Shown here one piece after another: positions 1-37,121 of a stretch of 37,121 nucleotides of DNA. Under the pieces are notes generated by a model. That model was not told the DNA's origin and ran no database searches. It saw only the letters and a list, made by a program, of their open reading frames with translations. Source of the DNA: an uncultured Eubacteriales bacterium (GTDB lineage Bacteria; Bacillota; Clostridia; Christensenellales; Aristaeellaceae). The stretch is from contig CADBZH010000001.1 in the NCBI GenBank assembly GCA_902799045.1, positions 152,595 through 189,715 on the forward strand, written 5' to 3'. Numbering within the stretch: position 1 is the first letter of the stretch; each line of letters begins with the position of its first letter. The translations under genes were made by a program, and so were the position numbers.

Positions 1-22
1 TGCGGTCAACGATGCGCTGCAT
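1..22 (-). CDS. Start of a gene running off the left edge
   Basis: An ATG on the minus strand at position 22 is preceded by a good GGAGGG ribosome binding site and opens a frame reading M-Q-R-I-V-D-R before the window ends. It lies downstream of the carboxyltransferase gene in the same direction, so it could be the next gene of that block. Seven residues are too few to name a product. Confidence 0.4.
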
Positions 23-118
23 CGCCTCCCTCCGCTCTGCTTAGGCAGAACGAAAAATCCGCTCCGCATATGTTCACTTTTAGATTGAGTTTAGTATGAC
101 AGCATTCGAATGTGCCTT

Positions 119-1570
119 TTACAGCGGGATGTTCCCGTGCCTGCGCCTGGCGATCATGCGGCGGATCGCGGGCCGGTAGCCCATGCGGTTCAGCGCCTCG
201 ATCAGCCTGTCGCGGGTCTCCTCGGGCCGGATCTCGGCGGTGATGTAACCGCGCTTGAGGCCCAGCCGGGTGTTCATCACCTCGCGGCGATACTGCTCGG
301 CCTTTTCATCCAGGAACGCGCGGGCCTGCTGGGCGTCCATGCTGCGGGTCTCGCGGGCGTAGAGGATCTCCACCGCACCCTGTTCGCCCATCACGGCCAC
401 CTCGGCCCCGGGCCAGCTGAACACGCAGTCCGCGCCGATGTGGGCGCTGTTCATGGCGATGTAGGCGCCGCCGTAGGCCTTGTGCAGGATCACGTTGATC
501 TTCGGCACGGTGGCCTCGGAGAAGGCGTAGAGCAGCTTGGCCCCATGGCGGATGATGCCGGCCTGCTCCTGGGCGATGCCCGGCAGGTAGCCCGGCACGT
601 CCGTGAACGTCACGATGGGAATGCGGAAGGCGTCGCAGAAGCGCACGAACCGCGCGGCCTTGTCGCTGGAATTGCAGTCCAGCACCCCGGCCATGTGGCG
701 CGGCTGATTGGCGATGATGCCCACCGTCTCGCCGCCCAGCCTGGCGAAGCCGATCATTACGGATTTCGCGAAGTCCGGCTGAAGCTCCATGAACGATTTC
801 ACGTCGAATATGTTGGCGATGATCTCGCTGATGTCATAGCCCCTGTGGCTGTCCTCGGGCATTTCGAATTTGAAGATGGGCGCGTTGGCGTCCACGTAGC
901 ACTTGAGCCGCCGGTCGCGGCAGTTCGAAGGGATCATGCTCACCAGCCGGCGCACCGCCATGAAGCATTCCAGCTCTGTGTCGGTGCAGAAGCTGGCCAC
1001 GCCGCTGTTCGCGCCATGCATCACGGTGCCGCCCAGCGCCTCGCCGGTGATGCTTTCGCCGGTCACGGCGTGGATCACCTTCGGCCCGGTGATGAACATC
1101 TGGCTGATCTTCTCGGTCATGAAGATGAAATCGGTGATGCCGGGGGAGTAGACCGCGCCGCCGGCGCAGGGCCCCAGGATCATCGAAATCTGCGGGATGC
1201 GCCCGGAGGCCTTCACGTTGCGATAGAAGATATCGCCATAGCCGGACAGGGCGTCGATGCCCTCCTGGATGCGCGCGCCGCCGGAATCGTTCATCGAGAT
1301 GAACGGGCACTTTTTGCGCATGGCGCGATCCAGGCCCATGGCGATGTTCTGGCCGTGCTTGAGCCCGAGCGTGCCGCCCTTGTAGGTGAAGTCCTGGGCG
1401 GCCACGACGACGCGCTTGCCGGACACCATGCCCTCGCAGACGTATACGCCGTCGCGGGTCTCCGGGGTCGTCAGCTCCTCGTAGCTGTGGTTGTCAAACA
1501 GCAGCTGCAGCCGCTCCTCCACATAGAGCTTGCCCTTCTTGTGTTGCTTTTCAACTAACTTTGCGTCCAT
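119..1570 (-). CDS. Acyl-CoA carboxylase carboxyltransferase subunit
   Basis: The 483-residue protein is a biotin-dependent carboxyltransferase of the propionyl-CoA/methylmalonyl-CoA carboxylase beta family, which moves a carboxyl group between biotin and an acyl-CoA. The crotonase-fold features are present: NDSGGARIQEG near residue 100, GPCAGGAVYSPG around 140, an acyl-CoA-binding GAEVAVMGEQGA segment near the C-terminus, and the family's typical HGNIPL ending. The length is normal. I chose ATG at 1570 because GAGGG lies 8 bases upstream and the family normally begins there; an open frame continues upstream without a ribosome binding site. It follows fabD in the same direction, suggesting fatty-acid or malonyl/propionyl-CoA metabolism. 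The sequence alone does not separate acetyl-, propionyl-CoA carboxylase or a decarboxylase alpha subunit. Confidence 0.88.
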   Translation of the reverse strand: MDAKLVEKQHKKGKLYVEERLQLLFDNHSYEELTTPETRDGVYVCEGMVSGKRVVVAAQDFTYKGGTLGLKHGQNIAMGLDRAMRKKCPFISMNDSGGARIQEGIDALSGYGDIFYRNVKASGRIPQISMILGPCAGGAVYSPGITDFIFMTEKISQMFITGPKVIHAVTGESITGEALGGTVMHGANSGVASFCTDTELECFMAVRRLVSMIPSNCRDRRLKCYVDANAPIFKFEMPEDSHRGYDISEIIANIFDVKSFMELQPDFAKSVMIGFARLGGETVGIIANQPRHMAGVLDCNSSDKAARFVRFCDAFRIPIVTFTDVPGYLPGIAQEQAGIIRHGAKLLYAFSEATVPKINVILHKAYGGAYIAMNSAHIGADCVFSWPGAEVAVMGEQGAVEILYARETRSMDAQQARAFLDEKAEQYRREVMNTRLGLKRGYITAEIRPEETRDRLIEALNRMGYRPAIRRMIARRRHGNIPL

Positions 1571-1604
1571 GGAATTGCCCTCAAAGCTGGTCGTATTACT
1601 GGCT

Positions 1605-1763
1605 ATCCAAGCCTTCCCCTCTGGGGAATGCGGCCCGCGGAGCGGGTCGGATGAGGTCGATGAGGCCGCAGATCGGCAGAACGAAACCGACCTCATCCGT
1701 CTTTGGCGAAACATGCAAGCCTTTTTCCAAATCTACCTTCTCCAAAGGGGGGGAGGTAGATTT
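1605..1763. repeat. Cluster of inverted repeats between fabD and the carboxyltransferase gene
   Basis: This gap carries four hairpin-forming repeats in a row: TTCCCC/GGGGAA (1614-1628), CCCGC/GCGGG (about 1634-1646), a perfect 12-base pair CGGATGAGGTCG/CGACCTCATCCG (1648-1659 with 1688-1699), and a perfect 10-base pair AAATCTACCT/AGGTAGATTT (1729-1738 with 1754-1763). It looks like a degenerate intergenic repeat or miniature element lodged in the operon. The last dyad touches the fabD stop codon and could act in RNA as an attenuating hairpin, although no clean T-run follows it. Confidence 0.6.
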
Positions 1764-1764
1764 G

Positions 1765-2691
1765 TCACTTGCCCAGCGCCTCCAGCGTCTCCTTGAGCGT
1801 TCCGGCGTCCTCCACCCGCAGGATGGTGACGCCCTCCAGCGTCTTGGCGGCGAGGCCGGACAGCGTGTGCCCGGGGCCGCACTCGATGAACGTGTCAAAG
1901 CCGTCGTCGCGCATGTTTTGAAGCGTCTGTACCCAGCGCACCGGGCTCATGGCCTGCTTTACCAGCAGCGCGGGGATCGCCGCCGCGTCTGTATTCGGCC
2001 GGCCGTCCACGTTCATGTAGATGGGCACGGAGGGGGCCGCGAAGGCCTTCCCGGCAAAGCGGGCCTCCAGCTTCCGGGCCGCCGGCTCCATCAGCGCACA
2101 GTGGAACGGCGCGCTGACGGCCAGCTTCTTGCCGCGGATGCGCTGCTTGCGGGCCAGGGCGATGGCCGCGTCGACGGCCGCCGCTTCGCCGGAGATGACG
2201 GTCTGGGTAGGGCAGTTGTAGTTCGCCGCCACCACGTAGCCCTCCTTCACCGCCGCGCACACCGCCTCGACGGCCTCCGGCGAGCCGCCCAACAGGGCCG
2301 CCATGGCGCCCACGCCGGGCGCGACGGCCTCCTGCATGCTGTCGGCGCGGTACTGGATCAGCTCAAACACGTCCTCCATGGGGATCGCCCCGGCCCAGGC
2401 CAGCGCCGCGTACTCGCCCAGCGAGAACCCCGCCGAGCCCTGGGCCTCGACGCCGTGGGCGCGCAGCGCCGCCGCCGCGGCCAGGTCTGCCGCCAGCACG
2501 CACGGCTGGGTGTTGTGGGTCAGGTTCAGATCCTCCTGCGCCCCCTCGAAGCAGAGGGCGGAGATGCCGCGCCCCAGCGCCGCGTCTGCCGCGTCAAACA
2601 CCGCCTTTGTGGCGGGCTCGGACTGATACAGGTCCTTCATCATGCCGGGGAACTGCGCCCCCTGGCCGGAAAACATAAGCGCGATCTTCAT
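1765..2691 (-). CDS. fabD: Malonyl-CoA:ACP transacylase
   Basis: The 308-residue protein transfers malonyl from CoA to acyl carrier protein, the entry step of fatty-acid chain elongation in the cytoplasm. The N-terminus has the family's FSGQGAQ loop (residues 7-13). The nucleophile elbow is GFSLGE with Ser90 (more often GHSLGE), the substrate-carboxylate Arg115 lies in QYRADSMQ, and the catalytic His197 lies in SAPFHC. The length is standard. ATG at 2691 has AGGAGGG just upstream; the in-frame codons before it have no such signal. A promoter and operator-like dyad lie upstream (2754-2816). A carboxyltransferase gene follows, consistent with a malonyl-CoA supply and use block. Confidence 0.93.
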   Translation of the reverse strand: MKIALMFSGQGAQFPGMMKDLYQSEPATKAVFDAADAALGRGISALCFEGAQEDLNLTHNTQPCVLAADLAAAAALRAHGVEAQGSAGFSLGEYAALAWAGAIPMEDVFELIQYRADSMQEAVAPGVGAMAALLGGSPEAVEAVCAAVKEGYVVAANYNCPTQTVISGEAAAVDAAIALARKQRIRGKKLAVSAPFHCALMEPAARKLEARFAGKAFAAPSVPIYMNVDGRPNTDAAAIPALLVKQAMSPVRWVQTLQNMRDDGFDTFIECGPGHTLSGLAAKTLEGVTILRVEDAGTLKETLEALGK

Positions 2692-2753
2692 GCCGGTCCC
2701 TCCTGAATTCACGAATCCACATCAGATAGTTGATGAAATTGATTAATCTGATA

Positions 2754-2780
2754 TTGAATACAAGAACATCTGTATCTCAA
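2754..2780. promoter_or_regulatory. Operator-like inverted repeat at the fabD transcription start
   Basis: TTGAATACA (2754-2762) and TGTATCTCAA (2771-2780) form an almost perfect dyad with an 8-base centre and one extra base in one arm. It begins just downstream of the -10 box of the fabD promoter, covering the expected transcription start, the position of a repressor operator. The sequence is not a clear match to the FapR or FabT consensus as I know them. No regulator gene is adjacent in the window. Confidence 0.45.
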
Positions 2781-2787
2781 TGACAAT

Positions 2788-2816
2788 AATATAGCACAAA
2801 CTGTATTAAAAGTCAA
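2788..2816 (-). promoter_or_regulatory. Promoter of fabD
   Basis: On the minus strand TTGACT (-35, 2811-2816) is followed after 17 bases by TATATT (-10, 2788-2793), with TGTGC just before the -10 giving an extended -10 character. Transcription would start near 2781, leaving a leader of about 90 bases before the fabD ATG. Confidence 0.75.
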
Positions 2817-2928
2817 CGCATCTGCGGCGAAGCCTGTGGTTAGCTTAGGTTATTTACAAACCGGCGGGATCGACCAGCGTCCTTGATCAGCCTGCGCGAT
2901 ACCGCCGTGCGGCTTCCTACAGTCTGTC

Positions 2929-2957
2929 TTTACAATTCCATAATTCTTTGTTATAAT
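2929..2957 (+). promoter_or_regulatory. Promoter of the zinc-ribbon protein gene
   Basis: TTTACA (2929-2934) and TATAAT (2952-2957) are separated by 17 bases, 41 bases upstream of the start codon. The rest of the gap 2817-2928 holds no recognisable feature. Confidence 0.75.
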
Positions 2958-2997
2958 GCTGTCAGGGAAAAACCAGCCAAACAAGGAGGGAGTCACC

Positions 2998-3894
2998 ATG
3001 GGAATTTTCAGCAAGAAGGTATGTGACATCTGCGGCGGCGAGATCGGCCTGCTGGGCAATCGCAAGCTGGAGGACGGCAATCTCTGCAAGGACTGCGCGC
3101 GAAAGCTCTCGCCCTTCATGACGGATCGACGCCAGTCCACCGTGGAGGAGATTCGCCGGCACCTGGCCTATCGCGAGGCCAACCTGGGCGTCCTGGCGGC
3201 CATTCATCCCACCACCGTGCTGGGTGGCAACACAAAGGTCTACATCGACGAGGCCGCTGGCAAGTTCTTCGTCACCCGCAGTCGCAACTGGCGCGACGAG
3301 AACCCGGACGTGATCGATTTCAGCCAGGTGCTGGACGTGCGCACCGAGGTGCAGGAGCATCGCACCGAGGAGTATCACCGCGATCGCGAGGGCCGCAACG
3401 TGTCCTTCAATCCGCCGCGCTATCGCTACAGCTATGAATTTGACACCACCATCCTGGTCGATTCGCCCTACTTCAACGAGATCCGCTTCGAGCTGACCGA
3501 CCAGCGCCCGGAGCGCATGCACACCCAGGAATACCAGTATTTCGAGCAGCTGGCCGACGCCCTGCATGCCGCGCTGATGCCCGCCGTGCGGCCCGTGGCA
3601 CAGGCGCAGCCGAACCTGGGCGCCGCCATCGCCCAGGCTGTGCCGAACCTGGCCGGCCAGGCCCAGAGCACACCCCAGCCGGTATCCCAGCCCGCGGACG
3701 ACGGCAATTGGCTGTGTCCGGCCTGTGGTGCCACGAACGCCGGCAGGTTCTGCACCAATTGCGGCGCGAAGAAGCCCGAGCCGGCGAAGGTGTTCCGCTG
3801 CGACAAGTGCGGCTGGACGCCGGAGGACCCGACGCATCCGCCGAAGTTCTGCCCGAATTGCGGCGACCCGTTCAACGAGGCCGATCAGGCCTGA
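2998..3894 (+). CDS. DUF4428-type and double zinc-ribbon protein
   Basis: The 298-residue soluble protein has three probable zinc sites. At the N-terminus, Cys9/Cys12 and Cys30/Cys33 (CDIC ... CKDC) resemble the DUF4428 domain. At the C-terminus, a CPAC ... CTNC ribbon is followed by CDKC ... CPNC. The middle is a beta-rich domain, and a proline/glutamine/alanine-rich linker precedes the ribbons. The start at 2998 has AAGGAGGG 7 bases upstream; the frame is open a little further upstream without a signal. It is a single-gene unit with its own promoter and a strong terminator. Such proteins are common in Firmicutes; their function is not established and I assign none. Confidence 0.82.
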   Translation: MGIFSKKVCDICGGEIGLLGNRKLEDGNLCKDCARKLSPFMTDRRQSTVEEIRRHLAYREANLGVLAAIHPTTVLGGNTKVYIDEAAGKFFVTRSRNWRDENPDVIDFSQVLDVRTEVQEHRTEEYHRDREGRNVSFNPPRYRYSYEFDTTILVDSPYFNEIRFELTDQRPERMHTQEYQYFEQLADALHAALMPAVRPVAQAQPNLGAAIAQAVPNLAGQAQSTPQPVSQPADDGNWLCPACGATNAGRFCTNCGAKKPEPAKVFRCDKCGWTPEDPTHPPKFCPNCGDPFNEADQA

Positions 3895-3907
3895 GACGCA
3901 AGCGATG

Positions 3908-3936
3908 GGGGAGCGGGCCGCGGCCCGCTCCCCTTT
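3908..3936 (+). terminator. Terminator after the zinc-ribbon gene
   Basis: A perfect 12-base-pair stem (3908-3919 with 3922-3933) with a GC centre is followed by TTTGTG. The stem is very strong and the T-run short. Confidence 0.7.
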
Positions 3937-3993
3937 GTGACCGCCCAGACGGACGGAAGATATGTTAAATGTCGGACCATGCCTCCAAAATGC

Positions 3994-4023
3994 TGGACAA
4001 AATACCCCTGATTGTGCTATAAT
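3994..4023 (+). promoter_or_regulatory. Promoter of the tRNA pair
   Basis: TGGACA (3994-3999) lies 18 bases from TATAAT (4018-4023), and TGC directly before the -10 makes it an extended -10 promoter. The first tRNA begins 40 bases downstream. Confidence 0.75.
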
Positions 4024-4063
4024 TCTTAATTGTCAGCAGCGGTCAGCGGTAAACGCGAATCGC

Positions 4064-4139
4064 GCCAATGTAGCTCAGTTGGCAGAGCAGCGGTTTCGTA
4101 AACCGCAGGTCAAGGGTTCGAGTCCCTTCATTGGCTCCA
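4064..4139 (+). tRNA. tRNA-Thr (anticodon CGU)
   Basis: The cloverleaf is complete. The acceptor stem is GCCAATG (4064-4070) with CATTGGC (4129-4135). The anticodon stem GCGGT/ACCGC encloses the loop TTCGTAA with anticodon CGT at 4097-4099. The T-loop is GGTTCGAGTC, and CCA is encoded (4137-4139). It reads ACG threonine codons and is co-transcribed with the tRNA-Pro 6 bases downstream. Confidence 0.96.
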
Positions 4140-4145
4140 TGACTT

Positions 4146-4222
4146 CGAGGTGTAGCGCAGTTTGGTAGCGCGTTTGGTTCGGGACCAAAAGGTCGCAGGT
4201 TCAAATCCTGTCACCTCGACCA
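4146..4222 (+). tRNA. tRNA-Pro (anticodon CGG)
   Basis: The acceptor stem is CGAGGTG (4146-4152) with CACCTCG (4212-4218), followed by A and an encoded CCA. The anticodon stem TTTGG/CCAAA holds the loop TTCGGGA, giving anticodon CGG for CCG proline codons. The first base C is usual for bacterial tRNA-Pro. The prophage integrase gene lies 416 bases downstream and points toward it, making the 3' end of this gene the leading candidate for the attachment site. Confidence 0.96.
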
Positions 4223-4223
4223 A

Positions 4224-4251
4224 AAACCAGCCTGTAAAGGCTGGTTTTTTT
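4224..4251 (+). terminator. Terminator of the tRNA operon
   Basis: CCAGCCT (4227-4233), the loop GTAA and AGGCTGG (4238-4244) are followed by seven T residues; flanking AAA/TTT can lengthen the stem. It directly abuts the CCA end of tRNA-Pro. Confidence 0.9.
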
Positions 4252-4588
4252 GTGCTTTCTGCACAAAAACAGTGGATTTTTACGGACTTCGCCGATTTCC
4301 CGGAGAAACGGATTGCGAAGGATTCTGCCGGATTATTTCGGATTCTGACCCAGTTTCCAGTCGCCCGCAGGCTGACGCGGAAATGGGCAGGTATGAACGG
4401 TTGCCAGCGGTCGGAACAGGCGATTTTCAGACAGGAACAGCTTTATCCGGAAAGGGTTCTGCCAGTTCATTCATGTCGCTTTTTGACAGTCAGCCGACGA
4501 ACAGGACATAGGCAGACAGGTGAAAGTGGACATGAGCGGAAGAAGCCGGCTATCATGTGAAACGCTGAAAAGTACCGAAGGGTCGCTC
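4252..4588. other. Non-coding left end of the prophage
   Basis: I see no supportable gene here; open frames across it lack ribosome binding sites and are continuations from the tRNA genes. Short related motifs recur (ACAGGACAT at 4501-4509, ACAGG at about 4432 and 4517), which might be integrase or excisionase arm sites, but they are too short to be sure. Confidence 0.4.
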
Positions 4589-4627
4589 CAAAAAATCAAG
4601 CCCCAGACTCATCGAGGAGCCTGGGGC
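4589..4627 (-). terminator. Terminator of the integrase gene
   Basis: GCCCCAG (4600-4606) and CTGGGGC (4621-4627) form a 7-base-pair stem. Read on the minus strand it is followed by TTGATTTTTT. It lies 11 bases after the integrase stop codon. Confidence 0.75.
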
Positions 4628-4638
4628 GCGTTGTCGAT

Positions 4639-5751
4639 TTACTCTTCCCTCTTTCGGAATACCTCGTCCATGTTGACGGTGCTCTTCTTCAGCATCTCGT
4701 CGCGGATGTGGGTGTACACGCTGGCGGTGGTCTGGTAGTCGCTGTGCCCGGCAATCTTCATGGCGATCAGCGGGTCGACCCCGGCCTCGTAGAGCAGCGT
4801 GATGTAGTTGTGCCTAAAGTAGTGCGGCGTGATGATGGGCTTGATACACTTCAGGATGTCGTTCTCGCGGTTGGTGTTGGGCTTCTTCTCGCGCCATTCT
4901 ACGCAGTCCGCCGCCAGCATCAGACGGCACCAGATGCGCTTGAAGGTCGCCTGGGACAGAGGCTTGCCGTTTCCAGATTGGAAAACATACTCGCCAACCC
5001 GTCCCTTCTTCTGAAGCAGCAGCTCCTTCAGCTCCGGAGGAATCGGGATGTAGCGGTCGGCAGCGGCAGTCTTGAGCGTACCCTCCTGGGCCGTGGGACC
5101 GGTAAAGTCAATGTCGCGCTGGATGTGAACCTGGTCTTCGGTGAAGTCAAAGTCGCCCCACTTGAGCCCCAGGGCTTCACCGCGGCGGACGCCCGTATAG
5201 TACAGAACCGCCAGGAGAAGCCCATCCGGGTGATTCCGCGCGATGTGAAGGATCCGTTTCGTCTCATCAGACGTCAGCGGCCTGCGCTCATTTCTGGTCA
5301 GCGACTTCGGACGTACCAGTGCTACCGAAGGGTCGCGCGGAATGATACCCTCCGCATAGGCACAGGAGAAGATGTTCTTCAGTATTCCAACGCACAGCGT
5401 GATGGTGCTCTTGCTTGCTCCGGCAAACTCGTTCAGAAAGGCCTGCAGCTGATTGGCATCGATGGCCGTCAGATGCTGCAATCCGAAGACCGGAAGCAGG
5501 TGCTTGACGAACATGGATTTGTAGCTCGACCGGCTGGCGCTGCTGATGAAGGGCTCCTTCTTCAGCCGATACCAGTTTTCCGCGTACTCATAGAATAACT
5601 GGTCTTCAGGGATTTGCCTGCCGTAAAGATAATGCTCTTTGCAGGCCTGCTTCGCTGATTCCAGTGCCTCCGGGGTATCCCCGGAGACGTTCTTGTCGAT
5701 GGGCTTGCCGTCCGGCGTGTAGCCGATTCGGACTTTTCCGCGTAACGCCAT
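4639..5751 (-). CDS. int: Tyrosine recombinase (phage integrase)
   Basis: The 370-residue integrase catalyses site-specific insertion and, with an excisionase, removal of the prophage. It has the three-part plan of this family: an N-terminal arm-binding AP2-like region (residues about 1-60), a SAM-like core-binding domain (about 60-155), and the catalytic domain. Catalytic residues are visible: Arg189 (GVRRGEAL), His310 and Arg313 (HYFRH), His336 (GHSDYQTT) and the nucleophile Tyr346 (SVYTH). The start at 5751 follows AAGGAGGT. It is encoded 3 bases after the excisionase-like gene, so the two are one operon, and it ends in its own terminator. Its direction toward tRNA-Thr/tRNA-Pro is the usual geometry of tRNA-targeting elements. 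Confidence 0.95.
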   Translation of the reverse strand: MALRGKVRIGYTPDGKPIDKNVSGDTPEALESAKQACKEHYLYGRQIPEDQLFYEYAENWYRLKKEPFISSASRSSYKSMFVKHLLPVFGLQHLTAIDANQLQAFLNEFAGASKSTITLCVGILKNIFSCAYAEGIIPRDPSVALVRPKSLTRNERRPLTSDETKRILHIARNHPDGLLLAVLYYTGVRRGEALGLKWGDFDFTEDQVHIQRDIDFTGPTAQEGTLKTAAADRYIPIPPELKELLLQKKGRVGEYVFQSGNGKPLSQATFKRIWCRLMLAADCVEWREKKPNTNRENDILKCIKPIITPHYFRHNYITLLYEAGVDPLIAMKIAGHSDYQTTASVYTHIRDEMLKKSTVNMDEVFRKREE

Positions 5752-5754
5752 GGT

Positions 5755-6048
5755 TTACCTCCTTCCCGCCCAGCGGCCAGCCTTCGCGGCAGCGAGGAAA
5801 GTGCCCTCACTGAGGCGCGAGGTCGGCGCACCCTTGCGAACCTTCGCTTCGAAGTTCGCCTGCTCCGGATTTTCGATGTAGCTGGCAATGGATCTCACGT
5901 CCACGCGCCTGCCGACCCGGCGCAGCCGCCCCTCTTCCATCATCCTCGCAATCGTGCGCGGCACGACGCCCAGGATTTTTGCCGCTACCTGCTGCGAGCA
6001 TATCTCGCCGTAGCGCTCCACCATGTCATCCAATCGGGTCTTTTCCAT
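5755..6048 (-). CDS. Excisionase-like MerR/HTH-17 DNA-binding protein
   Basis: The 97-residue basic protein has a winged-helix motif of the excisionase type at about residues 17-60: QVAAKILGVVPRTIARMMEEG, then RRVGRRVDVRSIASYIEN. The C-terminal 35 residues are rich in Arg, Lys and Ala. The start at 6048 has GGAGGT at a good distance. It lies immediately upstream of int and would be co-transcribed, fitting a directionality factor. It could instead be a regulator of int, as small HTH-17 proteins do both jobs. The bipartite site at 6187-6214 lies 139 bases upstream and points at this gene. Confidence 0.75.
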   Translation of the reverse strand: MEKTRLDDMVERYGEICSQQVAAKILGVVPRTIARMMEEGRLRRVGRRVDVRSIASYIENPEQANFEAKVRKGAPTSRLSEGTFLAAAKAGRWAGRR

Positions 6049-6186
6049 ATCCGTACCTCCATTCGGGGATTTGTTCAGGACAAGCCTGGCTTTCCGTCGC
6101 TATATTCGCTCTGGCAGGCACCTTTTGCAAGATAACAGTCTGATAACAGTGCCAGACGCGCGTTGTCCGTGGTTGTCCTACTATAG

Positions 6187-6214
6187 ACAGGACATAACTT
6201 TGCAGTTTAACGAC
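6187..6214 (-). promoter_or_regulatory. Bipartite regulatory site upstream of xis-int
   Basis: Read on the minus strand this is GTCGTTAAA, 10 unconserved bases, then ATGTCCTGT. Exactly the same two 9-base halves with the same 10-base gap recur at 25699-25726 and 25743-25770, and a variant lies at 25629-25656. In all four cases the site points toward the downstream gene. It could be a promoter for an alternative sigma factor or an activator site. Direct GATAACAGT repeats (6131-6139, 6142-6150) lie between it and xis. Confidence 0.7.
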
Positions 6215-6251
6215 AAAATGGCGGTGCCAAATTGACACCGCCGCTCGTAAG

Positions 6252-6791
6252 TTACAGCCAGTCCTTCATGTGCTTCTGGAGCTGCTTCTTGACATTCATC
6301 TTCCTCGAGGAATAGGTGCTCTGTTTTGCGATGCCCAGTTCAGCCATCACCTCGCGGTCCCGGCGCTTGGTGAGGATCGCGATGACGATGGTGCGTTCCT
6401 CGTCGCTGAGGGTTGCGATGTAGTCCGACAGCGCGGCCAGCAGGCCCTTCTGCTGGAACCGCAGCGCCGGGTCAAGCTCGTTTTCGTCAGCCACGTCGAA
6501 GCCGATGTCCTCCAGCATCTGGTTGAGAGACGCGGGAGTCGTGTGATTGGCCTTCTCCCTGGCCTCCCTGCGCAGTTCAGCGTTGATCGGCCTCATGATG
6601 GCGCGGTAGAGTTCTTCCGATTCCACCTCGACAACCCAAGCCCTCATGTACCTGTGCCCAATCTTAACCAGCTTGATATCCCCGGGGTTTAGTCCCACCA
6701 AATCAATCATTCCAACGTCGTCGTCCTTTGCCTTCTTCTCAAACGGAATCGTCACGTGCCACTTGCCATCAAAGAAATCCTTGTTTGCCAT
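6252..6791 (-). CDS. Small sigma-factor-like protein (region 4-like HTH)
   Basis: The 179-residue protein ends in a helix-turn-helix resembling sigma-70 region 4 (residues about 127-179): LSDEERTIVIAILTKRRDREV, then MAELGIAKQSTYSSRKMNVK. The N-terminal half (KWHVTIPFEKKAKDDDVGMIDLVG onward, with charged helices up to residue 100) is not a recognisable region 2. It may be an anti-sigma-like or regulatory domain, or a diverged phage sigma factor. The start at 6791 follows GGAGGGG; an upstream in-frame ATG has no signal. It is encoded next to the integration genes, a common place for element regulators. I infer, without proof, that it may read the bipartite sites found upstream of xis and the replication operons. 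Confidence 0.7.
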   Translation of the reverse strand: MANKDFFDGKWHVTIPFEKKAKDDDVGMIDLVGLNPGDIKLVKIGHRYMRAWVVEVESEELYRAIMRPINAELRREAREKANHTTPASLNQMLEDIGFDVADENELDPALRFQQKGLLAALSDYIATLSDEERTIVIAILTKRRDREVMAELGIAKQSTYSSRKMNVKKQLQKHMKDWL

Positions 6792-7020
6792 TCTTTGGCC
6801 CCTCCACATGCATGGTCGCGAGCGGAGGAATCCAAATCAGGGGTGTTTATAGGTGCACTTAATACGCCGCAGCCCGATCTGGATTTTCATCCGCTCAAGG
6901 TTGCAGCAACTGCTTGAAGTTGTGCGTGGGGACAGCTATCGGGTCGGTCCAAGCGCCCACTATAGGTACCCGCGGGACGACCTTACCGATAGTGACCGAT
7001 GTTCGTCAAATGATCTGTAC
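6792..7020. other. Intergenic region between the regulator and the defence cargo
   Basis: No gene is supportable. A weak dyad CACTATAGGT ... ACCT ... ATAGTG (about 6958-6996) could form a hairpin. Base composition becomes visibly richer in A and T beyond about 7000, marking the left border of the AT-rich NACHT gene. Confidence 0.4.
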
Positions 7021-7049
7021 TTGTAAGTGATTGTTATCTGCGTTATAAT
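7021..7049 (+). promoter_or_regulatory. Promoter of the NACHT gene
   Basis: TTGTAA (7021-7026) and TATAAT (7044-7049) are 17 bases apart. Transcription would start near 7056, leaving an untranslated leader of about 150 bases before the ATG at 7204. Confidence 0.75.
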
Positions 7050-7203
7050 ATGTACAGTCTTTGAACCCCTTCGGTCGACTACTATTGTACAAAAAGAGCC
7101 CCTGAAAGCACGGGACCCCAGGACGGACTGGTATCGGACTGAGGCGGACACATTCGGGACTGAACGGACAATCCATGTTAAGATTTTGAGGAGGCTCATT
7201 TCT

Positions 7204-9549
7204 ATGAATTTTGCTGAGTTTTGTAAGCCGTTCTATACGGGATCGAAGGCTACCAGCCCGTTAATGGGAATTGTGAACCAAGCTGACATTGCAGAATTCT
7301 TTTTGGGCAGTGGAATTAGTGATTCTTCCCGATTTGAGATAGGATATGCCTCAGATACCATGAGCCGGTTTTTCCGCGGAGGTCGACAGATACAGCCTGA
7401 ATTCTGGGCTGGCTTATCAGCGGCGTTTGACGAAAATCGTTTCTCCAGGGAGGTTGCTTCGAAGATAATCGAAAGAGTGCTTCCCGACCTCGTAACTACG
7501 CTTGGTATTCAGGTGGTAACGGGATTTCTGCCTGATAAATATGCTGTAGCATATGCTCTAACAGTTCAGTTCAAGTCAATAGTGAATAATGGCGGCGAAG
7601 CTGAAAATTGCATAGCAGAGGCATATGAAGCATGCATCCATACAACGGAGTTTCCCGAGTACATTACTAAAGCTCAGAGCAAGTACTCTAAACTAAAAAC
7701 CTTGTTATATGCAACCAGCGAGCGTCCATTTGATGAGTTCTTTGTTTGCAATAGGATTAGCACTGTACCTGTTTATCGACACGTACCAGCCAATAGAACT
7801 ATCGAGAATGTTACAACAACTAAGCTGTTAGAGCATTCGAAGTACTGTCTTATCGTCGGAATGGGCGGAAGCGGAAAATCCATGATGATGAGACATCTGT
7901 TTTTATCGGCTGTCGCCCAGTTTGGGAAAACGGGTGTACTTCCTATTCTTGTAACGTTGCGTGAACTGGCAGATACTAAGAATAGTTTATTTGATCTCAT
8001 AGTTGACTCTGTCCACAGGTTTGATATTGCGTTCTCTGCCTCACATTTGGATAACCTGATGCACGAAGGAAAATGTGTGATTCTGCTTGATGGATATGAT
8101 GAAATCAAACTTGGGGACATGAATTCTTTTGATCGTCAACTTGATGGAATGATAGACCGTTATCCCAAGACACAGTTTGTCATGTCCACAAGGCAGATAT
8201 CACATTTTGTGGGCCTTTCAAGTTTCAGCCTGGTCTTTATGATGCCGTTTTCACTTGATCAGGCAGTAGAGCTCATTGATAAACTGGAGTATTATCCGGA
8301 AGAGCCCAAGCTGAAACGGCAATTCCGTGAAAAACTGATAAATGAGTACTATGAGAGCCACCGTGAATTTGTTACGAACCCATTACTTCTGACACTCATG
8401 CTTATGAACTATCGGCGTTTTGCAGATGTGCCAGAAAAGAAGTATCTGTTCTATGAGGAAGCGTATCAAACACTGCTTCATATGCATGATCACGATAAGC
8501 TTGCATATAATCGAGTATTCCGAAGTGTCGTGGATCCGTCTGATTTTACAGAGGTTTTCCGCGAATTCTGCGCCAAGTCATATCGGAAGGGGGACTACGA
8601 ATTTGATTTCAGAAAATTCGAAATGTACTTTAATAAATGCAAGTATGTTGATCGGCTCGACCCGAATCTCATGAAGGTGGATAACTTCCTATTCGATGCT
8701 TGTCATAGTGCATGTCTAATGTATGAGGAAAGCCAGGCATATCACTTTCTACATCGATCCTTCCAGGAATATTTCTTCGCATGCTATTATTCGGTTCAGG
8801 ACGACACAACTCTCAAAAAGTTGGGCCGGTCAATAGAATCCTTTGAATCATTCTTAATGGATGATGGCGCTGCGCTGGATATGTTATACGACCTTGCCCC
8901 GGAAAAAGTTGAACGGTTCATTATCATGCCTTACCTTGAAGACTTGATTGGTGAAGGAGACAACAGGAAGACATATTGGAGATTCTTATCAAAGGGATAT
9001 GTGATTTGGAGATACCAGATCTATGAGGATGCCAAAATTGAAAAATGCAGGGAACAATACCATATGCGGGAAAGATATCCAGATGCTCGTAATGCGATTT
9101 TCCCAATTGCCCCCATATTGGCTCTGATCATGCGTGTGCTGCACATTAGCGAATACTCTCATCTTGGGCAGCTTGGGGAAGAATTCAAATATGAGGATCT
9201 GATCGTTGAAACGGTATATGGTGAAATGATAAGTAGAGGTGAGTATTCGATTATTGCTTTATCCAGAATCCCTACAGAAATGCTGAAAGACCCGGAACAG
9301 TCTACACAGCTAATGATAATGGAAAGAATGGTAACTGATGAAAACGGGAATCCGTATGAGTTAGCTCATACGTATCGGCTTCCTCTCCAAGAGGTACCTA
9401 AGGACCAGAAAAAGTATGCACCTGTTATTTCTTTCTGGGAGAGAGATACCTTCCCTGCTAAAAAAGCATACCAGTCAATCGTCAACTACTACGAGAACCT
9501 GAAGGAAAAACATGCTCACGCAGAAGAACTGGACGATGATGACTTCTAA
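7204..9549 (+). CDS. NACHT-domain NTPase, candidate NLR-like defence protein
   Basis: The 781-residue protein has a central NACHT STAND ATPase. Walker A is GMGGSGKS (residues 219-226, Lys225), Walker B is LLDGYDEI (Asp296 to Glu300), sensor 1 is MSTRQ, and the winged-helix region carries FLHRSFQEYFFA, typical of NACHT proteins. The first 180 residues match no domain I recognise and may include a small HTH-like part. The last 200 residues, where sensing repeats often lie, have no clear repeat pattern. I chose ATG at 7204 because GAGGAGGC lies directly upstream; the frame is open 59 codons further without a signal. It is AT-rich compared with neighbours, suggesting separate acquisition. Lying next to BREX, it is probably an anti-phage NTPase (bNACHT family); trigger and effector mechanism are unknown. 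Confidence 0.85.
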   Translation: MNFAEFCKPFYTGSKATSPLMGIVNQADIAEFFLGSGISDSSRFEIGYASDTMSRFFRGGRQIQPEFWAGLSAAFDENRFSREVASKIIERVLPDLVTTLGIQVVTGFLPDKYAVAYALTVQFKSIVNNGGEAENCIAEAYEACIHTTEFPEYITKAQSKYSKLKTLLYATSERPFDEFFVCNRISTVPVYRHVPANRTIENVTTTKLLEHSKYCLIVGMGGSGKSMMMRHLFLSAVAQFGKTGVLPILVTLRELADTKNSLFDLIVDSVHRFDIAFSASHLDNLMHEGKCVILLDGYDEIKLGDMNSFDRQLDGMIDRYPKTQFVMSTRQISHFVGLSSFSLVFMMPFSLDQAVELIDKLEYYPEEPKLKRQFREKLINEYYESHREFVTNPLLLTLMLMNYRRFADVPEKKYLFYEEAYQTLLHMHDHDKLAYNRVFRSVVDPSDFTEVFREFCAKSYRKGDYEFDFRKFEMYFNKCKYVDRLDPNLMKVDNFLFDACHSACLMYEESQAYHFLHRSFQEYFFACYYSVQDDTTLKKLGRSIESFESFLMDDGAALDMLYDLAPEKVERFIIMPYLEDLIGEGDNRKTYWRFLSKGYVIWRYQIYEDAKIEKCREQYHMRERYPDARNAIFPIAPILALIMRVLHISEYSHLGQLGEEFKYEDLIVETVYGEMISRGEYSIIALSRIPTEMLKDPEQSTQLMIMERMVTDENGNPYELAHTYRLPLQEVPKDQKKYAPVISFWERDTFPAKKAYQSIVNYYENLKEKHAHAEELDDDDF

Positions 9550-9614
9550 AGTGCAAGAAGCTGAAATAATTTATATAAAATGCCAGATTCCGTAAAAAGA
9601 ACGTGAAATTTGTA

Positions 9615-9623
9615 TGCTATAAT
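9615..9623 (+). promoter_or_regulatory. Extended -10 promoter of the BREX operon
   Basis: TGCTATAAT (9615-9623) is a perfect extended -10 element; no good -35 is present at the right distance. Transcription would start near 9630, about 30 bases before the brxF ATG, which has a strong AGGAGGTG site. The operon therefore need not depend on the NACHT promoter. Confidence 0.65.
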
Positions 9624-9659
9624 ACCTCTGTATAGCTATTTGCTTCAGGAGGTGAGCGC

Positions 9660-10091
9660 ATGGGTACGGCAATCGACCGGAAGTTCTTTCGAACCCGACG
9701 GACAGCCATTCCCCAGGCGCTCTTCTTTTTGCAAAGCGACCGACTGCTTCCGGCGGATGTCACGTCTGTGAATCTTGGCATTGCAATGCCGGAGGCGATG
9801 CGAAATGTGCCACCGGCCAAACGGCCCCAGGTTCTGCAGTCAACCGTAGAACGGCTGCTGGCTGCGGAACCCTCAGACGTCATCCTGCAACGGATCGACA
9901 TCTTGTTTGACCCTGGCTGGCACATCGATGCTCTGAAGCTGCTCTTGGCAGCTGGTCGGAACCGACGGTTATATGTTCTCTGGCCTGGAGTCATCAACGG
10001 AAACATTTTGCAATATGCTGAACCGGGGCGTCCGGATTATAAGCGCTTTGATTTGAGCGGCTATGTCGACGCCTACATTGTGATGAAATGA
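9660..10091 (+). CDS. brxF: BrxF-like protein of type 3 BREX
   Basis: The 143-residue protein is the first gene of the BREX operon. Its C-terminal two thirds have the BrxF pattern: a helix pair ending ILQRIDILFDPGWHIDALKL, then RNRRLYVLWPG, then YAEPGRPDYKRFDL. NCBI describes the family as P-loop-containing, yet the N-terminal 40 residues here contain no G-x4-G-K-S/T. The start is fixed by AGGAGGTG 6 bases upstream, so the P-loop is not simply missed upstream. The role of BrxF is unknown; it is a marker gene of type 3 systems. It precedes brxC by 10 bases. Assignment rests on the C-terminal motifs and on position. Confidence 0.72.
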   Translation: MGTAIDRKFFRTRRTAIPQALFFLQSDRLLPADVTSVNLGIAMPEAMRNVPPAKRPQVLQSTVERLLAAEPSDVILQRIDILFDPGWHIDALKLLLAAGRNRRLYVLWPGVINGNILQYAEPGRPDYKRFDLSGYVDAYIVMK

Positions 10092-10101
10092 GGGGAAACC
10101 T

Positions 10102-13100
10102 ATGAGATACGGTCAGCTCATCAACTTCGACCCCATTGTAACGGTCATCGAGCTGCGCAGTGCCGACGACGCCACCAAGGCCAGAGAACTGGTCTCCAGC
10201 TACGTGATGTCCGATTCCATGGCGGAACTGATCGAAGTGAAGATCCTGTCCCAGCTGAATCTGGAGGACGTGGTCGACAACAAGGGTGTGCTGCTGGTGG
10301 GCAACTATGGCACCGGTAAATCGCACCTGATGAGCGTGACCTCCTCCATCGCGGAAAATGCTGATCTGCTTCAGTATGCCCAGAACGCCCGCTTCCGCAG
10401 CGCCGCCCAGGTAATCGCCGGGCGGTTCGAGGTGCTGCGCATCGAGATTGGCGCGACCTCTATGTCCCTGCGCGATATCATCACGCGAGAGATCGAACGG
10501 GATCTGGGCCGCCGCGGCATCCGCTTCAAGTTCCCGGACGTGGGCTCCGTCGTGGGCAACAAGGACGCGCTCAACGACATGATGGCCGCCTTCGACGAGA
10601 AGTATCCCAACAAAGGCTATCTGCTGGTGGTGGACGAGCTGCTGGACTACCTGAAGTCCCGCAAGGACAATGAGCTCATGCAGGACATCAACTTCATGCG
10701 CGAGCTGGGCGAATTCATCAAAAACAGTCGCTTCCGCCTGATCTCCGGCGTCCAGGAGGCGCTGTTCGATAATCCCTCCTTCCACAATGTCTCCAATTCT
10801 CTTCTTAAAATGAAGGATCGCTACGAACAGGTGCTGATCCGCTCCCAGGATATCGCCTACGTGGCCAAGCAGCGCGTGCTGCGCAAGACGGCGGAGCAGC
10901 GCGCCATGATCCGCGAGCATCTGGAAAAGTATTGCCCGCTGTATCCCGGCATGTCTGAGCAGTTGGATGAATATGTGGATCTGTTCCCCATCCATCCGGC
11001 ATACATCGACACTTTCCAGCGCATGATCATCGTGGAAAAGCGCGAGGTACTGAAGACCATCTCCGAAACCATCCGCGATATCATCGACCGCGACCTGCCT
11101 CAGGCTGGACCGGGCATCATCTCCTACGACAGCTACTGGACGCGCATCAAGAACGACCCGGGCAAGCGCGTGGAGCCCGCCATCGCCGAGGTGCTTCAGA
11201 AGAGCGGCGTGCTGGAGGACATCATCCGGCGCTCCTTCCCCAAGGCTGCTTACAAAGAAACCGCACTGAAGATCATTGCCGCGTTGTCGGTGCATCGGCT
11301 TACCACCGCTACTCTGGACGCACGTCTGGGCCTGACGGCGGAAAACCTGAAGGACGAGCTGTGCATCTACATGGTCATGCCCCAGAACGACCCTGTGTTC
11401 CTGCTCTCTACGGTGCAGAGTGTACTGCGCACCATCATGACCACGGTCAGCGGCCAGTTCATCGAATATAATAAGGATAATGAGCAGTACTACCTCGACC
11501 TGAAGAAGGACGTGGACTACGATGCCAAGATCACGGAACGCGCCACATCGCTCTCCGATGATCGCATGAACACCTACTTCTTCGGCCTGATCTGGGACTG
11601 CCTCGACTGGCATCCGGAGGCCCATGTCACTGGCCACCAGATCTATCAATATGCCGTCAATTGGATGGAGCGCAATCACTACCGCGAAGGCTACCTGTTC
11701 ATGGGTTACAGCAACGAGCGCCCGACGGCCCAGCCGCCCAGGGACTTCTACGCCTACTTCCTGCCGCCCTACGGCCAGCCGGTGGGTTCACCCAAGCCCC
11801 AGGAGGACGAGGTATACTTCGTCTTCCAGAAGAGCCCGGAGTTTGAAGCCATGCTTCGCTACTATTCCGGTGCCCGGGAGTGCGAGGTGTTCGCGTCCCA
11901 GGGCGAAACCAAGAACGCCTACGCCCAGCGGGCCAAGCAGAAGGCCAAGCAGATCATCCACTGGATGGATGAGCACAAGACCACCGCGTTCAAGGTGGGC
12001 TACAAGGGCCAGATGCGCACGATGCTGGAATGTCTGCACGGCGTGCGCATGGACACGCTGACCATCAAGTCCGCCGTGGACATCTGCGTCTCCCGCACAC
12101 TGAATGGATTCTTTACCGGCAAATATCCGGACTTTCCGAAGTTCAAATCCCCGGTCACGCTGCAGAACCAGATCAATATCCGCACCATCACCATGGAGAC
12201 CATCGCGGGCAAGCCCTCGAAGCTTGGCATCGACACCCTGGAAGCGCTGGGCCTGTGGCTGAACGACAAGGTGAAGCCGGAGAACTCAAAATACGCCACC
12301 TACTACATCCAGCAGCTCTCCAAGCTGCCGGAGGGCTCCGTGCTGAACTTCTCCGACATCATGGATGGCGGCGAGGAGCTGACCTACTACGATAAGCGCT
12401 TCAGGCTGCCGGATGTGTTCTTCAGCATCGTGCTGGCCACGCTGGTGTATGGCGGCTATTGTGTGCTGGTTGCCGGCGACAATACCCGATACGACGCCTC
12501 CAACATCGACAAGATGGCCAAGGCCAACTCCACCGACCTGTTTGGCTTCAAGCGCCTCGAAAAGCCCAAGGCCGCGCCGGTGATGCGGCTGCGCAGGCTG
12601 TTTGGCACACTGGGCATCAACGATGGGCTGATCGTTAATCCCAATACCTGGGATACGGCGGTGGAGGAGCTGCTGAAGGTCACGAAGGCCCGCTCAGAGG
12701 AGACATTCCATTTCGAATCCTTCCTGGGCAAGGGCACCTGGCTGTGGGGCGACAGCATTGTACCGATGCACATGGTCGATGGCTTCAAGAAGGATATATC
12801 TCCTTTGCGCAAGCTCTACGACGATGTGCGCAGCCGCTTCAACAGCGCCCCAAAGCTCAAGAATTTTGACTATGATGATGCGGCGCTTCAGGCCATAGAG
12901 CACGCTATGGAGCGCATCGGCATCCTGCGCACGGCGGAGGAGTTCAAGAACACCGTCGGCGACATTATGCAGTACCTCTCCCAGGCGGAGCTCAAGGTCG
13001 AGGATGGCACCCCGCTGCGAACCCGGTTCACCGAGGCCAAGCAGGCGTGGCTGGATATGCGCGACCATCTGCTGGAGCCGGATTACGACGTCACCGAGAC

Positions 13101-13791
13101 CGATGATCTAATGGACGAGCTCACCGACCTGCAGAATGCGTATATCGACTACTACATGGATCGCCATAAGGCCTGCCGTCTGGGTGTCAAGGATGCCCAG
13201 CGCCGACAGAAGCTGCTGGATGGCACGCTGATCTTCAAGCTGAAGACGCTCTCCGGCATCGGCGGCGGCATACTGCCCACCGGCAAGTTCAACGACCTGG
13301 TGGGCAACCAGCTCAGCGGCCTGCGCGTGTGCTATGAATGCACTGCCACTGAGATGAAGACCCATGTGGAGTGCCCCCATTGCGGCTTCAGCCCGGCGTC
13401 AAAGGAGCCCATCGTGGCAGGTCGCATCGACGATATCGAGGACAAGCTGAACGGCATGCTGGCTTCCTGGCGCGATACGCTGCTGGGTACGCTGGATGAC
13501 CCGATGGTAGCGGACAAGCAGAAGTTCATGAGCGCGGAGCTTCAACCGGTCATTGCCCAGTTCATCAAGACAAAGCAATTCCCGGATGACCTGCCCACCT
13601 TCTGCCGCGCCGTGCGGGAGGCCTTTGCCGACTACGAATGCGTCGAGTTCTCGGAGACCCGCTTTATGGAGGAGGTGCTCTCCTGGGGCACGCTCTCCCC
13701 GGCGGCCTTCAAAAAGCGCATGGCGGAATACATCGACAAACAGGTGGGTGGCCATAACCCCGATCAGGTGCGCATCGCCTTCACCGACTGA
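10102..13791 (+). CDS. brxC: BREX ATPase BrxC (DUF6079-type)
   Basis: The 1229-residue protein is the large AAA-type ATPase found in BREX systems, thought to act with PglX and PglZ in sensing or blocking phage DNA. Walker A is GNYGTGKS (residues 67-74). Walker B is LLVVDELLDYL with Asp178/Glu179. A zinc ribbon near the C-terminus is formed by Cys1077/Cys1080 and Cys1091/Cys1094 (CYEC ... CPHC). The length is normal for the family. Start ATG at 10102 has GAGGGGA upstream. It is GC-rich, unlike the NACHT gene before it. The gene is intact and lies 15 bases before pglXI. Confidence 0.92.
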   Translation: MRYGQLINFDPIVTVIELRSADDATKARELVSSYVMSDSMAELIEVKILSQLNLEDVVDNKGVLLVGNYGTGKSHLMSVTSSIAENADLLQYAQNARFRSAAQVIAGRFEVLRIEIGATSMSLRDIITREIERDLGRRGIRFKFPDVGSVVGNKDALNDMMAAFDEKYPNKGYLLVVDELLDYLKSRKDNELMQDINFMRELGEFIKNSRFRLISGVQEALFDNPSFHNVSNSLLKMKDRYEQVLIRSQDIAYVAKQRVLRKTAEQRAMIREHLEKYCPLYPGMSEQLDEYVDLFPIHPAYIDTFQRMIIVEKREVLKTISETIRDIIDRDLPQAGPGIISYDSYWTRIKNDPGKRVEPAIAEVLQKSGVLEDIIRRSFPKAAYKETALKIIAALSVHRLTTATLDARLGLTAENLKDELCIYMVMPQNDPVFLLSTVQSVLRTIMTTVSGQFIEYNKDNEQYYLDLKKDVDYDAKITERATSLSDDRMNTYFFGLIWDCLDWHPEAHVTGHQIYQYAVNWMERNHYREGYLFMGYSNERPTAQPPRDFYAYFLPPYGQPVGSPKPQEDEVYFVFQKSPEFEAMLRYYSGARECEVFASQGETKNAYAQRAKQKAKQIIHWMDEHKTTAFKVGYKGQMRTMLECLHGVRMDTLTIKSAVDICVSRTLNGFFTGKYPDFPKFKSPVTLQNQINIRTITMETIAGKPSKLGIDTLEALGLWLNDKVKPENSKYATYYIQQLSKLPEGSVLNFSDIMDGGEELTYYDKRFRLPDVFFSIVLATLVYGGYCVLVAGDNTRYDASNIDKMAKANSTDLFGFKRLEKPKAAPVMRLRRLFGTLGINDGLIVNPNTWDTAVEELLKVTKARSEETFHFESFLGKGTWLWGDSIVPMHMVDGFKKDISPLRKLYDDVRSRFNSAPKLKNFDYDDAALQAIEHAMERIGILRTAEEFKNTVGDIMQYLSQAELKVEDGTPLRTRFTEAKQAWLDMRDHLLEPDYDVTETDDLMDELTDLQNAYIDYYMDRHKACRLGVKDAQRRQKLLDGTLIFKLKTLSGIGGGILPTGKFNDLVGNQLSGLRVCYECTATEMKTHVECPHCGFSPASKEPIVAGRIDDIEDKLNGMLASWRDTLLGTLDDPMVADKQKFMSAELQPVIAQFIKTKQFPDDLPTFCRAVREAFADYECVEFSETRFMEEVLSWGTLSPAAFKKRMAEYIDKQVGGHNPDQVRIAFTD

Positions 13792-13806
13792 TAAGGAGCT
13801 GTGAGC

Positions 13807-16383
13807 ATGGAACAGAAGAAGCTGACTGTGGCGGACATCGATAAGGTCCGCCACATTGAAGGATTCCCCATTGCGAGGGATGAGGACATCATCGCACTGT
13901 CCCGTCCGCCATACTACACCGCCTGCCCGAATCCGTTCATTGAGGATTTTATCCGTGAACATGGTACGGCGTATGATGAGGCGACGGATGACTATCATCG
14001 GGAGCCGTTTGCTGCAGATGTCAGCGAGGGAAAAGGCGATGCTATATATGGAGCTCATAATTATCACACAAAAGTACCTTACAAAGCGATTATGAGGTAT
14101 ATTCTTCACTATACCCGACCAGGAGATATAGTCTTTGATGGGTTTTGTGGGTCTGGAATGACTGGAGTTGCCGCGCAGATGTGTGGCACTCCTGATTCAG
14201 ATTTCAAATCATTAATCGATCTTGAGATGAGGGATTCAGGCTTCTCATGGGGGACACGTAGAGCTGTTCTGAATGATTTAGGTGTTGCAGCTACATTCAT
14301 TGCCGCAAATCAGAACACACCTATAGATATTCATGCCTTTCAAAAGGAGGCAAAGAGTGTTTTAGCACACTTTGAGGCTGAATGTGGTTGGATGTATGAT
14401 ACTCTACACTATGATAAGGCAGGTCACCCTATAAACGGGATAGATGGAAAACAAATGGTTGGACGAATCAATTATACTGTTTGGTCCGACGTCTTTATAT
14501 GTCCTTCGTGCTCACATGAAATAATCTTCACTGAAGCATCCAAAAAATCTGGTGCACTACGGGATGCTTTCTTTTGCCCTAACTGTGGAAGCAAGCTTAA
14601 GAAGAGCGATTGTGTTCGTTCCAAGGAGTCATTTTATGACTCTTTACTCGGTACAACTGTTTCTCTTGCTAAGCAGGTTCCCGTATTAATAAACTATTCA
14701 ATAGGAAAGACAAAGTTTGAAAAAGTACCAGACGAGCATGATCTACAAATAATTGACAGAGTTAATGCTATGAGAGTGCCCTATTGGGTCCCAACTGAAC
14801 CAATTATAGACGGTTTCAACACTGATCAACCAAAGAAATCGCATGGATTGACCCATGTCCATCACTTTTATACTAAGAGAAATCTTATTGCTCTTAGCGT
14901 AGTTATGCATTACGCGATACAAAGTGAAATGTCCACTACTATGCGATTCTTATATGAGCAAATCGTGTTAGGTATGGCTAAAATTGCACGTTATGTTCCG
15001 ACTCATTTTTCTCAAGTGAATCAATACCTAAGTGGGACTCTATACATTGGCTCACAGGTAGTTGAGGTTACTCCTGCATACATCATAAGTAACAAAATCA
15101 CTGCATTGACAAAAGTCTTTTCGCAGATGCAAAAATGGCATGTCGGTAATGTGCTTGTACAGACAGCTTCAATGACTCAAACTGGTATTCCTGATAATTC
15201 TATTGACTATGTATTTACCGATCCACCCTTTGGAGGCAATCTCAATTATTCTGAGCTCAATTTTCTATGGGAGGCATGGTATAAGGTCAGAACAAATAAT
15301 ACTACCGAGGCTATTGTGAATCCTGTTCAGAAGAAGGGACTACCAGAGTACCAGCGGCTTATGGAGCGTTGCTTCTGTGAATATTACAGAGTACTTAAGC
15401 CGAACCATTGGATGACAGTAGAATTCCACAACAGTCAGAATGCGGTTTGGAATTCGATTTCCGAAGGATTAGCCCGAGCTGGATTTATTGTTGCGGATAT
15501 TCGCGTGCTTGACAAAAAGCAGAGCAGTTTTAAGCAAATTGTTTCACAAGCTGCAGTGAAGCAAGACCTCGTTATCTCTGCCTACAAACCCCGTGAATCC
15601 TTTGTCAGGGAATTCCAGGAAAAGGCCGGCGATCCGGAGATGGCCTGGGAATTTGTCCGCCAGCATCTCGAAAACGTCCCCATCGCCCCGGATGGCAATC
15701 GCAACGGCAAGATCGACATGGTGGCAGAGCGCTGCGACTACCTGCTGTTCGACCGCATGGTGGCCTGGCACATCATGCACGGCATCCCGGTGCCCATGGA
15801 CGCCCACACCTTCTATGAAGGCCTGCGCACACACTTCCTCCAGCGGGATGGCATGTTTTTCCTGCCGGATCAGGTGGCGGAGTACGATGAGAAGCGGCTG
15901 CACATGGAGCTGGATAATCAGCAGGGCGCCTTCATCGTGATGGATGAAAAGAGCGCCATCGGCTGGCTGAACGTCAAGCTGAAGGAACAGCCCATGACCT
16001 ATCAGGAGATCCAGCCCATCTATCTTCAGGAGCTCCACCAATCCAAGCGCGAGGCCATGCCGGAGCTGCTGGACATCCTGCGGGACAATTTCGTTCAGGA
16101 CGACAAGGGCCGTTGGTACGTCCCCGACCTGAGCAACGCCGCCGACCTGGCCAAGCTGCGCACCAAGAAGCTGGTGAAGGAATTCTACGACAGCTACGCC
16201 ACCGGGCGCGGCAAGCTGAAGGTGTTCCGGCTGGAGGCCATCCGCGCGGGCTTTGACGACTGCTGGTCGCAGCGCGACTACAAGACCATCGTTTCCGTCG
16301 GCGACCGACTGCCCGAGGACGTGCTGCAGGAGGATCAGGCGCTGCTGATGTACTACGACAACGCCTGCAACATGGTAGGCTGA
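13807..16383 (+). CDS. pglXI: BREX DNA methyltransferase PglXI
   Basis: The 858-residue methyltransferase would mark host DNA so that BREX spares it. SAM-binding motif I is FDGFCGSGMTG (near residues 110-120) and catalytic motif IV is DPPF (about 472-475), the motif order of the adenine/cytosine amino-methyltransferases. A zinc ribbon (CPSC ... CPNC, about 232-260) lies between them. I chose ATG at 13807, 8 bases after AAGGAG; a GTG at 13801 is too close to it. The gene is a mosaic: bases up to about 13990 and after about 15590 are GC-rich like brxC and brxHII, while the middle, with all catalytic motifs and probably the specificity region, is clearly AT-rich. Target site and methylated base cannot be read from the sequence. 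Confidence 0.9.
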   Translation: MEQKKLTVADIDKVRHIEGFPIARDEDIIALSRPPYYTACPNPFIEDFIREHGTAYDEATDDYHREPFAADVSEGKGDAIYGAHNYHTKVPYKAIMRYILHYTRPGDIVFDGFCGSGMTGVAAQMCGTPDSDFKSLIDLEMRDSGFSWGTRRAVLNDLGVAATFIAANQNTPIDIHAFQKEAKSVLAHFEAECGWMYDTLHYDKAGHPINGIDGKQMVGRINYTVWSDVFICPSCSHEIIFTEASKKSGALRDAFFCPNCGSKLKKSDCVRSKESFYDSLLGTTVSLAKQVPVLINYSIGKTKFEKVPDEHDLQIIDRVNAMRVPYWVPTEPIIDGFNTDQPKKSHGLTHVHHFYTKRNLIALSVVMHYAIQSEMSTTMRFLYEQIVLGMAKIARYVPTHFSQVNQYLSGTLYIGSQVVEVTPAYIISNKITALTKVFSQMQKWHVGNVLVQTASMTQTGIPDNSIDYVFTDPPFGGNLNYSELNFLWEAWYKVRTNNTTEAIVNPVQKKGLPEYQRLMERCFCEYYRVLKPNHWMTVEFHNSQNAVWNSISEGLARAGFIVADIRVLDKKQSSFKQIVSQAAVKQDLVISAYKPRESFVREFQEKAGDPEMAWEFVRQHLENVPIAPDGNRNGKIDMVAERCDYLLFDRMVAWHIMHGIPVPMDAHTFYEGLRTHFLQRDGMFFLPDQVAEYDEKRLHMELDNQQGAFIVMDEKSAIGWLNVKLKEQPMTYQEIQPIYLQELHQSKREAMPELLDILRDNFVQDDKGRWYVPDLSNAADLAKLRTKKLVKEFYDSYATGRGKLKVFRLEAIRAGFDDCWSQRDYKTIVSVGDRLPEDVLQEDQALLMYYDNACNMVG

Positions 16384-16403
16384 CGCGAAAGGTTCTGATA
16401 CGC

Positions 16404-19088
16404 ATGTTTTCTGTAGGCGACTACGCGCTGCACAAGAGAAGCGGACGCGCCGTTCAGATCATCGAAGTGAAGACGCTCTGGGGCATCACGACCTGTAAGG
16501 TCTACGATGCCCTGAGCAACACCGTACTCTCGGTGAGCGCGGAGGAACTCTCGGAGACGGGCACCCTGGCCGCCTCCGAGGATTCATTTGTGCGCTTCGT
16601 TGCCGCTTGGTGCCGAATTCAGAATGAGTTGGCCAACGGCATCGTGTTCGATGTCAGCGAATCCGTCATCCCGCTGCCCCATCAGCGCTACTGCCTGGAA
16701 CGCGCCATGGCTACCAATGAAGTGCGCTACATGCTCGCGGACGAGGTCGGACTTGGCAAGACCATCGAGGCGGGGCTGATCGAAAAAGAGCTGAAGACCC
16801 GCGGGCTCATTGAGCGCGTGCTGGTGGTGTGCCCCAAGGGCCTGATCACCCAGTGGGAAGCGGAAATGCAGGAAAAGTTCGGCGAGCGCTTCACCATCAT
16901 CACGCCGGACGACTATGCGACCCTGCGCAAGATTTACCCGGATGGGAATATCTATGAGCAATTCGACAACGTGATCACGTCGATGGATGCCATCAAACCG
17001 TTGGAGGAGCGCAAGGGATGGACAGCCGAGCGGATTGAAGAATACAACCGCGACCGCATCGAAGCCGTCGTCTCTGGTGGCTGGGATCTGATCATCATCG
17101 ACGAGGCGCACCGCGTCGCCGGTTCCACCAACGATGTGGCTCGTCACAAGCTGGGTGCGCTGTTGGCTCAGGCCAGCCCGAACCTTCTGCTGCTGACAGC
17201 GACACCTCATTCCGGAAAATCGGAGCCGTTCCTGCGCCTGATGCGCCTGCTGGACGATTCAGCGTTCCCGAATCAGAATGCCGTTGTGCGGGAGCAGGTT
17301 GCCCCATATCTCATTCGCACCGAGAAGCGCGAGGCCGTGGACAACGACGGCAATCCGCTGTTCAAGGCGCGCCACACGCAGATCATGCACGTACAGTGGG
17401 AGCTGCGGCATGACCTGCAGCGCCAGCTATACGAGGCGGTGACGGATTACGTCCGCGAGGGCTACAACCGCGCCATGAAGAAGAAGCAGGCGTACATCGG
17501 CTTTTTGATGATCCTGTTCCAGCGTCTGGTTTCCTCCAGCACCGACGCCATCGCCGATGCCATGCGCAAGCGCCTGTACGTGCTGGAGCACCAGAGTGAG
17601 ACCCTCAGCCAGACCGTCACCGAGGATATGCTGGAAGGCGAGATGGAGGGCTCCCTGGAGGATGCGCTGCACACCATGTCCTTAGACATGAAGCAGGAGA
17701 TCGCCCAGCTGGAGACGCTGCTCAAGCTTGCGGGCGGTGCGAAGGCACAATGCATGGATGCCAAGGCCGAGGTGCTGGTCGATCTGCTGGACAAGCTGCG
17801 CCGGAGCGATGAGCAGCCAAAGATCATATTGTTCACGGAATTCTGCGCGACGCAGAGGTCGCTTCAGCAGCTGTGTGAATTCAATGGCTTTACCACGACG
17901 CTGATCAACGGCAGCATGGCACTGGATGAGCGCAATGCGTCGTTGACGGCCTTCCGGAGGGAAAAGGATATCCTGATCTCCACCGATGCCGGTGGCGAAG
18001 GCCTGAACCTGCAGTTTGCCCACATCGTCATCAACTACGATCTGCCTTGGAACCCCATGAAGATCGAGCAGCGCATCGGTCGTGCCGACCGTATTGGACA
18101 GAAGCACGATGTCGAGGTGTTCAACTTCGTGCTGGAGGACACCATCGAGAACCGCGTCCGCACCGTGCTGGAGCAGAAGCTGGCCGTCATCTTCCAGGAG
18201 CTGGGCATCGACAAGCTGCAGGATGTACTGAATTCCGAAACAGCGGATCTGGACTTCACCCGGGTATTCATGAAATCCATCACCGAGCCCCAGTATGTGA
18301 ACTCCTTCACCAATGAGCTAAGCAAGGATGTTCAGAAGCAGGTCAACCAGGCCATGCAGGTGCAGGACGTGATCCGCGATGAGAAGCAGCTGCGCCCTGA
18401 TCCGGAGCTGGAGCGGCGACAGGACAGCTTCCACAGCATCATGCACGCCATGCTGCGGGAATACTACGCCTGGAAGCACATGGACGCCGACCTTCTGGCT
18501 GAGCAGCTGTTCCATGAGGATCTGAGCGTGTCCGATCCCCGAATCAGGGATATTCTGGGAGCCAGCCAGTATTGGCATCCGAAGGAGGGCGCTCCGGCAT
18601 TCCACATCGACGGGCTCACCATGGAGCGCGGCTGGTGGATGCTGTGGGAAGTCACGCTGGGGTCAGATGCCGAGGACAAGCGTATGCTGCCGATCTTCAT
18701 CAACGAGTCCGGCATCTATCGCCCGGCGTCCTCAAAGATCATATGGGATGAGATCCTTCGCGCAGGGAAGTCGCTTAAGATGCTGCCCAGCGAACCTCTG
18801 GGCGATGCCGAGATGAACGCGCTGATGGCCAAGGCATCAGATATCGCCGAGGACGCCTTCATCGAAATGCGCTCGGATTATAAGAAACGTCACGATGATG
18901 AATACCGCAAGCGCCGTTATGCCCTGACGCTGCGCATCGAAGCCGCGCGGAAGATCGGCATAGACAACATCCGAGTGTCGCGCATTAAGAAACTGGAAGA
19001 CCAGCTGGCCACCGTCACCGCAGAATACGAATTGAAGCAGAGCATTTGCCCGACTTTCCGGCCCATGCTGATCTGCGCTACGAGATAA
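16404..19088 (+). CDS. brxHII: BREX SNF2/DEAD-type helicase BrxHII
   Basis: The 894-residue superfamily 2 helicase or translocase of type 3 BREX probably moves along DNA at the expense of ATP. Motif I is DEVGLGKT (residues 113-120), motif II is DEAH (233-236), motif III is LTATPHSGK, and motifs V-VI are DAGGEGLNLQ and QRIGRADRIGQ. This is the RapA/SNF2-like layout. The C-terminal 300 residues are helical and charged, without a recognised domain. The start at 16404 has only a distant AAAGG, so translation may depend on coupling to pglXI, whose stop is 20 bases upstream. It overlaps nothing, and pglZ starts one base after its stop. Confidence 0.9.
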   Translation: MFSVGDYALHKRSGRAVQIIEVKTLWGITTCKVYDALSNTVLSVSAEELSETGTLAASEDSFVRFVAAWCRIQNELANGIVFDVSESVIPLPHQRYCLERAMATNEVRYMLADEVGLGKTIEAGLIEKELKTRGLIERVLVVCPKGLITQWEAEMQEKFGERFTIITPDDYATLRKIYPDGNIYEQFDNVITSMDAIKPLEERKGWTAERIEEYNRDRIEAVVSGGWDLIIIDEAHRVAGSTNDVARHKLGALLAQASPNLLLLTATPHSGKSEPFLRLMRLLDDSAFPNQNAVVREQVAPYLIRTEKREAVDNDGNPLFKARHTQIMHVQWELRHDLQRQLYEAVTDYVREGYNRAMKKKQAYIGFLMILFQRLVSSSTDAIADAMRKRLYVLEHQSETLSQTVTEDMLEGEMEGSLEDALHTMSLDMKQEIAQLETLLKLAGGAKAQCMDAKAEVLVDLLDKLRRSDEQPKIILFTEFCATQRSLQQLCEFNGFTTTLINGSMALDERNASLTAFRREKDILISTDAGGEGLNLQFAHIVINYDLPWNPMKIEQRIGRADRIGQKHDVEVFNFVLEDTIENRVRTVLEQKLAVIFQELGIDKLQDVLNSETADLDFTRVFMKSITEPQYVNSFTNELSKDVQKQVNQAMQVQDVIRDEKQLRPDPELERRQDSFHSIMHAMLREYYAWKHMDADLLAEQLFHEDLSVSDPRIRDILGASQYWHPKEGAPAFHIDGLTMERGWWMLWEVTLGSDAEDKRMLPIFINESGIYRPASSKIIWDEILRAGKSLKMLPSEPLGDAEMNALMAKASDIAEDAFIEMRSDYKKRHDDEYRKRRYALTLRIEAARKIGIDNIRVSRIKKLEDQLATVTAEYELKQSICPTFRPMLICATR

Positions 19089-19089
19089 T

Positions 19090-20550
19090 ATGCTCAGAGA
19101 TGAACTTTGGCAGAAAAGCGGAATCGAATTTGTGAACGCGCTGATCGTCTGGGATGCTGACGGGCTCTGGAAGCAGAGCGGCGTCGATGCCCTGGCGACA
19201 GAGCGCGGTTTTGTGTGCCATGAGGCTCCGGATTCCCTGGAACTGCGGTGGCTGTATGAGAAGAAGATCCTGCAGGAGAATGAAAAGTGCGTGATCCTGT
19301 ACGGCGCGGATTATATTCCCTGGGACATCGGCAAGCACCTCACTGTATTCGATGCATCGCTGGATGGTGTGTTTGGCCTGCTGGATACGGCTGTGCTGCG
19401 CACATTCAAAAACATCAATCTTGATCTCCTGAGTGTGGCCTACAGGGATCTGTACGCGCCAGTCGGCAAGGATGACACCGAGGATTTCTGCTGTGGCACG
19501 ATCTGGAAAAGCGAGTACCTTCGCACCCTTGCGGGAGAGTACATGCAGGAATGTGAAGAGCTGCTTAAAAAGCCGCCAATGCGGGACGATTGGATGCACG
19601 TGGCCGACAGGCTGGGATTCATACTGCTGTCTGAACGGTTGGATGCCGCGCCGGATGGGTTCCGGGAATGGTATGACAGAGCTTCTGCTGTCTTCCTTCA
19701 GTGGATGCAGTCTGACTATCGATACCTGTCCGGTACACCTACGAAGCGTCAGCCTTTCCTGATGAACCAGGCATTGGACTATATCCGCCGCAACAGTTCA
19801 GGCAAGGTGGCGCTGGTTGTGATGGACGGCATGAGCTTCGCCGACTTCCACATGATCCTGAGGGATCTGGCGCACAGTGAGCTCTCACTTCAGTACACCG
19901 GCCTGTTCAGCTTTGTACCTTCGATCACCTCTGTGGCCAGACAATCGCTGTTCTCCGGGAAGCTGCCTGCGGAGCATCCAAAGCCCTTTGACCTGGCCAA
20001 CGAGGAGAAACAGTTCCGGGCCTACTGGCAGGCGCATGGCATCAAAGATAAGGACACCTTCTATGCCAAGGCGGAAGAGCCAGAGTGGCCGGAGAATACG
20101 AAGGTTGCTGGGATCGTCGTCAATATTGTGGACGATCTGATGCATTTAGAGATCCAGGGCAACAAGGGCCTGTATGCTGCGCTGTGCACCTGGCTGGATT
20201 CAGGAAAACTTGCGCGACTCCTGGGACGTCTTGCAAAAGACGGCTTTACGATATACATGACCGCGGACCATGGAAACACTGCAGCCATTGCACAGGGGCG
20301 CTTTTCAAAACCGTCTGTCATCATGGAAAACGCCAGCCGCCGCGCGGCAATTTATCAGGCCTTTGCAGGTGCAGAAGAGCTTGCTAAATTCTCCGTGGTA
20401 GAGTATACTGGTCCCTACCTGCCCAAGGGGTATCGGTATTTTACCTTCGCACCGCATACCTGCTATGGACAGACAGATACAGAATACATTTCACACGGAG
20501 GCATGACCATTGAAGAGATGATCGTACCCTTCGTCAGAATAGGAGATTAG
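19090..20550 (+). CDS. pglZ: BREX PglZ, alkaline-phosphatase-superfamily protein
   Basis: The 486-residue protein carries the PglZ domain common to all BREX types. Metal-binding motifs of the phosphatase superfamily are visible: VVMDGMSFADF with Asp246, and TADHGN with Asp393/His394. The N-terminal 200 residues are a helical region without a known name. It is shorter than the roughly 800-residue PglZ of type 1 systems, but no frameshift or truncation is seen. The start ATG lies one base after the brxHII stop with no clear ribosome binding site, implying translational coupling. The biochemical role of PglZ in defence is unsettled. Confidence 0.9.
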   Translation: MLRDELWQKSGIEFVNALIVWDADGLWKQSGVDALATERGFVCHEAPDSLELRWLYEKKILQENEKCVILYGADYIPWDIGKHLTVFDASLDGVFGLLDTAVLRTFKNINLDLLSVAYRDLYAPVGKDDTEDFCCGTIWKSEYLRTLAGEYMQECEELLKKPPMRDDWMHVADRLGFILLSERLDAAPDGFREWYDRASAVFLQWMQSDYRYLSGTPTKRQPFLMNQALDYIRRNSSGKVALVVMDGMSFADFHMILRDLAHSELSLQYTGLFSFVPSITSVARQSLFSGKLPAEHPKPFDLANEEKQFRAYWQAHGIKDKDTFYAKAEEPEWPENTKVAGIVVNIVDDLMHLEIQGNKGLYAALCTWLDSGKLARLLGRLAKDGFTIYMTADHGNTAAIAQGRFSKPSVIMENASRRAAIYQAFAGAEELAKFSVVEYTGPYLPKGYRYFTFAPHTCYGQTDTEYISHGGMTIEEMIVPFVRIGD

Positions 20551-20551
20551 C

Positions 20552-21262
20552 ATGGCAGAAAGAATTGGAATGTCCAAGCCCATCAAATTGGAGTGGCTTC
20601 ACGATACCGCAATGTATGCAGTAAGTGGACTGGGTAGAAAAGAAGCTGGCGAGGAGCTGAATAAGAGCATCGGTCAGTTCATCACGAATGCCGTTAATAT
20701 CAAACAAACCCGAATCATCCTGCTGAACACATGGTATAATACGTCCCCCAGAATGCTGGAAGAGGCAAAAGCGGTTTATCCCTATGTGTCCTCCGATGAA
20801 AAGATGGCAATCCATTATGCACTTCTGGCGGATCAGTACCAGGTGTTTTATGATATGGCCGATGTGCTGGGGCATCTCTTTGAATATCGTCCGGTGGCCA
20901 GTGCAACACAGATCAAAGAAAAGATGTATGATAAATGGGGCAAGCGCCCCATGCTGGATACAGCGCTTTCGAAGAACCTCAAATCCTTCAGAGAGATGGG
21001 CATACTGTCATCTGCGGAAAAAGCTACTGACTATACTTGCATCAAGCACAGGATCACAGATGTGCACGTCGTCGGCTTGCTGCTCCAGGCATTTCTGAAG
21101 AACAGCGCCCAGGACTATATTAGTTGGGCGTCATTCCTGATCAGCCCATTCATGTTTCCGTTTGAAGTCAGCGGAGTAGATGAATCGCACATGGCCAGCC
21201 TGCCATACATCGACCTCAACCGATTTGACAACAACGTCGTTATTTCGGTGAAACATGAATAA
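20552..21262 (+). CDS. brxA: BREX BrxA (DUF1819-type)
   Basis: The 236-residue protein is the last gene of the operon, the place of brxA in type 3 BREX. It is predominantly helical, with segments such as ILLNTWYNTSP and KMAIHYALLADQYQVFYDMADVLG, a winged-helix-like part (VASATQIKEKMYDKWGKRP), and a C-terminal FPFEVSGVDESHM stretch. Type 1 BrxA proteins of this family bind DNA. The start at 20552 has AGGAG 6 bases upstream, inside the end of pglZ. A terminator follows. Assignment rests on size, fold pattern and gene order. Confidence 0.78.
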   Translation: MAERIGMSKPIKLEWLHDTAMYAVSGLGRKEAGEELNKSIGQFITNAVNIKQTRIILLNTWYNTSPRMLEEAKAVYPYVSSDEKMAIHYALLADQYQVFYDMADVLGHLFEYRPVASATQIKEKMYDKWGKRPMLDTALSKNLKSFREMGILSSAEKATDYTCIKHRITDVHVVGLLLQAFLKNSAQDYISWASFLISPFMFPFEVSGVDESHMASLPYIDLNRFDNNVVISVKHE

Positions 21263-21267
21263 AGCGT

Positions 21268-21305
21268 GTGGTGCCGCCCAACAGGACGGCACCACGGTAT
21301 TTTAG
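21268..21305 (+). terminator. Terminator of the BREX operon
   Basis: GTGGTGCCG (21268-21276) and CGGCACCAC (21287-21295) form a 9-base-pair stem followed by GGTATTTTAG and further T residues. It separates the rightward BREX operon from the converging DNA polymerase gene. Confidence 0.75.
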
Positions 21306-23284
21306 TCTTTTTTGTAGAACATGGTCTCGTACCCATCCGCCCTGAGCTTGATGCCCGGCAGCCACGGCGGCGTCCGGCCCATCTGCTCACAGATGGCGTC
21401 CAGCGAAACTCCCGACGAGCATTCAATGATAAGCTCGTCATGCACATGGGCCACGATGAAGCAGTGACTGAGTGTCCGCATGGCGTATGCCAGGATGTCT
21501 CTCGATATCGCCTGGGTGATGTTCTCGACGAGCTTTGGGCCATAGCTTTCGATTCGGCACCAACGCTTCATGTTCCCGGCTCCCTCGTAGGTGATGGACT
21601 CGCCACCGAACTTATTTGTGCCGATACGAGGCTTGACGTAGCTCAGCCTGCGGCCTGACGGCAGCTCGATAAACAGCATGCCGCTCTTGTAGATGAAGCG
21701 CAGACCGTGTGTTTCGGTTTCAGTGCGCATCCGGATCGCGGTCTTCGCGGCCCTGTCCACAGCCCACCAGAACGCCACGATGTGTGGATTGGACGCCCGC
21801 CACGCATCCACCAGCGGCTGGAGCTCCTCCTCTGTCAAACCCATGTCCAGTGCGCCCATCGCCCGCAGTGCGCCGACACCGCCGCCGTAGCCCAGGGCCA
21901 GCTCGGCGACCTTGCCCTTCTGCCTGAGGTGACCGTTGACGCCGTGCTTTTCGACGGGGACGCCGAACATCTGACTGGCAGAGGCGCAGTAGATGTCGCC
22001 GTTGCTGGCAAAGACATCCAGCCGCCACTGCTCCCCTGCAAGGAAGGACAGTACCCGGGCCTCAATGGCGGAAAAGTCGCTAACAATGAATTTCCTACCG
22101 GTTGACGGGATGAAAGCCGTTCTCACCAGCTGCGACAGGGTGTCCGGCACATCGTTATACAACATGCGTATCGCGTCGTAGTCACCCCGGCGCAGAAGCT
22201 CACGCGCATTCTCCAAATCGGGAAGATGGTTCTGGGGCAGGTTTTGCAGCTGGATCAGCCGCCCGGCCCAGCGTCCGGATCGCGCAGCACCGTAGAAAAA
22301 GAACATGCCACGGGCGCGACCGTCGGCGCAGGCACAGTCCCGCATCGCCGTGTACTTCTTCACGCTGGACTTGGAAAGCTGGAGCCTGAGCGTCAGCACC
22401 TTCTGCAGCTCCGGTGGCGCCTCCCTGATCATGGCGGCTACTGTCTTCTTGCCCAGTGTGTCTGTTTCAACACCGCACTTCCCCAGCCATTCCTTCAGCT
22501 GCGCGGCGCTATTGGGGTTATCCAGATTCGTCAGCTCCCGCATGGCGTCCATGAGCTCCGTTCTGGAGCGCTCATCCATTTCAATGGCGTGGTCGACGAC
22601 CAGACTGTCAATGGCGATGCCCCGATCGTTGATCTCCTCGCTCAAATGGTATTCATCCCAGACGAAGTCCGGCACAGGGTATTTCTGAAGACGGCTGCGT
22701 ATGGCCTGCTCCACTTCCACATCGCGAGCATTGTACTTTTTAAACAGTTCCCACTTCACCCTGTCATCCTCGGGGCGATTCCTGGTTCTGCCGCCGTTGG
22801 CGATGGTGGGCCTGCATGGTGTACAGAAATAGCGAACCAGATCCTTGCCTTCGGCGAGCTTCTGTTCGTCAAGCTTCAGTATGGCCCCCACGTCCTTCAA
22901 TGAAAGCGGGAGTCCCATATACGCAGACCACACCATGGAGCAGCGCCAGGACGCCGGATCCAGATAGTTGCCGACTGTGTCCTCCGGGATGCTGTAGCTC
23001 ACGAAGCGTTCCGGATAATGCTGCCGCAGCCAGTGCGAGAGGCACACGCGCTCAAAGGCAGCGTTATGGGCCCACTTGGTGACGCTGTCGTCGGACAGCG
23101 CAGAGAGCACATCCTCGGGGAGGCTCTCCCCGGCGCAGAGATCGATAACCTGGACGGGCCCATCATCAACGGAATAGCCAAACAACATGATTTCGAACTG
23201 CGGTGATTCGCAGTAGCGATACACGCCACACTTTCCCAGATCGACATCACTATAGGTTTCAATATCGATTTCCAATGTTTTCAT
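21302..23284 (-). CDS. Phage family A DNA polymerase with 3'-5' exonuclease
   Basis: The 660-residue polymerase replicates the phage genome. The exonuclease domain begins with EIDIET (Asp7, Glu9) and has KWAHNAAFE. Polymerase motif A is SDFSAIEARV with Asp403, motif B lies in RQKGKVAELALGYGGG, and motif C is HVHDELI with Asp616/Glu617. It is about the length usual for clostridial phage polymerases and lacks a 5' nuclease domain. I chose ATG at 23284, with GGAGG upstream; an in-frame ATG four codons earlier overlaps that site. It is the last gene of the leftward replication operon. Confidence 0.95.
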   Translation of the reverse strand: MKTLEIDIETYSDVDLGKCGVYRYCESPQFEIMLFGYSVDDGPVQVIDLCAGESLPEDVLSALSDDSVTKWAHNAAFERVCLSHWLRQHYPERFVSYSIPEDTVGNYLDPASWRCSMVWSAYMGLPLSLKDVGAILKLDEQKLAEGKDLVRYFCTPCRPTIANGGRTRNRPEDDRVKWELFKKYNARDVEVEQAIRSRLQKYPVPDFVWDEYHLSEEINDRGIAIDSLVVDHAIEMDERSRTELMDAMRELTNLDNPNSAAQLKEWLGKCGVETDTLGKKTVAAMIREAPPELQKVLTLRLQLSKSSVKKYTAMRDCACADGRARGMFFFYGAARSGRWAGRLIQLQNLPQNHLPDLENARELLRRGDYDAIRMLYNDVPDTLSQLVRTAFIPSTGRKFIVSDFSAIEARVLSFLAGEQWRLDVFASNGDIYCASASQMFGVPVEKHGVNGHLRQKGKVAELALGYGGGVGALRAMGALDMGLTEEELQPLVDAWRASNPHIVAFWWAVDRAAKTAIRMRTETETHGLRFIYKSGMLFIELPSGRRLSYVKPRIGTNKFGGESITYEGAGNMKRWCRIESYGPKLVENITQAISRDILAYAMRTLSHCFIVAHVHDELIIECSSGVSLDAICEQMGRTPPWLPGIKLRADGYETMFYKKD

Positions 23285-23304
23285 ACACGCCTCCATATGA
23301 ATTT

Positions 23305-23336
23305 GGGCGACAGGCTTTGACCTGCCGCCCTTTTTT
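23305..23336 (+). terminator. Terminator-like hairpin facing against the operon
   Basis: GGGCGaCAGG (23305-23314), a 6-base loop and CCTGcCGCCC (23321-23330) are followed by TTTTTT on the plus strand. It lies between the DUF2815 and polymerase genes, both on the minus strand, so the T-run would stop antisense rather than operon transcription. On the minus strand it would be a hairpin ahead of the polymerase ribosome binding site. Confidence 0.5.
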
Positions 23337-23345
23337 GTCTGCCCA

Positions 23346-23909
23346 TCAATCGAGGAAGTCGTCCTCTTCCTCCGTGCTGAAATCCTCCTCGGCGCTGGAC
23401 TTGCCGCCCAGATGCTCGCCATCGCGGATCTTCTGCAAGTTGTTAAGGCTGCAGGCGATACCACGGTTGCCATTGCTGTTGAAGGCATAAAAGTTCACGC
23501 TGGCGCGACCGTATACACCGCTGTAGACCTCCGAACGCTCGAGAATCGGCTGGCAATCCGCATCGACGATGCCGGGGGCCGTGTTGCTGTTGGCATTCAT
23601 GAAGTAGCTGTTCGCGTAGGCCGGATCATCCGGGCGCTCCTTATCGCCGTCGCGCAGCGGCAGCTTGATCGCATCCATCGACGGGACACTGCGGCTGTTG
23701 CCCTTCAGCTTGGCCTCGCCCTCGCGGTACGCGGCTTCGATGGCCGCCTTGATCTTGGCCACGGTCTTGGTGTCGGACTTCGGGATGATCAGGGAGACGC
23801 TGTATTTCGGAGCGCCGCCATTGATAGACTTGGGCTCCCAGGCGTTGACGTAGGACCAGCGGGTGTTGACTCCGGTGACGACCTTCAGGGGATTGTTGCT
23901 CTTAGACAT
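23346..23909 (-). CDS. DUF2815 protein (probable phage single-stranded DNA-binding protein)
   Basis: The 187-residue protein belongs to DUF2815, found beside phage polymerases and related in pattern to single-stranded DNA-binding proteins. Typical segments are VTGVNTRWSYVNAWEP at the N-terminus, YSVSLIIPKSD, and VNFYAFNSNGNRGIACSLNN. The C-terminus is very acidic (EEDFSTEEEDDFLD), a common feature of such proteins that recruit partners. The start at 23909 has GAGGAGG upstream; the frame continues open without a signal. It lies between the DUF2800 nuclease and the polymerase genes in one operon. Confidence 0.88.
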   Translation of the reverse strand: MSKSNNPLKVVTGVNTRWSYVNAWEPKSINGGAPKYSVSLIIPKSDTKTVAKIKAAIEAAYREGEAKLKGNSRSVPSMDAIKLPLRDGDKERPDDPAYANSYFMNANSNTAPGIVDADCQPILERSEVYSGVYGRASVNFYAFNSNGNRGIACSLNNLQKIRDGEHLGGKSSAEEDFSTEEEDDFLD

Positions 23910-23925
23910 GATCTTGTCCTCCTCA

Positions 23926-25047
23926 TTATTCATTGAAATCTGTGGTTGCGGTATTGTACTCAGGGCGCTTGTCGCTCTCCCTGACGAGCACGGGTTTTCC
24001 GGACGGTTTGTAAACGAGCGGACCAAGAATGCGCTCGAATTCCTTCTTGCCCAGAAGTGCGGTCATGTCCGTGATGCCCCGCAGCTTCTTCTCATAGGGG
24101 TCTTTGCCTTCTGCGGCGACGGCGTTCGCCACGGCGGCTTCGTCGGTGTACTTCCGGGTGGATCGGCCTTCGACCACTTTGAAGCCGTCGTATTTGACAC
24201 CGTGCAGCGCCTCGGCCAGTGCATACGCCTTGATGTCATCCGCCCAGGAGACCAACTGATCGATGCGCTCCAGAATGGCGGCGATCTCTGTGTCTTCCAG
24301 GAGCTCGGGCTTCTCGAAATCATACCTGGCGAGCTCCAGGTTGTATTCGGCGCGCTTCCGGCAGTTGGCCTTAGCCTTACAGAACTGACAGTGGTCGCCG
24401 GCCTTGAACTCCCCCTTGCCATCAAAGGCCAGTTTTGCGGCGGGCACCAGGATTTCTGTGGCCCACTTGAGCAGCTCATCTTTCGCGATCTCCCATGTGC
24501 TGACGTTGTCGCGCCGCGGCTGGAAAATCGTCATGCTGACGTGGTCAAAGTCGTACAGGCTGTCGAGCAGTTCCAGGGCTCCCAGGGCGTACAGCATCAT
24601 CTGAGGGTTGTGGTCGGCAGATACGAGGACCCCGACGCCGTACTTGAAATCGACGATGTGCATAACCCCGTCGGCGACAATGATGCAGTCGCCGCGACCG
24701 AAGCCCTCCTTGATGTACCTGGAGAGATCCAGACGCTGTTCGACGAGCACCGATGGGTCCGGGCAGCTCTCCTTGATGCCCGTGATGGTCTCCATCACGA
24801 ATGTGGCGTAATCCTCACAGCACCGTTCCATCTCGGTGTCGTAGAAAGCAAGGTGTTCCCGGGGGTCGTCACATTCCTGCCCAAGCGCGGTCAGCAGCTT
24901 GTATTCACACAACTCGTGGGCATCCGATCCCTGCTGGGAATACTTGCTGCCGTTGTCCTCATACTGGGCAGCCAGCCTTGCCGCCGGTGGACAGTTGAGC
25001 CAGATGTGCGCCGATGACGGAGAGAGGAGTGCATGCTGACCAGCCAT
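23926..25047 (-). CDS. DUF2800 protein, PD-(D/E)XK (Cas4/AddB-like) nuclease
   Basis: The 373-residue protein belongs to DUF2800, a phage nuclease group of the PD-(D/E)XK superfamily. The N-terminal HALLSPSSAHIWLNCPPA and GSDAHELCEYK are characteristic. The nuclease core shows HIVDFKYG (D-x-K). Cys19 and a cluster Cys220, Cys223, Cys229 are arranged like the iron-sulfur cysteines of Cas4 and AddB. It probably processes DNA ends during phage replication or recombination. Start at 25047 overlaps the upstream stop by one base (TAATG), with GGAGG in the upstream gene. Confidence 0.88.
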   Translation of the reverse strand: MAGQHALLSPSSAHIWLNCPPAARLAAQYEDNGSKYSQQGSDAHELCEYKLLTALGQECDDPREHLAFYDTEMERCCEDYATFVMETITGIKESCPDPSVLVEQRLDLSRYIKEGFGRGDCIIVADGVMHIVDFKYGVGVLVSADHNPQMMLYALGALELLDSLYDFDHVSMTIFQPRRDNVSTWEIAKDELLKWATEILVPAAKLAFDGKGEFKAGDHCQFCKAKANCRKRAEYNLELARYDFEKPELLEDTEIAAILERIDQLVSWADDIKAYALAEALHGVKYDGFKVVEGRSTRKYTDEAAVANAVAAEGKDPYEKKLRGITDMTALLGKKEFERILGPLVYKPSGKPVLVRESDKRPEYNTATTDFNE

Positions 25048-25343
25048 TACAACGCCTCCACATCCGCGATGATCACCGCATAGTATTTGGGGTCCAGCTC
25101 GGAGAGCTTGTCCGCACCGTACTTGTGGAGCAGATCCTTCACAGCGGTGGTGTGTCCGCTGCGGGACTTATCCGCCAGGATGGCCCTGACATCCGTAAAG
25201 CTGTAGGTCTTCTCCGGCTCCTTCGGCACCTCTTCTTCGCCAGCGGAGAAGAGCGCCGCCAGGGTCTCCGAGATGGAGATCAGGGTTTCGCCGCAGCGCC
25301 TGAGCTCGCTCAGCTCCGCCGCGAGTTCCGACATCTTTGACAT
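25047..25343 (-). CDS. Small phage replication-operon protein, unknown function
   Basis: The 98-residue protein has an N-terminal helical part (LAAELSELRRCGETLISISETLAAL), then a short conserved-looking domain (YSFTDVRAILADKSRSGHT, then LLHKYGADKLSELDPKYYAVI). Proteins of this shape are common directly before DUF2800 genes in clostridial phages. I do not recognise a function. GGAGGTG precedes the start. It overlaps the upstream gene by 34 bases and the downstream one by one base, as in a tightly packed operon. Confidence 0.75.
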   Translation of the reverse strand: MSKMSELAAELSELRRCGETLISISETLAALFSAGEEEVPKEPEKTYSFTDVRAILADKSRSGHTTAVKDLLHKYGADKLSELDPKYYAVIIADVEAL

Positions 25344-25582
25344 GTGTATTCACCTCCGTCGTCGTCCTCATCATCGTCGTCGTCGATTTCCATGAGCGCC
25401 TCGATTCCCGCCTTCACAATCTGAACCGTCCTGGCCAGCGCGAGCAGGATGTCGTGGGTGATCGCGCACTTCTGCGTGAGGCGATCCACCGCGCAGTCGA
25501 TGCAGTCGACCGTGTCCAGCACATCCCCCAGGAGGCTGCGCTCTTCGTCGCCGCAGCGTGCGGCATTCCTCTGATTTGCCAT
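25310..25582 (-). CDS. Small acidic phage protein, unknown function
   Basis: The 90-residue first gene of the leftward replication operon begins MANQRNAARCGDEERSLLG. It has a helical middle with CIDCAVDRLTQKC, then a run of Asp/Glu (IDDDDDEDDDGG), and ends with a CQRC pair. The cysteines could bind metal. I chose ATG at 25582, with AAAGGA about 12 bases upstream; a GTG at 25591 is too near that site. No function is recognised. Confidence 0.65.
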   Translation of the reverse strand: MANQRNAARCGDEERSLLGDVLDTVDCIDCAVDRLTQKCAITHDILLALARTVQIVKAGIEALMEIDDDDDEDDDGGEYTCQRCRNSRRS

Positions 25583-25628
25583 GATTGGCACCGTCCTTTC
25601 CGAGGGCTTCAGAGCCCTCTGATGTAAT

Positions 25629-25656
25629 CAGGACAGCGGAGCGGGTTTTAACGAAA
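25629..25656 (-). promoter_or_regulatory. Bipartite site copy, proximal leftward (variant)
   Basis: On the minus strand: TTCGTTAAA, 10 bases, CTGTCCTGA. It matches the consensus GTCGTTAAA-N10-ATGTCCTGT at 15 of 18 positions with the same gap. Its end lies 47 bases before the first gene of the leftward operon. Confidence 0.6.
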
Positions 25657-25698
25657 GAACTTTGATCGGGCCGTTTGCCTCCCCGCCATCCACAAGTA

Positions 25699-25726
25699 AC
25701 AGGACATCTGTGAGCGTTTTAACGAC
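25699..25726 (-). promoter_or_regulatory. Bipartite site copy, distal leftward
   Basis: On the minus strand: GTCGTTAAA, 10 bases, ATGTCCTGT, an exact match in both halves to the site at 6187-6214. It points toward the leftward replication operon, whose first start codon is 117 bases beyond. Confidence 0.7.
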
Positions 25727-25742
25727 GTCGATTTGAATTTCT

Positions 25743-25770
25743 GTCGTTAAATGTGCCGCAGATGTCCTGT
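25743..25770 (+). promoter_or_regulatory. Bipartite site copy, rightward
   Basis: On the plus strand: GTCGTTAAA, 10 bases, ATGTCCTGT, again an exact match in both halves. It ends 50 bases before the GTG start of the primase-helicase gene. This is nearly the same distance as the proximal leftward copy has to its gene. Confidence 0.7.
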
Positions 25771-25819
25771 TACATATAGGAAGCGATGGGCTTCCGAATG
25801 TGAGCACGGAGGTGTTACG

Positions 25820-28111
25820 GTGAACCTTACCATTTATACCGCCCGCTGTACGGGCAACAAGGCGAACTGCGTCTACCCGGACAGACGCGAAATCAGTACA
25901 GCTGAAGAGCTGGCTGTGGCTGCGAAGCTCGATCATGTATGTGCCGAGTACAGGAACAACTATCGCAGCCGCGACAATTTCATCCGCTCGGACACCGTCG
26001 TCATGGATTGCGACAACGATCATACGGAAGACCCTACCGGGTGGATCACGCCCCATGCGCTGGATGAGCTCCTGCCGGACACATCCTTCGTGTGGGTTCC
26101 GAGTCGCCATGACATGCTTCAGAAGGATACCTACTCGCCGCGACCGCGTGGGCATGTGTACTTTCCTGTCCAGCCCATTGCAGACGAAGTGGAGTATTCC
26201 AATCTGAAGATCGCTATCCAGGCAGCGTTTCCTTTTTTCGATGACAACGCGCTGGACTCCGCGCGCTTCATTTATGGTGCGGAAGGCGGAGAGGTGTACT
26301 GGCATGAAGGCTGGATCACCATCCGCGACGTCATCGGTGAAGAGGTCACACCGCCGAGCCGTGACATTCCCGGAGACGGCAGCGGAAGGCCCGCCACAGG
26401 GCGTGTCATCGCAGCTGGTACACGCAATAAGACCATGAGCCATTTTGCCGGTCGAGTGTTGAAGCGCTATGGCCTGACTGACCGCGCTCTTCAGATCTTC
26501 CATGAACACGCTCAGAAGTGCGACCCGCCGTTGGAAGACGACGAACTGGAAACCATCTGGAGGAGCGCCGTCAAGTTCTACACCACCAAGGTCATGACCC
26601 GCCCGGACTATGTGCCCCCGGAGCAGTATGAGTCTGATTTTGCGGGCTCACTGAAGCCAGCCGACTACTCCGACATCGGACAGGCCAGGGTGCTGACTGG
26701 AGAATACGGTGAAGAGCTGATCTATACATCGGCCACGGATTACCTGCGTTATGACGGCACCGTGTGGCGCGAGGACAAGCAGCTGGCAGTCGCTGCCGCC
26801 ATCGAGTTCCTGGATCTGCAGCTGGCGGACGCCGGTGATCTGGTGGATGTGACCCGCGAAAAGCTCATCCGCCTGGGCGTTGACGAAGGCACAGTGCGAG
26901 CGGGCGGCAAGACGCTGGAAAAGGCCATCTCCGGGGATGAAATGCTCATCGCCTATTTCGCCCACTTGGGCGCGATCAAGTATTTTGCCTTCGTCATGAA
27001 GCGCCGGGACATGAAGTACATAACATCGGCGCTGAACGTCAGTAAGGCGCTGTTGAACCGGGACATCAACGACATGGACCCGGAGCCCAACCTGCTGAAC
27101 ACGCCGTGCGGCACCTTTGATCTCGCCCGGGGAATAGAAGGTATCCGGGAGCACGCGGCCACAGACCTGATTACAAAGATCACCGAATGTTCCCCCGGGG
27201 CAGATGGTGAACAGATTTGGCAGGATTGCCTGAACCGGATATTCTGCGGCAATCAGGAGCTGATCCGGTATGTCCAGCGCGTGGTGGGCATGGCGGCCAT
27301 CGGCAAGGTCTACCAGGAACACCTCATCATTGCCTATGGCGACGGCGCAAACGGCAAGTCCACATTCTGGAACACCATCGCCCGTGTGCTGGGCAGCTAC
27401 AGCGGCAAGATTTCCGCCGAAGTGCTGACCGTCGGCAACCGGCGCAATGCCAAGCCGGAGATGGCGGAGCTGAAGGGCAAGCGCCTGATCATCGCCTCGG
27501 AGATGGAGGAAGGCATGCGCCTGAACACAGCGATGGTGAAGCAGCTGTGCTCCACCGACGCCATCCAGGCGGAAAAGAAGTATGAGAAGCCTTTCCATTT
27601 CATCCCCACGCACACGCTGGTTCTGTACACCAATCACCTCCCGCGCGTCGGCGCAAATGATGACGGCATCTGGCGCAGGCTGATCGTCATCCCCTTCGAG
27701 GCGAAGATCACCGGCAAGAGCGACATCAAGAACTATGGGGAGTATCTGTTTGATAACGCCGGGCCCGCCATACTGCGCTGGATCATCGAAGGTGCGAAGG
27801 ACGCCATCGCCACAGACTTCAAATGGCCGTTGCCGTCGCAGGTCGAAAACGCCGTCAATGAATACCGTGAGCAGAACGACTGGTTTGCCCAGTTCGTGGA
27901 GGATTGCTGCGAGGTCGGCGAGGATTACCGAGAGTCCGGCGGGCGCGTGTATGACGAATACCGCAACTACTGTGCGCGCTCCGGCGAGTATACGCGCAAT
28001 TCCGCGGATTTCTATGTGGCGCTGGAGAAGGCGGGCTTTAAGCGCAAGCGGACAGCTTCGTCGAGAATGATTGTCGGGCTGAGATTAAAGTCTGATTTTC
28101 TGGAACAATGA
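25820..28111 (+). CDS. Phage primase-helicase (D5-like, superfamily 3)
   Basis: The 763-residue protein probably primes and unwinds DNA at the phage origin. The N-terminal 200 residues look like a primase-type domain (TVVMDCDNDH, RPRGHVYFPV). A middle primase C-terminal-like segment follows. The C-terminal half is a D5-type SF3 helicase: Walker A GDGANGKST (507-515, Lys513), Walker B RLIIASEME, and LYTNHLPRVGANDDGIWRRL with its arginine finger region. I chose the GTG at 25820 because GGAGGTG lies 5 bases upstream and the protein pattern starts there; the frame is open 23 codons further without a signal. It is the first gene of the rightward operon. Confidence 0.9.
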   Translation: MNLTIYTARCTGNKANCVYPDRREISTAEELAVAAKLDHVCAEYRNNYRSRDNFIRSDTVVMDCDNDHTEDPTGWITPHALDELLPDTSFVWVPSRHDMLQKDTYSPRPRGHVYFPVQPIADEVEYSNLKIAIQAAFPFFDDNALDSARFIYGAEGGEVYWHEGWITIRDVIGEEVTPPSRDIPGDGSGRPATGRVIAAGTRNKTMSHFAGRVLKRYGLTDRALQIFHEHAQKCDPPLEDDELETIWRSAVKFYTTKVMTRPDYVPPEQYESDFAGSLKPADYSDIGQARVLTGEYGEELIYTSATDYLRYDGTVWREDKQLAVAAAIEFLDLQLADAGDLVDVTREKLIRLGVDEGTVRAGGKTLEKAISGDEMLIAYFAHLGAIKYFAFVMKRRDMKYITSALNVSKALLNRDINDMDPEPNLLNTPCGTFDLARGIEGIREHAATDLITKITECSPGADGEQIWQDCLNRIFCGNQELIRYVQRVVGMAAIGKVYQEHLIIAYGDGANGKSTFWNTIARVLGSYSGKISAEVLTVGNRRNAKPEMAELKGKRLIIASEMEEGMRLNTAMVKQLCSTDAIQAEKKYEKPFHFIPTHTLVLYTNHLPRVGANDDGIWRRLIVIPFEAKITGKSDIKNYGEYLFDNAGPAILRWIIEGAKDAIATDFKWPLPSQVENAVNEYREQNDWFAQFVEDCCEVGEDYRESGGRVYDEYRNYCARSGEYTRNSADFYVALEKAGFKRKRTASSRMIVGLRLKSDFLEQ

Positions 28112-28209
28112 CACCTCTGTCATCTCTATACTAAAAGTCCTCTATAGGGGAATTTATAGTTAAATAACACCTATAGAGGGATTTTATACAGGAGCTGACA
28201 GAGGTGACA
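28109..28209. repeat. Second nested inverted repeat, after the primase-helicase gene
   Basis: Outer arms TGACACCTCTGTCA (28109-28122) and TGACAGAGGTGACA (28196-28209) pair at 13 of 14 positions. Inner arms CCTCTATAGG (28139-28148) and CCTATAGAGG (28170-28179) pair perfectly. Both pairs share the centre 28159, which is AT-rich (AATTTATAGTTAAATAAC). The arms are not clearly related to those of the first dyad. It could be a replication origin, an operator, or an RNA structure; it begins at the end of the helicase stop codon. Confidence 0.75.
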
Positions 28210-28229
28210 CACCGGGAGGAACACATGGC

Positions 28230-28511
28230 ATGAGAGAACGAGAAATAGAACAGAAGTTCACGCGGGCGGTAAAGCAGCGCGGCGGTCTGGCGCTTAAGTT
28301 CATGTCCCCAGGCTTTGACGGGATGCCCGACCGGCTCGCCCTGCTGCCGGATGGGAAAATGGGCTTTGTGGAAGTAAAGGCCCCGGGCAAGACGCCCCGC
28401 CCTCTGCAACTGCAGCGTCACAGACTGTTGCGGGAGCTGGGCTTCCGCGTGTACGTCCTTGACGATCAGAGACAAATTGGAGGAATCATTGATGATATAC
28501 AGTCCCCATGA
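28230..28511 (+). CDS. VRR-NUC domain nuclease
   Basis: The 93-residue protein is a minimal VRR-NUC nuclease, the phage form of the PD-(D/E)XK fold related to Holliday junction resolvases. It has the family pattern: an N-terminal helix with EREIEQKFTRAVKQRGG, KFMSPGFDGMPDRLALLPDG with the catalytic Asp, GFVEVKAPGK (E-x-K), and a C-terminal QLQRHRLLRELGFRVYVLDD. ATG at 28230 has GGGAGGA 9 bases upstream; an earlier ATG at 28225 is followed by a stop after two codons. It overlaps the helicase gene by 20 bases. Confidence 0.93.
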   Translation: MREREIEQKFTRAVKQRGGLALKFMSPGFDGMPDRLALLPDGKMGFVEVKAPGKTPRPLQLQRHRLLRELGFRVYVLDDQRQIGGIIDDIQSP

Positions 28512-29844
28512 CTTCCAGCGATATGCCATCGACTATATTCTGGAGCACCCCATCGCCGCGGTGTTCCTGGATATGGGCCTTGGCAAGACGAGCATCACGC
28601 TGACGGCGCTGGAGCAATTACTGTTTGACCGGTTCGAGGCACATCGCGTGCTGATCATTGCGCCGCTGCGCGTGGCGAGGGACACATGGCCGGATGAGCT
28701 GAAGAAGTGGGATCACCTGCGTCAGATTCAGATGTCTGTGGTGGTGGGCAGCGCCGAGGAGCGCATGGCTGCCCTAAAGCAAGAAGCCGATCTCTATGTC
28801 ATCAACCGCGAAAACGTGAAGTGGCTGATTGAAGAGAGTGGACAGCGGTTCGACTTCGACACCGTGGTAATCGACGAGCTGTCGAGCTTCAAGAGCTATC
28901 AGGCAAAGCGCTTCCGGGCACTGATGAAAGTGCGCCCGAGGGTCCGCCGCGTGATCGCGCTGACAGGTACGCCCAGCAGCAATGGCCTGATGGATCTGTG
29001 GGCGGAGTTCCGGCTGCTGGACATGGGCCAGCGCCTGGGCAGGTACATTGGCGACTATCGCACCCGGTATTTCACACCGGATAAGCGAAACGGTATGCAG
29101 GTGTTTTCCTACCGTCCCCTGCCCGGGGCAGACAAGGCCATCTACGACCGCATCGGCGACATTACGATTTCCATGCGATCCACCGATCATCTGAAAATGC
29201 CCCCGCTGATGTTCAACACGGTGCGCGTGTCCATGACCCCGGCAGAACAGGATGTGTACGACCAATTGCGACAAGACATGGTGGTTACACTCGGCGACAG
29301 GGAGATTGACGCAGTGAATGCCGCAGCCCTGACGGGGAAGCTGTTGCAGATGGCCAACGGAGCTGTCTACGATGACGATGACGTCGCCACCCACATTCAT
29401 GACCACAAGCTGGAGGCCCTGGAGGATTTGGTAGAGGCGGCGAATGGGAAGCCTGTGCTGGTTGCCTACTGGTTTAAGCATGATCTTGATCGCATCCGGA
29501 TGCATTTCACAGTGCGGGAAATAAAGAGCAGCAGGGACATTGCTGATTGGAATGCGGGAAAAATCCCTGTAGCGGTGATTCATCCTGCTTCCGCCGGGCA
29601 CGGACTCAACCTGCAGGCAGGTGGCTGTACACTGGTGTGGTTCGGGCTTACCTGGAGCCTGGAGCTTTACCAACAGACAAACGCCCGCCTGTGGCGACAG
29701 GGTCAAACGAACACCGTGGTCATCCACCACATTATTACGGGAGGAACCATTGACGAAAGTGTGCTTCAGGCGTTGCGCCAGAAGGAGAAGGTTCAAAACA
29801 GCCTGATCAACGCTGTCAAGGCTCAGCTGGAGGTGAAGGGATGA
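28492..29844 (+). CDS. Phage SNF2-like DEAD-box helicase
   Basis: The 450-residue superfamily 2 helicase is of the kind paired with VRR-NUC in phages. Motif I is DMGLGKT (27-33), motif II is DELS (128-131), motif III is LTGTPSSNG, and the C-terminal domain has HPASAGHGLNLQ and TNARLWRQGQ (motifs V and VI). It probably remodels forks or junctions with the neighbouring nuclease. The start at 28492 has GGAGG 8 bases upstream, within the end of the nuclease gene. Confidence 0.92.
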   Translation: MIYSPHDFQRYAIDYILEHPIAAVFLDMGLGKTSITLTALEQLLFDRFEAHRVLIIAPLRVARDTWPDELKKWDHLRQIQMSVVVGSAEERMAALKQEADLYVINRENVKWLIEESGQRFDFDTVVIDELSSFKSYQAKRFRALMKVRPRVRRVIALTGTPSSNGLMDLWAEFRLLDMGQRLGRYIGDYRTRYFTPDKRNGMQVFSYRPLPGADKAIYDRIGDITISMRSTDHLKMPPLMFNTVRVSMTPAEQDVYDQLRQDMVVTLGDREIDAVNAAALTGKLLQMANGAVYDDDDVATHIHDHKLEALEDLVEAANGKPVLVAYWFKHDLDRIRMHFTVREIKSSRDIADWNAGKIPVAVIHPASAGHGLNLQAGGCTLVWFGLTWSLELYQQTNARLWRQGQTNTVVIHHIITGGTIDESVLQALRQKEKVQNSLINAVKAQLEVKG

Positions 29845-30056
29845 ATGAGTACAAAGCCCTGGCCAACGCCATCATTGAGCAGGCCGCCAAGGATTTCAGA
29901 GCTGCCCGCAAAAGGCTGGCAAGGGATCCACACAACCAGAGCGCGCAGAAGACTGTCCGGGACGTTGACGGGTTCTTCCATTCGGACTGGTTCAGGGTAC
30001 TGACCACTCTGGAGGGCAAGCAGCTATTTAAAATGTTGAAGGAGGAATCGGAGTAA
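29841..30056 (+). CDS. Small phage protein, unknown function
   Basis: The 71-residue basic helical protein begins MNEYKALANAIIEQAAKDF and carries DVDGFFHSDWFRVLT, a pattern seen in short proteins following phage helicases. I know no function. Its start overlaps the helicase stop (ATGA), with GGAGGTG upstream, and its stop overlaps the next start (TAATG). Confidence 0.8.
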   Translation: MNEYKALANAIIEQAAKDFRAARKRLARDPHNQSAQKTVRDVDGFFHSDWFRVLTTLEGKQLFKMLKEESE

Positions 30057-30496
30057 TGACCGCGAAGGAATATCTCGGGCAGGCGTACTGGCTCGATCAG
30101 CGAATTAACAGTAAACTGAACATGGTGATGTCTCTCCGGGAGACGGCCACCAAGACCACCAGCGTCATGCACGACGATGTGGTCAGCCACACCCGCAATG
30201 TACACAGCATGCAGGATGTAATCGTGAAGATCATCGAGATTGAACGGGAACTGGATGACGACATCGACCGACTGATAGATTTGAAGCACGAAATTATCGA
30301 TGTCATCGGTCAGATTTCAGACCCTCCCGCACAGGTCGTCCTGGAATACCGATACGTGTGCTACCGGCAGTGGAAGGATATCGCCGCCGAGCTGGGGATG
30401 CACGTGCGAAATGTGTACCGACTGCACGAGCGCGGGCTCCAAGAGGCGGAAAAGATTTTGAAGAAAAATCCGCCGAAGGACACCATTTGCCAGTAA
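30056..30496 (+). CDS. DUF1492 phage protein with sigma-like HTH
   Basis: The 146-residue protein matches DUF1492. The long helical N-terminal part contains KEYLGQAYWLDQRIN and IIEIERELDDDIDRLIDLK. A C-terminal helix-turn-helix resembles sigma region 4: VVLEYRYVCYRQWKDIAAEL, then HVRNVYRLHERGL. Relatives such as ArpU-type proteins are late-gene regulators of Gram-positive phages, so this may activate late transcription; that is inference from family and position at the end of the early genes. Confidence 0.82.
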   Translation: MTAKEYLGQAYWLDQRINSKLNMVMSLRETATKTTSVMHDDVVSHTRNVHSMQDVIVKIIEIERELDDDIDRLIDLKHEIIDVIGQISDPPAQVVLEYRYVCYRQWKDIAAELGMHVRNVYRLHERGLQEAEKILKKNPPKDTICQ

Positions 30497-30514
30497 ATGT
30501 CAGTTGTCATGCAC

Positions 30515-30544
30515 TTGATGTCACTCGCCCCGATGTGATAGTAT
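30515..30544 (+). promoter_or_regulatory. Promoter upstream of metK
   Basis: TTGATG (30515-30520) lies 18 bases from TAGTAT (30539-30544), with TGA before the -10. It would give a leader of about 75 bases before metK and its AAGGAG site. Confidence 0.55.
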
Positions 30545-30624
30545 ACACTCAACAGAGATACGATGACAGCCTTCGCGGGGCACACCCACGGGGGCATTTT
30601 AATGCGCGAAAAGGAGCGATGCAC

Positions 30625-31671
30625 ATGCTGTTCACCTCGGAGCAGGTGTCCGCCGGACACCCGGACAAGATATGCGACCAGATTTCAGACGCCATCGTGA
30701 CGGACTGCCTGAAGCATGACAGGAACAGCCGCGTGGCGGTGGAAGCCCTTATCAAGGAGAATCATGTGGTCGTCGCCGGGGAGATTACCTCGAAGCACGA
30801 GCCGGACATCCGTCGGCTGGTGCGCGGCGTCCTGATGTTCACCGAGCCTACCGTCTACGATGATCTCGATTTGCAGACCTTCATTACGCAGCAGTCCGCG
30901 GACATCGCCCTTGGTGTGGATAAGAAGGGCGCTGGCGATCAGGGGAGCATGTTTGGCTATGCCACCAGTGAGACCTACCAGATGCTGCCGATTCCCTTCG
31001 TGCTGGCCACCGACGCCATCGAGCGACTGGGGCTGGCCCGTCACACCGCCCTGGGAAAGGACGCCAAGGCGCAGGTCACCTACGATTATCGCAAAAAGCG
31101 CATCGACACTTTCCTGATCAGCGCACAGCACGGCGAGGACGTCGACCCGGAGGACGTGTACTACCTCTGCAGGAACATCATGCTAAAGGTGGCGGACGCC
31201 CACAGACTGAACCGGGATTTCCGTGTGCTGGTGAACCCCACCGGGCGATTCGTGACCGGCGGCTCCTACGCTGACACCGGCGTCACCGGCAGGAAGCTGA
31301 TGTGCGACACATACGGCGGCATGGCCCGCCACGGCGGCGGCGCGTTCTCCGGGAAAGACCCCACCAAGCTCGACCGCTCCGGCGCGTACATGGCGCGGAA
31401 GATTGCAAAGGACATCGTGCGCCAGAACCATGCAGGGAAGTGTGAAGTCCAGCTGGCCTACGCCATTGGTGTGGAAGAGCCGGTGTCCATCAGCGTGAAG
31501 ACATTTGGAACCGGGAAGTATCCGAGGCCGAATCTGGTCAAGTGGATTCGAAAGAACTATGACCTGACGCCCAACGGCATTATCTCCACGCTGGGGCTTC
31601 GTGATGTGGATTACACCCGTACTTCGACCCTTGGACATTTCTGGGATCAGTCGATGCCGTGGGAAGTGTGA
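30625..31671 (+). CDS. metK: Phage-encoded S-adenosylmethionine synthetase
   Basis: The 348-residue enzyme makes S-adenosylmethionine from methionine and ATP. Family signatures are intact: GHPDKICDQISDAI near the N-terminus, the ATP-binding GAGDQGSMFGYA (102-113), and the phosphate-binding loop GGGAFSGKDPTKLDRS (from 237). It is about 40 residues shorter than usual bacterial MetK, as in other phage copies. ATG at 30625 lies 8 bases after AAGGAG; an ATG two codons earlier is too close. It could support SAM demand of methyltransferases, perhaps including PglXI, but no direct link is shown. Confidence 0.94.
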   Translation: MLFTSEQVSAGHPDKICDQISDAIVTDCLKHDRNSRVAVEALIKENHVVVAGEITSKHEPDIRRLVRGVLMFTEPTVYDDLDLQTFITQQSADIALGVDKKGAGDQGSMFGYATSETYQMLPIPFVLATDAIERLGLARHTALGKDAKAQVTYDYRKKRIDTFLISAQHGEDVDPEDVYYLCRNIMLKVADAHRLNRDFRVLVNPTGRFVTGGSYADTGVTGRKLMCDTYGGMARHGGGAFSGKDPTKLDRSGAYMARKIAKDIVRQNHAGKCEVQLAYAIGVEEPVSISVKTFGTGKYPRPNLVKWIRKNYDLTPNGIISTLGLRDVDYTRTSTLGHFWDQSMPWEV

Positions 31672-31812
31672 AACCACTCAAAGAGTTATCATGCCGGTGG
31701 GCACATAACCCGTTGACTTATGGCCCGGAAAGAGGGAATATGGCGCTACCCTGAGCGCGGGGCCGCATGCTGCGGCGAATTTCAAACCGCGCACACGAAG
31801 GAGGCAAGCACC
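31672..31812 (+). other. Structured leader between metK and the next gene
   Basis: The 141-base gap is rich in alternative hairpins: ACTC/GAGT just after metK, GCGCT/AGCGC (near 31752-31767), GCCGCA/TGCGGC (about 31774-31788), and GCGCGG pairing with CCGCGC around the latter. The second and last are mutually exclusive because both use AGCGC, as in attenuators or riboswitches. I do not recognise a known class. It contains CTGAGCG and GAAT, which only superficially resemble a hammerhead core. Confidence 0.35.
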
Positions 31813-32856
31813 ATGACGATTTTGACGAACACCGCTGACCGCAAGGCGCTGGTCAAGGCCATCGCCGAGGAGCTGCACACCGAGGCCCGCTACCTGCGGA
31901 CGCCCACCTACGCCTACGAGATTGGCGACTTCACAGTCGACCGCTACGGCAACATCATCGGCGACGATTTCACTCCGCTGATGGCCTTCCTGCTGCGCAA
32001 CGGCTACATCACCGAGGACGCGGCGGCGGCGCAGGCTGAGGACGCGGACGCGCCCACTGATGAGGAAGTGCTGGTTGAGGAGCCCGCCGCCGAGCCCGTC
32101 GAGAAGGACACCACTGGGGAGCCCGCCGCCGCCGAGGATGCGGACATCGACACCGATTCCGAAGAGCCCACTTCCATGCTGAGCAACATCGACGAGCAGA
32201 CCATCACGATTCCCGCGCCGGACATCACGGTGGAGCAGCTGCGGAACCTGACCTACACCCTCTACTCCCGCCAGTACATCCTGAACCTGATGACCGGCGG
32301 ACAGACCATCGCCATTCCGCTGGAGCTCATCGAGGCGCTGCAGGAGGCGCTGCCCGCCACGCCGGAGGATTTCACAGCGCTGCTGGACAACCACAGGGAG
32401 CTGGGGTTGAAGGGCTTCGATTTCAGAGACGGCCAGTTCAGCCTGACCTTTCCCTTCTACGAGACCGAGCCCACCAAGTGGACGACCTTCGCCGGGCTGC
32501 AGGGACGCATCCTGCTGGCGGCGCGGGAGGCAAAGCGGGTGTTCCCCGAACTCATCCGGCCCGAGGAGGAAGCCGAGAAATACACGGCGCACATCTGGCT
32601 GCAGCGCATGGGCTACAAGGGCCCGGAGATGAAGGAGCAGCGGAACATCCTGCTGAAGCACCTCCATGGCTACTGCGCCTTCTCCAACGGCGCGAAGATG
32701 CAGAACCACAAGGACAAGTACGCCGCCATCCGCCGGGAGCGCCGGGAAGCCGAGCGCGCCGCAGCTGCGGAGCCCATCATCGAGACTCCAGCGCCGGCCA
32801 CAGAGGCCAAGCCCTCTGCGGTCGCGCCCGAGAAGGAGGTGGCCGTCAATGAATGA
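31813..32856 (+). CDS. Phage protein with acidic linker, unknown function
   Basis: The 347-residue protein has an N-terminal part (residues 1-65) with YAYEIGDFTVDRYGN, an acidic alanine-rich linker (about 65-125), a middle domain (QTIAIPLELIEALQEAL, then GLKGFDFRDGQFSLTFPF), and a C-terminal lysine/arginine-rich segment with HGYCAFSNGAKMQNHKDKY. The middle stretch may bind metal or nucleic acid, but I recognise no family. The start at 31813 has GAAGGAGG upstream. It overlaps the following gene by 8 bases. Confidence 0.78.
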   Translation: MTILTNTADRKALVKAIAEELHTEARYLRTPTYAYEIGDFTVDRYGNIIGDDFTPLMAFLLRNGYITEDAAAAQAEDADAPTDEEVLVEEPAAEPVEKDTTGEPAAAEDADIDTDSEEPTSMLSNIDEQTITIPAPDITVEQLRNLTYTLYSRQYILNLMTGGQTIAIPLELIEALQEALPATPEDFTALLDNHRELGLKGFDFRDGQFSLTFPFYETEPTKWTTFAGLQGRILLAAREAKRVFPELIRPEEEAEKYTAHIWLQRMGYKGPEMKEQRNILLKHLHGYCAFSNGAKMQNHKDKYAAIRRERREAERAAAAEPIIETPAPATEAKPSAVAPEKEVAVNE

Positions 32857-33379
32857 GCACATCATGAAGGCCCTCGCCGATTTGAAAGACCGGCAGAAAG
32901 CCGGTGAGTGGATGCCCTGCCCGCGCTGCGGGCGGGACACCATGAAGCCCGACCTGTACACCAACGCCCTGAGCCGCCACGCCAGCGGCATCTACATCTG
33001 TGACGAGTGTGGCACCTCCGAGGCCATGCTGGACTTCATGAACAGCCCGCTGCCCACGGAGATGTGGGCGATGTTCCGTGTTCCCAAGGCGGAATCCGAT
33101 TTGAAAGCGCTGCCCGGCACCGAGGTCTGGAAGCGCATCGCCATAGAGCACGGGCCCATCCTGATTGACCTGTACAAGCGCTGGACGCGGGAAGCGCCCG
33201 GCGCGAGCTTCACCCCCTACCGCTGGGAAGCCTTCAAGAGATGCCCCGGCCTGACGGAGATTTGGGAGCAGCCCTTCCAGGCGAAGTACGATGTGGCGGA
33301 TGGCGAGCTGATCCTGCGGCTGCGGCACACCGAAGAGGGCGTGGAGATCGCCGCCGACCTGCTGGAGCACGGGAAGTGA
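32849..33379 (+). CDS. Small zinc-ribbon phage protein
   Basis: The 176-residue protein has a zinc ribbon near the N-terminus (CPRCGRD ... YICDECGT, residues about 24-56), then a mixed helical part with no recognised domain. Proteins of this kind recur in clostridial phages. The start at 32849 lies after AAGGAGGT and overlaps the stop of the previous gene. Function unknown. Confidence 0.78.
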   Translation: MNEHIMKALADLKDRQKAGEWMPCPRCGRDTMKPDLYTNALSRHASGIYICDECGTSEAMLDFMNSPLPTEMWAMFRVPKAESDLKALPGTEVWKRIAIEHGPILIDLYKRWTREAPGASFTPYRWEAFKRCPGLTEIWEQPFQAKYDVADGELILRLRHTEEGVEIAADLLEHGK

Positions 33380-33395
33380 CGAAGGGGGCCTGTTC

Positions 33396-33695
33396 GTGAA
33401 AAATGTATTCTACCAGCTCTTCGACGAAGATATGACTCGTGTGAGCCTGATGTTCGAGAAGGGCACTCCCTACGAGGCTGCGGTGAACAGGCTGGTGGAC
33501 GAGGAGGAAAAGCTCCTGGCCACACTGAACGCGGAACAGGAGCAGCTGCTCCGGGCGTATTCCAAAGCGGAGTCGGACGTGTTTGACATCGCCCGCCGGG
33601 AGGATTTCGCAGCGGGCATCAAGCTGGGCGCCCGGCTCATGATGGCAATCCTGGATGACACACCGCCGATGGTACACCCGGAGCCAAAGGAATGA
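33396..33695 (+). CDS. DUF6809-like phage protein
   Basis: The 99-residue helical protein begins MKNVFYQLFDEDM and has a coiled-coil-like middle (LVDEEEKLLATLNAEQEQLL) followed by FAAGIKLGARLMM. This matches the DUF6809 pattern as I remember it. Start codon is GTG with GGGGG upstream. It is the last gene of the rightward operon. Confidence 0.75.
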   Translation: MKNVFYQLFDEDMTRVSLMFEKGTPYEAAVNRLVDEEEKLLATLNAEQEQLLRAYSKAESDVFDIARREDFAAGIKLGARLMMAILDDTPPMVHPEPKE

Positions 33696-33718
33696 TTAAA
33701 CACAATCCCCCCTGATTT

Positions 33719-33750
33719 GAAAGCGGTTCAGCCAAGCGCTGGCCGCTTTC
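33719..33750 (+). terminator. Terminator of the rightward operon
   Basis: GAAAGCGG (33719-33726) and CCGCTTTC (33743-33750) form an 8-base-pair stem with inner pairing, followed by the T-rich CCTTTGCCCTTTTGC. Two more perfect dyads follow: ACGTCG/CGACGT (33773-33787) and CGGTCG/CGACCG (33814-33835). The gap 33751-33893 holds no gene I can support. Confidence 0.6.
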
Positions 33751-33893
33751 CCTTTGCCCTTTTGCTTTCCGCACGTCGCCGCGACGTTGCCCCTGTCGCG
33801 GGCTTTTCGCAGCCGGTCGGGTTCTCCCTCGACCGCACGTGGGGCGGGCACGTGAGGCCAACGTGGGCTCGGATTCAAAAGCGCCCGGAAGAC

Positions 33894-33917
33894 AGAAAAA
33901 CCGCCCCGGAGGGCGGC
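33894..33917 (-). terminator. Terminator of the leftward small-gene operon
   Basis: CCGCCC (33901-33906) and GGGCGG (33911-33916) form the stem; on the minus strand it is followed by TTTTTCTGTC. It lies 16 bases after the last gene's stop codon. Outer complementary CCGGGCG/CGCCCGG segments (about 33924-33930 and 33882-33888) could enclose it. Confidence 0.8.
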
Positions 33918-33932
33918 TTGTGTGCCGGGCGG

Positions 33933-34151
33933 TCAGACGGCCATCGGGTAGGCGTTCTTCCCGGCGCTGTTCGCGGCGACCAGCTTCAGGCAGTATTCGG
34001 AGATGCTGGGCATGGCCCGGCGGATGCGCTCCTCGCCGTCCAGCTTGGCGAGCAGAATGTGCGTGATGTAATCGTGGGTATCATCGTTGAACCAGTCGAG
34101 AATGTCCATGCAGGTTTCAAAGCTCAGGGTGTTCTTGCGGGTGTCTTTCAT
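33933..34151 (-). CDS. Small phage protein, unknown function
   Basis: The 72-residue protein begins MKDTRKNTLSFETCMDILDW and is helical, with no membrane segment or known motif. The start at 34151 has AAGGAGGA upstream. It is the last gene of the leftward operon and its stop TGA is followed by CCGCCCGG, the same tail as after the gene at 35653-35820. Confidence 0.72.
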   Translation of the reverse strand: MKDTRKNTLSFETCMDILDWFNDDTHDYITHILLAKLDGEERIRRAMPSISEYCLKLVAANSAGKNAYPMAV

Positions 34152-34173
34152 GGCGATGTCCTCCTTCTCCATT

Positions 34174-34410
34174 TCACAGCTGTGCGTCGTCGTTGTCCTG
34201 TGCGTCAAACTCCTTCATGATTTCGTAGATTTCCTGCGGGTCGGCGACGATACCATCCTCCCGCAGCAGGTCATCCGCGAGGCTGAGGGAATCTGCCAGC
34301 GACCACCTGATGTGCTGGCCGTCCACCTGTATCGGGCCGTAAACCTCGCCCAGCAGGAACGCGGGCAGGTCGAAGGAGCCGTCCAGATTCAGGAGCTCGG
34401 GGTTAATCAT
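34174..34410 (-). CDS. Small acidic phage protein, unknown function
   Basis: The 78-residue protein begins MINPELLNLDGSFDLPAFLL and is strongly acidic towards the end (MKEFDAQDNDDAQL). GGAGGAATACACG precedes ATG at 34410; the frame is open further upstream into the ribozyme region without a signal. It is the first gene after hammerhead ribozyme 34446-34507 and would be translated from the cleaved transcript. Confidence 0.72.
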   Translation of the reverse strand: MINPELLNLDGSFDLPAFLLGEVYGPIQVDGQHIRWSLADSLSLADDLLREDGIVADPQEIYEIMKEFDAQDNDDAQL

Positions 34411-34445
34411 CGTGTATTCCTCCCTGGTTTCATAGTGTGCGGCTT

Positions 34446-34507
34446 TCCGCGACGCTCCCGATTCCGGAGCGTTTCGGCCCGGAGCCACCGGGCCCTCGTC
34501 AGGCGGA
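34446..34507 (-). ncRNA. Hammerhead ribozyme (type I), copy 1
   Basis: On the minus strand the order is stem I 3' arm UCCGC, core CUGACGA, stem II hairpin (GGCCCGG/CCGGGCC with one bulged base, loop UGGCU), GAA, stem III ACGCUCC/GGAGCGU, and cleavage triplet GUC followed by stem I 5' arm GCGGA. All core nucleotides are intact. Cleavage would fall between 34451 and 34450. Stem I (GCGGA/UCCGC) differs from copies 2 and 3 (GCGGG/CCCGC) by a compensatory change. It lies just after the amidotransferase-like gene and about 35 bases before the next start. Confidence 0.9.
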
Positions 34508-34524
34508 TGGGTGGCGCGACCGGG

Positions 34525-35121
34525 TTACCAGCCGCGCCGATTGGTTCTCAGGTAGCTGTCGTTGGAGTACAGCAGCCCCTTCTCGTTGATGAAGCTCCCG
34601 ACCGTGGCGATGTATCCGCTGCCGTCCATGATGGCCAGCTTGGAGCCCGCCAGCCGGTGCACCAGCTTCAGCACACCCTCGTCCTTCAGGTCTTCCGAGC
34701 AGCGGATGATTTCGGAGAGGTAGTCGGCGATGAACAGCGCCGTGTCGCTGTACTCCTTGTTGGTGGGGTCGGTGGTCAGGCGGATGATGCCGTTGTGGGC
34801 GACTCCGCAGCGGCATTCTACATCCAGCGCTTTCATGTGCGCCAGCTTATTCGAAAGCGGGAAGGGATGCGTCATCGCCGGGTTCACACCAGCTTGCGTG
34901 CTGATTCTGAAGTGGTACACCACCGCGTCCTTCGCGGTGAAGTGCTCAGCCCGCAGCGCCTCGATGTAGCTCTCCACGTCCATGTAGCCCTTGCTGATGT
35001 GGACGATGCCGTCGCGGGCGAACATGTAGCCTGCGCCGTGGGGGTTGTGCTGGAACATGGTCTTGATGGTGGCCAGCGAGGGCTGGCGGACTTTTCTGGG
35101 GGAAACACAAATGATGCACAT
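34525..35121 (-). CDS. Class II glutamine amidotransferase-like (Ntn hydrolase) protein
   Basis: The 198-residue protein begins MCIICV; Cys2 would be the N-terminal nucleophile after methionine removal, as in class II glutamine amidotransferases. Further family-like parts are HNPHGAGYMFARDG, VVYHFRIST (the Arg/His of the glutamine pocket), and CGVAHNGIIRL, followed by SDTALFIADYL. No synthase domain is attached, so the partner or substrate is unknown. The start at 35121 has AGGAGG 9 bases upstream. It is flanked by hammerhead ribozymes on both sides and would end up on its own single-gene transcript. Confidence 0.85.
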   Translation of the reverse strand: MCIICVSPRKVRQPSLATIKTMFQHNPHGAGYMFARDGIVHISKGYMDVESYIEALRAEHFTAKDAVVYHFRISTQAGVNPAMTHPFPLSNKLAHMKALDVECRCGVAHNGIIRLTTDPTNKEYSDTALFIADYLSEIIRCSEDLKDEGVLKLVHRLAGSKLAIMDGSGYIATVGSFINEKGLLYSNDSYLRTNRRGW

Positions 35122-35162
35122 AATGGGAACCTCCTGCGTGTGTATTTGGAAGCCGCTGGCTT

Positions 35163-35233
35163 CCCGCGACCGCCAGCCGGATTCAGAAGCTGTGCGGTTT
35201 CGGCCCGGTGCCGCCGGGCGCTCATCAGGCGGG
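35163..35233 (-). ncRNA. Hammerhead ribozyme (type I), copy 2
   Basis: On the minus strand: CCCGC, core CUGAUGA, stem II (bulged as in the other copies, loop CGGCA), GAA, stem III ACCGC-a-CAGC paired with GCUGGCGGU around an 11-base loop, GUC, then GCGGG. Cleavage would fall between 35168 and 35167. It starts two bases after the stop codon of the upstream gene. Directly after the cleavage site GGAAGCC/GGCUUCC (35148-35164) forms a hairpin sharing two bases with stem I. Confidence 0.92.
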
Positions 35234-35235
35234 GT

Positions 35236-35535
35236 TCATTGCTGTGCGCGTTTGAAGCGGCGGTACTCGATTTCGATTCGCCATGTGATACAGTCCTCAA
35301 ACCGCCTGCAGTACTCGATGTACTCGTGGTTCGATTTGAGAGCCTCCGGGCTCAGGTGCAGCATCAGCCCGCGGATGCGCGGTGTGGCGTCGCCGTCATT
35401 GTAGAAGCGGTAGTAGCGGTGAAAGGTGTCTTCGGTGGTCTTGTTGTACTCCCACCCGGCGGCTTCCATCTCGTCGTACTTGGCCTGTGCCGCGCCGCGC
35501 CTGTTCCAGTAGCAGTTCATGAAGTCAAAATCCAT
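35236..35535 (-). CDS. Small phage protein, unknown function
   Basis: The 99-residue protein begins MDFDFMNCYWNRRGAAQAKY and is rich in aromatic and charged residues (TFHRYYRFYNDGD, then YCRRFEDCITWRIEIEYRRF). I recognise no family. The start at 35535 has GAGGAGG upstream. Its stop codon immediately precedes ribozyme copy 2. Confidence 0.72.
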   Translation of the reverse strand: MDFDFMNCYWNRRGAAQAKYDEMEAAGWEYNKTTEDTFHRYYRFYNDGDATPRIRGLMLHLSPEALKSNHEYIEYCRRFEDCITWRIEIEYRRFKRAQQ

Positions 35536-35652
35536 GCTGTGCGCCTCCTCTTGCTGTATTTCGGAGCCCGCGCCTGCGGGCATGCCATTCATCACTCTGC
35601 CGGGCCGGGAAGTCAAGATAACTTCCTGAGTGGATTCACATCCTCCGGGCGG
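35536..35652 (-). other. Intergenic segment related to the ribozyme gaps
   Basis: This 117-base gap shares parts with the three ribozyme gaps: the tail TGACCGCCCGG at the upstream stop, TGAATCC, and the leader GGCTCCGAAATACAG before the ribosome binding site. It has hairpins GGAAGT/ACTTCC and GCCCGC/GCGGGC. A GUGAUGA ... GAAA arrangement is present, but the first core base is G rather than C and the intervening stem does not close, so it is not a working hammerhead; it may be a decayed one. Confidence 0.4.
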
Positions 35653-35820
35653 TCAGCCCCGCGACCACAGCGGGTCGCGCAGGCCGACGATTTCGTAGAA
35701 GCTGTCCTTCTGGATCAGCTGGTCGATGTAGGTTTCGCGGGCGGTATCGGATTTGAAAGCCCTGCGCTTGCACACGATGCGCCCCTTCGCGGTGATTTCC
35801 TTCCATGCGACTTCGAACAT
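35653..35820 (-). CDS. Very small phage protein, unknown function
   Basis: The 55-residue protein begins MFEVAWKEITAKGRIVCKRR, is basic and has no known motif. AGGAGGAATACACC precedes ATG at 35820. It lies 35 bases after the preceding gene's stop and is too short for firm assignment, but the signal and spacing fit its neighbours. Confidence 0.68.
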   Translation of the reverse strand: MFEVAWKEITAKGRIVCKRRAFKSDTARETYIDQLIQKDSFYEIVGLRDPLWSRG

Positions 35821-35855
35821 GGTGTATTCCTCCTTCTGTATTTCCGACCGCTGTG

Positions 35856-36119
35856 TCAGCGGCTCTGGACGATGGTGAGCTGGTACTCGCTGCCGTCGGG
35901 CAGCGTGATGACCAGACCCTTGTTGTAGGTCATGACCCCGGCCTGTTCGTAGGTCTCGACGCGCATGTTCTCCCAGCAGATTTCGGAGCCATACGTCCAA
36001 TCGCCGGTGATGAGCTGTGCCAGCCCGTCCTGCAGGTCTTCCTCCGTGAAGGTGTCGTCCTCGCGGTCTTCGTCGTCGTACAGCCACACGGAGCCGTCCT
36101 CCCTCAGTCGCTTACTCAT
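35856..36119 (-). CDS. Small acidic phage protein, unknown function
   Basis: The 87-residue protein begins MSKRLREDGSVWLYDDEDRE and is acidic in its first half (DDTFTEEDLQDGL), then beta-rich (VMTYNKGLVITLPDGSEYQLTI). AAAGGAC precedes ATG at 36119. It is the first gene downstream of ribozyme copy 3; a GGGCG/CGCCC hairpin (36134-36146) sits just before its ribosome binding site. Confidence 0.72.
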   Translation of the reverse strand: MSKRLREDGSVWLYDDEDREDDTFTEEDLQDGLAQLITGDWTYGSEICWENMRVETYEQAGVMTYNKGLVITLPDGSEYQLTIVQSR

Positions 36120-36170
36120 GGTGTGTCCTTTCCGGGCGTCTCGCCCTGTGTATTTGAAAGCCTGTGGCTT

Positions 36171-36230
36171 CCCGCGACCGGACACTGTGTCCGGTTTCGG
36201 CCCGGTGCCGCCGGGCCCTCGTCAGGCGGG
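36171..36230 (-). ncRNA. Hammerhead ribozyme (type I), copy 3
   Basis: On the minus strand: CCCGC, core CUGACGA, stem II GGCCCGG/CCGGGCC with the same one-base bulge and loop CGGCA, GAA, stem III ACCGGACA/UGUCCGGU with triloop CAG, GUC, then GCGGG. Cleavage would fall between 36176 and 36175. It begins a few bases after the stop of the upstream gene, and GGAAGCC/GGCUUUC forms a hairpin just after the cleavage site, as in copy 2. Confidence 0.92.
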
Positions 36231-36234
36231 CGAT

Positions 36235-36462
36235 TCAGAAGCTGTACGGTTCCGCGAAGGACATGCTGGCGATGTGCGCCTCGGTGCCTTCCTCCCAGTT
36301 GTGAACGATGAGCTCGATGCGTGTGTAGATTTCCAAGCTGTCGGGCTCCGCGAAAAGCCTGAAGGCTTTCCATGCCTCCGTCAGCGCGGTGTACTCGATA
36401 GTCTCGGGAATTTCGCCGGGGTCGCGGTGGGTGAACTGGAGCATGTAGGTGATTCCGGGCAT
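36235..36462 (-). CDS. Small phage protein, unknown function
   Basis: The 75-residue protein begins MPGITYMLQFTHRDPGEIPE and has an alternating pattern (EIYTRIELIVHNWEEGTEAH) suggesting a small alpha/beta fold. GAGGAGG precedes ATG at 36462; an upstream in-frame ATG lacks a signal. No family recognised. Its stop lies next to ribozyme copy 3. Confidence 0.72.
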   Translation of the reverse strand: MPGITYMLQFTHRDPGEIPETIEYTALTEAWKAFRLFAEPDSLEIYTRIELIVHNWEEGTEAHIASMSFAEPYSF

Positions 36463-36495
36463 CGGTGTTCCTCCTCTCAATTTCAAAGCTGTGGG

Positions 36496-36843
36496 TCAGC
36501 GCCGGGTGTTGAACCCGGCGATTTCAAAAGCGGTGTAGAGATTCTCCACCAGCGTGGTGGCGGTGCGCAGCCCGGCGATGACCCGGTGTGCCTGCTTCAG
36601 GCTGTGGTCGCCGTAGCCGGTGGTGCTGATTTCGAAGCGGACGGCGTCCTCGCCGTACCAGTCATCGCTGAAGCAGATTTCCGGGTACACGGCGTCGTCA
36701 GTGTCCTTCGGCTGGACAATGCTGAGGGTGATGTACTCGTCGCTGCCCCACACCCGAGCGGTGATTCGATAGCCGGTGTGCAGACGGGCAACTGTGGCGA
36801 TGATGCACAAAAGCGCCTCGCGGGTTTCCTGAGTGTTCTTCAT
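36496..36843 (-). CDS. Small phage protein, unknown function
   Basis: The 115-residue protein begins MKNTQETREALLCIIATVAR, with a helical N-terminus, a beta-rich middle (YRITARVWGSDEYITLSIVQ) and a helical C-terminus (RTATTLVENLYTAFEIAGF). No known motif. GAGGAGGT precedes the ATG. It lies 33 bases upstream of the next gene with no ribozyme between. Confidence 0.75.
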   Translation of the reverse strand: MKNTQETREALLCIIATVARLHTGYRITARVWGSDEYITLSIVQPKDTDDAVYPEICFSDDWYGEDAVRFEISTTGYGDHSLKQAHRVIAGLRTATTLVENLYTAFEIAGFNTRR

Positions 36844-36858
36844 GGGTTGTACCTCCTC

Positions 36859-37107
36859 TCAATTCCAGAGCGTGCACAGGGTGTCGACCGCTTCCCACGC
36901 CTCGTCGAAGCCGGGCAGCTTGTCCCAGCCCCGGTCGAAGGCGGCGACGGTTCCGTAGCTGTCCTTCCACGCCAGCCACAGCTTGCTGATGCGGCCCTCG
37001 TCGATTCCAAAGACACTGGGCTCCTCGAAGCGCTTGATTTCGAACCGGAACGGGCCGATGTGCCCGGTCATCCAGTTCCCGGTCTGCTTGGTGATGATGG
37101 GTTCCAT
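36859..37107 (-). CDS. Small phage protein, DUF7678-like
   Basis: The 82-residue protein begins MEPIITKQTGNWMTGHIGPF and contains EEPSVFGIDEGRISKLWLAW and a C-terminal FDRGWDKLPGFDEAWEAVDTL. It resembles small proteins I know as DUF7678 in clostridial phages, with moderate certainty; no function is known. GAGGT precedes the ATG at 37107. The operon probably continues to the right beyond the window. Confidence 0.72.
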   Translation of the reverse strand: MEPIITKQTGNWMTGHIGPFRFEIKRFEEPSVFGIDEGRISKLWLAWKDSYGTVAAFDRGWDKLPGFDEAWEAVDTLCTLWN

Positions 37108-37121
37108 GGTGTACCTCCTCG

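Follow-up and report, generated by a model that had tools for sequence, protein, structure and literature searches.

Putative type I hammerhead ribozymes with a loop/tail pseudoknot in gaps of a phage gene cluster, and their relatives, most of which carry one more nucleotide next to the core

The stretch of DNA analysed here, 37,121 nucleotides long and referred to as the window, has a phage context, with integrase, helicase and primase genes, and contains a cluster of small genes on the - strand whose gaps hold three hammerhead-like elements, designated A, B and C (Table 1). Hammerhead A lies 4 nt past the stop codon of the 75-aa ORF and 56 nt ahead of the ATG of the 87-aa ORF; B is located 2 nt past the stop of the 99-aa ORF and 46 nt ahead of the ATG of the 198-aa gene; and C follows the stop of the latter by 17 nt and precedes the ATG of the 78-aa ORF by 40 nt. 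These distances (2-17 nt and 40-56 nt) bear out the original prediction, in which each copy had been placed between a stop codon and the leader of the following gene, and several hammerheads flank single genes of the phage-gene cluster, as in the prophage clusters discussed below. The 198-aa protein matches a family of unknown function with an E-value of 3e-6, and a phage relative with 29% identity is annotated as "putative glutamine amidotransferase". For this protein no Pfam, PDB or NCBIfam match was obtained, and an amidotransferase-like protein was not found in a search of viral contigs.

Table 1. Positions of the ribozyme candidates, open reading frames and other elements in the window.
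Feature	Position	Strand	Remarks
75-aa ORF, upstream of A	36235..36462	-	no Pfam/PHROG match, E<=0.1
Hammerhead A (type I), 3' tail AAGCC	36166..36230	-	predicted cut 36176/36175; 7-bp stem II, loop CGGCA
Hairpin directly 3' of cut A	36156..36172	-	7 pairs including one G-U; AGCC common to pseudoknot
87-aa ORF, between A and promoter-like element	35856..36119	-	no Pfam/PHROG match, E<=0.1
55-aa ORF	35653..35820	-	no Pfam/PHROG match, E<=0.1
Promoter-like conserved element, between A and B	35586..35616	-	TTGACTT, then AGAGTGATGAATG
99-aa ORF (ATG 35535), upstream of B	35236..35535	-	no Pfam/PHROG match, E<=0.1
Hammerhead B (type I)	35158..35233	-	predicted cut 35168/35167
Hairpin directly 3' of cut B	35148..35164	-	7 pairs; competes with stem I and pseudoknot
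198-aa amidotransferase-like gene, alone between B and C	34525..35121	-	phrog_25883
Hammerhead C (type I)	34441..34507	-	stem I UCCGC/GCGGA; predicted cut 34451/34450
78-aa ORF, downstream of C	34174..34410	-	
72-aa ORF, last of cluster	33933..34151	-	
Intrinsic-terminator-like hairpin and T run, past last ORF	33898..33919	-	only such site on - strand

The cluster had been proposed to form one operon; with a promoter-like element between A and B, however, the supposed operon may correspond to more than one transcript. The gap around this element (35536-35652) was considered as the site of a fourth ribozyme and rejected, being conserved but promoter-like, with a fold no better than that of shuffles (z -0.46). 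Terminator-like sites numbered 4 against 3.4 expected by chance; the single one on the - strand sits past the last ORF, which was counted in favour of the transcript splitting proposed below, and none was found on this strand at the ribozymes. The simplest alternative is that the elements are intercistronic hairpins, which would stabilise messenger ends or terminate transcription. Strong, G+C-rich hairpins do follow the stop codons here, but terminator-like sites are missing at these places on the - strand, and hairpins of this kind would need neither the conserved unpaired CUGANGA, GAAA and UH nor the pseudoknot covariation reported below; the explanation is considered extremely improbable.

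In all three copies CUGANGA separates the 5' strand of stem I from the stem II hairpin, GAAA stands between the hairpins of stems II and III, and GUC leads from the latter into the 3' strand of stem I. Core positions C3, U4, G5, A6, N7, G8 and A9 read CUGACGA, CUGAUGA and CUGACGA, and G12, A13 and A14, the A15.1-U16.1 pair and the cleavage base H17 are found in GAAA and GUC. Loops close stems II and III and stem I is open, which is the type I topology, and the cut positions originally proposed agree with this core anatomy. Two earlier observations on the stems were likewise upheld: two copies have CCCGC/GCGGG as stem I and the third shows a compensatory change there, and stem III is unlike between the copies yet paired in every one. 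Folding energy by itself is poor evidence for A, B and C as ribozymes (z -2.34, -1.32 and -1.48, with 5, 26 and 17 of 200 shuffles each folding as well as the natural sequence). The minimum-energy fold is the hammerhead junction for A and C; for B it is a rival structure with a downstream hairpin.

Stronger separation from chance was obtained by using a general hammerhead descriptor, which tolerates extra bases at stem II and matches the window three times, against 0.017 matches per shuffled window (1 match in 60 dinucleotide-preserving shuffles). A looser pattern gave five matches against 1.0 expected, among them copy A read a second time and one place within a gene, and a two-mismatch pattern gave five against 1.87, three of them exact; such patterns separate real from chance less well. 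The model R2, built from 8 copies all from outside the window, provided a non-circular test: at E<=10 it reports in the window A, B and C only, with E-values (rough, as for all models of the R1/R2 type) of 6e-19 to 1.3e-14, and on the remainder of the genome no match better than E 0.16. The three type I cores first proposed for the gaps of the - strand are thus recovered by descriptor and model, and the shuffled-window counts together with the R2 matches rule out a pattern-matching artefact. The covariation test used 8 copies, none of them from the window, and a structure written down from such copies: 98.3% of cells are paired, double changes occur in 10 of 22 pairs, and on each of five measures none of 500 shuffles was as high. 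Three stems covary around the core, as belongs to the hammerhead class. Stem I forms 5 Watson-Crick pairs in 81 of 85 copies, with one G-U in 2 and a mismatch in 2, a pairing that is partly present by construction because the search demanded at least 4 pairs. Covariation, geometry, placement and model searches together support the reading of A, B and C as putative type I hammerheads in phage-gene gaps.

Among 200 genomes of the host family, 31 (the window's own included) contain relatives at E<=0.1, and the longest array there counts 9 in a row. Of 397 further genomes of the phylum, 17 have relatives by R2; the phylum search returned 21 places outside the window, 13 of which the descriptor recognises and 8 of which it does not. 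The family considered below comprises 70 copies, derived from 75 R1 matches in 34 loci after 3 unfolded matches were dropped and 2 duplicates merged, with some weaker places excluded; copies within one array are not independent. Excluded from all counts were an order-level match that the descriptor fails to recognise (L064) and a place on a viral contig without a good stem I (L002, R1 32.9 bits), and a one-mismatch place on another contig (L006) was judged not to be a hammerhead. A named phage carries 3 copies, with genes around them of the kind present in the window, and one match, in a Flavonifractor phage (L082), falls within a gene annotated on the opposite strand. In 66 of the 70 copies an ORF ends no more than 120 nt upstream and a Shine-Dalgarno start occurs in the 160 nt searched downstream; these are observed counts without a control comparison, and where the upstream ORF end falls at -9, the ORF may be a chance one that takes the UGA of the core as its stop. 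For the 68 copies having a start, the distance from the predicted cut is 25-100 nt. The amidotransferase-like gene was detected in 9 of the 200 genomes, with a hammerhead 101-116 nt upstream in 5 (own included) and no ribozyme upstream in 4. Ribozymes at corresponding places in two other loci (L077 and L078), assigned to A, B and C according to the genes next to them, keep the core and the pseudoknot and have changed stems and extra base; in L078, the ribozyme at site B shows a joint change in the lengths of stem II and linker.

A covariance search with the Rfam type I model, which had been proposed as the check, gave no score over threshold: Hammerhead_1 (RF00163) left the window copies unreported at its gathering cut-off (34 bits) and at E<=10, and the highest score within the hammerhead clan was the 14.8 bits that Hammerhead_II gave on a 101-nt slice of C. 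RF00163, a model of 45 positions, has the same core order and type I topology as the copies described here. It exceeds its cut-off in none of the 200 host-family genomes and gives weak places (E<=0.1) in 12 of them; 8 of these 12 were fetched (L068-L075), and the descriptor matches none of the 8. As the model misses the whole family, including copies without the extra base and all relatives scanned, its silence was dropped as a refutation, and the miss is a sensitivity gap of the model. The scan itself worked, since Rfam reported in similar loci, over the cut-off, a type II hammerhead (Hammerhead_II, L043) and a twister (Twister-P5, L107). Both are on the same strand as the nearby hammerheads, and in L001 an HDV-like ribozyme, below the cut-off, likewise shares the strand of hammerheads close to it.

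Next to the catalytic core, at stem II, 61 of the 70 family copies carry an extra nucleotide, mostly U, a count that is probably biased upward because R1 and R2 carry this nucleotide as a column; among the 38 copies in which the base lies unambiguously behind A9, 37 have U. The 13 descriptor-recognised copies of the phylum have the extra U in 6 cases and lack it in 7. In the window, A and C show an extra G, ambiguously placed at or beside the junction; B has a C bulged out behind G10.1, and a G-C pair is possible at 10.1-11.1 in all three. The one-base bulge in stem II of the original prediction is thus real as a one-base excess, but is better described as an extra nucleotide beside the core. 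Core position 4 is U in 62 copies and C in 8 of the 70. This extra nucleotide is a departure from the textbook hammerhead consensus; in the available text of Perreault and others, candidates mispaired next to the core are said to have been discarded, and U4C to be compatible with viroid infectivity (Perreault et al., 2011; PMC3088659).

The original prediction did not include a pseudoknot, which covariation reveals between GGC of loop II and GCC of a tail just 3' of stem I. Taking the last GGY word of loop II, the 70 distinct family copies have GGC/GCC in 61, GGU/ACC in 6, GGC/ACC in 1 and no GGY in 2 (Fisher 6e-8 for the association, the copies being not all independent). Loop and tail words also covary in the 13 copies elsewhere in the phylum, where none of 2000 tail permutations pairs as well. 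Within the family, the linker that joins stem I to the tail triplet tracks the length of stem II, measuring 1 nt in 17 of 18 short-stem II copies and 2-3 nt in 50 of 50 long-stem II copies. This regularity weighs on the proposal that the copies are relics, that is, a hammerhead cassette, spread by recombination between gaps of phage genes, whose members would be inefficient cutters today, the extra base and U4C being signs of decay. Nearly identical copies inside the arrays L039 and L043, and the 3 of 75 R1 matches that fail to fold, one having GUAA instead of GAAA (L038:7644), speak for such a history; however, most copies keep the core while the stems covary, the linker follows stem II, corresponding sites retain a ribozyme, and U4C reportedly permits infectivity in the viroid case, as far as the available text goes (PMC3088659). 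Decay of this kind is regarded as quite improbable.

The best explanation as a whole is, very probably, that pseudoknotted type I hammerheads cut a phage transcript into smaller units. Ribozyme anatomy, covariation and placement can be read from the DNA, and from these we infer cleavage in the cell, the nature of the ends and an effect on messenger stability or translation. In the nascent RNA, loop II would pair with the tail and dock stem II alongside stem I, and the core would then cut after GUC. The upstream messenger would close with the hairpins of stems II and III and bear a 2',3'-cyclic phosphate; the downstream messenger would begin with 5'-OH GCGG(G/A)AAGCC, an end chemistry established for the hammerhead class. 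Phage RNA would most likely be divided in this way into units with leaders of 40-56 nt. Four transcript units, with the amidotransferase-like gene isolated, would be consistent with the anatomy, cuts B and C releasing its message alone.

After cleavage, the freed 5' strand of A and B could form its own hairpin. The hairpin noted in these two copies is present, but its suggested role as a cap meets the difficulty that it needs the GCC of the pseudoknot, so that the two are mutually exclusive; it would either rival the active fold or arise once the cut has been made. Hairpins of at least 4 pairs follow the cut in 32 of 70 copies versus 30.7 in permutations, in a count that misread 3 copies having two GGY words, and C is not among the 32. 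Natural downstream strands reach -7.93 kcal/mol versus -7.11 when permuted (sd 0.16), with 0 of 200 permutations as low. The count is therefore not above expectation, and only the energy is stronger. That energy, with the rival fold of B, argues for regulated ribozymes, a view compatible with the cutting of the transcript: the strand pairing with GGAAGCC in A and B would rival stem I and the pseudoknot, cleavage would be governed by translation, a protein or the kinetics of folding, and arrays would be switches rather than constitutive scissors. The count and the exception of C argue in the other direction, as does the consideration that the ribozyme would presumably be finished before the rival strand is transcribed, and regulation of this type is judged unlikely.

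The role of bacterial and phage hammerheads is described as open or unclear in the available texts of two sources (PMC6155905; PMC7151607). Messenger punctuation becomes testable here, since the family has many natural arrays, some of them at the same genes, with corresponding sites where the ribozyme is kept, rebuilt or replaced by a promoter-like element. The family furnishes a natural set with an extra nucleotide by the catalytic core and a U4C minority, and as many phage hammerheads escape the standard type I model, counts of phage ribozymes are likely too low. A broader reading, possible and, with all its parts taken jointly, somewhat doubtful, would be that of a widespread hammerhead subtype in phages of the phylum, overlooked by RNA family models, in which selection maintains the additional base behind A9, usually U, as a component of the active site, the linker of the short pseudoknot is adjusted to the length of stem II, arrays with as many as nine members serve as general intercistronic punctuation, and in some of them a post-cut hairpin that takes over the pseudoknot strand shields the 5'-OH.

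Among known systems, the plus-strand hammerhead of Chrysanthemum chlorotic mottle viroid, as far as its available description goes, also has an extra nucleotide in the conserved core; it belongs to a viroid RNA and the extra base is A, whereas the phage family has mostly U. In the 2001 work of De la Pena and Flores, this base reportedly lies between A9 and G10.1, and U is said to be best there. Type II hammerhead, twister and HDV-like ribozymes share loci and strand with the family and differ in topology or fold. The closest likeness is to the clusters of Perreault and others, whose available text describes several hammerheads, including a triple, flanking single genes or short blocks in prophages, with loop/tail pseudoknots and the suggestion that they process the transcripts of phages (Perreault et al., 2011; PMC3088659). 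Three in a row, held to be unusual in the original prediction, thus has a published precedent there and is exceeded by the relatives found here. According to the same text, tandem prophage hammerheads cleave in vitro, those of A. tumefaciens also when transcribed in E. coli. That text covers types I, II and III. In the present family most copies have the extra core-side nucleotide and arrays reach 9; tandem prophage hammerheads are already known, and those described here stand out by an unusual extra base and by being missed by the standard model.

The gaps of the prophage small-gene cluster carry three candidate type I hammerhead ribozymes (A, B and C), each with a full core and stems, as the original prediction had placed them between leftward small genes, where they were proposed to divide a single prophage operon. 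In every gap the minus strand reads, in order, stem I, CUGANGA, the stem II hairpin, GAAA, the stem III hairpin, GUC and the stem I partner, with a stem I 5′ strand of CCCGC or UCCGC and a matching 3′ strand of GCGGG or GCGGA. By using a descriptor of the general hammerhead that tolerates extra bases at stem II, three matches were obtained in the window, against one in 60 dinucleotide-preserving shuffles combined. The hammerhead junction is the minimum-energy fold of A (z -2.34) and C (z -1.48); for B (z -1.32) a rival fold has the lowest energy, in which a 7-bp hairpin forms downstream of the cut. The cuts predicted here for all three coincide with those originally proposed. ACAGCUU with GAA(A/U)U after it recurs in gene leaders and also inside stem III of B and of relatives (window ~35180-35200 and ~36470-36500, minus strand).

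The Rfam search that had been suggested as a check did not report these copies: no hammerhead family was found for them at the gathering cut-off, nor at E<=10 on 3.4 kb, and the top hammerhead score for a 101-nt slice was 14.8 bits, to the type II hammerhead (E 0.74). Across 200 host-family genomes, RF00163 gave no match above cut-off and weak places in 12 genomes. Two models were built from hammerhead copies. R1, from five copies (the three of the window and two of the viral contig L001), matched 31 of the 200 host-family genomes at E<=0.1, own genome counted, and R2, from eight copies with none taken from the window, recovered the three window copies and no other place in the window. Thus, the silence of Rfam is a matter of insufficient sensitivity, not of absent ribozymes. 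The extra base beside the core is not by itself the cause, because two copies lacking it (L047:210 and L030:174) are likewise unreported by Rfam.

Counting the own genome each time, R1 matched 8 of 297 genomes at order level (three of them outside the host family) and 2 of 391 at class level, and R2 matched 18 of 398 at phylum level. The largest arrays in the host family comprise nine R1 copies inside 4 kb in one genome and eight in another. L077, a Clostridia metagenome genome from sheep rectum, has six R1 copies and L078, a Clostridiales metagenome genome, has five; in both relatives the array extends upstream beyond the portion contained in the window. Among phages, the Christensenellales phage PV036454.1 has three R1 copies around an amidoligase, small genes and the amidotransferase-like gene; a second Christensenellales phage has two, and a Flavonifractor phage one, within a gene annotated on the opposite strand. 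Salisaeta icosahedral phage 1 (L080, JN880423.1) holds two intergenic hammerheads, at 10217-10281 and 10640-10702. In the window, tRNA-Thr and tRNA-Pro genes adjoin an oppositely oriented integrase gene (4064-5751), a possible prophage insertion end.

The stems and core described originally stood, and covariation added a loop II/tail pseudoknot absent from that description. All three window copies have GGC in loop II and AAGCC after stem I. Among 70 distinct folded R1 matches the loop/tail pairs were 61 GGC/GCC, six GGU/ACC, one GGC/ACC and two without GGY (Fisher 6e-8); with 15 more copies the counts became 72, nine, one and two, and one L080 copy, outside the GGY scheme, pairs loop CGC with tail GCG. 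Elsewhere in the phylum, 13 copies use the loop words GGC, GGU, GGGU, GGGA, UCGU and AGU, with matching tails in nearly all (weakest in L110, with two pairs). Their best Watson-Crick runs sum to 48; the mean under permutation is 34.5, and 0 of 2000 permutations did as well. Stem II length goes with the spacing of stem I and the tail triplet: copies with a short stem II (GGY ending 6-7 nt before GAAA) have a 1-nt linker in 17 of 18 cases, and those with a long one (8-9 nt) a linker of 2-3 nt in 50 of 50. A coupling of this kind is what docking of loop and tail would require.

The 5′ strand of stem II has at least one unpaired nucleotide beside the core in 61 of the 70 copies and none in nine, a fraction probably biased upward, since the search models contain a column for it. 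In 38 copies the base falls unambiguously after A9 and before the first pair (U in 37, A in one); an ambiguous extra G occurs in nine, a bulge after the first G-C pair in ten, two-base bulges in three and a two-base insertion in one. The stem II bulge originally ascribed to all window copies is real as an extra base in each; B belongs to the bulged copies, A and C to those with the ambiguous G. An extra U is present in 6 of the 13 phylum copies. Between corresponding loci the base varies: at site A both L077 and L078 have U and the window has G; site B shows a C bulge, an A bulge or a U left unpaired; and at site C the window has G, with no extra base in L077 and L078. An additional core base is already in print for a viroid hammerhead. 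U at that place reportedly increased the rate. A U4C core (CCGANGA) was found in 8 of the 70 copies; stems and pseudoknot are otherwise intact, and at two loci the variant recurs inside an array. According to Perreault et al. (PMC3088659), U4C reduces in vitro activity, yet sustains viroid infectivity.

The hairpin originally noted directly after two of the cuts was found in A and B, C being outside the 32 copies that have one. This hairpin and the pseudoknot are mutually exclusive, because both need the same GCC. For the 5′ end with its natural downstream strand, the mean folding energy over the 70 copies was -7.93 kcal/mol against a permuted -7.11 (sd 0.16), with 0 of 200 permutations as low; copies with at least four hairpin pairs showed no excess (32 against 30.7 by permutation). 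The hairpin may be a post-cleavage structure in some copies, or a competitor.

As raw counts, 66 of the 70 copies follow an ORF end at a distance of at most 120 nt and precede a start with a Shine-Dalgarno sequence. Among the 68 for which a start was found, 25-100 nt separate it from the cut; in the window the distance is 56 (A), 46 (B) and 40 nt (C). A survey not conditioned on ribozymes found the amidotransferase-like gene in 9 of 200 genomes. Five of these, including the own genome, have a hammerhead 101-116 nt upstream, one of them together with the motif AGAGTGAT; of the other four, two have AGAGTGAT at -50 or -59 and two neither motif nor ribozyme. Hence, either ribozyme or promoter may set the 5′ end of this message. 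Upstream of differing genes of these phages, and at 35586-35616 in the window, stands a conserved piece of non-coding sequence, TTG(A/C) with AGAGTGATGAATG or near variants after it, which appears promoter-like, with an unusual second half. By eye, a TTGACA-like promoter and a palindrome directly follow each L001 hammerhead (~1900-1960 and ~1480-1550, minus strand), so that ribozyme and promoter are stacked ahead of the same gene. The HDV-like matches of L001 share the strand of its two hammerheads, and the Twister-P5 matches lie on the same strand as hammerheads less than 1 kb away.

Coordinates of ribozymes, motifs and neighbouring features in the window and related loci
Feature	Location	Strand	Remarks
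Ribozyme A	36166-36230	-	minus-strand sequence reading
Ribozyme B	35158-35233	-	minus-strand sequence reading
Ribozyme C	34441-34507	-	minus-strand sequence reading
AGAGTGAT motif with TTGACTT	35586-35616	-	between A and B
Terminator-like hairpin	33898-33919	-	after last ORF
82-aa ORF	36859-37107	-	contig end; Pfam DUF7678, E 2.5e-20
TTG(A/C)-AGAGTGATGAATG motif	L040, L046, L052, L045, L054, L007, L044, L100		
CCGANGA (U4C) copies	L026, L029, L035, L041:1918, L043 (x3), L050 (x2), L053, L062, L108		
HDV-like, two matches	L001:373-453, 884-955	-	under cut-off; RF02682 34.4 and 33.7 bits, also RF00094
Twister-P5	L107:1821-1891	-	above cut-off; phylum-level genome
Twister-P5	L118:2227-2294	-	under cut-off; phylum-level genome
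Type II hammerhead	L043:8582-8647	-	above Rfam cut-off; locus shared with three U4C type I copies

Most likely, transcription would read through and each ribozyme, folding as it emerges, would cut after GUC, so that the messages become separate, each with a short leader and a structured 3′ end. Cleavage itself, the chemistry of the ends and any consequence for expression are inferred from the hammerhead class and from tests reported for comparable prophage arrays, of which three arrangements cleave in vitro and one when transcribed in E. coli (PMC3088659). As far as the open-access literature was searched, four features appear new: a subfamily marked by an additional base next to the core, the failure of the Rfam type I model to report it, a covarying pseudoknot with coupled linker, and arrays that reach nine copies within a single bacterial family. 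Prophage hammerhead clusters, a triple one among them, were described in 2011, as were pseudoknots for each of the three types and the proposal that such arrays process phage transcripts (PMC3088659).
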